A stretch of DNA of 64,000 nt. It comes from Microbacterium aurantiacum (lineage in GTDB: Bacteria; Actinomycetota; Actinomycetes; Actinomycetales; Microbacteriaceae). The notes under the pieces were generated by a model. The model ran no database searches. It worked only from the letters and a program-made list of their open reading frames with translations, and was not told the DNA's origin. A program made the translations under genes and the position numbers. The DNA lies in NCBI RefSeq assembly GCF_021654035.1, contig NZ_JAJPDW010000001.1:1054001-1118000 (forward strand), read 5' to 3'. How positions within the stretch are numbered: position 1 is the stretch's first letter; every line of letters begins with the position of its first letter. This document shows positions 1 through 64,000 of the stretch, piece by piece.

Positions 1-407
1 TACGCCTCGGGTTCCTCCGGCAGGAGACCGCGCTCACACCCGACGCCCGCGTCAGCGACCTCTTCACCGACCATGTCGATGCGCTCGTCGCGAGCGGGGT
101 CATTCCGGCGAACGCCGCGCTCGGGCTCTCACAGCTCGGGCTCCTGCACGCCCGCGAGACGGGCAAACGTGTCGGCGAGCTGTCGATGGGGCAGCAGCGC
201 CGTCTCGAGCTGGCGCTTGTCCTCGCCGGCCGGCCGCACGTGCTTCTTCTCGACGAGCCGACGAACCATCTGTCGATCGCGCTCGTCGATGAGCTGACGG
301 ATGCCCTTCAGGCGACGGATGCCGCGGTCATCGTCTCGAGCCACGATCGGCAGCTTCTCCGCGACGTCGCCGACTGGCCGGCGCTGCAGCTGGGCGACGT
401 GACATGA
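1..407 (+). CDS. ABC-F family ATP-binding protein, C-terminal fragment
   Basis: This is the 3' end of a gene that begins before the window, read from base 3 and stopping with TGA at 405-407. The visible part contains an ABC signature (LSMGQQRRLEL), a Walker B with the tandem-ATPase hallmark (LLLDEPTNHL) and the switch histidine (SSHD). The DEPTNHL form is typical of ABC-F proteins, soluble twin-ATPases that act on ribosomes in translation or antibiotic resistance and have no membrane partner. The upstream stretch (LGFLRQET) fits the Q-loop region of the second ATPase domain. The N-terminal domain is outside the window, so the ABC-F subgroup cannot be assigned. Confidence 0.88.
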   Translation, partial: RLGFLRQETALTPDARVSDLFTDHVDALVASGVIPANAALGLSQLGLLHARETGKRVGELSMGQQRRLELALVLAGRPHVLLLDEPTNHLSIALVDELTDALQATDAAVIVSSHDRQLLRDVADWPALQLGDVT

Positions 408-428
408 CCTGCTGGCGGGCGGGGCCGC

Positions 429-989
429 TCACACCCGCGCGAGCGGCCCCGCCACCCACGCCCGCACCTCGCGCGGAGTCCGCAGCCGCACGATCGCGAG
501 GTCGGGCCGTTCGTCCGCAAGCCGCACGGGGAGCGCGTCGTACTTCTTCCTCGTCCGCACAGCCCACCGCACGATGTGGTCGCGTTCGGTGAGGATCGAG
601 CGCAGCGGGGGCTCGACGTTGCCGTTCCACAGCTCCTCGCGCCGCATCCGACGTCGCACGGTCCGGCGCACCACGCGGGGGAGTGTCACCCGGAAGAACG
701 GCAGGTCGAGCCAGACGAGCAGGTCGGCGTGCGCGGTGAGGGTCGGACGCGCGGCCCGATACTGCCACTCGGTCACCCACGTGGGGGCCTGAACCAGCGT
801 GCGAACGTCGTCGAGAAAGGCATCCCGTGGAACCCAGTTCGGCCCGTGGTACAGCCCGTCGATCTCGGTGTGCGGCGCGTCGATGACCGACGCAATCTGC
901 CGGGCGAGGGTCGTCTTCCCGGCCCCGGACACCCCCGCGACCAGCACCCGGCGGGGTCGGATCGGCAGGGGATCGTCGAAGGCCAGCAC
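429..989 (-). CDS. P-loop NTPase, topology-modulation/adenylate-kinase-like
   Basis: The 186-residue protein starts at a GTG with GAGG just upstream. Residues 15-27 form a beta strand and Walker A loop (VLVAGVSGAGKTT). A W-x(n)-Y motif (TEWQYRAARP) and an Arg-rich lid region (RRTVRRRMRR) follow. This layout matches the small kinase-like P-loop proteins annotated as AAA family ATPase or DNA topology modulation protein, which probably phosphorylate a small molecule. It converges on the ABC-F gene with only 21 bp between the stops. The substrate cannot be told from sequence. Confidence 0.8.
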   Translation of the reverse strand: MLAFDDPLPIRPRRVLVAGVSGAGKTTLARQIASVIDAPHTEIDGLYHGPNWVPRDAFLDDVRTLVQAPTWVTEWQYRAARPTLTAHADLLVWLDLPFFRVTLPRVVRRTVRRRMRREELWNGNVEPPLRSILTERDHIVRWAVRTRKKYDALPVRLADERPDLAIVRLRTPREVRAWVAGPLARV

Positions 990-1035
990 GCCTCGATCCT
1001 ACGAACCGTCCGCCCGCCAGGCCGCCGCCCACGGG

Positions 1036-1641
1036 TCACAGCTGAGCCAGAAGCTCCCGCATCGTGGCGATCTCTTCGGTCTGCGACGCGATGATGTCGT
1101 TCGCGAGGGCGACGGCATCCGCGTTCTGGCCGTCGTCGACCTCGTCCTGCGCCATGTCGATGGCGCCCTCGTGGTGCTCGATCATCTGCTCGAGGAACAG
1201 CCGCGCGGCCTCTGTGCCGGTCGCGGCCTCGAGCGCCTCCATGTCGTCTTCGCTCATCATCCCGTCGCCGTGGTGCATGCCGTCCATGTCGTCCATGCCC
1301 GGCATGTCCGCACCCCACGCGTCGAGCCACTCTTCCATCTGCTCGATCTCGGGCTGCTGGGCGGCCTTGATCTGCTCGGCGAGCGCGGTGACCTCCGGGT
1401 CGATGTCGCTCTTCGCGAGAAGCGTGTCCGACATCTCGATGGCCTGCTCGTGGTGGGGGATCATCATCTGCGCGAACATGACGTCCGCACTGTTGGCATC
1501 CACCGCCTCCGCCGACGAGGACGCGTGGTCGCCGTGATCCATGCCGGGCATGGTCGGGGCATCGCTCGCGCAGCCCGTCAGTGCAAGGGCTGCGGCGAGG
1601 GTGACCCCGGCGATCGTCGCAGGGCGCATCGTCTTCATCAT
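1036..1641 (-). CDS. DUF305 family lipoprotein, copper-associated
   Basis: I start this 201-residue gene at 1641 (MMKTMRP), where GGAG lies 6 bases upstream; the longer open frame would run into the divergent promoter. The N-terminus is a lipoprotein signal peptide with lipobox LTGC (Cys24), so the mature protein should be anchored outside the membrane. Two DUF305 repeats carry the family motif (MIPHHEQAIEM and MIEHHEGAIDMA), and the linker is rich in Met, His and Asp (PGMDDMDGMHHGDGMM), as expected for metal binding. It is divergent from the CopB-type ATPase with a CsoR-like palindrome between them. A periplasmic-side copper-binding role is inferred from these neighbours. Confidence 0.85.
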   Translation of the reverse strand: MMKTMRPATIAGVTLAAALALTGCASDAPTMPGMDHGDHASSSAEAVDANSADVMFAQMMIPHHEQAIEMSDTLLAKSDIDPEVTALAEQIKAAQQPEIEQMEEWLDAWGADMPGMDDMDGMHHGDGMMSEDDMEALEAATGTEAARLFLEQMIEHHEGAIDMAQDEVDDGQNADAVALANDIIASQTEEIATMRELLAQL

Positions 1642-1687
1642 GGGAGTCTCCGTTCGGACGAGGTCTTCCGATTCGTGGCCTTCGGGA

Positions 1688-1704
1688 ATACCCTTGGGGG
1701 GTAT
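1688..1704. promoter_or_regulatory. CsoR-like copper operator palindrome
   Basis: A perfect 6-bp inverted repeat, ATACCC-N5-GGGTAT, with a G-rich centre lies between the divergent DUF305 lipoprotein and the copper ATPase. It resembles the TACCC...GGGGGTA operators bound by copper-sensing CsoR repressors in other Gram-positive bacteria. No csoR gene is in the window, so the regulator would have to be encoded elsewhere. Confidence 0.6.
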
Positions 1705-1759
1705 CCATGTTCGAGCATACGCCCATCGCTGAGAGACCGCACCCACGGGGAGTGAATCG

Positions 1760-3922
1760 ATGTCCGATCCGCACGCACACCACCGGAATTCGCCGACGAC
1801 GGATGCCGCCCTCGGCGATCCCGGCAATCACGAGGGTCATTCCGCCCACGTCGATCACTCGGCCCACGGCTCGCCGTCCGCCCACAGCGACCACGCAGGC
1901 CATGGCGACCACGCAGGCCACGGGGGTCACGGAGGCCACGCCGGTCACGGCGACCACGTCGGCCAGTTCCGGCGGCTGTTCTGGATCAACCTGATCATCG
2001 GCGTCCCCGTTGTGGCGTTCTCGCCGATGTTCGGGATGCTCCTCGGCTACGACGTCCCCGGATGGGCGATGTGGATCGCGCCCGCGCTCGGCACCGTGAT
2101 GTACGTCTGGGGCGGGTGGCCGTTCCTCACCGGCGCGATCAGTGAGCTGCGCGCGCGCACGCCCGGGATGATGTTGCTGATCGGCCTGGCGATCACCGTC
2201 GCGTTCTTCGCCTCCTGGGGCGCGACCCTCGGCATCCTTGCTCACGAGCTGGAGTTCTGGTGGGAGCTGGCGCTCCTCATTGTCATCATGCTGCTCGGTC
2301 ACTGGATCGAGATGCGCTCGCTCGCGCAGACCAGTTCCGCGCTCGACTCGCTCGCCGCGCTGATCCCCGATGAGGCGGAGCGCGTCGAGGGAGACCAGGT
2401 CGTCACCGTCGCTCCCGCCGACCTGCGGGTGGGGGATGTCGTCGTGGTCCGCCCGGGCGGCAGCGTCCCCGCCGACGGGAAGATCGTCGACGGATCTGCC
2501 GACATGGACGAATCCATGGTCACCGGCGAGTCCCGCCCCGTCGCCCGCACGGTCGGCGACCTCGTCACGGCCGGCACCGTCGCCACCGACTCGGGTCTTC
2601 GCGTCGAAGTGACGGCCACCGGCGACGAGACCACCCTCGCCGGCATCCAGCGGCTGGTCACCGAGGCGCAGAACTCCTCGTCGCGCGCGCAGCGCATCGC
2701 TGATCGGGCCGCCGCGCTGCTGTTCTGGTTCGCGCTCGGGGCCGCGGTCATCACCGCGCTCGTCTGGACGCTCGTCGGCTTCCCCGATGAGGCCGTCATC
2801 CGCACGATCACCGTGCTGGTCATCGCGTGCCCCCACGCCCTCGGTCTCGCGATCCCGCTGGTCGTCTCGATCGCCACCGAGCGTGCCGCCCGCGGCGGGG
2901 TTCTCGTGAAGGACCGCCTGGCGCTCGAGAGCATGCGCACGGTCGACACCGTCCTGTTCGACAAGACCGGCACGCTCACCAAGGGCGAGCCCGTCGTCTC
3001 CGCCGTCGACGCGGTCGGGGATCTCGATGCGGATGCCGTGCTCGCGCTCGCCGCGGCGGCGGAGGGCGACAGCGAACACCCGCTGGCGAAGGCGATCGTC
3101 CGCGCGGCGAAGGAGAAGGACCTCCGCTTGGCGCAGGCGACCGGGTTCACCTCGTCGCCCGCGGTCGGCGTCACCGCCACCGTCGACGGGGCCGAGATCC
3201 GCGTCGGAGGCCCGCGCCTGCTCGACGAGGTCGGAGCCGATGAGGTCCCCCAGGCCGACGCGTGGCGTCAGGACGGCGCGATCATCCTCCACGTCGTCCG
3301 CGACGGCGTCGTGATCGGTGGGCTGAAGCTCGCCGACGAGATCCGCCCCGAGTCGCGCGACGCGGTCGACGCGCTGCACGCCCTCGGCATCCAGGTGGTC
3401 ATGATCACCGGTGACGCGGATGCCGTGGCAGACGCCGTCGGCACCGAGCTCGGCATCGATCGCGTGTTCGCGCACGTGCGTCCGGAGGACAAGGCCGACA
3501 AGGTCGCCGAGCTGCAGAGGGAGGGTCGCAAGGTCGCGATGGTCGGCGACGGCGTGAACGATGCGCCCGCGCTCGCGCAAGCCGACGTCGGCATCGCGAT
3601 CGGTGCCGGGACGGATGTCGCGATCGCCTCGGCCGGCGTCATCCTCGCGAGTTCCGACCCGCGGTCGGTGTTGTCGGTGATCGAGCTCTCGCGCGCGACG
3701 TACCGGAAGATGAAGCAGAACCTGTGGTGGGCCGCCGGCTACAACCTGCTGTCGGTCCCGCTGGCGGCGGGTGTGCTGGCGCCGATCGGGTTCGTCCTGC
3801 CGATGTCGATCGGGGCGATCCTGATGTCGCTGTCGACCGTCGTTGTCGCGCTGAACGCGCAGCTGCTCCGCCGCATCGACCTCACGCCCGAGGCGAGCAC
3901 GCGCGCGGTGCTCGACCGCTGA
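1760..3922 (+). CDS. copB: CopB-type copper-translocating P1B-ATPase
   Basis: The 720-residue heavy-metal ATPase has a His-rich N-terminus of about 65 residues built on Gly-His and Asp-His repeats, with no CXXC metal-binding domain. The intramembrane metal motif is Cys357-Pro358-His359; CPH defines the P1B-3/CopB group, linked to Cu(II)/Cu(I)/Ag(I) export. Other marks are the actuator TGES (255-258), the phosphorylation motif D401KTGT, the hinge GDGVND (596-601) and a last helix with MSxST and NA. A GGGGAG box precedes the ATG. It probably forms a copper-induced divergon with the DUF305 lipoprotein. Confidence 0.93.
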   Translation: MSDPHAHHRNSPTTDAALGDPGNHEGHSAHVDHSAHGSPSAHSDHAGHGDHAGHGGHGGHAGHGDHVGQFRRLFWINLIIGVPVVAFSPMFGMLLGYDVPGWAMWIAPALGTVMYVWGGWPFLTGAISELRARTPGMMLLIGLAITVAFFASWGATLGILAHELEFWWELALLIVIMLLGHWIEMRSLAQTSSALDSLAALIPDEAERVEGDQVVTVAPADLRVGDVVVVRPGGSVPADGKIVDGSADMDESMVTGESRPVARTVGDLVTAGTVATDSGLRVEVTATGDETTLAGIQRLVTEAQNSSSRAQRIADRAAALLFWFALGAAVITALVWTLVGFPDEAVIRTITVLVIACPHALGLAIPLVVSIATERAARGGVLVKDRLALESMRTVDTVLFDKTGTLTKGEPVVSAVDAVGDLDADAVLALAAAAEGDSEHPLAKAIVRAAKEKDLRLAQATGFTSSPAVGVTATVDGAEIRVGGPRLLDEVGADEVPQADAWRQDGAIILHVVRDGVVIGGLKLADEIRPESRDAVDALHALGIQVVMITGDADAVADAVGTELGIDRVFAHVRPEDKADKVAELQREGRKVAMVGDGVNDAPALAQADVGIAIGAGTDVAIASAGVILASSDPRSVLSVIELSRATYRKMKQNLWWAAGYNLLSVPLAAGVLAPIGFVLPMSIGAILMSLSTVVVALNAQLLRRIDLTPEASTRAVLDR

Positions 3923-4047
3923 GCTCGGGCGTCGGCAACCGGCATCCGTTTTGACCTCGAAGGGTGGCGAGGTGATCATGGACACTCGTGTCGCTCGTGA
4001 CGCCCACGATCCGATTTCGCTCCCCGACACCCCCGACAAGGTGCCCG

Positions 4048-5307
4048 ATGCAGACCACCGTCGACACGTTCGCCGTCTCCTCGTCCGAGCGGGTCTTCCG
4101 GATCATGGCGTTCTCGACCGTGATCCCGCTCATGGCGTACCTGCTCGGGTTCGTGCTGCCGATCCTCGTGTGGCCGTTCGGGATCGATGTCACCGGCATC
4201 GGCGGGTGGACCCTCGCCATCGGCCTTTGGGGGACGGCGCTGCTTCTCGCTGCGACCCTGGTGTGGGTCATCCGCGACAAGGGCATCACGAAGACCTCGC
4301 AGCTGTGGACGCTCGTGGTCTTCGCCGCGGTCGTGCCGTTCCTCACGCTGGCGATCGGCTTCCGGTCCCTCACGCAGGCGGCGATCGTCGGCGCCGCCAT
4401 CATTCCGATCGTCGCCATCGCGCTGGGCGTCGTCCTGTCGCGGCGTGAGAAGAACGACAAGCTCGACTCGCTCGAGCGGATGGTGCGGAGCACCGGTCGC
4501 GGTGTGATGGCCGGCGGGAGGACTCCCGCCATCGTCGCCGTCGTTGCGGGCGTGTACTCCGTCGCCGTCTACGTGGCGGTGTCGATCCGGATCATCGCGT
4601 TCCCTGAGCAGTGGAGCTCGGTGATTTCCTCCGACTCGGGGGTGTTCACTCTGCGGAGCGGGCAGGTCGGCATGCTTCCCGTCGTCATCGTCGCATTGGT
4701 GCTCGGGGTCGCGCTCACCTGGGGGAGCGCGGCCCTGGCCGTCTCGCGGTATCGCCTACGCCGACGGTTTCTGGACAGCGGTCGCACGCTCGACGATTTC
4801 TCGCTCGATCAGGTGAAGGCGGGCTTCGCGGATGTCGCTCAGCACGAGGCACGTCGCGGGAGGTTCCTGCGTGGGACACCGGTGACCCCGCCGTCCATTC
4901 CGCAAGCACCCGTTCCGCGAGCACCCCTTCCGCAGGCGGGGGCTCCGTTGCCCGCGCCGCAGGATGCCGCACCGACGCCCGCGCTGCAGGAGGCCGCCCC
5001 AGCACCCGCGAAGCGTGCGGGCCGCGGCGCGCTCATCACCGGCCTGGCGTTCCTCGGCTGGGCTGCGTTGAACTTCGCCATCGCGTGGAACCTCGGCTCG
5101 GACGGGGTCGATGCGGAACTGCGGATGTTCTACCTCGCGCAGTTCTTCATCTCAACGCTGGTGGGCGTTCCCGTTCTCCTGCGGTGCGTGCGCAAGGGCT
5201 GGTGGATGGTGATCCTCGGTCTCGTGATCGCCTTCGTGCTGACCGGCGTGGGTGCCGTCGCCGAGGGTCTGAACGCCTTCACCGTCGACGACCTCGTGAG
5301 CGACTGA
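4048..5307 (+). CDS. Multi-spanning membrane protein of unknown function
   Basis: I place the start at ATG 4048 (MQTTVDTF), which has AAGG upstream, giving 419 residues. About six hydrophobic helices are followed by a basic stretch (SRYRLRRR). Next comes a Pro/Ala/Gln-rich linker of about 50 residues (repeats such as PQAPVPRAPLPQAG) and three more helices. The linker splits the protein into two membrane parts and may be cytoplasmic. I do not recognise the family. Its last 156 bases overlap the end of the gene on the opposite strand. Confidence 0.7.
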   Translation: MQTTVDTFAVSSSERVFRIMAFSTVIPLMAYLLGFVLPILVWPFGIDVTGIGGWTLAIGLWGTALLLAATLVWVIRDKGITKTSQLWTLVVFAAVVPFLTLAIGFRSLTQAAIVGAAIIPIVAIALGVVLSRREKNDKLDSLERMVRSTGRGVMAGGRTPAIVAVVAGVYSVAVYVAVSIRIIAFPEQWSSVISSDSGVFTLRSGQVGMLPVVIVALVLGVALTWGSAALAVSRYRLRRRFLDSGRTLDDFSLDQVKAGFADVAQHEARRGRFLRGTPVTPPSIPQAPVPRAPLPQAGAPLPAPQDAAPTPALQEAAPAPAKRAGRGALITGLAFLGWAALNFAIAWNLGSDGVDAELRMFYLAQFFISTLVGVPVLLRCVRKGWWMVILGLVIAFVLTGVGAVAEGLNAFTVDDLVSD

Positions 5308-6099
5308 CACCGCCCGTCCGACCGGGTCGGTGTCGTCCCATCCGCGGACGCGGTGGATCGTCGCCGACTTCGGGTACGTCCCGCCGGGCCCGCCGATTTC
5401 GAACAGGTCGATGAGCAGGAACATCGGATACTCCGGCGCCTGCGCGATCCGCCGCACCACGACGCCCTCGCAGCCGATGACGGTCTCGCCGTCGCCCCAG
5501 ATCACCGTCCATGTGTGCGGCCGCGAGGCGTCGATCGGGACCGTCACCCCGGCCATGTCGGTCCTGAGCGACGGATCGTGATGGGCCTTGATGCCCGTCC
5601 GTGCCCCGGTCGTCGCACCGACCGCGTGGGCGTCGATCTCGAACAGGCAGATCTCGCCCGACTCGTCGGGACTGCGGTGCTCGGTGCCGACCAGCCACGC
5701 GGCGACCATGGTGCCGGCATCCGTTCCCGCGGAGAGCGTCACCTCGATGCGGCCGCGAGACGGTGCGAACAGCAGTCGCTCGGGGGTCTCGGTCCGCACC
5801 CGGAGACCGTCGCGGTGCCGGTGGGTTCCGCGGTCCGAGCCGACGGGGCCCGAGAACGTGCCCGTCTGCAGGTTCGAGACGCGCAGCGGTGCGTCCTCGG
5901 GCCGCCAGTCGGGCTGGTCGGCGTCGATCCGCAGCTCCAGGCCCACGTCGACGAGGGCGTATCGCGCCCGTGCGCGCTCGGGCGTGGTCCACTGCGGCAG
6001 GTACTCGGCGACCCACAGCGCGGGGTTGAGTCCGCCACGAAAGTCGTCGTCGACGTCGGGTGCCCGCGTCGGTTCGGGAAGGCGATCGGATGCCGTCAT
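5152..6099 (-). CDS. GH16/concanavalin-like beta-sandwich protein
   Basis: I start at 6099 (MTASDRLPEP), with GGGAG about 10 bases upstream. The first 270 residues read like a glycoside hydrolase family 16 or LamG-type beta-sandwich. A segment at 147-154 (SGEICLFE) aligns with the GH16 catalytic E-x-D-x-x-E motif. Glu149 and Glu154 are kept, but the middle Asp is Cys151, so activity is doubtful. There is no signal peptide. The last 45 or so residues are His/Glu-rich and come from DNA antisense to the 3' end of the neighbouring membrane gene, so the tail may be an accidental extension. Confidence 0.62.
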   Translation of the reverse strand: MTASDRLPEPTRAPDVDDDFRGGLNPALWVAEYLPQWTTPERARARYALVDVGLELRIDADQPDWRPEDAPLRVSNLQTGTFSGPVGSDRGTHRHRDGLRVRTETPERLLFAPSRGRIEVTLSAGTDAGTMVAAWLVGTEHRSPDESGEICLFEIDAHAVGATTGARTGIKAHHDPSLRTDMAGVTVPIDASRPHTWTVIWGDGETVIGCEGVVVRRIAQAPEYPMFLLIDLFEIGGPGGTYPKSATIHRVRGWDDTDPVGRAVSVAHEVVDGEGVQTLGDGTHAGQHEGDHETEDHHPPALAHAPQENGNAHQR

Positions 6100-6149
6100 A
6101 TCCGCGATGCTCCCACGGGCCTCCGACACGTTCGTGGCGCCGGCAGCGG

Positions 6150-7127
6150 TCACGCGCCGGTGACGTGCCGAGCGTGCTCCTCAATTGAGGCGGCGATGGA
6201 TGCCGGAACCGTGATGAGCGGATGATCGTCGAGGTCGTCGGGTTCGGCGTAGCTGCGGAAGCTCGTTCCGACCGATCTCGTGTGCCAGTACAGCGAGACG
6301 AGATCGAGCACATCGTCGTCGTCGAAATTCACGAACTCGGTGGTGACGCCGCCGTCGCTCCACGCCGCGATCTTCTCGGCGATCCAGGCGAGCAGGCCCA
6401 CGGGTGAGTCCTGCAGCGCCGCCGCAAGGGTGTCCGGTCGAGTGCCCTGCTGGTGGGCATATCCGCTCTCGGCCGGGTCGCGCGTCGAGGCGAGGAAGTC
6501 GCGCTCGGCATCCGTCAGGACCACCCCGTCGCGCTTCTGTGCGGAGAAGGAGGGATGGGTGGCGATGATTCCCGCGACGGCATCGGGGTAGAGGCCGGCC
6601 ATCCAGTCCGCGATCGGTGCGCCCATGTCTTCTCCGTACACCAGGTAGCGCTCGTAGCCGAGATGCTCCGTCATGAGGAGATGGAACGCGCGGGCGATGC
6701 GTTCCGCGCTGAACGGCACCGACGCCGCGGGGGAGTGACCGAACCCGGGGAGTGACGGCGCGACGATCGTGCGTGCCTTTCCCACGGCATCCGCGAGGGG
6801 GAGGAACTGCGCGTAGGAGTACGGCCAGCCGTGGATCACGATCACCGGTAGCGCTGCGTCATCGCCGACGCGGCGGAGGTAGTGAAGCGGGCCGATGTCG
6901 CTCGCGAAGACGTCCTGCCGTTCGCTCATGAGTCGACGCTCGTACGCGCGCCAGTCGTAGCCGTTCAGCCAGCGATCGCGGAGCCGCTCGAGCACGCGCA
7001 TCGGGATGCCGCGCGATCAGTCGTCGCCCGGTGTCTGTGCGGGCAGCCGCGCGGCCTCCAGCCTCCGACGCAGATCGTCCAGTTCGGCCGCGGGGACGGG
7101 GAAGAAGCTGGGGGCGGATGTCGTCAC
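6150..7127 (-). pseudogene. Epoxide hydrolase with an in-frame TGA
   Basis: The downstream frame (283 codons from ATG 7001) encodes an alpha/beta hydrolase of the EHN epoxide hydrolase family, with the oxyanion HGWP and nucleophile GEDMG. The frame continues upstream past a TGA at 7017-7019 for 36 more codons to a GTG at 7127, which has a good ribosome site (GGAAGGA). That extension (VPAAELDDLRRRLEAARLP) is a clear EHN N-terminus. The TGA sits where the family usually has Trp (GDD-W-S-x-GIP), so it looks like a TGG-to-TGA change. Reinitiation at 7001 would give a protein lacking part of the EHN domain. Confidence 0.75.
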
Positions 7128-7215
7128 CGGACCATCCTTCCCGTCACCACCGACACCGCCCGGCGGGTGGGGTGCCCAGCTGCGCTTCCTGCTGGCGCCT
7201 CCGCGAACGAACCGC

Positions 7216-7707
7216 TCAGCGCAGCACTTCCACCAGCGCGACCCACGACACGATCACCGCGCTCACGATCGCGAGCAGCGTGCCGGCCGCGACAATACCC
7301 GCACCGACCGCGAGGCCCGCGAGGAGCACGGATCCGCCGACGAGGTACGCGACGGTCGGGAGCCACGCGAGCACGATGTTGACGGCGCGTCGCCCGCTGC
7401 CCTGCGCGGCGGGGTTCGTGGCGAGGCGTGCCGTCGCGGCGACGGGGAAGATCGCCGAGATGGCCGCGATGACGATCACTCCGATGCCGAATCCGGGAAG
7501 AGAGAGGTCAGGCCAGAGTGCGATGGCGGACGCGGTCAGGCCCATCAGCAGGCTGGCGATGCCCGCAGCGAGGCGAGCGGTCAGCGTCGCTGCCTTGATG
7601 ATCGCGGTGATGTTCACGCTGGCTGCGACGATGACGAGCCCGGCCAGGGCCGAGGTCGCCCCGACCATCGCGACGTTGAAGTCGCGCCACGCGTCGAGGG
7701 TCTCCAT
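7216..7707 (-). CDS. Small integral membrane protein
   Basis: The 163-residue protein starts at ATG 7707 with GGGAGG five bases upstream. Hydrophobic segments at about 13-35, 42-65, 72-95 and 110-160 predict four or five helices with very short loops. There is no recognisable catalytic motif and I do not know the family. It lies downstream of the DUF5684 gene on the same strand, with a hairpin in between, so it is probably transcribed separately. Confidence 0.72.
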   Translation of the reverse strand: METLDAWRDFNVAMVGATSALAGLVIVAASVNITAIIKAATLTARLAAGIASLLMGLTASAIALWPDLSLPGFGIGVIVIAAISAIFPVAATARLATNPAAQGSGRRAVNIVLAWLPTVAYLVGGSVLLAGLAVGAGIVAAGTLLAIVSAVIVSWVALVEVLR

Positions 7708-7793
7708 CAGCGCCTCCCGGTGTCACGCCAGCCCATGGCCGAGCTCGGGAACGAGATCAGATATGTCGTCATCGGATGCCTCCTCCACACGCA

Positions 7794-7833
7794 ACGCGAC
7801 CCCGCTCATCCTTGCCGGAGAACGGGGTCGCGT
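7794..7833 (-). terminator. Hairpin terminator
   Basis: A perfect 11-bp stem (ACGCGACCCCG with its complement) surrounds an 18-base loop 11 bases downstream of the DUF5684 stop codon. No T tract follows on the minus strand. It could end transcription from the DUF5684 gene. Confidence 0.5.
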
Positions 7834-7844
7834 CGAGGGGGTGA

Positions 7845-8249
7845 TCAGGCGATGCGCGAACGGTCGTAGGTGTTGCTGGAGTAGCTGAGGATGAAGTAGC
7901 CGATGAGGGCGAACAGCCACAGCAGGAAGACCGAGAAGACGGCTCCGTGGCCGAAGCCCTTGCCGAGGCGCAGGGCGACGATGATCGCGAAGACGATGTT
8001 CACGATCGGAACGATGTACAGCAGGGTCCACCAGGCCGAGAGGCCGGCGGCGCGGACGATGAAGAAGGCGGCGACGATCGGGATGAGCGCGGTCCAGCCG
8101 GGCTGACCGGCCTTGTTGAGGAAGGGCCACACGGCGGCGACGAACAGGACATAGCCGAGGAAGCCGCCGATCAGGCCGCCCGCTGTCGCGCCGGAGTTGG
8201 CGAGGTTGTCGGAGGTCACCAGAGGAAGAAGCTCGAGAGCGATATGCAT
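7845..8249 (-). CDS. DUF5684 domain membrane protein
   Basis: From ATG 8249 (MHIALELLPL) the protein has 134 residues and three or four helices. The stretch PGWTALIPIVAAFFIV...WWTLLYIVPIVN matches the actinobacterial DUF5684 pattern, in which a small membrane protein carries W-x-x-LIPI and IPIVN motifs. The molecular role is unknown. No strong ribosome site is visible, so translation may be leaderless or the start slightly different. A hairpin follows the stop. Confidence 0.72.
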   Translation of the reverse strand: MHIALELLPLVTSDNLANSGATAGGLIGGFLGYVLFVAAVWPFLNKAGQPGWTALIPIVAAFFIVRAAGLSAWWTLLYIVPIVNIVFAIIVALRLGKGFGHGAVFSVFLLWLFALIGYFILSYSSNTYDRSRIA

Positions 8250-8344
8250 GCGCGCGAGCCTAGGGCTCAACCTGTGCGCCGCGTGTGAACACTCCGACAA
8301 GACGCCGAAATCAGCGTGTTAACGCGGCCACGCGCGTCACGAGG

Positions 8345-8626
8345 TCACGCGCGGCGGCGCGCTCCGACGCGGATGCCGGTGAGGAACGCCACCCCGACGA
8401 GTCCGACGACGAAGAGGGTGAACCCGGCCGCGGTGACCGGGGCAATGGCCATCCCGGCGCTTCCCGGAACGAACGCGGCGTTCGCAAGTGGCTGGTAGGC
8501 GAACCACCCGAACGATGCGCTCGGGGGAGTCGCGATCCCGACGAGGATCAGCACGAACCCCGCAACCAGCGCGACCGCGGACACAACCCACCCGATGATC
8601 TCGCCGCGACGGCGTGCGGTGTTCAT
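8345..8626 (-). CDS. Small two-helix membrane protein
   Basis: A 93-residue protein (MNTARRRGEIIG start) with hydrophobic stretches at about 10-32 and 63-85, basic residues at both ends and a short polar loop. There is no motif I recognise. The strong hairpin at 8674-8705 lies upstream, so it is probably not co-transcribed with the IscA-like gene. Confidence 0.65.
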   Translation of the reverse strand: MNTARRRGEIIGWVVSAVALVAGFVLILVGIATPPSASFGWFAYQPLANAAFVPGSAGMAIAPVTAAGFTLFVVGLVGVAFLTGIRVGARRRA

Positions 8627-8673
8627 CGTTCGACCCTATCCACCCCTCGCAACCCTGCCCCGGATACACGACG

Positions 8674-8705
8674 GCGGGCCCCCGCGTCGAAACGCGAGGG
8701 CCCGC
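8674..8705 (-). terminator. Strong hairpin terminator
   Basis: An 8-bp outer stem (GCGGGCCC) and a 5-bp inner stem (CGCGT), separated by one mismatch, close a CGAA tetraloop. It starts 28 bases after the stop of the IscA-like gene on the minus strand. Confidence 0.72.
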
Positions 8706-8733
8706 AGATCCGGCGGTGCCGGAAGACGTCAGA

Positions 8734-9015
8734 TCACGCCTGGGAGCCGAGGGCGAAGCGGACGGATCCGTCCTGCCCGAGCTCGGCATCCAGCACACGG
8801 TCGTCGAGTGCGGTGTTAGCGGCCTCGTCGAGGAACACACGTGCGCCGTCGGTGACGACGACGGTGTCCTGCGGCTCCGGTGCGGGAGCGACGCTGAGCT
8901 CGAAGCCGTTCTGAGCGCCGGTGTCGCGGATGCGGACTCCTCCGTCGCCGGCCTCGGGGACGCGCGCGATGATCGTCTTGACGGCCTCGGCCGCGGTGTC
9001 GGTCATAGTAAGCAT
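8734..9015 (-). CDS. HesB/IscA-like protein lacking cysteines
   Basis: The 93-residue protein begins MLTMTDTAAEAVKTI behind a strong AAGGAG site. The N-terminal helix, the short strand pattern (GGVRI) and the run to VVTDGARVFLDEAA follow the A-type Fe-S carrier fold (IscA/HesB/ErpA). The protein contains no cysteine at all, so it cannot ligate a cluster the way IscA does. Such Cys-free relatives are usually annotated as Fe-S assembly proteins by fold only, and the real role is unknown. It is a single-gene unit with its own terminator. Confidence 0.78.
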   Translation of the reverse strand: MLTMTDTAAEAVKTIIARVPEAGDGGVRIRDTGAQNGFELSVAPAPEPQDTVVVTDGARVFLDEAANTALDDRVLDAELGQDGSVRFALGSQA

Positions 9016-9107
9016 TGAGTGCTCCTTTCCTTCCTGCGGTCAACGAGGTGGCCACGATTCCGAGAATCCGCGCCGCCCGCAACCCATACCGCCGTATGGG
9101 CGTCGAC

Positions 9108-9575
9108 TCACACCGGATACGGAGGTTCGTCCTCCGCGAGCGGATCACGCCGATGAGGAGAGCGGATGCCGAGCAGCGGCCACGTCAGCATCGCCACCGC
9201 GCCGACCACGATGAAGCCGCCGAACACTGTGAACGTCAGCAGTCCACCGAACAGGAGCTGAGGTGCTCCGGGGGAGAGGAGGAAGAGCCCGACTCCGAGC
9301 CCGACGTATGCCGCGGCGATCGCGCGCCACGCGGCGGCCCAGCGCGATCGCGGAGGGAAGACCCGTAAGAGCAAGCCGTGCACGTACCAGCCGATCGCGG
9401 CGAAGATGAGCGGGATCCAGGCGAACAGGAGCATGTCGTCGTCGCGGAGGAACACGGCCCACACCACCGCGGCGATGGCGAGCAGGATGCCGGTGTTCCG
9501 CAGCGCGTGCAGGAACGGGCTTCGGCCGACGGCCTCGGTCTCCGGGGTGTCGCTCGCCGCATCCTCGGCGTTCAT
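9108..9575 (-). CDS. Four-helix membrane protein of unknown function
   Basis: I start at ATG 9575 (MNAEDAASDTPETEAVG); the longer frame would run into the tRNA gene. The 155-residue protein has a short acidic N-terminus, four hydrophobic segments between about 20 and 140, and an acidic tail (DPLAEDEPPYPV). The family is not recognised. It sits just outside the tRNA-Arg that marks the island edge, so it probably belongs to the chromosome backbone. Confidence 0.65.
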   Translation of the reverse strand: MNAEDAASDTPETEAVGRSPFLHALRNTGILLAIAAVVWAVFLRDDDMLLFAWIPLIFAAIGWYVHGLLLRVFPPRSRWAAAWRAIAAAYVGLGVGLFLLSPGAPQLLFGGLLTFTVFGGFIVVGAVAMLTWPLLGIRSPHRRDPLAEDEPPYPV

Positions 9576-9701
9576 ACGCGTACCCCGATGACGGATGCCG
9601 GGGGAGTGCGCACGCCCCCACCCTACGCACGCCCGCGCTCGCCGTCGGGTCGTTGCGACCGCGATCCCGCCCCGGAACGCTCGGCTAAACTTGCCGGGCC
9701 A

Positions 9702-9773
9702 GCCTCTGTAGCTCAATGGAAGAGCAGTTGCGTCCTAAGCAAACGGTTGGGGGTTCGAGTCCCTCCAGGGGCA
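9702..9773 (+). tRNA. tRNA-Arg (anticodon CCT)
   Basis: The 72-base cloverleaf has acceptor strands GCCTCTG and CAGGGGC (one G-T pair), a D-arm TAGCTC...GAGC, an anticodon stem TTGC/GCAA around the loop GTCCTAA (anticodon CCT, reading AGG), and a T-arm GGGGGTTCGAGTCCCTC. CCA is not encoded. Arg-CCT genes are common integration sites for actinobacterial elements, and an integrase gene lies just downstream. Confidence 0.93.
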
Positions 9774-9812
9774 CAGTCTCTTTTTGCATCTGACCAAGAC
9801 TTTCTTCTGTGG

Positions 9813-10934
9813 TCAGACCGCACAAAAGTCGTTTTTGCCCGCTTTTTGCCCGCATTCTGAAATTTCGGCTGGCCGAAAACGAGCGCCTTCAGGGGCCTGC
9901 GCGACGTCTGAGAGCGCCAAGATCGAGCGTTTCGCGGCGGACGCGTGCCCGAGCATCCGCTGCACGGCCTTCACGTTCGCGCCCGAGCTGATCGCGAGCG
10001 ACGCAGCGGTGTGGCGGAGGTCGTGAGGGGTGAGCCGCGGGATCGAAGGATCGAACGCCTGCGCACGCCGCACCGCGTTCGCGAACCATCCCTTACTGCC
10101 CGAGCTGCGCATGTGATGTACCCCGTCGCCGAACAGCAGACCCTCCGGCCCCTTACCGGCGCACGCCTGCTCGATCATCGGCGCGAGCCGCTCCGGGTAG
10201 GGCACCGAGCGCTTCTCGTGCGTCTTGGGCGTGCCGACGTGGATCTCGTACGCGATCATCACCGCGTTCTCTTCGATGACGAAGCGCCGGCGGAGGCGGT
10301 TCACGCTGCGCACCCGCAGCCCTGTCGCCTCGCCCCACCGGAGCCCGGTGTACGCCAACGTCAGGACAAGCGTCGGATACGCCGAGCACGCCGCCAGCGT
10401 CGCGACCTGGTCATGCGAGAGGTAGACGCGACGCTTGCCTGGGCCGCGCCGAGGAAGACTGCGCACGTTACGGGCCGGATTGCTGGCAAGGCGACGGTCG
10501 TCGATGGCAACGTCGAGGATGCCTGCGAGGACTCCCAGCGCGCGAAGCACGACCGTGCGGGACTTCTGCGTCGCGAGCTCTGACACCCAGTCCTGAACTT
10601 CAGACCGCCGGATCGACCAGATCTCCCTGTCTGCCCAGACCGGCGCGACGTGGTTCTTCCATGCCCGCTCGAGCGTCATGTAGTACGAAGGCTTCGACAT
10701 CGGCGGCTGCTTCGACCGGAGCCAGCTGTCCGCGAACATCTGGACCGGCACCCGCGATGCCACGGGATCGATGTACTCGCCCTTCGACTTGGACACGGTG
10801 ACCATGGACAGATAGAGCTTCGCCTCGCGCATCGTCGTGAAGCCGCGCTTCTGTGTTTCGGTGCCATCAGGCTTGCGGTAGCGCACGCGGTAGCGGCGGC
10901 CCTTCGCTGTTTCGTACGGGGCGATGGTGCCCAT
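9813..10934 (-). CDS. Tyrosine-recombinase integrase without its catalytic Tyr
   Basis: I choose ATG 10934 (MGTIAPYE), which has GGAGGT five bases upstream; the frame is open to a GTG at 10988. The protein has an N-terminal arm-binding region, a SAM-like core-binding domain and the recombinase catalytic domain with Arg (YTGLRWGE), HDLRH and the LGHAS box. After LGHASAA, where family members continue MTLDxYADL, this frame reads KRSILALSDV and ends without any Tyr. A +1 reading gives TLDLGALRRR, also without Tyr. The gene therefore looks frameshifted or eroded at its 3' end, and the recombinase is probably inactive. It reads toward the tRNA-Arg, as in site-specific integrating elements. Confidence 0.85.
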   Translation of the reverse strand: MGTIAPYETAKGRRYRVRYRKPDGTETQKRGFTTMREAKLYLSMVTVSKSKGEYIDPVASRVPVQMFADSWLRSKQPPMSKPSYYMTLERAWKNHVAPVWADREIWSIRRSEVQDWVSELATQKSRTVVLRALGVLAGILDVAIDDRRLASNPARNVRSLPRRGPGKRRVYLSHDQVATLAACSAYPTLVLTLAYTGLRWGEATGLRVRSVNRLRRRFVIEENAVMIAYEIHVGTPKTHEKRSVPYPERLAPMIEQACAGKGPEGLLFGDGVHHMRSSGSKGWFANAVRRAQAFDPSIPRLTPHDLRHTAASLAISSGANVKAVQRMLGHASAAKRSILALSDVAQAPEGARFRPAEISECGQKAGKNDFCAV

Positions 10935-11233
10935 CTCGACCTCCGCTCGTGCCGGCTCGACGGTCAGTATCGGCCTAGTGTCGGACACAGGTCGGACGCC
11001 GTCAACGCGGCCGATTTCATATGTGGATAGATGGCGGAAGACGTCGTCAACTGGTGTTGGTGGGAGGGGCGCCTCCCTCCGACGCCGAGAGTGTAGCGAT
11101 CGCTCGCGGCTCCGTTCTCGCCGCTCACTCCTTGCAGACTCCGCGCTGGCGCGCGTCGCTTAGCAGCCGTTCGACGACGAGCACTGCGCCGCGCCCGATC
11201 GCTGGTTCGCTCATTGTCAGAGGGAAGGCAGCG

Positions 11234-11572
11234 GTGCGATACCGTCGCACCGTGACGAGTGAGAGAGTTCGCGAAGCCTTGTCGGAGTTCGTGCGCGAGC
11301 GCGACTGGGCTCAGTTTCATACGCCGGCTAACCTCGCGAAGAGCATTTCGATCGAGGCGGGCGAACTTCTCGAGTGCTTCCAGTGGAGTGACGATGCAGA
11401 CGAGGTTCGCGTGAGCGAGGAGCTCGCGGACGTCGTCACCTACTGCGTTCTGCTCGCGGCTCAACTGGGAGTCGACCTGGACGAGATCGTCCTGCAGAAG
11501 CTCGCCGTGACGAACTCGAAGTACCCCGCAGATCGATCGAGAGGGCGGAGCACGAAGTATGACGCCCTTTGA
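11234..11572 (+). CDS. MazG-like nucleotide pyrophosphohydrolase
   Basis: I start at GTG 11234, which has GGAAGG five bases upstream; GTG 11252 is an alternative. The roughly 112-residue all-helical protein carries the MazG/RS21-C6 metal-binding pattern: EAGELLECFQW (ExxE-like), then EELADVVTYCVLLA (E-E-x-x-D), and a C-terminal basic loop (KYPADRSRGRSTKYD). Family members hydrolyse (d)NTPs such as dCTP to monophosphates. The stop lies 14 bases inside the next gene, so the two are translationally coupled. In an accessory region this suggests nucleotide depletion or sanitation as one half of a defence module. Confidence 0.85.
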   Translation: MRYRRTVTSERVREALSEFVRERDWAQFHTPANLAKSISIEAGELLECFQWSDDADEVRVSEELADVVTYCVLLAAQLGVDLDEIVLQKLAVTNSKYPADRSRGRSTKYDAL

Positions 11573-13328
11573 GATCGAGCGGCTCGACTTCACTACGCCC
11601 GCGATCTCCACTTGGGCGTCCGGCGATGAACGGCGTACCAACTGGCCCGTCGTCTACGTTCTCGACAGCGCCGGGTCCCCGGATGCGCCATCTGTGTACG
11701 TCGGCGAGACGGTCAGCGCTGTATCGCGAATCCGTCAGCACCTCCAGAATCCATCGAAGGCAGGCTTCCGCCGCGTCCGTGTCGTCATAGACGAGACGTT
11801 CAACAAGTCGGCGTGTCTCGACCTCGAGTCGCACCTCATCCGTTGGCTCGCCGGCGACGGGCACTTCACGGTGCTCAACGGGAACGAGGGCATCATCGAT
11901 GCGCGATACTACGAGCGCGACCAATACCGCGAGAGCTTCCGTGACATCTTCGAGCAGCTGCGATCGGACGGGATCTTCCAGCGCAGCATCCCCGAGATCG
12001 AGAACAGCGACCTCTTCAAGCTCTCGCCTTTCAAGGTCCTCACCCGAGAGCAGGCCATCGCCGTCGAGCAGATCGTTGAATCGCTGCTCGCGGACCTCGC
12101 GACGGGCACACGATCGACCAGCGTCATCCAGGGCAATCCGGGTACGGGCAAGACGATCGTGGCGATCTTCCTGATGAAGCTGCTGGCGGACATTCGCGAC
12201 TACGACGACACGGATGAGATCGAGCAAGACTCCCTCTTCTCTGAGTTCTTCGTACCCGAGAACCGGGAGCTCCTGAAGAGCGTTCGCGTCGGACTCGTCG
12301 TACCCCAGCAGTCGCTTCGAGACTCAATCAAGAAGGTGTTCAAGAAGACGCCGAAGGTCAGCGAGGACCATGTCTTGAATCCGTTCGACGTCGGCAAGTC
12401 GTCTATGCCGTTCGACCTACTCATCGTCGACGAGACGCACCGGCTCAATCGCCGCGCGAACCAATCCTCGGGAATACGCAACCGCGACTTCGCGGAAATC
12501 AACGCACGACTGTTCGGAGCTGATGACCTCAGCAAAACGCAACTCGACTGGATCCGCGCGCAGAGCACGCACCAGATTCTCCTCATCGACGAGCAGCAGG
12601 GTGTACGGCCAGCAGACCTCCCTAGCGAAGTTCTTGCCGCTGAGATCACTGATGCAAAGCGAGTGCATCGGTGGTTTCCGTTGGCGAGGCAGATGCGGGT
12701 GAGGGCGGACGCAGACTACGTGGGATTCGTCCGTCAGCTGCTTCGGGGTGAACTTCGCACGGGCGATCGCCCGGACTTCGGTGAGTACGACCTGCGGTTC
12801 TTCGAGAGTGTCGGAGAAATGCGGCAGGCCATCCGCGACCGCGACCGCGAGGTCGGGCTCGCCCGACTCGTGGCGGGCTACGCGTGGGACTGGAAGACCC
12901 GCGGCAACCGACCCGGCTTCGACTTCGAACTCGAGGGAACTGGCTTCGTCTGGAACCGCACAGACAAGGACTGGATCAACTCGCCGGGATCGATCGACGA
13001 GGTCGGCTCGATTCACACGGTGCAGGGTTACGACCTCAACTACGCCGGCGTGATCATCGGCGGTGATCTCCGATACGACGAGGTTGCTGGGCAGGTAATC
13101 GTAGACCGTGACTCTTACCGCGACAAGAAGGGGAAGGAGAACCTCAAGAAACTGCGCAGGCAGACCACCGACGCGGACCTCCTTACACTGATCCAGAACA
13201 TTTACGGCGTACTCCTTACGCGGGGAATCCTGGGAACCTACGTGTACGTTTGCGATCCGGTTCTCCGCAACCACGTCGCGTCTGTCCTGAGCGCCGATCC
13301 GACATCGGGCACCGGCCTGCGAGTGTAA
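11559..13328 (+). CDS. GIY-YIG nuclease fused to DUF2075 helicase-like ATPase
   Basis: The 589-residue protein starts with a GIY-YIG-like domain at about 25-95 (VVYVLDS...SVYVGET, then a conserved R and E in DLESHLIRW). A DUF2075/Schlafen-like SF1 ATPase follows, with Walker A GNPGTGKT (Lys198), Walker B LLIVDETHR (Asp291-Glu292) and a late helicase motif (GSIHTVQGYDLNYAGVIIG). GIY-YIG domains cut DNA, and DUF2075 proteins are predicted nucleic-acid motors. The gene overlaps the MazG-like gene by 14 bp. I predict a two-protein defence pair, but the activity is not demonstrated. Confidence 0.87.
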   Translation: MTPFEIERLDFTTPAISTWASGDERRTNWPVVYVLDSAGSPDAPSVYVGETVSAVSRIRQHLQNPSKAGFRRVRVVIDETFNKSACLDLESHLIRWLAGDGHFTVLNGNEGIIDARYYERDQYRESFRDIFEQLRSDGIFQRSIPEIENSDLFKLSPFKVLTREQAIAVEQIVESLLADLATGTRSTSVIQGNPGTGKTIVAIFLMKLLADIRDYDDTDEIEQDSLFSEFFVPENRELLKSVRVGLVVPQQSLRDSIKKVFKKTPKVSEDHVLNPFDVGKSSMPFDLLIVDETHRLNRRANQSSGIRNRDFAEINARLFGADDLSKTQLDWIRAQSTHQILLIDEQQGVRPADLPSEVLAAEITDAKRVHRWFPLARQMRVRADADYVGFVRQLLRGELRTGDRPDFGEYDLRFFESVGEMRQAIRDRDREVGLARLVAGYAWDWKTRGNRPGFDFELEGTGFVWNRTDKDWINSPGSIDEVGSIHTVQGYDLNYAGVIIGGDLRYDEVAGQVIVDRDSYRDKKGKENLKKLRRQTTDADLLTLIQNIYGVLLTRGILGTYVYVCDPVLRNHVASVLSADPTSGTGLRV

Positions 13329-13614
13329 GGCGCGAGTCCGTCAATGGTTCTCGCGACGGCGGGAGCCCACTGAGGCGGAGCGGTTTCCACCTCGATCTGT
13401 CTGAGTCGGAAACCCGCAGCATCTCGGGGTTCGTCGATCGTTTCGATCGGACTGAATCGTCGCCGCTCTCGCCACAGAGTGGCCGACGAGCGGACAAAGC
13501 CGACTGGCGAGCGGCGGCGTATCCGAGTGTGAGGGTGCTGCCGGTCGACGACGTCGTGACCCAAGCGCATCGCGGCTCGTTCGGCAGTCGCCCTACATCT
13601 GATCCCACTTCGCC

Positions 13615-14913
13615 TCAAGGTTCAGGTTGGTCGGCTTCAGTGGTGTTGGTGTCGCCGGTGCGCTGAAGACGGTTCGCGATCTTGCCGGCGAAGCGCCCTG
13701 TCGACATCCGAGCGGCCTCGAGCGTCTCGGTCCCAAATCGACCCGCCGCCTGAAGGCCATCCCTGCCCGCACCGACCACGTCATCCCGCACGTCCGCTGC
13801 AGCCGCCGACCACCGTCGAGCCTCGAGCGCGGCGCGCTCATCGGCGAGCCCAAGTGTCGCGTGAAGTTCACCGACACCGGAGGCGACGTCGTTGCTCGCG
13901 TGGACGACGACTCGAGCCGAGACGGGGCTCAGCAGCACTCTTGCGTTCGCTCTGCTCGCGGCCGCGTCCATACGGGCGACGAGCTGCATGGTGGTCGTCG
14001 CGATGAGCTCGAGCCTCCGGTGGCGAGCCGTCTGCAGCGCGACGCGATGCTTGTCGAGCTCGTCCGGCGAGGCATCGAGTACACGGTCGAGCTCCAGCAC
14101 CCCCATGGCCTCCTGCAGTTGGACGCAACGGGCGAGCACAGCCAGCCACTCCACCACGGTGTCCTGCGCCTGCTTCGACAGATCGGCGAGTTCACCGATC
14201 TTGGTCTCACGCTCGAGCTTCTCGGCGAGTCCGTCCAGTTGCCGCAGAGCATACGCCTGGGTTCGCGCGATCGTCGCCGCGGAGCCTTGCACCTTCGACC
14301 AAGTCACCTCGGACACTCGGCCGACCTCCGCACGTACGACCATCGCTTCGTCGAGCGTCAGTTCGATGCCGATCATGTCGGCAAGCACTGCATCTTTCTG
14401 CGCGCGGAGAATGTCGTCGACCTTGGCGTCGATCTTCGCGAGGTACTCGGTGATCTCCTCCATCGTCTGCTGCATTGCGTACTGGGCCATGATGCCGCCC
14501 ACACCGGCGAGGATCGCGGGGTTGGTCAGCATGGCCCCCGGCTTTGCCACGAACTGCAGGTTCTTCGCGAATTGTCCGTTCGGCGCACGCGTCGTGGCGT
14601 GCAGGAAGTCGGTCGTCGAGTTCTTGACGAGCGGCAGCTTCTGGGCGGCCCTCGCTGACTCCTCGGTCAACTTCATCCATCGTCCGGCGTTCGCCGACAC
14701 TTCGGATGCGGCCTGCACCACCGCCGCGCCCTTCGCCACCGACGGGCTCAGCCGCCGCAGATCGATTTCCCGCGACGGCAATCCCGTCGACGCGACGAAC
14801 CGCTCGACGGTTGCGTGCTCACCGATGATCATGAGCCCGTCGCCGTCGCTGATAAGTTCAACTTCGTTGCCCGACGGAGCTGCCGGAGCCTCGAGTGGTT
14901 CGGAGTCGGTCAT
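13615..14913 (-). CDS. Helical protein of unknown function with membrane-like segment
   Basis: I choose ATG 14913 (MTDSEPLEAPAAP), preceded by AAGGA, over a TTG at 14958. The roughly 432-residue protein has an acidic start and a putative membrane or amphipathic helix around 145-165 (NPAILAGVGGIMAQYAMQQ). It continues with a long run of charged helices (DGLAEKLERETKIGELADLSKQ) and ends with an Arg-rich tail. No enzyme motif is visible. It lies 37 bases downstream of the DUF4230 gene on the same strand, so the two are probably co-expressed. The base composition is a little lower in GC than flanking genes. Confidence 0.7.
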   Translation of the reverse strand: MTDSEPLEAPAAPSGNEVELISDGDGLMIIGEHATVERFVASTGLPSREIDLRRLSPSVAKGAAVVQAASEVSANAGRWMKLTEESARAAQKLPLVKNSTTDFLHATTRAPNGQFAKNLQFVAKPGAMLTNPAILAGVGGIMAQYAMQQTMEEITEYLAKIDAKVDDILRAQKDAVLADMIGIELTLDEAMVVRAEVGRVSEVTWSKVQGSAATIARTQAYALRQLDGLAEKLERETKIGELADLSKQAQDTVVEWLAVLARCVQLQEAMGVLELDRVLDASPDELDKHRVALQTARHRRLELIATTTMQLVARMDAAASRANARVLLSPVSARVVVHASNDVASGVGELHATLGLADERAALEARRWSAAAADVRDDVVGAGRDGLQAAGRFGTETLEAARMSTGRFAGKIANRLQRTGDTNTTEADQPEP

Positions 14914-14950
14914 GCGCGGTTGTCCTTCTGTGGGTTGCGGCGTTCGGTCA

Positions 14951-15616
14951 TCACTCAAACTCGAACTCGAGAGTGATCGCGGGGTCGATCGCCTTCACGA
15001 TCTTGGTGTAGAACTGCTCTGCCTGCTCTTCGAGCACCGCTCGGAAGCCATCGATATGCTCGTCCACGGTCTGCGCAGACAGCAGTTCCTCGAACACTTC
15101 GGTCGTGTCGATCTCGGGGGTCGTCCAACTCAGCAGGCCGTTCTCTTCCTCAGCGACGCTCAGATCGGGGTTGGCGTAGCCCAGGTAGATGAACTTCGGG
15201 ATCGTGATGCGGTACGCGTTGTCACCCGCGGGGACGATCTCGACGTCCCTCCCCTCGATGCCGAACTTGGCGTCGTATTCGTAGCGAACGAGCACCGACC
15301 GCTCGGTGCCTGGGAGGGTGAAGAGCTGGAAGTCGCCGATCGCGAGCTTCAGTCCGTCCGCGCGCTCCTCCTGGACATCCGTGATCCCCGCAGTGACGAG
15401 GATCACCTGCTCCTCGCCTTTGATTGACCGGATGACCTGGGTGTCGCGCGACTCCGCCGCGCCGAGGAACTTCCCAATCGTGAGCCCGGCGACCGCAGCT
15501 GCGCCGATGACGGCGAGGATGAAAACGACGAGCAGGATCTTGGCCCATGCCGGTGTCGTCCTGACGGGCTTTGATGCAGGTGCGGTCGCCGAAGGCGGCG
15601 CGGCCGAAGTGGTCAT
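14951..15616 (-). CDS. DUF4230-like membrane-anchored protein
   Basis: The 221-residue protein starts at ATG 15616 behind GGGGGA. A Pro/Ala-rich N-terminus is followed by one membrane helix at about 27-50 (ILLVVFILAVIGAAAVAGL). An exported or cytoplasmic domain then carries the DUF4230 pattern: strands such as ERSVLVRYEYDAKFGIEG followed by IPAGDNAYRITIPKFIYLGY. The family is uncharacterised; members are single-pass proteins. It is the first gene of a two-gene unit with the helical protein downstream. Confidence 0.72.
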   Translation of the reverse strand: MTTSAAPPSATAPASKPVRTTPAWAKILLVVFILAVIGAAAVAGLTIGKFLGAAESRDTQVIRSIKGEEQVILVTAGITDVQEERADGLKLAIGDFQLFTLPGTERSVLVRYEYDAKFGIEGRDVEIVPAGDNAYRITIPKFIYLGYANPDLSVAEEENGLLSWTTPEIDTTEVFEELLSAQTVDEHIDGFRAVLEEQAEQFYTKIVKAIDPAITLEFEFE

Positions 15617-16040
15617 GCGGTGTATCCCCCAGATAGATGCGACGGTGCAGTCTTGTGAATGTATCGGGTCTGTGCGTCCTGTGTGCTCAAGCGCAGATCT
15701 TCGATGCAGCGGTTCGGCTCCGCGGACGCACAGTGTGCCCTAACTCCGCTATATCGACGTGGTCGAGCTGAACGGCTCCGACGATGTGGAGGCGTCGGTT
15801 TCTACAGACGGCACGGTGCGGGTCGACATCGACGGCTCGGGCGATGTCACTGGTCGCGCCCAGCGGCGGATTGTGCGGCGGGTGGCGACTTTTGTGCGCA
15901 TGCGCGGGGTGCGCGGTCGCCGCCGGCTCCGTCGCGTGGTCGATGAGGGGCGCCTGATGGTCGACGTGAAACTAGACCGGTCAATCCAGATTCGGTGAGC
16001 GAGGGAACCTGGAGTTGAGGCGGGGCGAAACCCCGCGGGG
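15617..16040. other. Intergenic stretch with a weak candidate ORF
   Basis: No convincing gene lies here. The best candidate is GTG 15759 to 15998 on the plus strand (79 codons), with an acidic first half (NGSDDVEASVSTDG) and a very basic second half (RRIVRRVATFVRMRG). It has no clear ribosome site, and its frame is open only back to a TAA at 15741. It could be a small protein or the tail of a lost gene. The rest should hold the promoter of the DUF4230 gene. Confidence 0.35.
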
Positions 16041-16361
16041 TTACAGTCGGTCAATCCAGGTTTCTTCTTCGCGGTCGTCCCAAGACTTACCGGTCGTCAC
16101 GCGACCCGAACGCCGTACGCGCCGCTGGAGCGCCCCGATCAGCCGATGGGCTGTCGCTGCGTCCAGGTCACCAACCGAGGTGATTCGGACGCCAGCAAGT
16201 TCGGCGGTGGCCTCGAACTGAAGCGCTGCGCTTCCGATGTCAAGCGCCGCAAAAAGCGCGCGGATCTCCGATCGCTGGCCATCCGCCATCGGGAGCGGAC
16301 GAACTCCGGCCGGCTCCGCGTCATCGTCCTTGTCATCGAACATCGACAGCAGATCGCTCAT
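16041..16361 (-). CDS. Small acidic protein, last gene of the leftward arm
   Basis: The 106-residue frame is taken from ATG 16361 (MSDLLSMFDDKDDDAEP). The N-terminus is acidic. The middle is helical (RSEIRALFAALDIGSAALQFEATAELAG) with a small HhH-like or ferredoxin-like turn (ITSVGDLDAATAHRLI), and it ends basic (RRVRRSGRV) then WIDRL. I do not recognise a family. It begins 25 bases after the NERD helicase stop, so it is probably the last gene of the leftward operon. Confidence 0.6.
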   Translation of the reverse strand: MSDLLSMFDDKDDDAEPAGVRPLPMADGQRSEIRALFAALDIGSAALQFEATAELAGVRITSVGDLDAATAHRLIGALQRRVRRSGRVTTGKSWDDREEETWIDRL

Positions 16362-16386
16362 CCACCCATTCTGGCTCGTGATGCCG

Positions 16387-18072
16387 CTAGATCGAGGCGA
16401 GGTGTTCAAGCGACGTGAGCACCACCAACCGGTCCTGGGCTCGGGTGGCGCCGGCATAGATCAGGTCGGGCAACCGTGAACTTGTGCCTGAGATGTCGGT
16501 CAAGATGACCGCTGGAGCTTCCATTCCCTTGAACTCGTGAATCGTTCCCCAGCGGATGTAAGAAGTGTCTCGAATGCCGGACCCCAGTGTTGACACCGAG
16601 ATCTTCTGGTCGATCGCCCGCTGCGCGGCTGAGTCGCGGTAGGGGGCGAGGATGACGACGTCCTTGGGCCCGTAACCCTCGGCACGTAGACCACGGATGA
16701 CGTCATCGAGCATGTTCACTTCGTCGGCCTTCGACGCGAAGTGCCGAACCTCGACGGCGTTCCCGGCTACGCCATCCCGACGAAACTCCTTGCAAATACC
16801 CGATCGGTCGCTGGCACGTTCCGCCCACTCACCGATGTCACGTCGGTTCCGGCAGTTGGTGTCGAGATCGACCGGCACGATGCCCGGCACGCGACGTTCG
16901 ATCGTTTCGCGCCCGTCGTCGATCCCGCTCCGGAAGATGTTCTGGTTCGAGAAATCTCCGAGGAGGAGCATCCGCCCGTCGCTGAGGCCGCCGACGAGCA
17001 TCGTGTCCAGAAAGTCGAGATTGAGGTCGGACGCGATGTCCTGGGCCTCGTCGACGATGAGGTAGTCGTAGGGCGGGTCGAAGCCCGACTCGGTCGCCTT
17101 CTCGAGCGCGGTAAGCGGAAGGTGGGTGTTGTACCAGTCAGCATCCCCGTTCGCCGGCGAGGTTACCCCGCCGACACGCTCCATCTCGGCATGAAGACGC
17201 GTGGCTGTGACACCGTCAACGTCAGCAAGCGCTGATCGCAGGTGACCTTCGAGCAGGCGGTTGAACATGACGACGAGAACCCTCTCGCCCGCGCTGGCGT
17301 GTCGTCGTGCCGCCTCAGCGGCAATGTAGGTCTTGCCCGTTCCTGCTGGTCCCTCAATCAGCACACGGGGCACTCTGCTGATCAGATTGAGCGACCGCAC
17401 CTGATCAGCCGTGAACAATGACAGCTCCTGCTCACGGCGGCGTCTGCGCTCAGCGGGCTTGATCTCAGCAGCGAAGCTCGGCACGAGAGCATCCCGGACT
17501 CGGTCAAGGCGCTCTGCCGTCGGCTCGCCTGCGACGTGTCGGTATCCACCGTTCTTCGCCACAGTGTCCTTGTCCACCGCAGCCAGTACTCGCCGCACGG
17601 CGCTCGCGGGTTGGGCAAGGTCGCTCGCGTCGAGCACCGCCCACTCTTGCCACCCAATCGCAGGTGGGATGTTCTGTTTCGCGATTGCCGTGAACCACAC
17701 CGCATATCCAGCCGGGTAAGCGAGGGGCTCAATTGTGCGCTGGCGCAGGAAGTGAAGGATGCTGTGAAACTCGCCGCTGGCCTGCGTGAAGGGAGACCGG
17801 TCAGTCCAGTCGTCGTTGCCGAGCTTCCACCGGCCAGCAGCGTCCGTCTGCACGCGGAGGTGAGACTTGACCTCGATCACCAGGATGCCGAGCCCAGGTG
17901 CCATCACGACGAAGTCGGCCTCGCCCTCCCGCTGTGTGACGTGCCGACCGATCGCGAGTGAATGGAAGACAATCCAGTCGTCGGCGCCCGGAGCATCTCG
18001 GAGCGCGGCGAACGCGGCACGCTCGCCCGGTGCTGCATCGTCGGCGATCGTCGACGGAATCATGCGCGCCAT
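16387..18072 (-). CDS. NERD nuclease-domain fused to SF1 helicase
   Basis: The 561-residue protein has an N-terminal NERD (nuclease-related) domain with the PD-(D/E)XK-like residues Asp53 and Glu67-x-Lys69 (EADFVV...LVIEVKSH). A UvrD-type ATPase follows, with Walker A EGPAGTGKT, Walker B YLIVDEAQDI, motif III-like LLLGDFSNQ and the late motifs GTIHEFKGMEA and YAGATRAQDRLVVL. NERD-helicases are recurrent in defence islands and plasmid-borne systems and are predicted to unwind and cut DNA. It is directly abutted (no gap) by the small TM gene upstream, so it belongs to the leftward operon. Confidence 0.9.
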   Translation of the reverse strand: MARMIPSTIADDAAPGERAAFAALRDAPGADDWIVFHSLAIGRHVTQREGEADFVVMAPGLGILVIEVKSHLRVQTDAAGRWKLGNDDWTDRSPFTQASGEFHSILHFLRQRTIEPLAYPAGYAVWFTAIAKQNIPPAIGWQEWAVLDASDLAQPASAVRRVLAAVDKDTVAKNGGYRHVAGEPTAERLDRVRDALVPSFAAEIKPAERRRRREQELSLFTADQVRSLNLISRVPRVLIEGPAGTGKTYIAAEAARRHASAGERVLVVMFNRLLEGHLRSALADVDGVTATRLHAEMERVGGVTSPANGDADWYNTHLPLTALEKATESGFDPPYDYLIVDEAQDIASDLNLDFLDTMLVGGLSDGRMLLLGDFSNQNIFRSGIDDGRETIERRVPGIVPVDLDTNCRNRRDIGEWAERASDRSGICKEFRRDGVAGNAVEVRHFASKADEVNMLDDVIRGLRAEGYGPKDVVILAPYRDSAAQRAIDQKISVSTLGSGIRDTSYIRWGTIHEFKGMEAPAVILTDISGTSSRLPDLIYAGATRAQDRLVVLTSLEHLASI

Positions 18073-18558
18073 TTATAGGCCCACCCGCCGGCGCTGTCGG
18101 ACGCTCGACTGCGACGGCTCGAAGTCTAGGTCGCTGGTTACGAGCTTCCGCAGGTTTAGGAACTGATCCGCTGGTGCCGATTCCATTGCTTCGCGAAAGC
18201 CTGGCTCTGCCAGCTGCGTGCGCATACCGGCGAGCCATTCCCACCAGGTATCGTCGGTCACCCGATTTGCAGCGCGAAGATCGCACTCGTCCTCGCTGAG
18301 TCGCAGGTAGGAACGGATTGCGATCGTGCGCCGCTTCAGTCCTTCGTCCGGTGACAGAAGTTCGGACTCGGCGAGCTGATCCATGATGGCCCAGTAGCGG
18401 GCTACGTACATGTTCTCCAGGTCGCGGTGGAGCTGCGTCCGCTGAAGACGGATTTGCACGCCGACTACGATGACCGCGGCGAGCGCTGCAAGGCCGATGA
18501 GGGCTGACGCGAGGGACGACCATGCCGAAAGCACATCAGTCCAGAGTGGTTCGCTCAC
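18073..18558 (-). CDS. Single-pass membrane protein in the leftward arm
   Basis: The 161-residue protein has one strongly hydrophobic helix at about 12-36 (ASALIGLAALAAVIVVGVQI). The rest is a soluble helical domain of mixed charge (RTQLHRDLENMYVARYWAIMDQL) ending in a basic tail. The stop of the UvrD-like gene overlaps its start by 4 bp, and its own stop abuts the NERD helicase start. This tight packing ties it to the operon. No family is recognised; it could anchor the complex at the membrane or act as an effector. Confidence 0.78.
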   Translation of the reverse strand: MSEPLWTDVLSAWSSLASALIGLAALAAVIVVGVQIRLQRTQLHRDLENMYVARYWAIMDQLAESELLSPDEGLKRRTIAIRSYLRLSEDECDLRAANRVTDDTWWEWLAGMRTQLAEPGFREAMESAPADQFLNLRKLVTSDLDFEPSQSSVRQRRRVGL

Positions 18559-21302
18559 GATGCCGAATCCTTACAGAGGAGTCGGACATCGCAGTGCGTG
18601 CACTTCTCCTTAGCCGGGGAGGGAGCAAACACGAGGGACCTTAGCCCGGCTGCGGCCGATTGCACCCGTGCCTCTGCAGCCGTGATCGCGTCGTCCGCGA
18701 CGTCCACGGAGTGACGCACACCCTTCCCCATGTCGTGGACGAATCCTGCCGACACGGTCAAGCCCTCACGCCGACCGGCGTCCGCGTAGATCTGGAGCTG
18801 CAGTGGTTCGATCTCTGGCCCAGTCGCCGTCTTGTAGTCGACGATCGCCAGGTTCGAGGGCACACCGCCGTGATCGTCGTAGATCACGTCGGCACGCCCT
18901 GACACGACGACCCCGTCGAGGTAGAGCTCGAACGGGCGCTCGGTCGCCCAGGTTCGCAGGAACTCGTCTGGGTGGTTATCGAGGTAGGTCTGGACGAGAG
19001 CACGGGCTCGCGCCTTCATCTGCTTATGCGCCGGCTTGTTCGCGAAGGGAAGAAAGAAGTCCGAATCGATGAGAGCGTCGATCTCAGACGCTCTAGGCAT
19101 GTGTCCGGTCGACTTCGTCTGCTCGGCGAGCACGCGCATGACGTGATGCACGGCGTTGCCGTAGCCGAGTTCGTCGCGGACGGGAGGCAGGAAGCCCAGT
19201 CGGGAACGAAGCAGAAAGCTGCGCCCGCAGGCGAGGTAGGCGGCCACGTCGCTGTAGCTGACCTGCAGGTCGGGTTCCTCGATCGACTTGGCGTCGAACG
19301 AGTCGGCGCTGCCACCGGCGCCGGCGATGTCCCGCGCAGCCTGAAGATACGGCGATGGTGCGCCCGACTGCTTGTTAACACGAGCATGCGACGAAAGCGA
19401 TACCCAGTCCCGGGCGCGAGTGACGGCGACGTAGAAGAGGCGACGTTCGTCGGCATCCGATCCCTCGTAGCGGGATGCCTCGAACATATCGCGCGGGAGC
19501 AGCCACGTCTGCTGTGATCCAGCCCGCATCGACGGGAATCGCTTCTTCGTGAGAGAGGGAAGAAACACGACCGGCCATTCGAGGCCCTTGGCGCCGTGCA
19601 CCGTGCCCAGGGCGACGGCGTCTCCTGTCAGGTCCTCCTCGCCGTCGAAGTCGTCGTACTCACCGGACGCGTAGTTCACCATGAGGATCGCGAGGCTCTT
19701 GTAGTACCACGGGCTCCACGACGCGCCGACCTGCTCGCCGGGGTTAGCGGGATCGCGCCGCGACCGTCGCTGAACCGACTCGTAGTCGGCGAGCACCTGC
19801 GTGAAACGCGCGATCGTGCCGAGAGTGTTGCGGACGATCGCGTCGTCGAGGTCCCACTCCTTGACGCCGAGGAGTCCCAGCAGCGCGTAGAAATCGCCGA
19901 TGAGATCGACGGGGGAGGACGTGTTTGCGACCTGCGCCTTCCATGCGGTGAGGTGGTGGCGCACGAGCTGAAGCGATCGTCGATTCAGTGTGAACGCGCG
20001 CACCAACGCAACGACGACCTCATCAAGAGTGACGTCAACACGCGTGGCCGTGCCGGCGAACTTCCATTGCAGGTCGGCCAGCCAGGCGTACACCGACCCC
20101 ACGGCGTCGGCGGCAGGCTGCTCGAAGAGCCCGGTGCGGCCACCCGGCTGAACGGGGATGCCGCGCGCTGCGAACGCGGTCATTATTTTGGGGTAGGCGG
20201 CCTTTCCCCGCACCAGGACCGCAACCGAACGGAACGGCACTCCCGCCGAGTTCAGCTCGAGGATGCTCTCGGCGATCTCCTCGGCCTCGTCTGCTTCGGT
20301 TCCTGTGCCGACGTTGACCTTCACGGACTCACCCGATGCCGCCCGGAAGGGCAGCATCTCCTTGTCGAGACGGCCGGGGATCGTGCCCGCGAACTCGTTG
20401 GCGAGCGCGACGATTCCCGGACGAGATCGGCGGTTCGTGAGAAGCCGGAACTGGGTGACTCCCGGGTATCGGTTGGTGAATGTCACGATGTTCTCGACGG
20501 CTGACCCGCGCCACTGGTAGATGGCCTGGTCGTCGTCACCTACAACGACGAGATCCGCACGCCCGACGGGGGTTGCGAGCAACCCGATGAGACGCTCCTG
20601 GACGGGATTGATGTCCTGGTACTCGTCGACGATGAGGTGTTCAACGACGGCACTGACTGCGGAGTGGACGTGCGGCTGCTCGAGCGCCCGCACCGCCTGG
20701 ACGATCTGCTGGCCGAAGGTCAGCACGCGATACCGATCGAGCGTCGCGTAGTAGTCCCGTACCGCATCCTTGAAGTCCCCATCGGGGAGCTCGTCGGGAT
20801 CGATCAGCTCGTTCTCGATCACGTCCACGCTGCGCAAGAAGTTCTTGATCCCTGCGAAGAGCCCGGTCCCGAACCGCTTCAGGTTTAGGCGCGTACCCTC
20901 CCGGACCATCAGCGCCACGAGCTGGTTTTCGTCGATCAGCGAGTACGCCTCGAACCGTGGGTCGTACGTCTGCAGCAGTCGAAAGCAGTACGCGTGGATA
21001 GTACTCACCTGCAGCTGCCCAAGCTTGTCGCCGGCTGCCTTGCCGACGCGTGCCGTGACCCGCTGTCGGATGCGCTCCTTGAGCTCGGAGGCGGCCTTCT
21101 CGGTGAAGGTGAAAGCGACGATCGTTGTCGGCTCGACGCCGCTGGCGATGAGGTCGGCTACCCGTTGCGAGACCACCTCGGTCTTGCCGGAGCCTGCGGC
21201 GGCGATGATTTGGATGTGTCCGCCGCGATGGGCGACGGCATCCGCGGCGTCGCCCTCGAGCGTCGGGATGTCGTTTTCCTTGCCGTCCACAGTGTCTGAC
21301 AC
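18555..21302 (-). CDS. UvrD/PcrA-like helicase with C-terminal RecB-type nuclease
   Basis: The 915-residue protein is an SF1A helicase. It has Walker A AAAGSGKT (Lys40), motif II VDEYQDIN, the motif III region VVGDDDQAIYQWRGS, GTVHGAKGLEWPVVFLP and VAVTRARDW. The C-terminus is a PD-(D/E)XK nuclease, with Asp805 in GRADVIYD and Asp822-Tyr-Lys824. The cysteines at 901, 904 and 910 (CTHCDVRLLC) suggest an Fe-S cluster like that of AddB or Cas4. It is the first gene of the leftward arm and faces the rightward arm across 154 bp. The architecture resembles AdnA/AddA-type end-processing enzymes, but the setting suggests a dedicated defence function. Confidence 0.92.
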   Translation of the reverse strand: MSDTVDGKENDIPTLEGDAADAVAHRGGHIQIIAAAGSGKTEVVSQRVADLIASGVEPTTIVAFTFTEKAASELKERIRQRVTARVGKAAGDKLGQLQVSTIHAYCFRLLQTYDPRFEAYSLIDENQLVALMVREGTRLNLKRFGTGLFAGIKNFLRSVDVIENELIDPDELPDGDFKDAVRDYYATLDRYRVLTFGQQIVQAVRALEQPHVHSAVSAVVEHLIVDEYQDINPVQERLIGLLATPVGRADLVVVGDDDQAIYQWRGSAVENIVTFTNRYPGVTQFRLLTNRRSRPGIVALANEFAGTIPGRLDKEMLPFRAASGESVKVNVGTGTEADEAEEIAESILELNSAGVPFRSVAVLVRGKAAYPKIMTAFAARGIPVQPGGRTGLFEQPAADAVGSVYAWLADLQWKFAGTATRVDVTLDEVVVALVRAFTLNRRSLQLVRHHLTAWKAQVANTSSPVDLIGDFYALLGLLGVKEWDLDDAIVRNTLGTIARFTQVLADYESVQRRSRRDPANPGEQVGASWSPWYYKSLAILMVNYASGEYDDFDGEEDLTGDAVALGTVHGAKGLEWPVVFLPSLTKKRFPSMRAGSQQTWLLPRDMFEASRYEGSDADERRLFYVAVTRARDWVSLSSHARVNKQSGAPSPYLQAARDIAGAGGSADSFDAKSIEEPDLQVSYSDVAAYLACGRSFLLRSRLGFLPPVRDELGYGNAVHHVMRVLAEQTKSTGHMPRASEIDALIDSDFFLPFANKPAHKQMKARARALVQTYLDNHPDEFLRTWATERPFELYLDGVVVSGRADVIYDDHGGVPSNLAIVDYKTATGPEIEPLQLQIYADAGRREGLTVSAGFVHDMGKGVRHSVDVADDAITAAEARVQSAAAGLRSLVFAPSPAKEKCTHCDVRLLCKDSAS

Positions 21303-21456
21303 GATATCGGGAGCGAAGCGAACAGCCCGTCACATCGATGTCGGCGGCGCGTGCCAGAGTGTCGCTAACGGGGGACATCGCGCACTGAGCCGGGCCGACG
21401 GCGCGAGAGAGATGGAGTCCCCGCGGGCTAGGCTCGCGGGTGGGGAAAGGTATTCA
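21303..21456. promoter_or_regulatory. Divergent promoter region of the two-armed locus
   Basis: This 154-bp interval separates the start of the UvrD-like gene (minus) from the start of the Fe-S nuclease gene (plus). It must hold both promoters. I see no strong consensus -35/-10 pair or long palindrome. The GGGGAAAGG ribosome site of the rightward arm is at its right end. Confidence 0.6.
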
Positions 21457-24192
21457 GTGGCGACGATTTCAACGGGTGGGGGCTCGAGCGCGGTCGCGGC
21501 ATCCAGTCATGCTGCGTGTGCACGATTCCGAGGTACCGACCCGCTGATCACCGGCAAGCCGCGTCGCACGCTCGCCAAAGACATCGGGTTCGAAGACCTC
21601 GGCGTCGGCATCCCCGAGGCGCGCTGGATGCGGGCCATGGCCTTCGAGCGGCTGGTGCGCAACAAGGCGTTCGCCGGGCAGGTCACGACGACGGCCGTCG
21701 GCGCGCTCGGCCTCGACCGTCCCACCGCCGTCTTCACCGTCGACACGAAGGTGGATGCCGCGAAGACCGAGGCGGCGCTCGCAGCGGCTCACGCCCGCGC
21801 ACTCGGCGAGGGGGCGGCCACGCTTATCCACCAGCCCGCCCTTCCCTTCCCGGGTTTCGAGGACGAGGACGCCACGGAGGTCAAGCCCGACTACGTCGTC
21901 GTGGCGCCGAAGACCTCCGCGCAGGGCGACGGCTCGTGGCTCATCGTCGGCGATGCGAAGGACTATGAGCGGGTTCGCTCGCGCATCGACGACGGCCGGA
22001 TGCTGAAGGGGTTCCTGCAGGTCGCGCTGGGCGCCGAGGCTTTCGCGGCCTGGTCCAAGGTCCCGAAGGAGATGGACGTCCACACGCACGGGGTGCTGGC
22101 TGTACCCCGCAACGCGTTCCTTCAGCCGACCGCCGTCGTTGAAGACCTGCACGATCATCGCGAAGAGGTCGCGATGCGCGTCGCTGAACGAAAGGCGGCC
22201 GCCGAAGAAGCCCAGCTCGCTGAAGACGCCATCCTCGAGGACTACGTCACGCACCTCAAGGCCACCTTCGACCCGTCAACCTGCGCCACGTGCAACCTCT
22301 TCACCTTCTGCCGCGCCGAGCTGCGGGGCTCCGCAAACCCGACCGACCTCCTAATCGAGATCGGGATCGACCCCGCGCTGCGTCCGCACGTGACCGGACT
22401 CGTCGACGGCACCGGCGAGGTCGGGAACGCTCCGAACTCGGTCGTCGCGACCATCCAGGCGACCCTCGACGGACGCGCGGTCGACACCGGCCAGCGACGG
22501 ATCGACGCAGCCGGTCTCCCCGGCACGATCAACGTGGTCGTCGCGAAGTCAGATGCCGCGGCACTCGGGCTCCACGGCATGGCGGTTCAGCGGATCAGTG
22601 CTTCCGGCCGCGGCACCTGGAAGTACGAGGTGTTCGCCAACCCCCAGGCTCCCGAGGCGCGACGCGGTGCGATGAGCCTTCTGGGGTCGGCGATCGAAGA
22701 CGCCATGCGCGAGCAGCGCAAGGCGAACCCGAATTCCCCGAGTCCCCTCCACATCGTGGTGCCGGATGCAGCCACCGCCGACGTGCTCACCTCGATCGCC
22801 GACAACCTCGCCGGCATCGAACTTAGCCGGCTGCGCTGGGAGCGTGACGTCGAGATCAACCGGCCGGCGCTGACTTGGGACGGTGAGCGCGCCGACATCC
22901 CGCGACCGCTTCGCGAGACCGCCCGGACCGCCGTCTCCTTCCTTCTCGAAGAGGATCGCGCCCGAGCGCTCAAGGTTCGCTCGCCAATCATCGACGTTCG
23001 CACCGTCCTCTCTCGGCACCTGATCGCCGGTGGACCGGCCGTCAACGCGCTCCGTCTCGACTACGTCGTCGAATGGCTCGCGAGCGATGCACCGGTGGAT
23101 CACCGAGCCTTCGCTGACCAGATTGAGGAGAGCGACTACACGCCTGGCGCGCGCCTTACCAAGGCCCGCTCGGACGCACTGCATCGTGCGCTCGCCGGGA
23201 TGATGGGGCGCGGCCGACAGAAGAGCATCGACCCCAACCCAGCGCTTCACGACGAGCTGACCCGCGCTGAGCTCGGCTATAAGGCCGAGGTGCTCGACCT
23301 CGCCCTCGACGCGCTCCAGAAGCTCGAGGTGTCGAACCTGCGGGAGGTATATCGCGCGATCGAGGGCGACGCGCAGGCTGTGTGGCGGCGCCGGCTGAGG
23401 TTCACGGCATCCGACCTCGTCCGTTTCGGGCGCACGTACCGAAGCTGGCGCAACCGACTGGTTCCGGTGATCGAAGCCGACGCGCAGTGTCACGACCAGC
23501 TGCTCGCCCTGAGCAATCCATCGGCGGCGTCCGAGATGGCGACGGATGCTGGCATGCGCGAAGTCGCGCACGCCACTGTTCTGTCGCTCGACCCGCTTAC
23601 GCTCGACGTCGACTCCAGGCGGCTCGTCGACGGCACGCGCGTGGTGATGCTCGACGTAAATGAGCAGCCGTGTGTCGAGGAGCCGGGTGCGTCGGTGACG
23701 ATGACAGCGGGTGGCTTCTCGATCAGCGGTCTCAGCATCGGACCGCTCGTGCGCGACGACATCGCTGAGGATGCGAAGCCGACCGTGCTGCAGTGGAAAC
23801 CGAAGAACACTCCCAACGTCGACGTGGGAGATCGACTGGTCGTGGCGGGCTTCAACTGGTTCTCGTCGAACAAGAAGGACACGATCTTGCCGGTGTCCCG
23901 ACCCGGCGCTGACGATTCGGCTGCTCCTAAAGTGACCTGCCTACCGTCCTCGTATGCGGACGATCCGGCGTCGCATCAGTGGTGCTGCAAGCCCCACAAG
24001 GTGAACGAGGCAGACTTCTCGGACCATCTCGCCGACCGCCGCGCACGCGGTGAGCTGAATCCGCAGGCGTGGCCGCCCGTACGCGACGAGGACGGATTCG
24101 AGGTCTCGCCCGGCTCACTGCCCCAGGGCGACGCCGCCGCGCGCCCGTCGGAACCCCCGCCTGCCGACCTGACCCTGGATGATGTGGAGTGA
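21457..24192 (+). CDS. RecB/Cas4-like Fe-S nuclease, large
   Basis: I start at GTG 21457, six bases after GGGGAAAGG; the frame stays open far upstream, antisense to the helicase, which I reject. The 911-residue protein carries a PD-(D/E)XK nuclease core with Pro144-Asp145 and Asp166-x-Lys168 (PDYVVVAP...IVGDAKDYE). The cysteines at 276, 279 and 285 (CATCNLFTFC), with a distant Cys near residue 21, give the split 1+3 pattern of Cas4 and AddB Fe-S nucleases. The remaining 600 residues are not recognised. Its stop overlaps or abuts the next gene, an SF1 helicase, so the two may form one nuclease-helicase machine. Confidence 0.8.
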   Translation: MATISTGGGSSAVAASSHAACARFRGTDPLITGKPRRTLAKDIGFEDLGVGIPEARWMRAMAFERLVRNKAFAGQVTTTAVGALGLDRPTAVFTVDTKVDAAKTEAALAAAHARALGEGAATLIHQPALPFPGFEDEDATEVKPDYVVVAPKTSAQGDGSWLIVGDAKDYERVRSRIDDGRMLKGFLQVALGAEAFAAWSKVPKEMDVHTHGVLAVPRNAFLQPTAVVEDLHDHREEVAMRVAERKAAAEEAQLAEDAILEDYVTHLKATFDPSTCATCNLFTFCRAELRGSANPTDLLIEIGIDPALRPHVTGLVDGTGEVGNAPNSVVATIQATLDGRAVDTGQRRIDAAGLPGTINVVVAKSDAAALGLHGMAVQRISASGRGTWKYEVFANPQAPEARRGAMSLLGSAIEDAMREQRKANPNSPSPLHIVVPDAATADVLTSIADNLAGIELSRLRWERDVEINRPALTWDGERADIPRPLRETARTAVSFLLEEDRARALKVRSPIIDVRTVLSRHLIAGGPAVNALRLDYVVEWLASDAPVDHRAFADQIEESDYTPGARLTKARSDALHRALAGMMGRGRQKSIDPNPALHDELTRAELGYKAEVLDLALDALQKLEVSNLREVYRAIEGDAQAVWRRRLRFTASDLVRFGRTYRSWRNRLVPVIEADAQCHDQLLALSNPSAASEMATDAGMREVAHATVLSLDPLTLDVDSRRLVDGTRVVMLDVNEQPCVEEPGASVTMTAGGFSISGLSIGPLVRDDIAEDAKPTVLQWKPKNTPNVDVGDRLVVAGFNWFSSNKKDTILPVSRPGADDSAAPKVTCLPSSYADDPASHQWCCKPHKVNEADFSDHLADRRARGELNPQAWPPVRDEDGFEVSPGSLPQGDAAARPSEPPPADLTLDDVE

Positions 24193-24194
24193 GT

Positions 24195-25751
24195 ATGGTC
24201 GACTTCATCGCGCCTGCCTCGCCTGCTGCCACCGGTCTTCACCACGCCGACGCGGCGGCCGGTAATGCGCAGGTCGCGGATGCCGCGGCCGACGCGCTGC
24301 GTGATGCGCTCTCCGGTACAGCGCCCCTCGATCGGATCCTCCTCAAGGCGGCAGCCGGGGCCGGCAAGTCCTTCGTCTTGAAGCGACTGGTCGCCGAAGC
24401 CGTGCACCACCCCCGGTGCCGTCAGGTCGCGATCATCGCCTTCACGAACAAGCAGACCCGACCCCTCGCGCGCTCGCTCGGTCAGCTGCTCGGCAAGGAT
24501 CGAGTGTGTCTTCGCGTGAAGGGTGGCACCGGCGCCGACGTGCCCGCCGACGTCGCGGAGGTCGTCACTGTCGCGGACTCGGCTTCGGCCATCCCTGAGA
24601 GTACGCAGGTGATGATCTCGACAGTCCACATGCTGCGCGCGCCGGGTGAACTGGGTCGTATGGAAAAGCAGCTCGGCGGCAAGGGCGCCAACGGCACCTC
24701 GGTGTTCGATGTTCTCTTCGTGGACGAGGCATGGCAGATCCCACACCATCTCTTCGACGGTGTCACACGCGCTGCGCCGTTGTGGGTGGGTGTGGGCGAC
24801 GTCGGTCAGCTCCCGCCCCTCGAGATCGGCGACAACCCCTGGCGCGGCGACGACCGTTACAACCCGAATCGCGCTTGGCCCACCGACTACGACGACAACC
24901 CGCGCACCTGGTCGCGCGAACTGCCGGCGGTCTGGCGCCCGACCGCGAGCCAGCTTGGCCTCTGGCGTGCGTTCTATCCCGAGTGGTCCGAGCTGAACTG
25001 TGTGGCCGCGCCCGGCGACCGCACGATCGAGCTCGCGACCGCTGCTAGCCCGGTCGTTGAGCGAGCGCAGCGAGACGAAACGCTCCCCGTGCCTCCCGAC
25101 GCGGCCCAGATCATCTGGCACCAGGTCGCCTCAGGCATCCCGACCCTCCTCGAAATCGATGGCCTGCCTGCCGCGGAGGCTCCCGACATCGACCTGCCGC
25201 TGATGAACGCCGTCGAGTCGTTGCTCGATGAGCTCTTCGCCTCGGGCTTCACTGTGAAGCGGGCGAACTACGACGACGGGGCCGCACCTAATGGAACGGA
25301 GTTGTCCATCCATGCCGGCGCCGCCCACGAGGATCCGCTGGTCGCTGTGCTCGCGACGCGCAACCAGGCGGTGGACGACGCTGCCGACATGGTCGATCGA
25401 CTGCGCGAGAAACACGACCTCGCCGAGAACGACCTCGTGAGCTCGACTGTCGACTCGTACCAGGGGCAGACCAACGCGATCACAGTGGCCCTTCACCCTC
25501 TGACGGGCGCCGCGAAGCTCGACGAGTTCAACTCTGCCTTTGGTCGACTCGCGGTGACGTGCACTCGTGCCACGCACGGGCTGCTGCTCGTGGCCCGTCC
25601 CGGACTCGACCAGCTCCTCAATGAAGCACCCGCCCGTCCGGGAACGCCGTTTGGCGAGCCAGGCAATCGGACCCTTCCGCGCCAGACGCATAAACGTATT
25701 CTCGCGACGTTTGCTCGCGCCACCCTCGACCTGACCCTCACCGACGCTTAA
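24195..25751 (+). CDS. SF1 helicase (DNA2/UPF1-like)
   Basis: GTG 24189 gives a 4-bp stop/start overlap with the upstream gene, but ATG 24195 has GGAG five bases before it and is my choice. The roughly 518-residue protein has Walker A AAGAGKS (Lys58), motif II LFVDEAWQI (Asp177) and a motif III-like WVGVGDVGQLPP. Motifs V-VI are in VDSYQGQTNAITV and FGRLAVTCTRATHGLLLV. These features put it among DNA2/UPF1-like SF1 helicases. It is short for the class and carries no nuclease domain, which fits a partnership with the upstream Fe-S nuclease. Confidence 0.87.
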   Translation: MVDFIAPASPAATGLHHADAAAGNAQVADAAADALRDALSGTAPLDRILLKAAAGAGKSFVLKRLVAEAVHHPRCRQVAIIAFTNKQTRPLARSLGQLLGKDRVCLRVKGGTGADVPADVAEVVTVADSASAIPESTQVMISTVHMLRAPGELGRMEKQLGGKGANGTSVFDVLFVDEAWQIPHHLFDGVTRAAPLWVGVGDVGQLPPLEIGDNPWRGDDRYNPNRAWPTDYDDNPRTWSRELPAVWRPTASQLGLWRAFYPEWSELNCVAAPGDRTIELATAASPVVERAQRDETLPVPPDAAQIIWHQVASGIPTLLEIDGLPAAEAPDIDLPLMNAVESLLDELFASGFTVKRANYDDGAAPNGTELSIHAGAAHEDPLVAVLATRNQAVDDAADMVDRLREKHDLAENDLVSSTVDSYQGQTNAITVALHPLTGAAKLDEFNSAFGRLAVTCTRATHGLLLVARPGLDQLLNEAPARPGTPFGEPGNRTLPRQTHKRILATFARATLDLTLTDA

Positions 25752-25761
25752 GGACCGCGCG

Positions 25762-27909
25762 TTGTCACACCTGAATGACCTCATCCGCCAACTCGCCACG
25801 AAAGACGAGGCGCTCGCGCGCGACATCGAGCGTGAAGTCAGCGCGCTTCAGGATCGCCGCGCATTCGGCCTCAACTTCGAGCGACACCAGCCTGAGGCCG
25901 TGGAGCTTCCCGGCCGCAAGGTGCGCCGCGGCGACAAGGTGCGAGTGCTTCCGCCGCGCGGACAGATGCCGAAGAAGGAGAACGACCGGCTCTTCAAGGT
26001 GCGTGAGATCGTAACGGCCGACCAGGGACGTGTCGCGACGATCGAAGCCCTCGATGATTCCGAGGCGACCGACGAGGTCGCGCTCGAGGATCTCGTCGTT
26101 GTTGCGGAGTTCCGTGACCCGATCTACCCCGGGTTGGTCTCGACGGGCAAGGTCGAGCGGGGCGGCGAGAAGCCGTACCACTCGGTGATCAACGCCGAGA
26201 ACTACCACGCGCTCCAGGCGCTACTGTTCACGCACCGAGGCAAGGTCGACTGCATCTACATCGACCCGCCCTACAACACCGGCGCCAAGGACTGGAAGTA
26301 CAACAACGACTACGTCGAGGGCGATGACCTGTACCGCCACTCGAAGTGGCTCGCGTTTATGGAGCGGCGACTTCTGCTTGCTAAGGAGCTTCTGAACCCC
26401 AATGATTCGGTGCTCATCGTGACGATCGATGAGAAGGAGTATCTGCGGCTGGGGATGCTGCTTGAGCAGGTGTTCCCGGACTCGAGTGTGCAGATGGTTT
26501 CGTCCGCGATCAACCCGAAGGGCGTCGCGCGGGGCGAGGGCTTCTACCGCGTCGATGAGTATCTGTTCTTCGTATTCGTCGGCTCTGCGAAGGTAAACGC
26601 GAGGTACGTCCAGGGGCTTGTCGTCGGCGGGGAGAGTGGCGAAGAAGGGGTCGGTGCGGTGCGTTGGGGCGCCCTGCTCCGGAGCGGCACCAACGCGCGG
26701 AGATCAGATCGTCCAAACCTCTACTACCCCATCTACGTGGATCGGGAGCGCTTGACGATAACTGGGGTGGGGGAATCTGTACCGCTTAACGCTGGCGACG
26801 CAGCATCGCCGCCGGACGGTTCGGTTGCGGTTTGGCCGCGACGCAGCGACGGGAGCGATGGCAACTGGCAGCTTTCTGGTCCGCGGTTGATTGAACTGGC
26901 CAACCGTGGCTACGTGAAGGTGTCCTCGCTGCGAGCTGACGAAGCCCGTGCTGTGATCATGTATCTCCCGACGGGTGTTCTGAGCCAACTCGGCTCCGGG
27001 CAGATTGTGATCAGTGGACGCGAGTCGAGCGGTGCCGTGATTCTGAGCTACGCGGAGGGTGTGGGCCGCGAGTATCGCGCAAAGACTCAGTGGGCGGCGA
27101 AGTCTCACAGCTCGAGCGAGTTCGGCACCTCACTCCTAAATTCACTCGTGCCTGGCCGCAAATTTCCGTTCCCAAAGTCGCTGTTCGCGGTCGAAGATGC
27201 TATTCGCTTATTCGTGACGCACAAGCGCGCCGCGACGGTAGTCGACTTCTTTGCAGGATCAGGAACCACGGCGCATGCTCTGTTTCGCCTCAACAGGCAG
27301 GATGGCGGGCATCGTCGGTCGATCTCAATCACCAACAACGAGGTGTCGGCGGAAGAACAGAAAGCGCTCCGCATGCAAAGCCTTCGTCCCGGCGAAGAGG
27401 AGTGGGAGAAACACGGAATCTGCGACTACATCACGAAGCCCCGCATCGAGGCTGCAATCACCGGCAAGACGCCTGGCGGCGATCCGATCAAGGGTGACTA
27501 TCGATTCACCGATGAGTTCCCGATCTCTGAAGGATTTGAGGAGAACGTCGAATTCTTCACCCTCACGTACGAGTCGTCGCTCCGGATTGAGGCCGACCGT
27601 GAGTTTGCGCGTATTGCCCCGCTGTTGTGGCTGCGCGCAGGGTCAAAGGGTCGCCGAATCGATAACCTCCCTATCGGCTGGGATGTCGCCACGACCTATG
27701 GCGTGATTTCCGACCTCGATCACTCGGAGCAGTTCGCTCAGGCAATCGTGGCCGCACCCGAGGCATCCATCGCCTTCATCATCACCGATGAGGATCGACT
27801 ATTCGAAGCGCTCGTGCGTGAGCTGCCCGAGCACGTCGAGCCGGTGCGGCTGTACGAGGCATACCTACGAACATTCGAGATCGAGGCGCGGAGGGCGGCC
27901 GAGCGATGA
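25762..27909 (+). CDS. Type III-like (beta-class) DNA adenine methyltransferase
   Basis: The gene starts at TTG 25762 with AAGGA seven bases upstream. The 715-residue protein has the amino-methyltransferase catalytic motif D168PPY (YIDPPYNTG) before the SAM-binding motif F497AGSGTT. This order defines beta-class enzymes such as type III Mod, which usually make N6-methyladenine. The roughly 320 residues between the motifs would hold the target recognition domain. They have lower GC and more irregular codon use than the ends, suggesting exchange of this part. The N-terminus (1-110) has a KOW-like basic segment. Its stop overlaps the Res gene by 4 bp (ATGA). Confidence 0.9.
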   Translation: MSHLNDLIRQLATKDEALARDIEREVSALQDRRAFGLNFERHQPEAVELPGRKVRRGDKVRVLPPRGQMPKKENDRLFKVREIVTADQGRVATIEALDDSEATDEVALEDLVVVAEFRDPIYPGLVSTGKVERGGEKPYHSVINAENYHALQALLFTHRGKVDCIYIDPPYNTGAKDWKYNNDYVEGDDLYRHSKWLAFMERRLLLAKELLNPNDSVLIVTIDEKEYLRLGMLLEQVFPDSSVQMVSSAINPKGVARGEGFYRVDEYLFFVFVGSAKVNARYVQGLVVGGESGEEGVGAVRWGALLRSGTNARRSDRPNLYYPIYVDRERLTITGVGESVPLNAGDAASPPDGSVAVWPRRSDGSDGNWQLSGPRLIELANRGYVKVSSLRADEARAVIMYLPTGVLSQLGSGQIVISGRESSGAVILSYAEGVGREYRAKTQWAAKSHSSSEFGTSLLNSLVPGRKFPFPKSLFAVEDAIRLFVTHKRAATVVDFFAGSGTTAHALFRLNRQDGGHRRSISITNNEVSAEEQKALRMQSLRPGEEEWEKHGICDYITKPRIEAAITGKTPGGDPIKGDYRFTDEFPISEGFEENVEFFTLTYESSLRIEADREFARIAPLLWLRAGSKGRRIDNLPIGWDVATTYGVISDLDHSEQFAQAIVAAPEASIAFIITDEDRLFEALVRELPEHVEPVRLYEAYLRTFEIEARRAAER

Positions 27910-30512
27910 AGTACACGCTCAAGGACTACCAAGCCGAGGCCGTCGACAATGTGCTCACCAACCTCGAGAAGGCTCGAAGCACGTACCGTCGCGATGGCGA
28001 CGAGGTGGCGTTCAGCCTCACGGCGGCGACCGGTGCGGGCAAGACCGTCATGGCTGCGGCATCCATCGAAGCGCTCTTCTACGGAAGTGACACTTTCGAG
28101 TTCGATCCCGATCCGGGCGCTGTCGTGATCTGGTTCTCGGACAGCCCGGCGCTTAACGAGCAGAGCCGCACGCGGCTGATGCAGGCGTCCGAGAAGCTGA
28201 TCTCGGGCGACCTCGTCACGATCAAGCCACCGTTCGCCGTGCCCGAGCTCGAGGCGGGGAAGGTCTACTTCCTCAACACGCAGCGACTGTCGAAGAACTC
28301 GCTCTTGACGCGCGGCTACGTCCCGACGGCGGACGAGATCCTCGACCATGTCGCCACCCCTGACGACCTCGCTTGGAACATCTGGGAGACGATCGGCAAC
28401 ACAGTCGCCAACGAAGACAAGACTGTCTACCTGGTGCTCGACGAGGCCCACCGCGGATTCGACACGAAGACGTCCGGCGACCGCAAGACGATCGTCCAAA
28501 GGCTGGTGAACGGCGAGGGCGGACAGCCGCCGATCCCGATCGTGATGGGAATCTCGGCGACGATCGACCGCTTCGCTCAGGCGATGAAGGAAGCCCAGGC
28601 CGGCGACCGACGCCAGCTGCTTGAGCAGGTGGCCGTGCACCCCTGGCAGGTGCAGGAGTCCGGCCTGGTCAAAGACACGGTAATGCTCGACATCCCCGAC
28701 GAGGCGGGCAACTTCGACTCTGTGCTGGTGCGGCGCGCGGCGCGCAAGCTCCAGGAGTCGACGGACCGCTGGCACGCGTATTCGGCACATCAGGGGCTCG
28801 CCGATAGGGTCGAGCCTCTGCTCGTCCTTCAGATCCCAAACACACCCGATGCTGCCGACGTAGGCGTCGCGCTCGACACGATCGCAGAGGAGCTCGGAGG
28901 TCTACCCGCATCCGCCATCCGTCACGTGCTCGGTGAGCACAAGCCGCACGAGTTCGGGCGCTGGGAGATCGACCACATCGAGCCGCAGCGTGTGCAGGAC
29001 ACCCCGGATGTGCGCGTGCTGATCGCTAAGGACGGCATCTCGACGGGTTGGGATTGCCCGCGCGCTGAGGTGCTCGTCTCGTTCCGTCCGGCCAATGATC
29101 ACACCCACATCACGCAGCTTCTCGGGCGCATGGTGCGGAGCCCTCTCGCCCGCCGCGTGCCTGGCGACGAGCGCCTCAACGCTGTCGACTGCATCCTGCC
29201 GTTCTTCGATCGCACGACCGCGGGCAAGGTTGTCCGCTACATGACGGGCCAGATCGCGGAGATGCCTGGTGGAACTGGCCGCAAGGTGCTACTGGACCCG
29301 CGCGAACTCGTGCCGAACCCGCACGTGCCCGAGTCTGTGTGGAAGAAGTGGGACAGCCTGCCGACGCTGAGCGTCCCCGTCAAGGGTGCGCGCCCGGTCA
29401 AGCGGCTCGTCTCGCTCGCGCAGGCGTTGTCGAGCGATCAGCTGCGGCCCGGCGCGCTCGCCGAGGCGACCTCGCTCCTCCACGGGGTGATGAATGCGTT
29501 CGTCGCTGAGTACCCGGATCGTGTCGAGCAGGAGCGAAAGGAAGTGTGGGACGTCCACGGGCAGACGCTCATGGGCACGACCGGGCGCACGGGGGTCTCG
29601 TACCGGCAGTTCACCGAGCGCGCCGACGCGCGTGCGCTGCGAGGCGCGTTCGAGGACGCGAAGCGGGCCTTCGGAGCGGACGTCGCGCAGTCGTACGTGG
29701 ATCACCTCGCGGGACCCGACGACGAGGATGCGGACGATGACGGGCTGACCGCGGCCTACGTGACGGCATCCGCCCTGGCCTACATCCCCGAGCTGCGGGC
29801 GAAGATCGATGCCGTGTCGGAGAGAGTCGCGAAGGACTGGTTCGCCGAGTATGACGGTGCGATCAGAGAGCTCAACGACGATCGGCAGTCGCTCTACTTC
29901 GAGATCTGGACCCTTGCGACTGTTCCACAGCCGGGTCGGCTGAGACGCCCGCGGACGCGGCTTGAGGACTGGAAAGTCGTCGATGCGAACGAGCAGGTGG
30001 CAATGGCCGCGCTCGTCGGTCGTCACCTGATGTCCGATGCTGATGGGCTGTTCCCCATTAGCTCGCTCGGCGGCTGGGAGTACTCGGTCGTCAAGGCTGA
30101 GCTCGAGCGCGACGACTGCATTGGCTGGTACCGCAACCCGCCCCGCGCCGCCGTCGACGCACTCGGCGTCACCTACCGCGACGCCTTCGGCAACTGGCGC
30201 TCGCTCTTCCCGGACTTTCTGTTCTTCCATGAGATCGAGGGAGAGGTGAAGGCGTCGATCGTCGACCCGCACGGACATCACCTCGACGATGCGCTCGTGA
30301 AGCTCAAGGGTCTCGCAGAGTTCGCGCGCGACCACGGGCACCACTTCCACCGGATTGACGCCGTCGCAAGCGGTTCGACCGGTCCTGCGCTGCGTGCGCT
30401 GGATCTCAAGAACCCGACGATCCAGAACGCGATTCTCGATGGCCCTGGCAAGGTCGTCGACTTCTACGACGGCGAGTTCTCGATCGAGTACAACCCCGGT
30501 GCTGCCGGGTGA
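27906..30512 (+). CDS. Type III restriction Res-like DEAH ATPase/nuclease
   Basis: The 868-residue protein begins with the Q-motif-like LKDYQAEAVDN, Walker A TGAGKT (Lys46) and DEAH box LDEAH (Asp179-His182). Later it has VLIAKDGISTGWDCPRAE and the helicase motif QLLGRMVRSP, as in type III Res translocases. The C-terminus has a PD-(D/E)XK-like signature, Pro769-Asp770 and Glu780-x-Lys782 (FPDFLFF...EGEVKAS), followed by a conserved-looking VDPHGHHLDDAL. It is translationally coupled to the methyltransferase. By family it should translocate on and cut DNA lacking the cognate methyl mark. Confidence 0.9.
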   Translation: MKYTLKDYQAEAVDNVLTNLEKARSTYRRDGDEVAFSLTAATGAGKTVMAAASIEALFYGSDTFEFDPDPGAVVIWFSDSPALNEQSRTRLMQASEKLISGDLVTIKPPFAVPELEAGKVYFLNTQRLSKNSLLTRGYVPTADEILDHVATPDDLAWNIWETIGNTVANEDKTVYLVLDEAHRGFDTKTSGDRKTIVQRLVNGEGGQPPIPIVMGISATIDRFAQAMKEAQAGDRRQLLEQVAVHPWQVQESGLVKDTVMLDIPDEAGNFDSVLVRRAARKLQESTDRWHAYSAHQGLADRVEPLLVLQIPNTPDAADVGVALDTIAEELGGLPASAIRHVLGEHKPHEFGRWEIDHIEPQRVQDTPDVRVLIAKDGISTGWDCPRAEVLVSFRPANDHTHITQLLGRMVRSPLARRVPGDERLNAVDCILPFFDRTTAGKVVRYMTGQIAEMPGGTGRKVLLDPRELVPNPHVPESVWKKWDSLPTLSVPVKGARPVKRLVSLAQALSSDQLRPGALAEATSLLHGVMNAFVAEYPDRVEQERKEVWDVHGQTLMGTTGRTGVSYRQFTERADARALRGAFEDAKRAFGADVAQSYVDHLAGPDDEDADDDGLTAAYVTASALAYIPELRAKIDAVSERVAKDWFAEYDGAIRELNDDRQSLYFEIWTLATVPQPGRLRRPRTRLEDWKVVDANEQVAMAALVGRHLMSDADGLFPISSLGGWEYSVVKAELERDDCIGWYRNPPRAAVDALGVTYRDAFGNWRSLFPDFLFFHEIEGEVKASIVDPHGHHLDDALVKLKGLAEFARDHGHHFHRIDAVASGSTGPALRALDLKNPTIQNAILDGPGKVVDFYDGEFSIEYNPGAAG

Positions 30513-30520
30513 GGTGACAC

Positions 30521-32680
30521 ATGAAGACTGACGTTACGACTCCGCAGGGCATCTTCGGGATGCCGCAGCACCTCACGGTGCCGCTGTACCAGCGCCCCTA
30601 CGTGTGGAACGAGGACGAGCAGTGGGGACCGCTCTGGGCCGACATCCGTCGTATCGCGGAGCACCGTCTGGGCAGCACGGGGACGCTCGCGACGCACTTC
30701 CTCGGGGCGGTTGTGACGCAGCAGGCGGACGCGCAGCCGGTCGGGGTGCAGGAGTTTTTGATCGTCGACGGTCAGCAGCGGCTCACCACGCTGCAGCTCG
30801 TGCTGGACGCGACCGCGGCGGCGTTCACGGCGCGTGAGCTCGCGGCACTGACGGGGCAGCTCGAGTTCCTGACTCACAACAGCGCGATGTTCCTCGGTAC
30901 CGACAAGCCCGGTTTGAAGCTCCGCCACACGAACCGTGACCGCGTCGCCTTTCAGGAGGTGATGCTGGCCGAGCCACCCATCGACTACGCAGAGCTCTCG
31001 CACCGCGAGTCGCTGATCGTGGAGGCACACGAATTCTTCTATGAACGTGTGGGCAAGTGGCTCGACGAAGGACCCGAGCCGGCGCCAGTGCGAGCCGATG
31101 CGCTCTCTGTGGCTCTCCAGAACGCGCTCGAGCTCGTCGTCATACAGCTGAACGCGAGTGAGGACTCGCAAGAGATCTTCGAGACGTTGAACGCACGCGG
31201 CACGCCGCTCACCGCGGCGGATCTCATCAAGAACTTCGTCTTCCAGCGCCTCAAGCTGGAGGGGGAGGACGAGGAGCGTGCGTATCGGGATCTGTGGCCG
31301 TTCGAGGCGAAATTCTGGGAGGCGGAGGTCAGCGTCGGCCGCTACGCGACGACGCGCAGCGCGGTCTTCCTGAGCCAGTGGCTTGTGTCGCGGGTAGGCA
31401 AGGAGATCAGTCCGCGCTCGACCTTTACCCGCTTCAAGTTTTTCGTCGAACACGAGACGAAGCTCTCGATGGTGGAGCTGCTCCAGTTGATCAGTGAGCA
31501 GGCAAAGACGTATCAGCACCTCACCGAGCGCGCCGCGGACGCCCACGCTGACCTGAGTCGACTCGAACTCCACATGTACCGAATGGGTGTCGCGCAGGTC
31601 GAGATCACGAAGCCCGTCGTGTTGTGGCTGACCGAGCCGCGCGCCAGGTACTCGCGGCCGGTCGTCGATCGAGTGATCGGGATGGTCGAGAGCTGGATCA
31701 TCCGTCGCCGGCTCCTGCGGCTGCAGAGCAGCGACCTCGGTCGCATCGCGGCCGATCTCGTGTCGGTGGGGCGCGGGGCCGGTGAATCTGACGTCGTCGG
31801 CGTCGTCGAGCGGTTCCTGACCGGTCAGCAGTACGCCAGCACCTACTGGCCCGGCGACGCGGAGATCACTTCTGCGCTCGCGACCGAGCACTTCTACCGG
31901 CGCTTCTCCCAGCCCATGCAGAGGCTCCTTCTGCAGGCAGCCGAAGACTGGTATCGCGGTTATGCATCGCCCGGCGCATCGAAGTCCGGCATCCGAATCT
32001 TTCGCGATAAGCAGCAGGTCGAGCACCTGCTGCCGCGGGGCTGGCGGACGAACTGGCCCGTTGAGGGTGCAGCGGACGAAGCAGACCGCGATGATCACGT
32101 GCATCGTCTGGGCAATCTCACGCTACTCACGGGATCGCTCAACGCATCAGTGTCGAACAGCGCCTGGCTCGGTGAGAAGGGCAAGCGCGCGGCAGTCGAC
32201 CGCCATGATGTCTTCCTCATGAACCGGGCGGTCGTGGCTCGATCCGTCGGCGGCTGGGATGAGTCGCTGATCGACGAACGCACCGCCGAGCTCACGAAGG
32301 CGTTCCTCGAAACGTGGTCTGTGCCGGACGGGCACGAGGGCAAAGTCATCGACCGTGCCTCGCGGCATTCGAAGGCCACCACGGGCTACCCCCACCTCAT
32401 CGCAGCCGGGCTGCTCGAGGTCGGCGCGACGCTCGTCTGCACTGATGGTCGCTGGCCTGACGCCAAGTGTGAGGTCTTGGCGGGTGGGCAGGTTCTGTAC
32501 CTGGGCAAGAAGTACTCGTCTCCCGCTGCCGCGGCGCGAGAGGTACGAGGCGGAAGTGTGAACGCGTGGTTCTTCTGGCGCGTCGAGAACGGGCCTTGGC
32601 TGAACACGCTCCGCGAGCAATTGCTCAATGGCGAGGGTGCTGGGTCGGGGGCCGACTCCGGTCAGAGCGTGGCGGAGTAG
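30521..32680 (+). CDS. DUF262-DUF1524 (GmrSD-like) nuclease with C-terminal RAMA domain
   Basis: The 719-residue protein has three parts. Residues 1-250 form a DUF262/ParB-like NTPase-nuclease region (VPLYQRPYVW; IVDGQQRLTTLQL at 81-93). A helical middle leads to a DUF1524 HNH-type nuclease with Glu501-His502 and Pro505 (VEHLLPRGW) and HRLGNLTLL at 528-536. Residues of about 620-695 (HLIAAGLLEVG...DGRWPDAKCEV...GKKYSSPAAAAREV...NAWFFWRV) match the RAMA domain, predicted to read modified DNA and usually fused to restriction enzymes. GmrSD enzymes cut modified phage DNA. It follows the Res gene by 8 bp, so it is part of the operon. Confidence 0.88.
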   Translation: MKTDVTTPQGIFGMPQHLTVPLYQRPYVWNEDEQWGPLWADIRRIAEHRLGSTGTLATHFLGAVVTQQADAQPVGVQEFLIVDGQQRLTTLQLVLDATAAAFTARELAALTGQLEFLTHNSAMFLGTDKPGLKLRHTNRDRVAFQEVMLAEPPIDYAELSHRESLIVEAHEFFYERVGKWLDEGPEPAPVRADALSVALQNALELVVIQLNASEDSQEIFETLNARGTPLTAADLIKNFVFQRLKLEGEDEERAYRDLWPFEAKFWEAEVSVGRYATTRSAVFLSQWLVSRVGKEISPRSTFTRFKFFVEHETKLSMVELLQLISEQAKTYQHLTERAADAHADLSRLELHMYRMGVAQVEITKPVVLWLTEPRARYSRPVVDRVIGMVESWIIRRRLLRLQSSDLGRIAADLVSVGRGAGESDVVGVVERFLTGQQYASTYWPGDAEITSALATEHFYRRFSQPMQRLLLQAAEDWYRGYASPGASKSGIRIFRDKQQVEHLLPRGWRTNWPVEGAADEADRDDHVHRLGNLTLLTGSLNASVSNSAWLGEKGKRAAVDRHDVFLMNRAVVARSVGGWDESLIDERTAELTKAFLETWSVPDGHEGKVIDRASRHSKATTGYPHLIAAGLLEVGATLVCTDGRWPDAKCEVLAGGQVLYLGKKYSSPAAAAREVRGGSVNAWFFWRVENGPWLNTLREQLLNGEGAGSGADSGQSVAE

Positions 32681-32695
32681 ACGCGGGGCCAGTGC

Positions 32696-33307
32696 ATGAG
32701 CGCGGTGACGAACGAGATCTTGGGTCCGCCGCCCTTTGACGTTTGGGTTGTTATCAGCCGAGTCGGTGATGTTGCAGGGTTGATCGCGACGGCCGTCGCT
32801 CTAACCGGCCTCGCCTACGCGCTTCTCGTCCGCCCTCGACTCAACGTCTTCGCTGAACACCAGGGAGGGGACAGACTGTTGGTCTTTGTGTGGCACCAAT
32901 CAGGTGCTGCGCCAGCACACAACGTGTGTTGGCGATGGGCTTCGCTCCTCGGCGACGGGCGCGCGCTCGCTGCCGAATCCGGCGGCACGTGGGGCGTAGG
33001 TCCAAGCACTGTGCTTTCAGGCGAGTACCGACACATTGAATTCACCGACGGTCCGACTTCGACCCTTCCAGGCTCCACGAGTGTCCATCACGTTCAGGTG
33101 CCATTGCCTTACGGAGTGTTGTGCGAGGTCAGCTGGCAGCGACCGTTGCTCCCGTGGTTGCGAGCACGGAGTGTGATCCGTTGGTCACAGGAGGATCGGG
33201 CTGCCGGGCGCGGGCCTGTGAGGCTGGTAGGTCGACGTGCTCGCGACGAATTGGCGACGGCGTTTCCTCATACGCCGCCGCGCATCCCTCCGATCCAAAC
33301 GCTCTGA
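32696..33307 (+). CDS. Single-pass membrane protein ending the rightward arm
   Basis: The 203-residue protein starts at ATG 32696, 15 bases after the RAMA-nuclease stop. One hydrophobic helix spans about 18-42 (VGDVAGLIATAVALTGLAYALL). The rest is a beta-rich soluble domain (RLLVFVWHQSGAAPAHNVCW...GEYRHIEF) ending with a basic, Pro-rich tail. No family is recognised. Together with the one-TM protein of the leftward arm, the locus has a membrane-anchored member on each side. Confidence 0.7.
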   Translation: MSAVTNEILGPPPFDVWVVISRVGDVAGLIATAVALTGLAYALLVRPRLNVFAEHQGGDRLLVFVWHQSGAAPAHNVCWRWASLLGDGRALAAESGGTWGVGPSTVLSGEYRHIEFTDGPTSTLPGSTSVHHVQVPLPYGVLCEVSWQRPLLPWLRARSVIRWSQEDRAAGRGPVRLVGRRARDELATAFPHTPPRIPPIQTL

Positions 33308-33483
33308 CCGGAGTCTCTGTTGTGCCCAACGTTCACGTGCACGGGCGGCGCGAGCGCGACCACTTTCCCGCGTAAGGGCTGCCCCCGCTCTCGCAGACGC
33401 CAGTTTCCCCGTGCGGCGAATCAACAGCCGGCTCGGCGACGTTCGTGGAGCGCCGTCAGCGGGCAATGCCCGACTGGGGATCA

Positions 33484-34440
33484 TCATCGCTTTGGGCTGA
33501 CGCTCCTGCGTACGGCGCTGACCTTATCGGGGGAGAGCGGGTCCCATCGACTGTTCTTGGGGTGACTCGGGAAGGCCCTCCGGAGGGCTGCGCGAACGAC
33601 TCGACCGTCGTCGTCATAGCCAAGCTCGCGCATGAGATCCTTAACGGTAACGAAGTCATCGTTAGTGAGCGTCCGTGCCGATTTCGTCGGTTCGAATGTC
33701 GCGGCGTCGCCCTGGCTGGCAGGGCGCTCGTCCGGACTCGTCGCCAGCCGGGCGGGGCTGTTGGATCGAACGTCGTCCCGCTGGGGGCGAGTGCCGCGAG
33801 CGAGGTGATCACGGTTGGAAGTGCGCGAGGTGATGAGTGCGTGGAGTGCTCGCAAGTCGAGGCGCGCGTGGCCGCGAAGCGCGTCGCCCAGTCGCGCGGC
33901 GCCAACGCGGTCGTGGACCGAGACGCGGGCGAGAGTAACCGATCCCGCGGCCGCGGCGGCATCGCGCAATGCGTCGTAGATCGCTCGCTGTTTCCAGCGG
34001 GGCGACCCCGCGCCTTCCAGGCTGCGACGCGGTCCAGCTGGGCCGAACTGGTCAACCGAACCCTCGCTCGACCAGAACCCTCCGCCAGAGTGACCCTTGA
34101 GGGCGATGTGCTCGAGCTCGGAGCAGTAGGCGAGGTAATCCTCTCGCCAAGGCAGGTGGACAGCCCAACTCGTGTTGAGAGTGGCAGCTCTATAGCGGTT
34201 GAAGTGCTGTTCTTCGTCGAGTTCGACGATGAGCCCGCCCGTCGTTGTAATGTCCCACCCGAGCGGTTTAAGGACTGGCGTTCTGAGCACCCCGCCGAGC
34301 TGCTTGTAGGCGTCCATGGTCCACGATGCCGCAGGTTCCGGCAGACCGGGCAATCGCGGAACAGGCAGATTTCTGCCGAGCTGGAACCCGAGTTGATGAA
34401 GCGCGTCGACGAGCGCGTTCTGCCGTTGAAGTCGTGCCAT
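33484..34440 (-). CDS. Putative endonuclease-like protein of unknown family
   Basis: I start at ATG 34440 (MARLQRQNALVDALHQ); GTG/ATG codons upstream are possible. The 318-residue protein has a strand-turn-acid segment GGLIVELDEEQHFNRYRAATL, which resembles the catalytic strand of small restriction-type nucleases. It is followed by an Arg-rich middle and a C-terminal winged-helix-like part (DFVTVKDLMRELGYDDDGRVVRAALRRAF). It converges on the rightward arm 176 bp away. A nuclease role is a guess from this segment and the setting. Confidence 0.55.
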   Translation of the reverse strand: MARLQRQNALVDALHQLGFQLGRNLPVPRLPGLPEPAASWTMDAYKQLGGVLRTPVLKPLGWDITTTGGLIVELDEEQHFNRYRAATLNTSWAVHLPWREDYLAYCSELEHIALKGHSGGGFWSSEGSVDQFGPAGPRRSLEGAGSPRWKQRAIYDALRDAAAAAGSVTLARVSVHDRVGAARLGDALRGHARLDLRALHALITSRTSNRDHLARGTRPQRDDVRSNSPARLATSPDERPASQGDAATFEPTKSARTLTNDDFVTVKDLMRELGYDDDGRVVRAALRRAFPSHPKNSRWDPLSPDKVSAVRRSVSPKR

Positions 34441-34894
34441 GCGAATGACTCTCGCACGTGTCCTGTCAATGCCGGAAGTTGCCCGCAATGTTTCTAATGT
34501 TTGACTTGACCAGGTTGTTTTCCGTGTCCATCGTGTCCGAGTTGACCGCTTACTCCGCCGGATCGGCGACGACCGTGGGCATCACAGTCGATGCCCAATA
34601 TTCGAACGATGCCATCCAATCGGCCCAAGTCCAGAATCCAAGGAATCGAACGCGGCGGGATGCGCAGCGTGAAGAGCGGGGATCTTCTCAACGAGACGTT
34701 CGTGCCGTTGCCCGTACGCCGGCACGATGGACGCCGACTGCCGCACCCTGTCCAACGTCGATGCTCAGGCAGCGTCGGACTCGCTTCGCGAGTGGGGGGT
34801 GCCCCTATGTTCTTTGTCAAGCACGACGGGGTGGCTGCTGGGAACGTCGTGTGCGTCTCGTCGGGCTTGTAACGCTGGCGGCTAGGCTTCGGAC
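34441..34894. other. Non-coding or decayed stretch
   Basis: I see no gene I can support in these 454 bases. The first 120 bases are AT-richer and probably contain the promoter of the leftward gene. The rest has open frames on both strands, but none has a ribosome site or a recognisable domain; one minus-strand frame contains a patch (RSIPWILDLGRLDGIVRIL) that could be a gene remnant. Confidence 0.4.
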
Positions 34895-35101
34895 ATGAGG
34901 AGCGCGAAGCAATCCACGGTCCCGACTTGGCTGAGGGTCCTCGTGTGGTCAATCGCGATCGCGCTGGCGATCGTGGGGATTGTGTTGGCGGTGGTGTCGA
35001 GCAGTTTCTGGCCTCTGATCGCGTTCGCCGGTCTGGCCGTGCCGATGATGCCGATCGGGTCGATGAGGTCGTCGCGGCGGGCGGCTGCCGACCCGCGCTG
35101 A
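34895..35101 (+). CDS. Small two-helix membrane protein
   Basis: A 68-residue protein with hydrophobic segments at about 11-33 and 36-53 and basic ends (MRSAKQS at the start, MRSSRRAAADPR at the end). No clear ribosome site is visible and the family is not recognised. It lies directly left of the IS110 element, whose insertion may have separated it from former neighbours. Confidence 0.5.
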   Translation: MRSAKQSTVPTWLRVLVWSIAIALAIVGIVLAVVSSSFWPLIAFAGLAVPMMPIGSMRSSRRAAADPR

Positions 35102-35125
35102 ACTCTGGCTCCGTCCGGACGAAGC

Positions 35126-36337
35126 TCACGCGGCGATCGCGGTGGTGTGTGGCTGGTAGAGGGTGCCGTCGCGGAGCATGGCGTAGAGGACGTCCGATCG
35201 GCGTCTGGCGAGGGCGATGAGTGCTTGGTTGTGGCGTTTGCCTTGCGCGATCTTCCGGTCGTAGTAGGCGCGCGACTCGGGGTCGCGGAGCGCGGCGAAC
35301 GCGGAGAGGAACATGGCCCGTTTCAGGATTTTGTTCCCGCGGCGGGACGGATGCTCACCCCGGATGGAGGCCCCGGATCTGCGGGTGACGGGTACGAGGC
35401 CGGCGTAGGCGGCGAGGTGCCCGGCGGTCGGGAAGGTTCTGGTGGTGACTTCGGTGAGGAGCCGGGCTGCGGTCCTGACGCCGACTCCGGGCATGCTCGT
35501 CAGGACCGGCTGAAGAGGGTGCTGCTCGACGATCTTCTCGACCTCACCAGCGATCTCGTCCCGTTGCCTGCGCAGCGCGGCGAGCTGCTCCGCCAGCCGC
35601 GGGAGGACGAGCGCTGCCGCGTCGGTGCCGGTGACCACGACAGTCTGCTCACCGAGGGCGGTCACAATCTCGCCCGCCCAGACGCGACCCTTCCTCGGCG
35701 CGTTCTTGAGCAGCCGGTTCCCGAGCCTTTTCTCACCCGCTGATCGCATCGCCGCAGGGGACGGGTAGTGCTGCAGCAGGTCGAGCATCGCGGGATGGTC
35801 CAGCCGTGGCCCGATCACGCGTTCCAGCGCGGGGTGGATCTGGGTGAGAAGCCCGCGGATGCGGTTGCTGACTTGGGTGATCTGTCCGGCGAGGTCGTCG
35901 TCGAACCCGCAGAGCATCGACAGTTCCGCGACCTGCTCGTCCGCGACCTGGATCGAGCGGAGCGTGTGCGGCATCGTCCGTGCGGTCTCGGCGATGATCG
36001 CGGCGTCCCGCGCGTCGGTCTTCGCCTCGCCCGGGTGCAGATCGGCGATGCGCCGCATCGCCAGCCCGGGAAGGTAGCCGACCAGAGCCCCGAAAGCCTG
36101 CGCGACGGCGACCGGCAGCGCGCCGATCGTCGCCGGCTGATCCACGACCAGCAGCACGGTCCCGTGCGTCGCGAGCTGGTCGAGCACTGCCCGCAGTCGA
36201 CGCTCGTCGTTCGGCAACGGCTTGTCGAACAGCCGCTTGCCGGCCCGATCGAGGGCGACGGCGTGGTGTTCGCCCTTGCCGACATCGAGCCCGACGAACA
36301 CGCCGACCTCGTCGTATCTGTCGATACTGGTGACCAC
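35126..36337 (-). CDS. IS110-family DEDD transposase (recombinase)
   Basis: I start at GTG 36337 (VVTSIDRYDEV), five bases after GGAGG, giving 403 residues. The N-terminus has the RuvC-like DEDD domain (FVGLDVGKGEHHAVALD with the first Asp; TDARDAAIIAETAR with the later Asp pair). The C-terminal Transposase_20 domain contains the helix-hairpin TSMPGVGVRTAARLL and the serine-bearing region (RSGASIRGEHPSRRGN). Length and layout are full for the family. Transposition by these enzymes is guided by a structured RNA made from the element's own non-coding end. Confidence 0.92.
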   Translation of the reverse strand: MVTSIDRYDEVGVFVGLDVGKGEHHAVALDRAGKRLFDKPLPNDERRLRAVLDQLATHGTVLLVVDQPATIGALPVAVAQAFGALVGYLPGLAMRRIADLHPGEAKTDARDAAIIAETARTMPHTLRSIQVADEQVAELSMLCGFDDDLAGQITQVSNRIRGLLTQIHPALERVIGPRLDHPAMLDLLQHYPSPAAMRSAGEKRLGNRLLKNAPRKGRVWAGEIVTALGEQTVVVTGTDAAALVLPRLAEQLAALRRQRDEIAGEVEKIVEQHPLQPVLTSMPGVGVRTAARLLTEVTTRTFPTAGHLAAYAGLVPVTRRSGASIRGEHPSRRGNKILKRAMFLSAFAALRDPESRAYYDRKIAQGKRHNQALIALARRRSDVLYAMLRDGTLYQPHTTAIAA

Positions 36338-36560
36338 GTTGCCTCCGTTCGCTCCCGACGGCGTCCGCAGGCGGTGCGTCTCGGCATCCACGTTACGAAC
36401 GGCCTCGAGCGTGCTCGGGCCTGGCCCCTATCAGCGATCACACACCGCCAACCAGGCCCGGTGACAACACCCCCCCGGATCATCAAGGACAGGGGGCAGC
36501 AATCATGCCGGGCCCAGCAGGCCGTCACCGCCCAGCATCCTCCGCCAGACGGTCATGAAG
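36338..36560 (-). ncRNA. Candidate IS110 bridge-RNA region (unproven)
   Basis: This non-coding stretch lies directly upstream of the IS110 recombinase start, where IS110-group elements encode their guide (bridge) RNA. It contains several short complementary blocks (for example GGCCTGG and CCAGGCC near 36418-36462) that could form stem-loops. I cannot fold it here or define the RNA ends, so the call rests mainly on position. Confidence 0.35.
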
Positions 36561-36765
36561 AAAGTAACGGGGGGGAGTGGTTCTCAGTCCGGTATCGAAT
36601 CCCAAGGGCTCGCCGCGCGGCACTCGTGACCACGGGGCTGCATGCCGGGGCGCCGCAAGTGGCAACCCGGGAATGTTCCGGTTTTCTATGCGCTTGAATG
36701 GAAATAGTGCGAGAATCGCCACCACGACGCCTCGCACCCACCTGACCCATCGACGGGAGAATCCC

Positions 36766-37734
36766 ATGAATGTCGCGCCCTCGGGACTGCACCACGTCAC
36801 CGCACTCGCCGGTGACCCGCAGAAGAACATCGACTTCTACGTTCGCGGGCTCGGCCTGCGGCTGGTGAAGAAGACGGTCAACTTCGACGACCCAGGCACG
36901 TACCACCTCTACTACGGCGACGAGTCCGGGCGCCCCGGCAGCCTCATGACGTTCTTCCCATGGCGCAACATCGCCCCCGGACGCATCGGCTCGGGGCAGT
37001 CGACCTCGACTGCGTTCAGCGTTCCGGCCGGATCCCTCGGTTGGTGGCACGAGCACTTCACCTCCCTCGGCGCCGAACCGCACATCACCTCGCCCTCCAG
37101 CAGCGAGGAGCGCCTGATGGTCGCCGACCCCGACGGGCTCCACATCGAGCTCGTCGCCACGAGCACCGATGACCCGCGCGACCCCTGGGACTCCGCGAGC
37201 GTGCCGGCGGAGTACGCCGTGCGCGGGCAGCACTCCAGCGTCCTCACCGTGCGCGACCCGGAGGGCACCGTCGGGCTCCTCGTCAACGACCTCGGCATGC
37301 GCGTCGTCAAGCAGGCGGGCAACCGCACCCGGCTCGTCGCCGGCGACGGGCTCCCGGGCGCGATCGTCGACGTCGTCAGCTCCGGCCTCACCCCGACCGG
37401 CCTCACGGCCGGCGGAACAGTCCACCACATCGCCTTCCGCGTGCCCGACCAGCAGACGCAGCAGCAGTGGCGCGACGAGCTCGTTTCGCGTGGACACCAG
37501 GTGACCGAGATCCTCGACCGCCAGTACTTCACGAGCATCTACTTCCGCGAGCCGGGCGGTGTGCTCTTCGAGATCGCCACCGACACCCCCGGCTTCGACA
37601 TCGACGAGCCGCTCCTCGAACTCGGCCGCGCCCTCAAACTGCCGCCGTGGCTCGAGCCCTCTCGTGAGGCGATCGAGGCCGCCGTCGTGCCGGTGCAGCT
37701 TCCCGCCGAGAACAACCCGGGGGCGGCGGCATGA
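36766..37734 (+). CDS. mhqO: Ring-cleaving dioxygenase, VOC family (MhqO-like)
   Basis: I start at ATG 36766 (MNVAPSGLHHVTALAG), behind GGGAGA. The 322-residue protein has two tandem VOC (glyoxalase/extradiol dioxygenase) modules. The first begins GLHHVTALAGDPQKNIDFY, with the metal-binding His near residue 9. The second starts near GQHSSVLTVRDP and continues to TVHHIAFRVPD, ending with the metal Glu in GGVLFEIATDTPG. MhqO proteins open hydroquinone-type rings to detoxify quinones. The gene overlaps the hydrolase gene by 4 bp (ATGA), the same pair seen in Bacillus mhq operons. Confidence 0.88.
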   Translation: MNVAPSGLHHVTALAGDPQKNIDFYVRGLGLRLVKKTVNFDDPGTYHLYYGDESGRPGSLMTFFPWRNIAPGRIGSGQSTSTAFSVPAGSLGWWHEHFTSLGAEPHITSPSSSEERLMVADPDGLHIELVATSTDDPRDPWDSASVPAEYAVRGQHSSVLTVRDPEGTVGLLVNDLGMRVVKQAGNRTRLVAGDGLPGAIVDVVSSGLTPTGLTAGGTVHHIAFRVPDQQTQQQWRDELVSRGHQVTEILDRQYFTSIYFREPGGVLFEIATDTPGFDIDEPLLELGRALKLPPWLEPSREAIEAAVVPVQLPAENNPGAAA

Positions 37735-38357
37735 GCGCGGTCTCCGTCGAGTCCTGGCCGCACGTCTTCACTCCCGGGGAGACAGACGCCCCGGTGTTGC
37801 TGACGCTGCACGGAACCGGTGGCAACGAGCAGGAGATCACCGGCATCGTCTCCCACCTCTGGCCCGGCGCCGGCGTGCTCTCTCCGCGCGGTCGCGTGAG
37901 CGAGAGCGGTATGAACCGCTGGTTTCGCCGGCTCGGTGAGGGCGTGTTCGACGTCGACGACGTGATCCAGCGCGCCGGGGAGCTGGCCGAGTTCATCACC
38001 GCCGCGCGCGAGCACTACGACCTCGCGGAGCGCCGCATCATCGCGGTCGGCTTCTCCAACGGCGCGAACATCGGCCTGGCGACGGCGCTCCTGCACCCCG
38101 AAGTGCTCGACCGCGTCGTCGCATTCAGCGGGATGTTCCCGTTCGCCGACCGCGACCCCATCGGCGACGTCTCCGCCGTCGAGGTCGTGCTGCTCAACGG
38201 AGTCGCCGACCCGATGGCTCCGTCGGCCTCGGTCAACCGGCTGGAAGAGGCCGCGGCATCCCACGGCGCGAAGGTGACGCGTCACACCCGCCCGGGCGGG
38301 CACGGACTCGCGCAGAGCGACATTGACGCCGCACGGGAGTGGCTCGCGGGGCGCTGA
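37731..38357 (+). CDS. mhqD: Carboxylesterase/phospholipase-like hydrolase (MhqD-like)
   Basis: The 208-residue alpha/beta hydrolase has the oxyanion region LTLHGTGGNEQE, the nucleophile elbow GFSNGANIG, an acid in NGVADPMAP and the catalytic His in PGGHGLAQ. This is the short carboxylesterase/phospholipase (YpfH/MhqD) type. It is translationally coupled to the MhqO-like dioxygenase and probably acts on its ring-cleavage products. Confidence 0.87.
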   Translation: MSAVSVESWPHVFTPGETDAPVLLTLHGTGGNEQEITGIVSHLWPGAGVLSPRGRVSESGMNRWFRRLGEGVFDVDDVIQRAGELAEFITAAREHYDLAERRIIAVGFSNGANIGLATALLHPEVLDRVVAFSGMFPFADRDPIGDVSAVEVVLLNGVADPMAPSASVNRLEEAAASHGAKVTRHTRPGGHGLAQSDIDAAREWLAGR

Positions 38358-38431
38358 GATCGGCATCCGTGGGGCTGGTCATGCGCTGGCCCCACGGCCC
38401 ATCTCACAGCTGGGCGCGAAACAATAGACGG

Positions 38432-39211
38432 ATGCACCCGAACCCGAAGCGTCGATTCGAACCGATCTACTCGATGGCGGTCGCCGCGGGCCGCGTGTTC
38501 TTCGGGGGAGTGCTGCAGCTCCGGCCGAAGATCACCGGCGCCGAGTCGATCCCCAAGTCCGGGCCGGCGGTGCTCGCGATCACCCACTTCGGATACATGG
38601 ACTTCGCCCTCGTCGAGTGGGTCGCGTGGTTGCGAACCCGTCGGCGGGTTCGGTACATGGTGACCAAGCGCGCCGCCGACAAGCCCGTCGTCGGCTGGCT
38701 GCTGGGGCAAATGCGACACATTCCGGTCGACATGTCCGCCGGACGCGACGCCTACACGAACGCGGTCGCGGCGCTGAGGCGCGGCGAGGTGCTCGGCGTC
38801 TTCCCCGAGGCGGGGGTCAGCGCGTCGTTCACGGTGCGAGAGCTTAAGACGGGGGCGGTGCGAATGGCAGCAGCCGCCGGTGTTCCGGTCATCCCCGTGG
38901 TCGTCTGGGGCGGACAGTTCCTTCGCACGAAGAACCACCGCGCGAGCTTCCGCGAGGCGTTCCGCGCTCCGATCCGCGTCTCGATCGGGAAGCCGATGCA
39001 CGTGAGTGAATCCGACGACCCGGTCGAGGCCACGGCCGCGTTGCGCACGGAGCTGGAGACGCTGCTCGCCGACGCGCAGGCGACCTATCCGCGTTCCGGC
39101 GACGGACAGTGGTGGCAGCCGGCGCACCTGGGTGGATCGGCGCCGACCCCCGAGGTCGCGGCAGCAATGGAAGCAGAGCGCCAGCGGAAGAGGGCTGCCG
39201 AGAAGCAGTGA
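38432..39211 (+). CDS. 1-acyl-glycerol-3-phosphate acyltransferase (PlsC-like)
   Basis: I start at ATG 38432 (MHPNPKRRFEPIYS). The 259-residue protein has the acyltransferase HX4D box (HFGYMD), the second motif (GVFPEAGVS, in place of FPEGTRS) and IPVVVWG. It would acylate lysophosphatidate at the inner membrane face. The last 12 codons lie inside the left direct repeat of the restriction island, and a variant copy of this tail (ending EKR instead of EKQ) is found at 43746-43782. Confidence 0.87.
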   Translation: MHPNPKRRFEPIYSMAVAAGRVFFGGVLQLRPKITGAESIPKSGPAVLAITHFGYMDFALVEWVAWLRTRRRVRYMVTKRAADKPVVGWLLGQMRHIPVDMSAGRDAYTNAVAALRRGEVLGVFPEAGVSASFTVRELKTGAVRMAAAAGVPVIPVVVWGGQFLRTKNHRASFREAFRAPIRVSIGKPMHVSESDDPVEATAALRTELETLLADAQATYPRSGDGQWWQPAHLGGSAPTPEVAAAMEAERQRKRAAEKQ

Positions 39212-39561
39212 ATGGGGGAGGATGCTCAGCATGGCCGAGGTACTGATCTTCCACCACATCCAGGGGCTCACCGACGGGGTGCGCGCCTTCGCCGATGACC
39301 TCCGGGGCGCGGGGCACACCGTGCACACGCCCGACCTCTTCGACGGGCGCACCTTCGCCACCATCGACGACGGGATCGCGTTCGCAAAGGAGGTAGGCTT
39401 CGATGCGCTGCGCGAGCGTGGAGTGACGCTCGCCGACGAGTACGGGCACCAACCTCGTCTACGCCGGGTTCTCGTTCGGCGTGATGATCGCGCAGCAGCT
39501 GGCGCAGACACGGCCCGGATGGGCGCGGAGCGCTCCTCATGTACTCCTGCATCCCCGTCTC
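39176..39561 (+). repeat. Left long direct repeat flanking the R-M island
   Basis: These 386 bases match 43746-44129 with roughly 95 percent identity by eye and two single-base length differences. The repeat covers the end of the acyltransferase gene and the first half of the dienelactone-hydrolase gene. It stops two bases before the stop codon of the first island gene. Confidence 0.88.
39231..39561 (+). pseudogene. Truncated dienelactone-hydrolase copy
   Basis: The start (MAEVLIFHHIQGLTDG) is the same as in the intact gene at 43801. The frame is broken by an extra base near 39445 (a GGG where the intact copy has GG) and again near 39518. The copy ends at the edge of the R-M island, before the active-site His region. 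It cannot make an active hydrolase. Confidence 0.85.
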
Positions 39562-39563
39562 AG

Positions 39564-41027
39564 TTAGTTGGGGAGCGCAGCTAGGACCGGCTCGCTCCAT
39601 TCCTTCGCGGCCTCCTGCCCGAAGACATCCCGCGTCCAGACGTCCGCGATAGCTTCCCAAACCTTTGACGGCCGCATGGTCCCCCCGATCCGCCGAGCGA
39701 TCTCGCCCGCCCAGGCGTGGTGGTTCTCGATCTGGAGGGCCGCATCCTTCGCGTCGAGAAGCTCCCCGACGGGCTGCCCCAGGCGCTCGGCCACCGCCTG
39801 CCAATGCGAGTCGTCGAGCGACTGAAACACGACACGTTCCGGCCGCTCCTCGCCCGGTAGTCGAAGGTAGGTAGCCCCTGATGGCTGCTCCCCATCAACG
39901 ATGCATAGACTTGCGCGCGGGAGCTTCGCCTTGCTCGCGACCGTGGAGAGCGCGATTACTGTGCTCGCAGGTCCGACGCTGGTGATCCGAGCCCGCTTCA
40001 GAGCTTCGGGTGCTCCGAGCGCGAGGATGCGCTCGATGAGGTAAACCGCTTCGTCGTCCTCGCAGTAGATGTCGAGTTCTTCGTGTCGTTCGTCGTCCAT
40101 CAGATTGAGCGCGAAGTCGGCCGTAACGCCGTGCAATACCTGACGCTCTGAGTCGCGATCGACGGAGACAAAGATGCGGGCGACGTCGGGCAATTGTTCA
40201 AGAATGAATTGGGAGTGCGTGGAGAGAATCACCTGCAACTTCTTGTCGAACGCAAGTCGGAGGATCTCCGTCATGAGGCCGCGTTGAGCCTGCGGATGCA
40301 GGGAAGCTTCCACCTCGTCGATGATTACGAGTGATTGGTTCGGGGCTTCATTGAGGAGTGCGATCAAGTCCAGGACCGAATCCTCACCGGCTCCCTGGTG
40401 GAAGTTGGAGTACGGAACTCCCCCCTGAGTCAGGATTCCTACTTGCTTGCCCTGATTCTCATCGATCCTCGCCGAGTCGTAGGTCCTCCCGAGGGTACGG
40501 TTCAGCTGGGTGACCTGTGAATCCGTTAGCGGCTTTTCAGTTCCCTGGCTGATGACTTCCTGCGCAGTGCGGCCATAGCCGATCAGCGTGTTCGCGGGCT
40601 GGATCCTGGAAATGTCGAGGAAGTACACGGCCCGGCGCTTGCGCTCCGGTGCGCCGCGCCAGCGAGACGTCGGCTTTCTGACTGTGTAGGAACTGGTCTC
40701 GTCTCCCTGCCGAACGGTGTAAGCGAGTATGACTCCGCTCACTTGTTCCCAGGGCGTGCTCGGAAAGAAATCGTCTGCGTAGTACGTGACCGTAGGCGAG
40801 CCGGCCGGCGCTTGGTATGCCGCGGCAGCAGCCTTGAGCACCGTGCTCTTCCCCGCACCGTTCGTCCCAGCTACTGCTACCACGGGGTACCTGAATTCAA
40901 CCGCCTGACCAGTCCAGCCGCGCAACCCGTCGATTTTGATGGAGGTCAGAAACAGCGGCCATCCGGATTGCGAGTGACGCGCAGTATCCCAGGCGCTGCT
41001 CAGCTTCGATGCGGTGGGTGCGACCAC
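39564..41027 (-). CDS. OLD-like ATPase with possible TOPRIM end
   Basis: The gene starts at GTG 41027, five bases after AGGAG. The 487-residue protein has an SMC/ABC-type ATPase half with Walker A AGTNGAGKS, a signature-like region near 215-230, and Walker B VIIDEVEASLHPQAQ with the H-loop LSTHSQF. After residue 330 come EELDIYCEDDEAVYLI and ASLCIVDGEQ, which fit the acidic motifs of a TOPRIM nuclease, as in OLD/Gabija GajA proteins. It lies 47 bp downstream of the PD-(D/E)XK gene, as the last member of the R-M island operon. Confidence 0.82.
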   Translation of the reverse strand: MVAPTASKLSSAWDTARHSQSGWPLFLTSIKIDGLRGWTGQAVEFRYPVVAVAGTNGAGKSTVLKAAAAAYQAPAGSPTVTYYADDFFPSTPWEQVSGVILAYTVRQGDETSSYTVRKPTSRWRGAPERKRRAVYFLDISRIQPANTLIGYGRTAQEVISQGTEKPLTDSQVTQLNRTLGRTYDSARIDENQGKQVGILTQGGVPYSNFHQGAGEDSVLDLIALLNEAPNQSLVIIDEVEASLHPQAQRGLMTEILRLAFDKKLQVILSTHSQFILEQLPDVARIFVSVDRDSERQVLHGVTADFALNLMDDERHEELDIYCEDDEAVYLIERILALGAPEALKRARITSVGPASTVIALSTVASKAKLPRASLCIVDGEQPSGATYLRLPGEERPERVVFQSLDDSHWQAVAERLGQPVGELLDAKDAALQIENHHAWAGEIARRIGGTMRPSKVWEAIADVWTRDVFGQEAAKEWSEPVLAALPN

Positions 41028-41074
41028 TGTTGCTCCTAACGGTGTTGGCTAGCCGCTGAGCGACGAGGGGAAGT

Positions 41075-41962
41075 TCAGATTCCCACGAATCTTGTGTCAT
41101 ACTCAGTCGCCATGCGTTCGATCATGCGTGCGTAGTTGTCCGAGTCGCTCGTGCCAGGTGCCGGCGGTCCGCTGACGATCGACACGGGGCCTCCGTCGTT
41201 AGCGAAGTCGAGCACAGTGATGCCGATGCCATCGAAACCGTTCTCGGACTGGCGTGTGCGGCGGGGTAGCTCACGGATCTTCGAGACGACCCGTGCGGTG
41301 TCGCCCGGCTGCTTGTGCTTCGTGTAGCGGGCGGGGAACTCTGTGAGCGCGTAGTTGTTGGTCACGGAGGACATGAACTCCTCGGCGGCATTTACCTGGA
41401 CATATGCGATGGCGAGTGCCTGCGCTGACGCGCCGTGCACGCAGACGTGCGATGAGTTCAGTTCGTCGTACAGCCGCGGGAGCGCTTTAATGTGCGCGGT
41501 CATTGCCGCCTTTGCCTCCAATGCGACGAGAACCGCCCCGACGGGAGCAACGGGGAACTCGGGCAGACCATCCAGAGTCGCGAGCTCGGCGGATGTAAGT
41601 GGCGCACCGTAGTCGAGCGCGAGGCTACTGAGGCTCCGATGCGGGGTAGGCACGGATCCCGCTGGGCGGGCGATGACAAGGTCGAGATCCTTCTTGCGTC
41701 CCGTTGCGAAGTCGCGCATCTCATGATTCACACCCAGTACGACCTTGCCGTCCTCCACATGGCGCCGAAGCAAGCTCGATGTGAGGAGCAGGTCGAACGC
41801 CACGCCCCAGCACCCGACCTTGGAGTGACGATCGGAGCGAGAGTTGTACTGCCAGACGTTGCCGTGGCTATCAGGCGGTCCCGGGGTCGACAAGAATCGC
41901 GCCAGCAGCTCGGGTCCATGCATGTTTCCGAGGCTATCGGCTCGATGCGGCTCCGATGTCAT
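41075..41962 (-). CDS. Putative type II restriction endonuclease (PD-(D/E)XK)
   Basis: The 295-residue protein overlaps the vsr gene by 29 bp if started at 41962; ATG 41923 is an alternative. It contains KKDLDLVIARP followed about 70 residues later by GAVLVALEAKAAMTAHIK, which fits a D...ExK nuclease core. Its place beside a C5-methyltransferase and vsr is where the cognate restriction enzyme is expected. The recognition site is unknown. Confidence 0.7.
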   Translation of the reverse strand: MTSEPHRADSLGNMHGPELLARFLSTPGPPDSHGNVWQYNSRSDRHSKVGCWGVAFDLLLTSSLLRRHVEDGKVVLGVNHEMRDFATGRKKDLDLVIARPAGSVPTPHRSLSSLALDYGAPLTSAELATLDGLPEFPVAPVGAVLVALEAKAAMTAHIKALPRLYDELNSSHVCVHGASAQALAIAYVQVNAAEEFMSSVTNNYALTEFPARYTKHKQPGDTARVVSKIRELPRRTRQSENGFDGIGITVLDFANDGGPVSIVSGPPAPGTSDSDNYARMIERMATEYDTRFVGI

Positions 41963-42377
41963 TGACGCGGCGCGCGACGACCCGCCCGATCTCCGCTGCT
42001 GCTTCGACTGGGCTCTGATGCTCCCAAATTCGGATCACGAACCAATCTCTCTCCATCAGAGCGCGGCTGGTATCTGCGTCACGCTGTCGGTTCGCTTCGA
42101 TCTTCGATCTCCACCAGTCCGCGTTCGTCTTGGACTGTGTGGCGTGAAGGGGACAGCCGTGCCAGTAGCACCCATCAACGAACACGGCAACGCGAAGTCT
42201 GGTGAACGCCACGTCGATCGTTCTCCGCGGCCGTCCAGGCACGGGAAACTGGACACGGTAGCGGAGACCGGCGGCGTGAAGAAGTCTGCGGACCGCCATC
42301 TCGGCGGCGGTATCACGTTGGCCGACGCGGGCCATTCGGCTCGATGTCTTGCTGGAGGTCGCTTCGAACTCGCTCAT
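41934..42377 (-). CDS. vsr: Very short patch repair endonuclease
   Basis: The 147-residue protein shows the Vsr signature: SRMARVGQRDTAAE, the catalytic RTIDVAF Asp, VAVFVDGCYWHGCP with the zinc-site residues, then WW..KI..NRQRD and VIRIWEHQ. Vsr nicks T-G mismatches left by deamination of 5-methylcytosine, so it protects the genome from the neighbouring methyltransferase. Its start lies 16 bases after the methyltransferase stop. Confidence 0.93.
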   Translation of the reverse strand: MSEFEATSSKTSSRMARVGQRDTAAEMAVRRLLHAAGLRYRVQFPVPGRPRRTIDVAFTRLRVAVFVDGCYWHGCPLHATQSKTNADWWRSKIEANRQRDADTSRALMERDWFVIRIWEHQSPVEAAAEIGRVVARRVNDIGAASSR

Positions 42378-42392
42378 GCCACTCCTTCGGCC

Positions 42393-43607
42393 TTAACGAA
42401 AGAGCGGCTCGCTTCCAGTCTGGGCGCGCTCAAGTGCATCGATGTGTTCCTGTACATCGGCGCGGAAGCCGGGGTAGCGGCCGAGATTGCCTTGTTGCAG
42501 GCGGTTCCAGAAACCCTTGGCACCTCGGAGACTCAGTGCTTCTGCAGCGGATGCGTCGATCATCTGCGCGAGGTGGTTGTACCCCTCGTGCGTGGGGAAC
42601 TCGGAAAGGTCGACGGGAACTTGGATGCGTCCTGCCGATCCGGCAGCAGCAGCTGGCCATGCGCCTCGGCCGGGCTCCCAATCCCGGAACTCGACGACGG
42701 GGTCGCCTGGAGAGAGGAGTCGGCTACCTACCCATCGGGAGACTCCGACGGTCACAGCATTGCCGACGAGCTTCCACCGGGGGCCGTTGCGCCGCGACGA
42801 CAGGTGTTCTACGTTGGTCCACCCTCGGTCGAAACCCTGCATCGCTTCGGCGTCCTCGACGGAGGGCTTGACGAGCCGGCGACCGAGCTCGGCGCCCCGA
42901 ACCCACACGGCCGGCGGTGATGGAATCCCGATGGTCGACCCGCCTTTGAGTGTCGGCACTGCGTCCTGTGCCCAACCGAGGCCGCCGCGCCCTTCGGTCC
43001 AATAGAAACCGAACATGTCGTCGTGGAAGTCGTCGGATCGATCGCCCGCATCATCTGCGAAGAGGATCGACTTGGGGTCGAAGTCGACCGACGCGACCAG
43101 GATCACGCGTCGACGTCGCTGAGGAACGCCTGTGAAGCGTGAGTCGACTACGCGGTAGGCCCACGGGTACCCCAGCCGCTCGATCTCGGCGATGAGGTAA
43201 CTCATAGCCTTGCCGCGATCGAGGGCGAGCATGTTCGGGACGTTCTCGATCAGAAGGGTCGGCAGATGCCCGGTGCGCTCCTGCGCATCCTCCAGTAGCC
43301 GGAACACGTTCACGACAAGACCGGAGTTCTCGCCGGCGATGCCGGCGGTCCTGCCTGCTTGCGACAGGTCGGTGCAAGGAAAACCCGCCGTGACGAGGTT
43401 CGTCCCGTCTGGGAGCTTTCTCATGTTGCGCACATCGGTGTCGATCGGTACGCCCTCGAAACGCGCGCGAAGGACTGCTTGCGCGGGTTCCCACCATTCG
43501 CAGAACGTCAGGGTCTCGATCTGATTGCCAAGAGCGCGTTCCAGCCCTAGCTCTACCCCGCCGATACCAGCGAAGAGCCCGGCCACTTTCCACGATGCGT
43601 TCGACAT
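42393..43607 (-). CDS. DNA cytosine-5 methyltransferase
   Basis: The 404-residue enzyme has C5-methyltransferase motif I LFAGIGG, motif IV GFPCTDLS with catalytic Cys78, motif VI ENVPN (Glu121), motif VIII GVPQRRRRV and motif X GNAVTVGVS. The target domain lies between VIII and X. After motif X a 100-residue extension (REFRDWEPGRG... to QEHIDALERAQ) is unusual and not recognised. It is the first gene of the island operon. Confidence 0.93.
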   Translation of the reverse strand: MSNASWKVAGLFAGIGGVELGLERALGNQIETLTFCEWWEPAQAVLRARFEGVPIDTDVRNMRKLPDGTNLVTAGFPCTDLSQAGRTAGIAGENSGLVVNVFRLLEDAQERTGHLPTLLIENVPNMLALDRGKAMSYLIAEIERLGYPWAYRVVDSRFTGVPQRRRRVILVASVDFDPKSILFADDAGDRSDDFHDDMFGFYWTEGRGGLGWAQDAVPTLKGGSTIGIPSPPAVWVRGAELGRRLVKPSVEDAEAMQGFDRGWTNVEHLSSRRNGPRWKLVGNAVTVGVSRWVGSRLLSPGDPVVEFRDWEPGRGAWPAAAAGSAGRIQVPVDLSEFPTHEGYNHLAQMIDASAAEALSLRGAKGFWNRLQQGNLGRYPGFRADVQEHIDALERAQTGSEPLFR

Positions 43608-43617
43608 GTTTGCGCTC

Positions 43618-43745
43618 CTAGTTCACGTCAAACCGTACTCGAGATTCGGTCAGAACTCGAGTCGACGGGCTGACCGCGAAGATACGCGCGACCTCGGACA
43701 TTGAGCGGTCCGTCGAGGTGGCGGTGGTACGCCGAGGACCGGACG
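43618..43745 (-). pseudogene. Helix-turn-helix remnant at the island edge
   Basis: The last 42 or so codons of a minus-strand frame end at TAG 43618 and include TDRSMSEVARIFAVSPST, which looks like the HTH of a serine resolvase or invertase. The rest of such a gene is absent. It lies between the methyltransferase start and the right direct repeat, and may be a leftover of the mobile element or part of the promoter region. Confidence 0.35.
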
Positions 43746-44129
43746 GAGCGCCAGCGGATGAGGGCTGCCGAAAAGCGGTGAATGGGGGAGGATGCTCAGC
43801 ATGGCCGAGGTGCTGATCTTCCACCACATCCAGGGGCTCACCGACGGGGTGCGCGCGTTCGCCGATGACCTCCGGCGCGCGGGGCACACCGTGCACACCC
43901 CCGACCTCTTCGACGGGCGCACCTTCGACACCATCGACGACGGGATCGCGTTCGCACAGGAGATCGGCTTCGATGCGCTGCGCGAGCGTGGAGTGGCGCT
44001 CGCCGACGAGTGCGGCACCGACCTCGTGTACGCCGGGTTCTCGTTCGGCGTGATGATCGCGCAGCAGCTGGCGCAGACACGGCCCGGCGCTCGCGGAGCG
44101 CTCCTCATGTACTCCTGCATCCCCGTCTC
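43746..44129 (+). repeat. Right long direct repeat flanking the R-M island
   Basis: This copy begins with the last 12 codons of an acyltransferase-like gene (ERQRMRAAEKR) and runs into the intact dienelactone hydrolase. It pairs with 39176-39561. Confidence 0.88.
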
Positions 44130-44370
44130 GGAGTTCGGTGAGGCGTGGCCCCCGGGGCTCCCTGCGCAGATCCACGGCAAGGAGGGTGATGAGTTCTTCC
44201 AGGAGGACCTGCCCGCGGCTCGCGCGCTCGCCGATTCGTCGCCGACGGTCGAGCTGTTCCTTTACCCCGGGGCGCAGCACCTGTTCGCCGACTCGTCGCT
44301 CGAGGCCTTCGACCCGGAGGCGGCCGCGGTGATGATGGAGCGGGTGAAGGCGTTCCTCGCGACCGTCTGA
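43801..44370 (+). CDS. Dienelactone hydrolase family protein
   Basis: I start at ATG 43801, nine bases after GGGGGAGG; the ATG at 43792 is too close to that site. The 189-residue alpha/beta hydrolase has the nucleophile elbow AGFSFG, the acid in EGDEFF and a C-terminal His in PGAQHLF. The family opens lactone rings or acts on small esters. This is the intact partner of the truncated copy at 39231. Confidence 0.85.
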   Translation: MAEVLIFHHIQGLTDGVRAFADDLRRAGHTVHTPDLFDGRTFDTIDDGIAFAQEIGFDALRERGVALADECGTDLVYAGFSFGVMIAQQLAQTRPGARGALLMYSCIPVSEFGEAWPPGLPAQIHGKEGDEFFQEDLPAARALADSSPTVELFLYPGAQHLFADSSLEAFDPEAAAVMMERVKAFLATV

Positions 44371-44535
44371 CCGACCTGCGGGGGAGCGGCGCTGACGTCG
44401 CGTGGGGCGGATTGTTACCGTCCGTGACTGGACTTTGCGCGATTTCGCCCTGGCCCGGCATCCGCTCCGAATAATCGGAAACACCCGACTCCGCCGCGTC
44501 TCACCGCCGGCGGGACTTCCGAGACAGGAGCCCTC

Positions 44536-45195
44536 ATGACCACCTCGAACACCATCGCCGCGGAGTTCGCCGACTTCGTCCCCGGCTTCTCGAACGCCGT
44601 CGGCCCGACGCTGACCGCCGTCTTCGACGAGGAGCAGAGCGACCTGCGTGCCGGTGGCGTGCCGGACGGGGCTGTGTCGGTGGGTGACACGCTGCCTGCG
44701 GCGACCGTCGTCGACGTCCGCGGCGAGTCGCGCGACCTCGAGTCGCTTCTCGGTGCGGGCCCGGCGGTGCTGGTGTTCTACCGAGGCGCGTGGTGTCCGT
44801 TCTGCAACATCACCCTCGCGCACTACCAGCGCACCCTCGCTCCGGAGCTCGACGAGCGCGGTGTGCGCCTGATCGCTATCAGCCCGCAGACGCCGGACGG
44901 GACGGCATCCGCCGTCGAGAAGGGCGAGTTGGGCTATACCGGCGTCTCCGACCCCGGTAACGCGCTCGCGGGCGCGCTCGGGATCGTCACCGCTCCGAGC
45001 GCCGCTGCGCAGGACGCGCACACGCAGCTCGGCTTCGCGGTGAAGGACAGCAACGCCGATGACACCCCGGCGATCCCGTTCCCGTCGGTGATTGTCGTCG
45101 ACGCCGCGCGGACGGTCGCGTTCGCGGACATCAAGGTCGACTACACCCAGCGCACGGAGACGGCGGAGATCCTCGCGGCGGTGGATGCGCTGTAG
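44536..45195 (+). CDS. Peroxiredoxin-like (AhpC/TSA) family protein
   Basis: The 219-residue thioredoxin-fold protein has the redox motif WCPFC in YRGAWCPFCNITL, with VLVFYRG before it and FPSVIVVDAARTVAFADIKVDYTQR near the end. This matches the peroxiredoxin-like proteins with a C-P-F-C active site. It should reduce peroxides or disulfides in the cytoplasm. It stands alone, downstream of a roughly 165-bp intergenic region. Confidence 0.85.
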   Translation: MTTSNTIAAEFADFVPGFSNAVGPTLTAVFDEEQSDLRAGGVPDGAVSVGDTLPAATVVDVRGESRDLESLLGAGPAVLVFYRGAWCPFCNITLAHYQRTLAPELDERGVRLIAISPQTPDGTASAVEKGELGYTGVSDPGNALAGALGIVTAPSAAAQDAHTQLGFAVKDSNADDTPAIPFPSVIVVDAARTVAFADIKVDYTQRTETAEILAAVDAL

Positions 45196-45257
45196 CTTTC
45201 CGCGTGATGCCCGCCTCGTCGTGAGTGATGTCGTGCGGTCGGAGTAGCGTGGCGCCG

Positions 45258-45656
45258 ATGCGATACGGAATCGACGCCTCGACCTTGCTGTTGATCGCCT
45301 CCGGCGATCGTGTCGTCGTGCCCACCCACACCCTTGTCGCGCCCAATCGGATACTGCCGGACCTCCTAGAACTTCTCCTCGCCGAGGTCCGCGACGGTTC
45401 TCGCGACGAGAAGGATGCGCTCGCGGTCCACACGCGCGCCACCGAGACGAAGATCCGTCTGCTCGGCGACCGGGTCTCCCGGCGCACCGCCTGGAACCTC
45501 GCGCGCGAACACGATTGGGCGGAGCTTCGCGACGCCGAGTACATCTCCGTCGCGAAGCTGCAAGCGGACGCTCTCGCAACCGCGGATCCGCGCCTCGTGG
45601 GGCTGGCCTCGACGATCGTCACCGTCGTGGAGCCCGCCGCTCTCTCGCAGGTCTGA
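45258..45656 (+). CDS. PIN-domain-like protein
   Basis: From ATG 45258 (MRYGIDASTLLLIASG) the 132-residue protein starts with a strand and Asp5, like PIN nucleases. It continues with helices and reaches KLQADALATADPRLVGLA, the typical PIN 'A-x-x-x-x-x-D-x-x-L' segment. VapC-type PIN proteins cut RNA and are paired with an antitoxin, but no small upstream antitoxin gene is visible here. It may be a solitary or domesticated toxin. Confidence 0.65.
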   Translation: MRYGIDASTLLLIASGDRVVVPTHTLVAPNRILPDLLELLLAEVRDGSRDEKDALAVHTRATETKIRLLGDRVSRRTAWNLAREHDWAELRDAEYISVAKLQADALATADPRLVGLASTIVTVVEPAALSQV

Positions 45657-45721
45657 ACCCGTACGCCACGGAGCGGACCCGGTAGTACCCCGCGAAATCC
45701 GACTCGTGTGATGCTGGGGCG

Positions 45722-46618
45722 GTGAACCTCGTCCTCCCCGACGCCGTCGTCCCGGTACTCCTGCGGCTCATGCGCGCGAATCGCACGTTCGTCACCGCGG
45801 AGGGGGCGCGCCGGCGGATCCGGGAGCGAGAGGTGCGGCCGGTGCCGTACGGGCCTCCGGGGCGGTTGCGGAGCGGCATCCGCGTCGATGTGGAACAGGT
45901 CGACGGGTGGCCGGTGTACACGATCCTGCCGCCGATGGTGCGCGGAGCCGTCGTGTACGTGCACGGTGGGGGATGGGTCAACGAGATCGCGGCCCAGCAC
46001 TGGCATCTCGCGGCGCGCGTCGCGGCGGAGGCGTCGGTGGCGGTCGTGGTTCCGATCTATCCGCTCGTGCCGTTCGGGACAGCGCAGGAGGTGCGGGACG
46101 GCGTCGTCGCCCTCGTGCGGGGGAGCATCGAGACGTACGGGGCGACGTGCCTCGCGGGGGATTCTGCGGGCGGTCAGATCGCCCTGTCAGCCGCGCTCAC
46201 CCTGCGCGATGAGGGCGTGGTGCTGCCGCAGTCGATCCTCATCTCACCCGCGCTGGATCTGTCGTGGAGCAACCCCCGCATCCCGATCGTGCAGCCGACC
46301 GATCCGTGGCTCGGCACCCCGGGAGGGAAGGTTCTCGCCGAGTGTTGGCGCGGGGACCTGGACCTGCTGGATCCGGTGGTGAGTCCCTTGTTCGGAGACC
46401 TCGCCGGACTCGGCCCGATCACCGTGTTCACCGGGACGCGCGACGTTCTGAACCCCGACGCGCACGTGCTCGCCGAGAAGGCGCGCGCGGCGGGGGTGTC
46501 GTTCGAGCTCCGCGAGGAGGCCGGGCAGGTGCACGTGTATCCGCTCGTGCCGACGCGTGCCGGGCGTGAGGCGCAGGAGCAGATCGTCGACGCGGTGCGG
46601 GTGGCCGTCGCGGGGTAG
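45722..46618 (+). CDS. Alpha/beta hydrolase, hormone-sensitive-lipase type
   Basis: The 298-residue protein (GTG start) has the HSL-family oxyanion motif VHGGGW, the nucleophile GDSAGGQ, and the acid and His near TGTRDVLNPDA and AGQVHVYPL. HSL-family esterases hydrolyse short-chain esters. No co-transcribed neighbour indicates a pathway. Confidence 0.87.
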   Translation: MNLVLPDAVVPVLLRLMRANRTFVTAEGARRRIREREVRPVPYGPPGRLRSGIRVDVEQVDGWPVYTILPPMVRGAVVYVHGGGWVNEIAAQHWHLAARVAAEASVAVVVPIYPLVPFGTAQEVRDGVVALVRGSIETYGATCLAGDSAGGQIALSAALTLRDEGVVLPQSILISPALDLSWSNPRIPIVQPTDPWLGTPGGKVLAECWRGDLDLLDPVVSPLFGDLAGLGPITVFTGTRDVLNPDAHVLAEKARAAGVSFELREEAGQVHVYPLVPTRAGREAQEQIVDAVRVAVAG

Positions 46619-46682
46619 GGAGCCTCGGGTGCCGGTGGGTGCGCTTCGAAGTCGAGTGACGAAGGAGGCGGCCGTGCTGACG

Positions 46683-47060
46683 TTAGCCCGCCCGGCGGGG
46701 CACGGCGAGGGTTGTTGCGCCCAGGGCGATGCCGGCAACTCCGCCGAGCACGCTGATGGTCGGCCAAAGCGGAACGACGGAAAGAGCGGTTTCGCCGGTC
46801 GACGGGGCTAGGTACGAGCACTGCGCGCCGAAGGGGAGCAGGGAGATCATCTCGCCGGTCGCCGTAATGCCCTCTTGGTACCTCGCGGTGAAGTCCGCCG
46901 GAGGCTGGATGTTGTAGACGCACGCTGACGCGTCTCGCGTCATCAATGGCGCCATGGCACCGACGACGCCGGCCAGGATCAGGATGCCGCCGATGGCGAG
47001 GCTGGGGATAGCGAAGCGAGACCGCCGTGACGCGGCAAGGGGCTTCGCATCGCTTTCCAT
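46683..47060 (-). CDS. Two-helix membrane protein
   Basis: I start at ATG 47060 (MESDAKPLAASRRSRF). The 125-residue protein has helices at about 17-40 and 95-120 with an extracellular-type loop holding two Cys (ACVYNI and GAQCSY), which could form a disulfide. The family is not recognised. Confidence 0.6.
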   Translation of the reverse strand: MESDAKPLAASRRSRFAIPSLAIGGILILAGVVGAMAPLMTRDASACVYNIQPPADFTARYQEGITATGEMISLLPFGAQCSYLAPSTGETALSVVPLWPTISVLGGVAGIALGATTLAVPRRAG

Positions 47061-47141
47061 CTCAGCAGTATGGCGCTGACGTCGGCGCCCTTCGTCGACC
47101 ATCAGCGGGAGGTCGGGCACGAGCGATTCCAAGCCGGCAGT

Positions 47142-47381
47142 TCAGTGGACGGGGCCTTGCTTGCCGGCGTCGGGGCCGTGCTCGGCCTCGAAGGCGGTCC
47201 GATCGCGTCGGGCGGTCCGAACGCGAATGATGCCGAACGCGACGACCACCAGCGGGAACAGCAAGTACGGTACGGCGAACCAGTTGGATGCACTCAAGTG
47301 GAGAGTGACGCCGAAGTACACCAACGCGAATCCCCACAACAGCATTCAGCGGGCCCGGAGGCGCTGACGGTCGAGCGACAT
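47142..47381 (-). pseudogene. Small membrane protein with an in-frame TGA
   Basis: The 67-codon frame from ATG 47345 (MLLWGFALVYFGVTLHL) encodes two hydrophobic helices and a charged tail. Directly upstream the same frame reads MSLDRQRLRAR followed by TGA at 47346-47348. A Trp codon there would give a single continuous 79-residue protein, so I suspect a nonsense change or a sequence error. Initiation at 47345 remains possible. Confidence 0.4.
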
Positions 47382-47601
47382 GCGTTGCTGGATCAGGGAC
47401 GGCACGGTCCCACGCGATGAGCGCCATGACGGCGTAGACGAGGATCGCGACCAGGCTCGCGACACGTCTGCCGGCGGGGAGGACGCGGTCCTTGCCGCCC
47501 CACGCGAAGTGGCCGAGCGGTGCGCCGAGCGCGAGCGCGAGCTGGAATACCGCGAGCAGACCGAGGACGACGGTGAAGGCGAGGGCGAACGGCACGGCCA
47601 T
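47378..47601 (-). pseudogene. Membrane protein with lost 3' end
   Basis: The frame from ATG 47601 (MAVPFALAFTVVLGLL) predicts two helices with a loop GHFAWGGKDRVLPAGRR, common in small actinobacterial membrane proteins. After WDRAVP the frame turns Arg/Pro-rich and overlaps the next gene, which suggests a frameshift near 47390. A one-base shift would end it at a TGA close to that point. Confidence 0.4.
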
Positions 47602-47656
47602 ACCGTAGCGGCTCCGTCCTGCCTGCGGTGGCGTCCGGCGGTGCCGCCGTGCCGGC

Positions 47657-48070
47657 TCAGAGCTTCTCGCCGGCGAGCTTCCCGCTCTGCTCGAACCACG
47701 AGCGCAGCTGCGCCTCGTCGAGGTCGTCCGTCTCGCGGATGTCGAGATAGCGCACCGCGGGGTGCTTCGACGCCTTCGGGGGTTCCGGGGTGAGCGACGT
47801 GCCGCGGTGGAACGCGATCTGCACGTACTTCGTGAAGCAGCGGAAGCTCAGCAGCCACGTCTCGCCGTCCGTGCCGTAGAACGGCTGGTTCCACTTCACG
47901 GCCTTGCGGACGTCGGGGATGCTCTCGGTGATGAGCCGGTCGAGTGTCCGCCCGATGTCGCTCTTCCACTCCGGCATCGCCGCGATGTACGCCTGCACGG
48001 GCCCATCGCCGTCGCCTTTCGGGATCTGCGGGTTCCCGCCCGAGAGCAGCCTCGGTGCCTCGTCGCTCAT
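47657..48070 (-). CDS. DUF1801 domain protein
   Basis: The 137-residue protein matches the DUF1801 (YdhG-like) family: IGRTLDRLITESIPDVRKAVKWNQPFYG, then FRCFTKYVQIAFHRG and a C-terminal YLDIRETDDLDEAQLRSW. Members are small alpha/beta proteins of unknown role. The start at ATG 48070 lies 70 bases left of a palindromic repeat. Confidence 0.85.
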   Translation of the reverse strand: MSDEAPRLLSGGNPQIPKGDGDGPVQAYIAAMPEWKSDIGRTLDRLITESIPDVRKAVKWNQPFYGTDGETWLLSFRCFTKYVQIAFHRGTSLTPEPPKASKHPAVRYLDIRETDDLDEAQLRSWFEQSGKLAGEKL

Positions 48071-48139
48071 TCATCCGAGGGTAGACGGATGCCGCGCCCC
48101 TGTGTACCCGGCGCGTGCACGGCGCGACCGTTCGCCAGC

Positions 48140-48203
48140 GCGCACCCGTTTCGTGAGCGCGCACCCGATCGGATACTCCCTCACGAAACGGATGCGCACT
48201 CGG
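48140..48203. repeat. 64-bp palindromic repeat, copy A
   Basis: The two ends form an 18-base inverted repeat with one mismatch (GCGCACCCGTTTCGTGAG against its near complement), around a centre with GATCGGATACTCC. It recurs at 48623-48686. Copies flank a small monooxygenase gene. It looks like a dispersed REP-type element. Confidence 0.8.
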
Positions 48204-48322
48204 GCGGGGTGGGTGCGCCCTTCGGGGGTCGCTGTTCCGCACACCGCCGAGACCGCATCCATCGCCCGAGACCGCATGCAGTTGGGTGTGGGTGCGGGTG
48301 CTCGGCCGCGTACGCTCGACGG

Positions 48323-48604
48323 ATGGGCCAGGTCGAACTTCGCGGACGTCTCGTCTGCGCGGACACGGATGCTGCCGCCACCGTTGTGCGGCAGTTGCCA
48401 CTGCACACCGCGCTGAGCCGTGCTGAGCCGGGGTGCCTGCGGTTCGAGGTCACGGCGACCGCCGATCCGCTGGTGTGGGAGGTCGCCGAGCGCTTCGCCG
48501 ACCGTGCCGCCTTCGACGCGCACCAGGCACGGGTCGCTGCGAGTGAGTGGGGTCGCGCGACCGCCGGGATCGCCCGCGAGTACGCGGTCACCGAGGCCGA
48601 CTGA
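48323..48604 (+). CDS. Putative antibiotic biosynthesis monooxygenase (ABM) domain protein
   Basis: The 93-residue protein (ATG 48323) has the ABM ferredoxin-like pattern: a first strand (QVELRGRLVC), a helix, EPGCLRFEVTATADP, then WEVAERFADRAAFDAHQAR. YgiN-type members are quinol monooxygenases. It is a single gene bracketed by the two palindromic repeats. Confidence 0.75.
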   Translation: MGQVELRGRLVCADTDAAATVVRQLPLHTALSRAEPGCLRFEVTATADPLVWEVAERFADRAAFDAHQARVAASEWGRATAGIAREYAVTEAD

Positions 48605-48622
48605 CCCGCATCCGCCCCGATC

Positions 48623-48686
48623 GCGCACCCGTTCCGCGAGTGCGCACCCGATCGGATACTCCCTCACGAAACGGATGCGCACTCGG
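48623..48686. repeat. 64-bp palindromic repeat, copy B
   Basis: Same length and orientation as copy A, with three differences near its start (GTTCCGCGAGTG in place of GTTTCGTGAGCG), which weaken the hairpin on that side. The last 46 bases are nearly identical in both copies. Confidence 0.8.
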
Positions 48687-48757
48687 CCGGGTCGTGCCGG
48701 CGGCGGTCACCCACGGCAGCAGCGACCCGCGGCAGCGACCCGCGCCCGCGCACCGAC

Positions 48758-49118
48758 CTACGCGTCGACCGCGACCGGGATGCGGCGGTTCACGCGCTCC
48801 GACATGACGATGCCGAGGAGTACGAGCACGGCGAGGAAGAGCGGGAAGGTCCAGAGGCCGAGCCAGGCCGACAGGGCGCCGAACAGCGGCGGGGCGAGGG
48901 TCGACCCGGTGTACGCGGAGGCCATCTGGATGCCGATGATCGCCTGCGAGTTGCGGCGGCCGAAGTTCACCGGCGTGGAGTGGATGATCGCGGGGTAGAT
49001 GGGCGCGCAGCCGAGGCCGGCGACGGTCAGGCCGATGAGGGCGAACACGTCCGTGTCGACCGGCAGTGCCATGAGCACCACCCCGAGGGCCGCCGTGAGG
49101 AAGCCGCCGCGGATTTGC
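48758..49118 (-). pseudogene. MFS transporter, C-terminal fragment
   Basis: About 120 codons encode the last four helices of a major facilitator (ALGVVLMALPVDTDVFALIGLTVAGLGCAPIYPAIIH...). The frame is cut at about 49118, where an IS3-type transposase remnant begins on the opposite strand. The first eight helices are missing, so no transporter can be made. Confidence 0.75.
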
Positions 49119-49553
49119 GCGATCAAGGACGTGTTCTCGGGCCGGATCGTGGGGTACTCGATCAGCGACCGGATGAAGGCCCGCCTCGCGGTCGACGCGG
49201 TCAACAGCGCCGTCGCACGGCGCGGGAACGTCGCCGGCTGCGTGGTCCACACCGACAGAGGATCTCGGTTCCGCGCGAGGAAGATGGTCCGCACCCTGCA
49301 CCACCACGGGATGATCGGATCAATGGGCCGCGTCGGCGCGGCGGGCGACACCGCGGCGATGGAATCGGTCTTCAGCCTGCTGCAGAACGTCCTCAACCGG
49401 CGCACCTGGGCCACCCGCGACGAGCTCCGCATCGCCATCGTGACCTGGATCGAACGCACCTACCACCGACGCCGCCGGCAGAAGCGGCTCCATGGGTTGA
49501 CCCCGGTCGAGTACGAAGCAATCATGAACACCGACGTCGCCCTCGCGGCGTGA
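49119..49553 (+). pseudogene. IS3-family transposase, C-terminal fragment
   Basis: The roughly 144 codons from AIKDVFSGRIVGYSI to the stop encode the end of an rve integrase core of an IS3/IS150-type OrfB, with HTDRGSRFRARK (second Asp) and the catalytic Glu in DTAAMESVFSLL, and the tail RRRRQKRLHGLTPVEYE. The N-terminal half and the HTH OrfA are absent. It replaces the front of the MFS gene. Confidence 0.85.
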
Positions 49554-49567
49554 CTAGAAGCCGTCAC

Positions 49568-49729
49568 CTATCTGTGCGGCAGACCCGGCTGCCATCGGTT
49601 CCAAGCGGCAAAGATCCCAACCGAGAGCCAACGAGACACGAAGAATACGACGACGGAGACCGCGGCCACACCTGCCAGACCGACGAGGACCGACATCGTC
49701 GTCCGAGTGCGGTGCTGTGTGGAGGCCAT
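49568..49729 (-). CDS. Small single-helix membrane protein
   Basis: A 53-residue frame from ATG 49729 (MASTQHRTRTTMSVL) has one hydrophobic helix (SVLVGLAGVAAVSVVVFFV) then a short polar tail ending GLPHR. The ribosome site is weak and the family is unknown. It may be a real small protein. Confidence 0.45.
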   Translation of the reverse strand: MASTQHRTRTTMSVLVGLAGVAAVSVVVFFVSRWLSVGIFAAWNRWQPGLPHR

Positions 49730-49907
49730 AGGTCGAGGCTAAGCCCCGGAGTGATTCTCGGCCAGACCACCTCGTGGGCACGCGCGGGTGCGTCCGCAGC
49801 TGGATCCCTCTACGGGAACGGTCTGGTCAGTGGCGCTTGAGGAACATGCACTCTCGCGCGGTCCTCACCCACAGACGCGCGGAATGGGCCGACGCGAGCA
49901 CGCGGTG

Positions 49908-50588
49908 TCACGCCGCCAGCGCGAAGACGACGAGCGGTGCATCGATGATGAGGTGCGCGAGCATCGTGACAGGTAGGCTCCGCCGCCACAAGTAGAGGCA
50001 CCCCAGCGCAACGCTCAGCGGCAGCACAACGAAGAGTGTGTGAGCGGGAGACCACGCCACATGCGTCGCCGTGAACAGCACTGCTGGCACTGCTACTTGC
50101 CAGAACCGCACTGCACCCGCGCGTGCGAGCGCGCCCATCGCTGCCCCGCGGAACACGACCTCCTCCGTGACCGCCGCCGTCAGCACGCCCAGCACGACGA
50201 GCTGCGCCGGACGAGCGGTAGCTGACTCGACCAGCCCCACCCCGTCCGCAGTGACCGTCGTGGCCAGCCAGGCGAGTGCCGGCACCGCGAGCATGAGCAC
50301 GACACCGGATGCGAACGCGATGAGCACATCCCGCCCGCCGACGCGACGCAGGCCGATGCCAGCGAGCGAATCGTACCGCCGCCACACCACGACCGTCCCG
50401 ATAGCGATGACCCACAGCGCACCCATACCGGCGAGTTCGGCTTGAGACCGCCATGGCGACGGCGCGGCCGCGGCGGCAGCCGTTACTGCGAATGAGGCGA
50501 TGACCGCCCCCGACGCGATGACGAGTAGAACGCGCGCGTTCCTCGCCCGCCCCTGCGGCGGATGCGCCGGACTCTCGGTGGACGCCAT
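49908..50588 (-). CDS. CPBP family intramembrane metalloprotease
   Basis: I start at ATG 50588 (MASTESPAHPPQGR), giving 226 residues. The CPBP (CAAX protease/bacteriocin-processing) motifs are present: EEVVFRG (motif 1), FTATHVAW (motif 2) and HLIIDA (motif 3), within about six helices. Members cleave or process membrane-linked substrates, some for bacteriocin immunity. No partner gene is adjacent. Confidence 0.87.
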   Translation of the reverse strand: MASTESPAHPPQGRARNARVLLVIASGAVIASFAVTAAAAAAPSPWRSQAELAGMGALWVIAIGTVVVWRRYDSLAGIGLRRVGGRDVLIAFASGVVLMLAVPALAWLATTVTADGVGLVESATARPAQLVVLGVLTAAVTEEVVFRGAAMGALARAGAVRFWQVAVPAVLFTATHVAWSPAHTLFVVLPLSVALGCLYLWRRSLPVTMLAHLIIDAPLVVFALAA

Positions 50589-50819
50589 GCTTGCAAGGTA
50601 CCGCAACGTCGGGATCGCTCGGGGATCGGATCGTGTGGATGGGCTCGTTGAGCTTCCTGGCATTCTGGGGACTGATCCCGGTGGTGTGGCCCCGGGCTGT
50701 CGAGGAGTGGTGGGTCTGTTGGACGGACTGGATCGTACCCGCGGCGGCATGTTTCACCGTGAGCTTTCGCATCCCGCTGAGGGATCGGTATATCGGACGA
50801 GACATGTCTCTACACGTAA

Positions 50820-51335
50820 GGGCAGTCGGCCTATGCCCGACTGAACGACGAGATCGCCAAGCTCGGCCCGACCAGCCAGGGCGAGAAGACCGTGCTCGCG
50901 GTCTTCCTCCTCGCCGCGTTCTTCTGGATCGTCCCGGGTCTGCTCTCGGGTATCGGAGACCTCGGAGAGCGGATGCCGTGGCTCGGCATCTTCGACGACA
51001 CCGTCGTCGCCATCGGCGCCGGCATCCTGGTACTGTTCCTCACCGAGATCACGAGCAACACCGCCACGGCGGCGACGTTCATCCTGATCCTGGGTGGGGT
51101 GGCCATTGGGGTCGGCGTCGACCCGATGACGCTGCTGATCCCCGCGGCTCTGGCTGCGACGTGCGCGTTCACGCTCCCCGTCGGCACTCCGCCGAACGCG
51201 ATCGTCTTCGCGTCTGGACAGGTGAAGATCATCGAGATGGTCCGCGGCGGACTGGTGCTCAACATCGTCGGCGCGATCCTCATCACCCTCTTCACGGTGC
51301 TCATCGGACCGTGGGCGCTCGGGCTGGTGATCTAG
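50820..51335 (+). pseudogene. SLC13/DASS anion symporter, C-terminal fragment
   Basis: After an in-frame TAA at 50817 the frame encodes about 170 residues of an SLC13-type transporter: linker ARLNDEIAKLGPTSQGEK, helices, the sodium-site-like TEITSNTATA and the second motif TLPVGTPPNAIVFASG. The N-terminal two-thirds is missing, and only GTG 50892 could start it. The 230 bases upstream hold no recognisable part of it. Confidence 0.75.
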
Positions 51336-51480
51336 CCGGGGCGTTGGGTGTGGTGGTGCCCGGCGCGGGGAGGTTCGCGCCGGGCACCGCTGCGTTGCCG
51401 GGTTCGGCGGGGTGGTGTGCGGCATCCGTTGCGAGGAATGTCCCGGGGTCGCGGCGATGGCGCCGGAGTAGTCTGCGACG

Positions 51481-52416
51481 GTGCATCCTCCGATCGAGCC
51501 GTTCGCGACCGGCAGGCTCCGTCGCCCGGGCGGGGTCGAGCTGTACTGGGAGACGTCCGGCAACCCGCAGGGCAAGCCCGCGATCTACCTGCACGGTGGG
51601 CCCGGCGGCGGGCTGGGGCAGGGCGGATACCGGCGTCGCTTCGACCCCGCCGCGCACCTCATCGTCGGCGTCGATCAGCGGGGGTGTGGGCGGAGCACGC
51701 CATGGGCGATCGATGATCTCGACCGCCTCGACGAGAACACGACGCAGACGCTGCTCGATGACCTCGAAGCGCTGCGGGAACATCTCGGTATCGACGCGTG
51801 GCTGCTCCACGGGGTGTCGTGGGGGTCGACGCTCGCGCTGGCCTACGCGCTCGCGCACCCCACACGCGTAACCGAGATCGTGCTGACCGCCGTGACCACC
51901 GGCGCCCGGTCCGAGATCGACTGGATCACGGAGGGCGTCGGAGCGATCTTCCCCGAGGCGTGGGATGAGTTCGCGCGCGAGGTTCCGGTGGGCGTGCGGG
52001 TCGTCGAGCACTATGCACGATTGATGCGGAGCCCGGATGCCGCCACCCGCGCGGCTGCGGCGGATCGCTGGGATCGGTGGGAGTCCACGCACATCTCGCT
52101 CGACCCCGCATGGCAGCCCGGCCCGCTGCACGAGGATGCCCGCACCCGTGAGAACTTCGCCACCCTCGTCACCCACTACTGGGCGAACGACTGCTTTCTG
52201 CGCGGTGCGGATGCCGTCCTCGAGCGGGCCGGCAAGCTCGCCGGCATCCCGGGGGTGCTGATCCACGGACGTCGGGACGTGAGCGGGCCGGCCATCACCC
52301 CATGGCGCCTGCACCGTACGTGGCCGGGCAGTCGACTCGAGATCGTCGAGAGCGAAGGGCACGGCGGCCCGATCGAGATGGAGCTCACGCGAGAGGCGAT
52401 CGACGGGTTCCTGTAG
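51481..52416 (+). CDS. pip: Prolyl aminopeptidase
   Basis: The 311-residue protein has the proline iminopeptidase fold: HGGPGGG oxyanion loop, DQRGCGRSTP, nucleophile GVSWGSTLAL and the His near ESEGHGG, with the cap region ENFATLVTHYW. Pip removes N-terminal Pro from peptides in the cytoplasm. Length is usual for the family. Confidence 0.92.
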   Translation: MHPPIEPFATGRLRRPGGVELYWETSGNPQGKPAIYLHGGPGGGLGQGGYRRRFDPAAHLIVGVDQRGCGRSTPWAIDDLDRLDENTTQTLLDDLEALREHLGIDAWLLHGVSWGSTLALAYALAHPTRVTEIVLTAVTTGARSEIDWITEGVGAIFPEAWDEFAREVPVGVRVVEHYARLMRSPDAATRAAAADRWDRWESTHISLDPAWQPGPLHEDARTRENFATLVTHYWANDCFLRGADAVLERAGKLAGIPGVLIHGRRDVSGPAITPWRLHRTWPGSRLEIVESEGHGGPIEMELTREAIDGFL

Positions 52417-52479
52417 TCGGGCGGTTGTGGGCGGGTCGGCTGATGGGCGCGCGCTGGTGCCGCGTGCGAGCATGAGGGC

Positions 52480-53181
52480 ATGGCTCTTCATGTACTGACC
52501 GGTGCCGGTTCGGGAATCGGCGCAGCGCTTGCGACGCGGCTGCGCGATCGGGGCGACGATCTCGTCCTCATCGCGCGGAGAGCCGAGCGGGCGCGCGAGC
52601 TCGAGGAGCGGCATCCGGGATCCGTCGCCGTTGTCGCCGACCTCGCTGTTCCGGCAGCGCTCGCCGCCGCGATGTCTCAGGCCGCGGCGGAAGAGCGGCT
52701 GCCGGACCGCATCGACGCGTTGATCCACGCTGCCGGGGTGGTCGACCTGGGGCCCGTCGGCGAGCTGCCGGTGTCGTCGTGGGAGTGGCAGCTGAACGTC
52801 AACCTCACCGGGCCCGCCGAGCTGACGCGTCTGCTGCTGCCGGCGCTGCGTGCGGTGAAGGGGCAGGTGCTGTTCGTGAATTCCGGTGCGGGGCTGCGCG
52901 CGTCTCCGGAGTGGTCGGCGTACGCGGCATCCAAGCACGGTCTGAAGGCGCTCGCCGACTCGCTTCGGCAGGAGGAGGCGGCGCACGGTGTGCGGGTGTC
53001 GTCGGTGTTCCCCGGCCGCACGGCGACGCCGATGCAGGAGCGCGTGCACGAGCAGGAGGGCGCCGCGTACGACCCGGGAGCGTTCATCGATCCGGAGTCG
53101 GTCGTCACCGCGATGCTGACGGTGCTCGACGTGCCGCGGGATGCGCAGATTCCGGAGCTGATGATCCGCCCGGGGGTGTGA
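52480..53181 (+). CDS. SDR family oxidoreductase
   Basis: The 233-residue short-chain dehydrogenase has the cofactor motif TGAGSGIG at 7-14, then ALIHAAG and the active site Ser (VNSGAGL) with YAASKHGLKAL (Tyr-x-x-x-Lys). An Arg-rich loop (ARRAERARELE) suggests NADP preference. Substrate is unknown. It may be transcribed alone, 63 bp after pip. Confidence 0.88.
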   Translation: MALHVLTGAGSGIGAALATRLRDRGDDLVLIARRAERARELEERHPGSVAVVADLAVPAALAAAMSQAAAEERLPDRIDALIHAAGVVDLGPVGELPVSSWEWQLNVNLTGPAELTRLLLPALRAVKGQVLFVNSGAGLRASPEWSAYAASKHGLKALADSLRQEEAAHGVRVSSVFPGRTATPMQERVHEQEGAAYDPGAFIDPESVVTAMLTVLDVPRDAQIPELMIRPGV

Positions 53182-53367
53182 GGTCGCGGGTCGCGGGGGA
53201 GCGCGCCCTCGAAGAGCGCATGGGATTCCTCCGTCGGTGGCGCGCGGTTCGGAGGCGTCGCGGTGCGAGGAGCACAGTCTTGTCGGCGGGATGCAGTCTC
53301 GGCCGGAAGATGCAATCTCGCTGAAAAGTGCTAGGCGAATGTCGGAGGTAGTCGCTAGTATTCGAAC

Positions 53368-54705
53368 ATGAATACCAGCCGGTTGGTCGAGTTCAGCGAG
53401 GATGAACTCGCGGAACTGGATGAGGTCGCGTGCGCCGCCGAGCGGATCACCCCGGCGCTCGGTGCGATCGAGGTTGAGAACGTCCGGAACCAGGCTCGGG
53501 CGGGTGCGATCGCGGAGCGGGTGGCGCGGCGTCAGTCGGCGTCGGTGCGGTCGCAGGAGATGGTCTACCGCTCGGTCGCAGCAGAGCTTGCCGGGGTGAC
53601 GTTCACCACCGACCGGTCGATGCAGGTCCAGATCAACCAGGCGGTGGAGTGGGTCGAGTGCTACCCCGCCACGCTTTCGGCATGGGAGGCGGGACGGATC
53701 ACCCGCGGCCACGCGACCGCGGTGCTGCGGTGCGGGACGGTGCTGCCCCGCGATGCGCGAGCGGAGTTCGATGCCCAGGCCGCGGAGATGTGCGTGGGTC
53801 AATCGGTCGGGCGGGTGAAGGATCGCCTCGACCACCTGGCGCAGGAGCTGCACCCGCGGACCCTGGCGGAGCGTCACATCGACGCCCGGAAGGACCGTCG
53901 GGTCGGGCGACAGTCCGTCGGCGACGGGATGTCTGCTCTCATCGCCTGCGTCCCCGAGATCCTCGCCGCAGCGATCGATGACCGGCTCAACGAACAGGCC
54001 TCCACCATCATCGACGCCGACCCCGACGGCAGAACCCGCGACCAGATCCGCGCGGACATCCTCTGCGACATGCTCCTCACCGGGTCCCCCCTCGCAGACC
54101 CCACCATCGACGGGGACGGGAACGGGACCTTGGGGATGATCCGCGCGAAAGTGCAGGTCGTCGTCCCCGCCCTCGCTCTCGTGGGGAAGGACAATGACCC
54201 GGCGAACGACACCACGACAGTCGACCTCGTCGGGTCGGCGCCGATCGACCCGGCCACCGCCCGAGCGTTGGCGGGCGCCGTCGCGTCGTGGGAGCGTCTG
54301 GTGGTCCACCCGGTGTCGGGGCAGGTGCTGTGCACCGACTCCTACCGTCGCACCGCGTCGATGGCGAGACTCCTCCGGGCACGCGACCGGCACTGCCGGT
54401 TCCCCGGCTGCCGCCGCCCCGCGATCCGCTGCGAACTCGACCACACCTTCGACTACGCCCTCGGCGGCCCGACCGACATCCGGAACCTCTGCCACCTCTG
54501 TCAAAGACACCACTCGATGAAGCAATTCACCTCGTGGGGTGTCCGCCAACTCGGCGGCGGGATCCTGGAATGGACCTCACCCACCGGCAGGGTCTACATC
54601 GACCACCCACCGGCGCCACTGGTGCGGTTCATGCCGTCCGGAGGTGGGGCACCACCCCCGGACGGGAGCGGCGGCGCACCGCCGCCCGACCCCGCACCGT
54701 TCTAA
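53368..54705 (+). CDS. DUF222 and HNH endonuclease domain protein (13E12 type)
   Basis: The 445-residue protein has an N-terminal DUF222 region (CAAERITPALGAIEVENVRNQ...) and a C-terminal HNH domain (ARDRHCRFPGCRRPAIRCELDH...LCHLCQRHHSMK) with two zinc-type Cys pairs. It then ends with a Pro/Gly tail. These 13E12-type proteins are present in multiple copies in many actinobacteria and their role is unknown. It has its own upstream region of about 190 bp. Confidence 0.9.
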   Translation: MNTSRLVEFSEDELAELDEVACAAERITPALGAIEVENVRNQARAGAIAERVARRQSASVRSQEMVYRSVAAELAGVTFTTDRSMQVQINQAVEWVECYPATLSAWEAGRITRGHATAVLRCGTVLPRDARAEFDAQAAEMCVGQSVGRVKDRLDHLAQELHPRTLAERHIDARKDRRVGRQSVGDGMSALIACVPEILAAAIDDRLNEQASTIIDADPDGRTRDQIRADILCDMLLTGSPLADPTIDGDGNGTLGMIRAKVQVVVPALALVGKDNDPANDTTTVDLVGSAPIDPATARALAGAVASWERLVVHPVSGQVLCTDSYRRTASMARLLRARDRHCRFPGCRRPAIRCELDHTFDYALGGPTDIRNLCHLCQRHHSMKQFTSWGVRQLGGGILEWTSPTGRVYIDHPPAPLVRFMPSGGGAPPPDGSGGAPPPDPAPF

Positions 54706-54751
54706 GCCGAAATCGGCTTCGAATCTCTCTTTCTTCGCACGGCAGGCGTGT

Positions 54752-55219
54752 TCAGGTCGCGCCCAACCGCGCGGCCGAAACCGACTCGGCATCCGTCGCC
54801 ACCAACTCGACCTTGAAGCGCTCAGCGTCTTCTATGAACGCGGCGTAGTGACCCTCCCCACCGGCGAAAGGATGCCGGTCCGTATAGAGGTGCGTCCATC
54901 CGTGCGACGGAGCCAGCCGCCAGAGCCGCTCCACCGATGCCGCCGACCCGGCGTGGAAAGCCAGATGGCTGAGCCCCGGCATCCGTCGATCATGGGAACC
55001 CTCGCGCGGCGCCCGCGCCACCACGATGTACGTCGCGCCGAGTCTCCAGCTGCGCCCGCCCTCCCACCGCTGGAACGGCTCATACCCGAGCTCGCCGAGC
55101 AGCCACTCCCACCCGGGGATGGCGCGCTCGAGGTCCGCCACCTGCACCTCGACATGATGGAGAGCCCCGAACGGGGTCACACCCGCATCCGGCGCGCGTC
55201 CATGACCGTCGCCGCTCAC
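54752..55219 (-). CDS. VOC family (glyoxalase-like) protein
   Basis: The 155-residue protein has one VOC module starting GALHHVEVQVADLERAI and continuing LSHLAFHAGS to YAAFIEDAERFKVELVAT. This is the common glyoxalase/bleomycin-resistance form. Its start overlaps the stop of the YciI-like gene by 4 bp, so the two are co-translated. Confidence 0.85.
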   Translation of the reverse strand: MSGDGHGRAPDAGVTPFGALHHVEVQVADLERAIPGWEWLLGELGYEPFQRWEGGRSWRLGATYIVVARAPREGSHDRRMPGLSHLAFHAGSAASVERLWRLAPSHGWTHLYTDRHPFAGGEGHYAAFIEDAERFKVELVATDAESVSAARLGAT

Positions 55220-55593
55220 GTGTTCTCGGCGAAGTCCGCCTCGGTCCAGATTCGCGCGATACGCATCCCTCCAGTCACGACCGCCTCGGGGAACCGCGCC
55301 GCGATCTCCGCAGCCCGCGCCTCATCGGCCACGTCCACGAGGTAGTAGCCCGACACGACTTCCGCCACCTCCGGCCGCGGAGCATCGGTGATCACCGCAC
55401 CGTCCGCGCCCCGCATCACCGACTTCTGCGCATCGGTGTCGAGCGCCGACGAATCGACGAGCTCCCCGCTCGCCTGCAGATCGGCCTCGACATCCCAATA
55501 GACCTGGAACGCCGCCGACCGCTCCTCCTCGCTCATATCGCCGAACAGTTCGATCACCGCGGGACTGTTGTGGATCAGGATCAGATACTTCAT
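55216..55593 (-). CDS. YciI-related (YCII) domain protein
   Basis: I start at ATG 55593 (MKYLILIHNSPA), behind AGAGGAG. The 125-residue protein has the YCII fold features: MKYLILIH at the start, then DGAVITDAP, SGYYLVDV and AARFPEA. Members include small dehydrogenase- or DGPF-type proteins linked with ECF sigma factors. It is coupled to the VOC gene. Confidence 0.85.
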   Translation of the reverse strand: MKYLILIHNSPAVIELFGDMSEEERSAAFQVYWDVEADLQASGELVDSSALDTDAQKSVMRGADGAVITDAPRPEVAEVVSGYYLVDVADEARAAEIAARFPEAVVTGGMRIARIWTEADFAENT

Positions 55594-55737
55594 CGGAGCT
55601 CTCCTCTGTTCGCCCGATCGACGTGCGCGACCTCCCCAGTGTGTCGGAGCAGCCCGCGCGTTTCGAGATCTCCGTCGCGCGGGGGAGGCGCCGCGCACCA
55701 GGGCATCCGTAACGTGGCCCGTTCAGGAGGTACCGAC

Positions 55738-56013
55738 ATGGACAACACGCCCGCGCCCCCGCCGCCGCACCAGCCGGGTTTGCCGCAGCCGCAGCCGCCC
55801 GAAGAACCGCCCCAGCAGGTCGCGGTCTGGTACTTCATCGCCGCGACCTTCATCTTCGTCATGCCCGGACTCATGTTCCCGGATGCCGCAGCCTGGGTTC
55901 GCATCCTGCTCTTCGTCGCCGGCCTTCTCGTCATCGCCGCGGGCGGTATCCAGTTCGCCAAGGAGATCCGCGAGCGACGCAACCTGCCGCCATCCGTTCC
56001 GCCGGCGACCTAG
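55738..56013 (+). CDS. Small Pro-rich membrane protein
   Basis: The 91-residue protein (ATG 55738, GGAGGT upstream) has a Pro-rich cytoplasmic start (PAPPPPHQPGLPQPQPP), two helices at about 29-50 and 52-72, then a basic tail. No family is recognised. Its TAG stop (56011-56013) overlaps the CTAG next to the left end of the adjacent IS5-type element. Confidence 0.7.
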   Translation: MDNTPAPPPPHQPGLPQPQPPEEPPQQVAVWYFIAATFIFVMPGLMFPDAAAWVRILLFVAGLLVIAAGGIQFAKEIRERRNLPPSVPPAT

Positions 56014-56105
56014 GGCGTGTTGCCAAACCCCGGAATTGATCCGGTGGAATCGGTGGCGAAGTAGGGGTCGTCGCAGGAAATCCCCTCGGAGGCCGTGTTG
56101 GAGAT

Positions 56106-56150
56106 GATTGAAGCCGGGTCACCGTGTGGTGCGGTGCCCCGGCTTCAATC
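56106..56150. terminator. Bidirectional hairpin terminator
   Basis: A perfect 13-bp stem (GATTGAAGCCGGG and its complement) surrounds a 19-base loop, 13 bases after the stop of the aldo-keto reductase on the minus strand. Confidence 0.68.
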
Positions 56151-56162
56151 CTTATGTGCACG

Positions 56163-57104
56163 TCATCCGTAGTTGCGGCTGCCGACCGCGCCGTTGGGTG
56201 CGATCGCGTCGATGCGCGCGAGGTCGGTGGTGCTGAGGTGCAGGTCCGAGGCAGCGATGTTGTCCGCGACGCGGGCCGGGTTGCGGGAGCCGGGGATGGG
56301 CACGATGTAGTCGCGCTTGGCGAGCAGCCACGCCAGCGCCAGTTTGGAGAGCGTTGTGCCCTTTTCGGCGGCGAACGCGCGAAGTTCGTTGGACAGCGCG
56401 GCGTTCGCGTCGAAGTTGGCGGGCGCCCACCAGCCGAGATACTGGCGGAAGTCGTCGGCGGCGTACTCGGTGCGCGGCTTCGGGGGTGCGGCAAGGAACC
56501 CGCGCGCGAGCGGCGAGTATGCGACGAGGCCGATGCCGAGTTCCTCGATCACGGGCAGTACCGGCTCGGCGTCGTGGGCGAAGATGGAGTACTCGGACTG
56601 CAGTACGGAGATGGGGTGCACTGCGTGCGCGCGACGGATAGTTTCGCCGTCGGCTTCGGACAGGCCGAGGTACTTGACCTTGCCGGCCTGGACGAACCCC
56701 TGCATGACGCCGACGACATCCTCGATCGGCACGTCGGGGTCGGAGCGGTGCTGGTAGAGGACGTCGATCGTGTCAACGTTCAGGTTGCGGAGGCTGTTCT
56801 CGACGACCTCACGGATGTGGTCGGGGCGCGAGTTCATGCCTCCCTCCGGGGTCAGGCCGAACTTCGTGGCGATGACCACGTCATCACGGATCGGCGCGAG
56901 CGCCGTCCCGAGCAGCTGCTCGCCGGTGCCCCAGCCATACATCTCTGCGGTGTCGAAGAGCGTGACTCCCAGCTCGTGCGCGGTGCGGATCGCGGCGATC
57001 GACTCCGTGTCGTCGGAGGGTCCGTAGCCCGCGGCCGTTCCCATCGCGCCGTAGCCGATGGCCGAGACCTCGAGGCCTTGCCGGCCGAGTTTGCGTGATT
57101 CCAT
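56163..57104 (-). CDS. Aldo/keto reductase
   Basis: I start at ATG 57104 (MESRKLGRQGLEVS), seven bases after AAGGGA. The 313-residue TIM-barrel enzyme keeps the tetrad: Asp and Tyr in FDTAEMYGWG, Lys in ATKFG and His in LYQHRSD. The NADPH site (IPIPGSRNPARVADN) is near the end. It is divergent from a TetR regulator over 76 bp with a palindromic operator, so it is probably repressed by it. Confidence 0.92.
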   Translation of the reverse strand: MESRKLGRQGLEVSAIGYGAMGTAAGYGPSDDTESIAAIRTAHELGVTLFDTAEMYGWGTGEQLLGTALAPIRDDVVIATKFGLTPEGGMNSRPDHIREVVENSLRNLNVDTIDVLYQHRSDPDVPIEDVVGVMQGFVQAGKVKYLGLSEADGETIRRAHAVHPISVLQSEYSIFAHDAEPVLPVIEELGIGLVAYSPLARGFLAAPPKPRTEYAADDFRQYLGWWAPANFDANAALSNELRAFAAEKGTTLSKLALAWLLAKRDYIVPIPGSRNPARVADNIAASDLHLSTTDLARIDAIAPNGAVGSRNYG

Positions 57105-57142
57105 GGTTGATCCCTTCACGAAGCGACAGTCTACGCCATAAC

Positions 57143-57157
57143 TGTCTGACTCAGACA
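57143..57157. promoter_or_regulatory. TetR-type operator palindrome
   Basis: A perfect 15-bp palindrome with a single-base centre (TGTCTGA-C-TCAGACA) lies between the divergent aldo-keto reductase and TetR genes. Size and place fit a TetR-family operator controlling both genes. Confidence 0.75.
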
Positions 57158-57180
57158 AGTATGCGCGGTATGCTGACTGC

Positions 57181-57774
57181 ATGATGAGTGCCGCACCCCC
57201 GCCGTCCCTGCGCGAGCAGACGCGCGCAGCTGTGCGCGCGCAGATCGCCGAGGCGGCCCTCGACCTTTTCGCTGAGCACGGCTTCGACGAGGTGACCGTC
57301 GAGCAGATCGCGGCGGCCGCCGGGATCTCAACACGCAGCTTCAACCGCTACTTTCCGGCCAAGGAAGACGCGATCCTCGGCGACACCGAACCGTGGGGCG
57401 TCCTCGTCCGCGACACCCTCGAGAACCGGCCGGTCAACGAGCCTGTCTGGGAGTCTCTGCGGCACGCGTTCAGCGCGCTCCTGGCCATGTCCGACATGAG
57501 CGGGGAGCGGCAGAAGCGTGGGATGCGCGTTCTCAACAGCGCCCCCTCGCTTCGTGCACGCAACCTCGAGAAGCACCTCGGCTGGGCGAGCACGCTCACG
57601 CCGATCGTGGCGCGTCGCATTGGTGGCGCGGATGCCGACCTGCGCGCATACGCTGTCGTGCAGTGCGCAATCGCTTGCTTCGAGGCAGCCCTTAACGCCT
57701 GGGCGATAGCCGGAGAGACTCGGTCGCCAGACGAACTCCTTGCCCTCTCGTTCGGTGCGCTCTCCGGCACCTAA
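57181..57774 (+). CDS. TetR family transcriptional regulator
   Basis: The 197-residue protein has an N-terminal TetR HTH (AALDLFAEHGFDEVTVEQIAAAAGISTRSFNRYFPAKEDAIL) and a helical ligand domain. It should repress itself and the divergent aldo-keto reductase through the palindrome at 57143. Its TAA stop overlaps the stop codon of the converging IS5-type transposase. Confidence 0.92.
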   Translation: MMSAAPPPSLREQTRAAVRAQIAEAALDLFAEHGFDEVTVEQIAAAAGISTRSFNRYFPAKEDAILGDTEPWGVLVRDTLENRPVNEPVWESLRHAFSALLAMSDMSGERQKRGMRVLNSAPSLRARNLEKHLGWASTLTPIVARRIGGADADLRAYAVVQCAIACFEAALNAWAIAGETRSPDELLALSFGALSGT

Positions 57775-58343
57775 GGAGCGTTGTGCGCGCTGCTGGTGAC
57801 CCAATGGAGTGTCGCGGCGAGGCAGAGGCCAGCGTGGTAGTTGCGGGCGGTCTTGTCTGAGCGCATCGCGATCCCGCGCCACTGCTTGAGCTTGTTGAAG
57901 CACCGTTCGACGACGTTGCGGCCGCGGTAGCGCACGCGTTGCTCGTCGCCGAAGTCGATCGGCCGGCCCCGCTTCCTGCGGCGGTGCGCGATCTGGTCGT
58001 CGCGTTCCGGGATGGTCGCTGCGATCCCTCGTTCGCGTAGCCAGGCCCGGTTCGCTTTGGACGGGTAGCCCTTGTCCGCCAGGACCCGGTCCGGCCGGGA
58101 TCGTGGCCTGCCCCTCGCGCCCGGAACGTGGATCTCGTCGAGCGTCGTGGCCAGCATGCTGGTGTCCGCGGTCTGTCCCGGCGTGAGGATGAACGCGAGA
58201 GCTCTGCCCTGCCCGTCGCACACCAGGTGATTCTTCGTCGTAAACCCGCCACGGGAACGCCCGATCGCATGATCGAGCGGTTCGTCACCGAACTTCTTGT
58301 AGTTCGACAGTGCCCCCTGTGGCGCGAGGAAGGGTCGCGCCAT
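57771..58343 (-). CDS. IS5-family transposase, OrfB part
   Basis: This 190-codon frame holds the second Asp (ADKGYPSKANR) and the Glu (VVERCFNKLKQWRGIA) of the DDE domain and overlaps OrfA by 59 bp in another frame. IS427-group elements join the two parts by programmed frameshifting. It ends at TAG 57771, overlapping the TetR stop. Confidence 0.88.
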   Translation of the reverse strand: MARPFLAPQGALSNYKKFGDEPLDHAIGRSRGGFTTKNHLVCDGQGRALAFILTPGQTADTSMLATTLDEIHVPGARGRPRSRPDRVLADKGYPSKANRAWLRERGIAATIPERDDQIAHRRRKRGRPIDFGDEQRVRYRGRNVVERCFNKLKQWRGIAMRSDKTARNYHAGLCLAATLHWVTSSAHNAP

Positions 58344-58692
58344 GCTGGTGCACTCGCACGATCGTGGAGTCGATCGACGCTACCCAGTCCAGATCCCCGG
58401 ACTGCTGCGCGAGAGACTGCGTCTTCTCTAGAACCCGCGCCCACACACCCTGTTCGGACCACCGGTTGAAGTTCTTGTAGATCGTGTTCCAGTTACCGAA
58501 CCGCTCGGGCACGTCGCGCCACGGCGCGCCGGTCCGGAACCGCCACGCCGTCGCCTCGACTACTGTTCGCCGATCCACCGGAGGCCGCCCCGTCGACTTC
58601 GCAGTCGGGAACAGCGGCCCGATCACAGCCCACGCGTCATCAGAGATCACATCACGCGACACACCCTCAAGACTCACCCACGCAGCACTCAA
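58285..58692 (-). CDS. IS5-family transposase, OrfA part
   Basis: The 135-codon frame carries the HTH-like region (DDAWAVIGPLFPTAK...RFRTGAPWRDVPERFGNW) and the first catalytic Asp (VASIDSTIVRVHQHG). It starts at ATG 58692, right beside the element's right end. A frameshift into OrfB is needed for a full transposase. Confidence 0.88.
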   Translation of the reverse strand: MSAAWVSLEGVSRDVISDDAWAVIGPLFPTAKSTGRPPVDRRTVVEATAWRFRTGAPWRDVPERFGNWNTIYKNFNRWSEQGVWARVLEKTQSLAQQSGDLDWVASIDSTIVRVHQHGATLPRATGGTVELQEVR

Positions 58693-58777
58693 GGGTTTAG
58701 CAACACGCCCTAGCAGGCCTCAGCGGACGAAAGCAACCCCCGCGCGCGTTTCGTCCGGACGGGGTGATGATGCGACC

Positions 58778-59896
58778 GTGCCCCTCTCCGCCGCCCGCAC
58801 ACGGGCCCTCCCTCGCGTCCCGTCCCCGCTCTTCCCGGGCGAAGACACCGAACCAGCGGTCGTCGACGCCATCGACGCCGCCCGCCGGATCCCCGGATTC
58901 GGCACCGACGTCGAGGCGACCCTCGCCTGGGCGCGCGATGCGACGCGCGACACCGGTGCGGCCACCGCATCCGTCGACACCGTCTGGCAACTCCTCGCCT
59001 CCACCGCCGCGCTCGACGTCGCGGCCGGCCGCGTCCTCGAACCGCACGTCGACGCGCAGCGCATTCTCGCCGAGGCATGGGACGACGGCATCGCCCCCGA
59101 CCTCCGCCCCCTCGACGTCGACACCACCTCGACGTGGGGCGTATTCGCCGCCGAAGGGCCGGGTGTCCGCCTCACCGCCAGCCGCACGACCGGGTGGACC
59201 CTCACCGGCACCAAACCCTGGTGTTCCCTCGCCGCCCACCTCACCCACGCCCTCGTCACCGCCTGGATCGACGACGACAACCGCGGCCTCTTCGCGATCG
59301 CGCTCCGCCGCCCCGAGGTGCACGTGCACGACGGACCCTGGCACGCCCGCGGTCTCCCGCACATCGTCAGCGCACCCATCGACCTCGCCGCCGCCCCGGC
59401 CGTCCCCGTCGGCGACGCCGGCTGGTACCTCGCCCGCCCCGGATTCGCCACCGGCGGCATGGGCGTCGCCGCCACCTGGTGGGGTGGCGCTGCCGGCATC
59501 CTCGACGCTCTCGCCGACGCCGCCTCCACCGACCGCGCCGACCAGCTCGCCCGCGTCCACCTCGGACGAGCGGATGCCGCCCAATGGGCCGCCCGCACCA
59601 CCCTCGCCGACGCGACCGCCCGGTCATCGGAAGGCGACGCGATCGACCGCGCGATCCTTGCTGCGCGCGTCCGCACCATCGTCGCCGACGCCGCCGAAAC
59701 CGTCTTGCACACCGCCGACCACGCGCTCGGGCCGGCCCCGCTCGTCGCCGACGACGCGCACGCCCGCCGGGTCGCCGACCTGCACCTCTACCTCCGCCAG
59801 CACCATGCTGAACGCGACCTCGCCCGCCTCGGGCGCGACCTCGTTCGGCGGCGAGCCGAGCGCGACGAGACCACCGCGGGGGAGTCCGGGTGGTGA
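58778..59896 (+). CDS. Acyl-CoA dehydrogenase family protein
   Basis: I choose GTG 58778. The 372-residue protein has acyl-CoA dehydrogenase features: an N-terminal helical domain, a middle beta domain (RTTGWTLTGTKPWCSLA, a G-x-K-x-W/F-like strand) and a C-terminal helical domain (ARVRTIVADAAETVLHTADHALG). The usual catalytic Glu is not obvious. Its stop overlaps the next gene by several bases. In this operon it may oxidise a carrier- or sugar-linked acyl group rather than act in beta-oxidation. Confidence 0.85.
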   Translation: MPLSAARTRALPRVPSPLFPGEDTEPAVVDAIDAARRIPGFGTDVEATLAWARDATRDTGAATASVDTVWQLLASTAALDVAAGRVLEPHVDAQRILAEAWDDGIAPDLRPLDVDTTSTWGVFAAEGPGVRLTASRTTGWTLTGTKPWCSLAAHLTHALVTAWIDDDNRGLFAIALRRPEVHVHDGPWHARGLPHIVSAPIDLAAAPAVPVGDAGWYLARPGFATGGMGVAATWWGGAAGILDALADAASTDRADQLARVHLGRADAAQWAARTTLADATARSSEGDAIDRAILAARVRTIVADAAETVLHTADHALGPAPLVADDAHARRVADLHLYLRQHHAERDLARLGRDLVRRRAERDETTAGESGW

Positions 59897-61281
59897 CCTT
59901 CGACCATCGCGACCCCGGAACCCCCGAATCCGAATGGCGCACGGCGCTTGCCGCGCGCACCCTGCCCGAGGTGTCCCTCGACATCGACGCGCTCCTCATC
60001 ATCGCCGCCCACCCCGACGACGAGACCCTCGGTGTCGCCGGGCTCGTGCACACCGTCGCGCAGCGCGGCATCCCGATCCGCGTCGTCGTCGCCACCGACG
60101 GTGAGAACTCCCACCCCGACTCGCCCACCCACACCCCGGCCGACCTCGCCGCGCGGCGGCAGACCGAAGTGCGCGACGCCCTGGGCGTCGTCGCGCCCAC
60201 CGCCACCCTCCGCCTGCTACATCTCCCCGACGGCACCCTCGGTGACCACGAAGACGACCTCACCGCTGCCCTACAGGAAGAGATCGCCGCACTCACCGGG
60301 ATGACGGATGCCGCACCCCACCGCATCCTCGTGGCATCCCCGTGGACCGGCGACGGCCATCGCGACCACCGCATCGTCGGCGCGCTCGCCGAACGCGTCG
60401 CGACCGAGGCCGGCGCGACCGTCCGCGGGTACCCGATCTGGCTCTGGCACTGGGGCACCCCCGCCGACGTGCCGTGGGACCGCGCGGAAGTCGTCACTCT
60501 CGACGACGCCGTGCACGACGCCAAGCGCCGCGCCCTCGCCGTCCACGACAGCCAGCTCCGGCCCCTTTCGGACGCTTCCGGCGATGAAGCGATCGTCCAC
60601 GACGGGATGCAGGAGCACTTCGCCCGCTACCAGGAGATCCTCATTCGCCCCGAATCCGTCTCACGCGAAGCCGCCGCGTCGACGCCGCGCTCCCACTTCG
60701 AGCGGTTCTTCGCCACCCACGACGACCCCTGGGGCTTCCGCTCGAGCTGGTACGAGCAGCGCAAGCGCGAACTCCTCCTCGCCACCCTCCCGCGCGCGAC
60801 GTACGGCGCAGGGCTCGAGCTCGGCTGCGCAACCGGCATCCTCACCTCGCGCCTCGCCGACCGCTGCGCGCACCTCGTCGCCGTCGACTTCGCCGAGGAG
60901 GCTCTCACGGCCGCCGCGCGAGAACTCGCCGGTCGCGACAACGTCACGCTGCAGACCGCGGCGCTCCCGCACGAATGGCCCGACGGAGAGTACGACCTCG
61001 TCCTGCTCTCCGAGATCGGCTACTTCTGGAACGTCGCCGACCTCGACACCGCGATCGACCGCATCACGCAGAGCCTCGCGCCCACTGGTCACCTGATCGC
61101 ATGCCATTGGCGGCATCCGATGCCCGAGAACCCCACCGGGGGCGATGAAGTCCACGAACGACTGCGCGCGAACAGCCGATGGCAGAGCGTCGCGGTGCAC
61201 ATCGAGAAGGACTTCGTGCTCGAGGTCTTCAGTCCGTACCCCGCCCGGTCGGTCGCGCAAGAGATGGGAATGCTGCCGTGA
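59890..61281 (+). CDS. PIG-L deacetylase fused to NodS-like methyltransferase
   Basis: The protein (GTG 59890 or 59893) has two halves. Residues of about 28-235 are a PIG-L/LmbE zinc deacetylase (IIAAHPDDETLG, then SPWTGDGHRDHRIVG). From about 258 a class I SAM methyltransferase of NodS type follows (THDDPWGFRSSWYEQRKR, then LELGCATGILT and DYDLVLLSEIGYFW-like region). PIG-L removes N-acetyl groups from sugars, and NodS N-methylates a deacetylated glucosamine. The fusion suggests consecutive steps on one amino sugar. The start and stop overlap the flanking genes. Confidence 0.92.
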   Translation: MVTFDHRDPGTPESEWRTALAARTLPEVSLDIDALLIIAAHPDDETLGVAGLVHTVAQRGIPIRVVVATDGENSHPDSPTHTPADLAARRQTEVRDALGVVAPTATLRLLHLPDGTLGDHEDDLTAALQEEIAALTGMTDAAPHRILVASPWTGDGHRDHRIVGALAERVATEAGATVRGYPIWLWHWGTPADVPWDRAEVVTLDDAVHDAKRRALAVHDSQLRPLSDASGDEAIVHDGMQEHFARYQEILIRPESVSREAAASTPRSHFERFFATHDDPWGFRSSWYEQRKRELLLATLPRATYGAGLELGCATGILTSRLADRCAHLVAVDFAEEALTAAARELAGRDNVTLQTAALPHEWPDGEYDLVLLSEIGYFWNVADLDTAIDRITQSLAPTGHLIACHWRHPMPENPTGGDEVHERLRANSRWQSVAVHIEKDFVLEVFSPYPARSVAQEMGMLP

Positions 61282-61979
61282 TCGCGACCTCCGTCCACGT
61301 CGTCGTCCCCGTCCACAACGAGGAAGACCTCCTGCAGTCGTGCCTTGACGCGGTGCAGGGAGCGAGCGCCCGCGCGTGCGCGCTCGGCATCGACGTCCAC
61401 ACCGTCGTCGTCCTCGACGCGTGCACCGACCGCTCAGCCCTCATCGCCCGCCGGTACCCGGTCGAGATCATCGAGATCGACGCCGGCCGCGTGGGGCGCG
61501 CGCGTCGCATCGGAACGGATGCCGCTCTCCGCCACGCCGACGAAGAGACCCGTGCGTGGGTCGCCCACACTGACGCCGACTCAATCGTCCCCGGCAACTG
61601 GATCACCCACCAGGTGGCCCTCTCGGCCGGCGGATCCGACGTCATGATCGGCACCGTCCGGCCCGACTTCGCCGATCTGACCCTCCGTCACGTCGACCAC
61701 TGGCGTGCCACGCACACGCCCGGACGTCCCAACGGACACGTGCACGGCGCGAACCTCGGCTTCCGCGCCGGCGTCTACCGCCACGTCGGCGGCTTCGCCG
61801 AGGTGCCCGAGCACGAGGACGTCACGTTCGTCGCCGCCGCGCGTGCCGCGGGGTTCGTCCTGACCGCCTCCGACGTCGCGGAGGTCATGACCTCCGGCCG
61901 CTTCGTCGGACGCACCCCTGGCGGGTACGCCGGCTACCTCGCCGCGCAGGAGGAGATGCTCGAGTCCGGGGTCGCCTGA
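61278..61979 (+). CDS. Family 2 glycosyltransferase
   Basis: The 233-residue GT-A enzyme (GTG 61278, 4-bp overlap) starts HVVVPVHNEEDLLQSCLDAV and has the nucleotide-sugar DxD-like HTDADS, then HGANLGFRAGVYRHVGGF and an acidic base EHEDVTF. It should transfer a sugar onto the product of the neighbouring enzymes. It is the last gene of the three-gene operon. Confidence 0.9.
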   Translation: MIATSVHVVVPVHNEEDLLQSCLDAVQGASARACALGIDVHTVVVLDACTDRSALIARRYPVEIIEIDAGRVGRARRIGTDAALRHADEETRAWVAHTDADSIVPGNWITHQVALSAGGSDVMIGTVRPDFADLTLRHVDHWRATHTPGRPNGHVHGANLGFRAGVYRHVGGFAEVPEHEDVTFVAAARAAGFVLTASDVAEVMTSGRFVGRTPGGYAGYLAAQEEMLESGVA

Positions 61980-62004
61980 GCAGCGTTCCCGCCGGCCGTA
62001 TGCT

Positions 62005-62781
62005 GTGCTCGTGAACGGCCCGATCCCTGTCATCGTCTCGTACTCCAGCGAGACCCCGCGGCACGATGCCGCCTTCGCCGACGAGCTCCGCGTCCTCGCC
62101 GCGGGGGCCGCGACCGCGATCGCCGAGGCGGGTCTCGAGGCGCGGTGGGTGAACGCCGCCGCACCTCACAGTGACGCGCACGACCTCCTCGCGACGGCGC
62201 ACGGCGTGATCGTGCTCGGCGGCGCCGACGTCGACCCCTCCCTCTACGGCGCGACCCCCGCCGGAGCGTGGATGGACTCCGCCGACGCCGCAGCCGACGC
62301 GTTCGAGGCGGCCCTCCTGCGCGAAGCGCTCGAGCGGGGCGTGCCGGTGTTCACGATCTGCCGCGGCACTCAGCTGTTGAACGTGGTGCGCGGCGGCACT
62401 CTCGTGCAGGACCTCGGGGCGGGCATCCACCGCGAACCGAACCAGGACATGGTGACCCACCCGGTCGCGGTCCGCCCCGGCACGCGCCTCGCCGCGGTGC
62501 TCGGCACCGGCACGCGCGACGTGCGCTCCGGCCACCATCAGGCCGTCGACGCGCTCGGCGAGGGCCTCGTCGTGAGCGCGACCGCGCCCGACGGCGTCAT
62601 CGAGGCGATCGAGGGCCGGGACACCGGAAAGGATGCCGGCTGGGTCGTCGGCGTGCAGTGGCACCCCGAGGACGCCGGAAGCGACCCCGCACAGCTGCGA
62701 CTGCTGCTCGCCGACTTCGCCGCCGCGGCGCGCATCGTCCTTCCTGTCGGAGACGACCCGATCACCGCTCCGGCGGCGTAG
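62005..62781 (+). CDS. Gamma-glutamyl-gamma-aminobutyrate hydrolase family (class I GATase)
   Basis: The 258-residue protein (GTG 62005 or 62011) has the peptidase C26 triad: Cys in FTICRGTQLLN, and His and Glu in VQWHPEDAG. It also has the LGGADVDPSLYG segment typical of PuuD. PuuD frees GABA from gamma-glutamyl-GABA in putrescine breakdown. No other put genes are near, so the substrate is inferred only from family. Confidence 0.88.
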   Translation: MLVNGPIPVIVSYSSETPRHDAAFADELRVLAAGAATAIAEAGLEARWVNAAAPHSDAHDLLATAHGVIVLGGADVDPSLYGATPAGAWMDSADAAADAFEAALLREALERGVPVFTICRGTQLLNVVRGGTLVQDLGAGIHREPNQDMVTHPVAVRPGTRLAAVLGTGTRDVRSGHHQAVDALGEGLVVSATAPDGVIEAIEGRDTGKDAGWVVGVQWHPEDAGSDPAQLRLLLADFAAAARIVLPVGDDPITAPAA

Positions 62782-62862
62782 CGCCCGCACACGAAGCGAA
62801 ACCCATCCGGCGCCCCTCGCGCTCCGAAGAACTCCCGAAGCCACAAGCCGAAGGAGACCCGC

Positions 62863-64000
62863 ATGGGCGCACGCAGAACCCGACCCCGCGTCCTGCTCTG
62901 GGCAGCGCTGGCCGGGCTCATCTCCGGCGCGGTGTTCCTCGCCGCCGCCGAGCTGGTCGCGCTCATCGCCGCGCGCTCGGCGAGCCCGATCCTCGCCGTC
63001 GGATCTTTCGTGATCGACATCGTTCCGCAGCCGGTCAAGGAGTTCGCGATCACGGCCTTCGGTGCCGCCGACAAGATCGTGCTCCTCGGAAGCCTCGGCC
63101 TCGCCGTGGCGATCGCGTCGGCCATCGCCGGCATCCTGCAGTACCTGCGTCCGCACCTCGGCGTCGCGGCCCTCGTGCTCGCCGGGGTCCTCTCCGGTGC
63201 CGCGATCGTCACGCGCGCGTCGGCGGAGGCGCTGTCGTTCGTTCCCCCGCTCGCCGGTACGATCGCCGGCTCGGTCATCCTGATCGTGCTCATCCGCCGT
63301 CTGCAGGGATGGCGCGAGGACGTGACGAGCGGGGAGGGCGCAGCGAAAGGCGTGAACCGTCGCGGCTTCCTCCTCACCAGCGCGATCGCCGGCGCCTCGG
63401 CCGTCATCGCCGGTGTCGCCGCCCGCGCGGTGAGCGCCGCGACCTCCTCCGTCGACGCGATCCGCGGGGCCCTGCGCATTCCCGAACCGCGGTCGCGCGT
63501 GACGATCCCCGAAGGCGCCGAACTCGACGTCGACGGCATCTCGTCGCTGTACACGCCGAACGACCAGTTCTACCGCGTCGACACCGCGCTCACCGTCCCG
63601 ACGATCGACCCCGCGACATGGCGTCTCGTCGTCGACGGCATGGTCGACCAGCGCATCGAGCTGAGCTTCGACGACCTCATCGGCCGCGGCCTCGACGAGT
63701 ACTCCATCACCCTCACCTGCGTGTCGAACGAGGTCGGCGGCAATCTCGTCGGCAGCGCTCGCTGGCTCGGCGTGCCGGTCCGCGACATCCTCGCGCTCGC
63801 CGGCGTCCAGTCCGGTGCCGACATGGTGCTCTCCCGCAGCGTCGACGGGTACACCGCCAGCACGCCGCTGGCCTCGCTGACCGACGAGGGCACCGACGCG
63901 ATCCTCGCCGTCGCCATGAACGGCGAGCCCCTGCCCCTCGAGCACGGCTTCCCCGTCCGCATGGTCGTTCCGGGTCTCTATGGCTACGTCTCGGCGACCA
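62863..64000 (+). CDS. Membrane-bound molybdopterin-dependent oxidoreductase (sulfite-oxidase type), 5' part
   Basis: The frame runs off the window end; ATG 62863 follows AAGGAG by six bases. About 379 residues are visible. The first 155 include four hydrophobic helices. An RRGF patch (166-169) precedes another helix, like a Tat motif after the membrane part. From about 225 the Mo-cofactor domain begins (YTPNDQFYRVDT, WRLVVDGMV), and Cys286 in ITLTCVSNEVGG is the expected molybdenum ligand. The protein should face outward and oxidise a small substrate. Confidence 0.88.
   Translation, partial: MGARRTRPRVLLWAALAGLISGAVFLAAAELVALIAARSASPILAVGSFVIDIVPQPVKEFAITAFGAADKIVLLGSLGLAVAIASAIAGILQYLRPHLGVAALVLAGVLSGAAIVTRASAEALSFVPPLAGTIAGSVILIVLIRRLQGWREDVTSGEGAAKGVNRRGFLLTSAIAGASAVIAGVAARAVSAATSSVDAIRGALRIPEPRSRVTIPEGAELDVDGISSLYTPNDQFYRVDTALTVPTIDPATWRLVVDGMVDQRIELSFDDLIGRGLDEYSITLTCVSNEVGGNLVGSARWLGVPVRDILALAGVQSGADMVLSRSVDGYTASTPLASLTDEGTDAILAVAMNGEPLPLEHGFPVRMVVPGLYGYVSAT

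What the first reader, a model, noticed from the sequence alone, without database searches (positions are those of the whole stretch)
39176..44129. R-M island inserted with a long, now diverged, target duplication
A roughly 385-bp host segment appears on both sides of a four-gene R-M unit, with the island edges exactly at the repeat edges. The left copy has two frameshifts and is truncated; the right leads to an intact gene. R-M units are known to insert with long target duplications. The 5 percent divergence means either an old event or import of the right flank from another strain.
Basis: partly seen in the sequence, partly recalled or inferred. Interest (0 to 1): 0.7.

Follow-up and report, generated by a model that had tools for sequence, protein, structure and literature searches.

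The report
Restriction-modification island between duplicated target segments
A four-gene DNA-defence cassette sits in a Microbacterium-type chromosome exactly between two 5%-different copies of a 385-base host segment, the footprint expected when such a cassette inserts and duplicates its target; this is a known kind of event, and no strain with the empty site was available to prove it.

Summary
A 386/384-bp segment (39176-39561 and 43746-44129, 95% identical) brackets a 4.18-kb lower-GC cassette: C5 methyltransferase, Vsr, a putative endonuclease and an AAA (OLD/PtuA-like) ATPase. It is the only direct repeat over 100 bp that blastn finds in the window. Each copy holds the end of the acyltransferase gene, the spacer and the 5' part of a hydrolase gene, so it duplicates a gene junction. 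The left hydrolase copy has two 1-base insertions and is cut short; the right is intact.

Independent support: the same unit occurs in another genome of the genus (87% DNA identity), inside a tRNA-Phe integrative element, and its methyltransferase end in a third. Clear homology to these stops at or close to the repeat edges.

The decisive test could not be run: none of the loci examined has the acyltransferase-hydrolase junction, empty or filled. The 5% divergence cannot be dated or assigned; the substitutions do not separate decay after insertion from import of another allele.

Best reading: insertion of a mobile R-M unit with long target duplication, a described kind of event. Rivals are import with one homologous flank, or duplication first. 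New member of a known kind.

The parts
38339..39211 (+). PlsC-type acyltransferase ORF; its last 36 bp begin the left repeat
   Evidence: Pfam Acyltransferase E 3.5e-26; 66-83% identical homologues at E <= 1e-40 in 4 other genomes of 366 searched, own included
39176..39561 (+). left copy of the duplicated segment: acyltransferase tail + spacer + broken 5' part of hydrolase (from 39222), with two 1-base insertions
39564..41027 (-). AAA ATPase, OLD/PtuA-like (PADLOC HEC-04); its stop codon is the left end of the island
   Evidence: AAA_21 E 9.2e-20; HEC-04 E 7.1e-56; OLD-family chain 6p74 E 4.2e-5
41075..41962 (-). putative restriction endonuclease; conserved D94...E149-x-K151 reminiscent of PD-(D/E)XK
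   Evidence: no Pfam/PADLOC/NCBIfam hit at E <= 0.001; found next to vsr and dcm-type genes in 6 other loci; alignment A1 of 6 sequences
41934..42377 (-). Vsr mismatch endonuclease
   Evidence: TIGR00632 E 1e-29, above cut-off
42393..43607 (-). C5-cytosine DNA methyltransferase
   Evidence: PF00145 E 1.9e-36; PADLOC MTase_II E 4.1e-119
43608..43745 (-). upstream region of the methyltransferase, still part of the unit
   Evidence: shared with G148 up to 43745 and with G280 up to about 43737
43733..43744 (+). CGAGGACCGGAC, at or near the right end of the unit in three loci
43746..44129 (+). right copy of the duplicated segment
43792..44370 (+). intact dienelactone-hydrolase-family gene
   Evidence: PF01738 E 8.4e-15

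Best explanation
A horizontally mobile R-M unit (methyltransferase, Vsr, putative endonuclease, ATPase; 39564-43745) entered a chromosome in which the acyltransferase and hydrolase genes were adjacent. The insertion left a roughly 385-bp stretch of that junction on both sides of the unit (insertion with long target duplication). The acyltransferase and one complete hydrolase survive; the left, 3'-truncated hydrolase copy is a broken remnant. Shown: the repeats, their closeness to unit ends seen in other genomes, the mobility of the unit, and the broken left copy. Inferred: that the target was single-copy before insertion, that one event made both junctions, and the molecular route (for example repair of a widely staggered break, or replication-coupled joining of a linear or circular R-M molecule).
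For: The only long direct repeat found in the window brackets the unit. The repeat spans a gene-gene junction and includes the acyltransferase tail in the right copy, which a simple gene duplication does not require. The unit's ends were placed from other sites: G280 carries the same four genes at 87.0% nt identity elsewhere, with the ATPase homologous to its last residue; G148 matches to 43745. The 12-mer at the right end occurs in the 1.09 Mb held (overlapping loci included) only near that end of the unit in three loci. Island GC is 62.7% against 69.4% and 69.9% in the flanks. None of the four genes is an integrase or transposase. R-M insertion with long target duplication is described in print (passages seen in PMC3031569, PMC3874152, PMC1643837).
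Against: No empty-site allele was found, so 'target' and 'single event' are inferred. Of 7 loci of this endonuclease family examined, only this one shows long repeats directly at the unit's edges; G280's repeats look like att sites of a larger element, and 5 of 7 have none at E <= 0.01. The blastn match with G280 runs 13 bp past the right edge (to 43758), so that edge is sharp to the base only against G148. The repeats differ by 5%, so they were not shown to be identical at insertion.
Confidence: 0.62

Rival explanations
1. Import with one homologous flank: DNA from another strain, in which the R-M unit already lay upstream of the acyltransferase tail and hydrolase, recombined homologously on the right and illegitimately on the left inside the resident hydrolase. 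The left copy is then the resident allele and the right copy the donor allele.
For: Divergence of 5% (dS 0.10) with w 0.32, close to 0.19-0.28 for functional homologue pairs, as expected if much of the divergence is allelic. Both copies carry changes unique to them.
Against: It needs a donor that already has the unit abutting the acyltransferase tail at the unit's right end, so some insertion event is still required. No such donor was seen among the loci examined from 366 genus genomes.
Confidence: 0.22
2. Campbell-type integration: a circular R-M molecule that carried its own copy of the 385-bp segment entered by a single crossover, duplicating the segment.
For: It gives direct repeats exactly at the edges of the insert. 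The G280 element suggests that the unit can travel on an integrating element with its own att copy.
Against: No plasmid backbone or integrase gene was recognised between the repeats. The circle would have had to consist of little but the unit and the segment.
Confidence: 0.09
3. The segment was duplicated in tandem first, and the R-M unit then inserted at the junction of the two copies.
For: Not excluded: no relative at this locus was found.
Against: It needs two events and an insertion at the junction of the copies; both unit ends fall on or within a few bases of the repeat edges.
Confidence: 0.07

Closest known systems
Insertion with long target duplication of R-M units (Nobusato et al. 2000; Furuta et al. 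2010)
   Same: R-M unit without recognised mobility genes, flanked by direct repeats of target sequence; a passage of PMC3874152 gives their size as 'in the order of 100 bp'
   Different: Here four genes including an ATPase; repeats of about 385 bp that have diverged 5%; empty site not seen. The two primary papers were not read: the second is not held, the first is known to me only from citations
tRNA-Phe integrative element carrying the same unit in G280 (L111)
   Same: Same four genes in the same order, 87.0% nt identity
   Different: There the unit is cargo with a tyrosine recombinase and 136-bp repeats 10.2 kb apart that include the tRNA 3' end; here no recombinase, and the repeats abut the unit
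Composite transposon with R-M cargo between IS copies
   Same: R-M genes between direct repeats
   Different: The repeats here are acyltransferase/hydrolase sequence, not IS; the two transposase genes seen nearby (IS110 type, rve type) differ from each other and lie outside the repeats

Membership tests
Insertion with long target duplication | R-M unit bracketed by long direct repeats | tested here: met
Insertion with long target duplication | repeat edges coincide with unit edges | tested here: met
   right edge at the base against G148; against G280 the clear match fades about 8 bp before it while blastn runs 13 bp past it; left edge 3 bp from the ATPase stop codon
Insertion with long target duplication | segment single-copy in relatives without the island | tested here: inconclusive
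   no relative with the acyltransferase-hydrolase junction among the loci examined
Insertion with long target duplication | no recombinase or transposase in the insert | tested here: met
   none of the four genes matches one
Type II R-M system | DNA methyltransferase | tested here: met
   PF00145, TIGR00675
Type II R-M system | cognate endonuclease | tested here: inconclusive
   41075-41962 has no family hit; neighbour of vsr/dcm-type genes and conserved D...ExK; structure model unusable, pLDDT 32.5
tRNA-integrated element | integrase and tRNA-derived att repeats at this locus | tested here: not met
   only tRNA found in the window is at 9702-9774; none of the four island genes is an integrase
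IS-flanked composite transposon | flanking repeats are IS copies | tested here: not met
   repeats are acyltransferase/hydrolase sequence

The most novel reading that the evidence does not exclude
The four-gene unit is itself an autonomous mobile element with fixed ends (ATPase stop codon at one end, CGAGGACCGGAC at the other). It can ride on integrative elements or insert alone with long target duplications, perhaps with its own nuclease and ATPase taking part.
Probability: 0.12. Interest if true: 0.6.

Novelty: new member of a known kind. Interest (0 to 1): 0.33.

Why it matters
How R-M units without recombinases move is, to my knowledge, unsettled. This locus adds a case beyond the Helicobacter examples cited in the papers I saw, and both ends of the unit can be placed by comparison with the same unit at other sites. 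With one empty-site strain the event could be polarised and its mechanism narrowed.

Tried and rejected
Empty site: sought with hydrolase DNA in 366 genus genomes, own included (a DNA search, which misses diverged copies; loci were given for the best 30 genomes only), acyltransferase protein at E <= 1e-40 in the same 366, hydrolase protein in a family sample of 398, acyltransferase in genome contigs (25 loci), and 2.5 kb of left flank in 38 genomes, own included. No locus examined had both genes in the flanks fetched.

Dating the repeats: relative-rate counts (left-unique 6-9, right-unique 3-6 against each of 7 outgroups, all p > 0.2) and dN/dS do not discriminate. I first expected the nonsynonymous changes to prove decay in place; the comparison with functional pairs did not bear this out.

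Composite transposon and tRNA integration were rejected at this locus: repeats are not IS, no tRNA nearby and no integrase among the four genes. Long terminal inverted repeats: none of 30 bp or more in 37-47 kb; shorter ones were not searched for.

Structure of the putative endonuclease: single-sequence model useless; searches of solved structures found no credible match. Viral contigs and phages gave no relative of it.

Full report
What is there. A segment of 386 bp (39176-39561) recurs at 43746-44129 with 94.8% identity. blastn finds no other direct repeat of 100 bp or more in the window, and a search of the own genome gave only these two places. The segment runs from the last 36 bp of an acyltransferase ORF, through a short spacer, into a dienelactone-hydrolase-family ORF. 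In the left copy the acyltransferase is complete, and the hydrolase part has two 1-base insertions and stops at 39561. In the right copy only the acyltransferase tail is present and the hydrolase is complete (192 aa). Acyltransferases of other genomes align with that tail, so it is a gene end and not chance.

The island. Between the copies lie four genes on the - strand: a C5 methyltransferase (42393-43607), Vsr (41934-42377), a 295-aa protein without family hits (41075-41962), and an AAA ATPase (39564-41027) related to PADLOC HEC-04, PtuA and OLD proteins. Relatives of the 295-aa protein stand next to vsr and dcm-type genes in six other loci, including two rhizobial plasmids and a genome of another genus. 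In the six sequences aligned, D94, E149 and K151 are invariant. By my recollection of the PD-(D/E)XK motif this makes it the likely endonuclease; the structure model was useless. Island GC is 62.7%, flanks 69.4% and 69.9%.

Placement of the edges from other sites. G280, of the same genus, has the whole four-gene unit at 87.0% nt identity. There it is cargo of what looks like an integrative element beside tRNA-Phe, with a tyrosine recombinase and 136-bp, 88%-identical repeats that include the tRNA 3' end. G148 has the same methyltransferase (96% aa), more distant vsr (68%) and endonuclease (51%) genes, and no match to the ATPase. The match of window and G148 runs to 43745 and stops where the right repeat begins. 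The blastn match with G280 runs from 39580 to 43758, i.e. 13 bp past the right edge; in the global alignment the clear match ends after about 43737. On the left the G280 ATPase is homologous to the last residue, whose stop codon lies 3 bp from the left repeat, and the sequences part beyond it. The 12-mer CGAGGACCGGAC occurs in the 1.09 Mb held (overlapping loci included) only at 43733, at L113:12252 and at L111:12044, apart from repeat fetches of the window. In G280 about 26 extra bases precede it, so there its place as the unit's end is an interpretation.

What could not be shown. In 366 genus genomes (own included) the hydrolase was found by DNA in 11 others: 10 matches over 500 bp and one short match confirmed by tblastn. 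The acyltransferase was found in 4 others. None of the loci examined had both genes: those 11 and 4 with 1.5-kb flanks (some flanks are cut by contig ends); 4 of the 11 and 3 of the 4 again in stretches of 9.5-18 kb; 29 hydrolase loci, from the 63 other genomes with a hit in a family sample of 398, with 1.5 kb, 3 of them again in 18-kb stretches; and 25 acyltransferase loci from genome contigs with up to 9 kb each side. The junction is therefore known only from this genome; both collections hold one genome per species. That the target was single-copy before insertion is inferred from the junction itself.

The 5% divergence. The copies differ by 19 substitutions and two indels, counting one substitution just past the repeat edge. 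Over the hydrolase codons there are 8 synonymous and 8 nonsynonymous changes (w 0.32); eight pairs of functional homologues give 0.19-0.28. Changes unique to the left copy exceed those unique to the right (6-9 against 3-6, depending on outgroup), not significantly, and both indels are in the left copy. A tree gives the left branch twice the length of the right (0.035 and 0.017). This suits an old event with decay of the left copy, and equally a resident left allele with an imported right flank.

Mechanism. Long, variable target duplications by R-M units are described: I saw passages of PMC3031569, PMC3874152, PMC1643837, PMC3154945, PMC2749054 and PMC4978471, but not the two primary papers. 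I take insertion with long target duplication as the most likely reading (0.62). Import with one homologous flank, single-crossover entry of a small circle, and duplication before insertion remain. Seven loci of the endonuclease family were checked for flanking repeats: this locus has them at the unit's edges, G280 has repeats of a larger element, five have none at E <= 0.01. Long repeats are therefore not a constant companion of this unit.

Verdict. A sound observation, reasonably interpreted, of a known kind. In the two searches of the held library for 'long target duplication' (17 and 19 papers), no title or shown abstract opening concerned an actinobacterial case; I read passages of six of those papers and none in full.

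Noticed in passing
L111 7581-7715 and 17792-17927 (G280): Apparent 10.2-kb integrative element at tRNA-Phe with tyrosine recombinase, HTH protein, DUF4365 and Hypoth_Ymh genes carries the same R-M unit; the repeat copy away from the intact tRNA is less like G148's tRNA region (82%) than the copy at the tRNA (88%).
   Followed up: partly
L112 5768-10338 and L127 7513-12083: Genomes of two genera share a sharply bounded 4.57-kb block (87% identical) holding a related vsr-methyltransferase-endonuclease set plus two further ORFs; no other match between the two stretches.
   Followed up: partly
L113 9500-12256 (G148): Methyltransferase 96% identical to the window's, but vsr 68% and endonuclease 51%: a mosaic R-M unit.
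   Followed up: no
window 48139-48208 and 48622-48691: 70-bp repeat, 94% identical, with a further match in inverted orientation: a small repeat cluster.
   Followed up: no
window 35126-36391 and 48999-49553: IS110-type transposase and an rve-type transposase piece on either side of the region, unlike each other.
   Followed up: no
L111 7285-7308 and 12041-12064: A 24-bp direct repeat (92%), the right copy of which holds the unit's end motif, brackets the unit and the left repeat of the element in G280.
   Followed up: no
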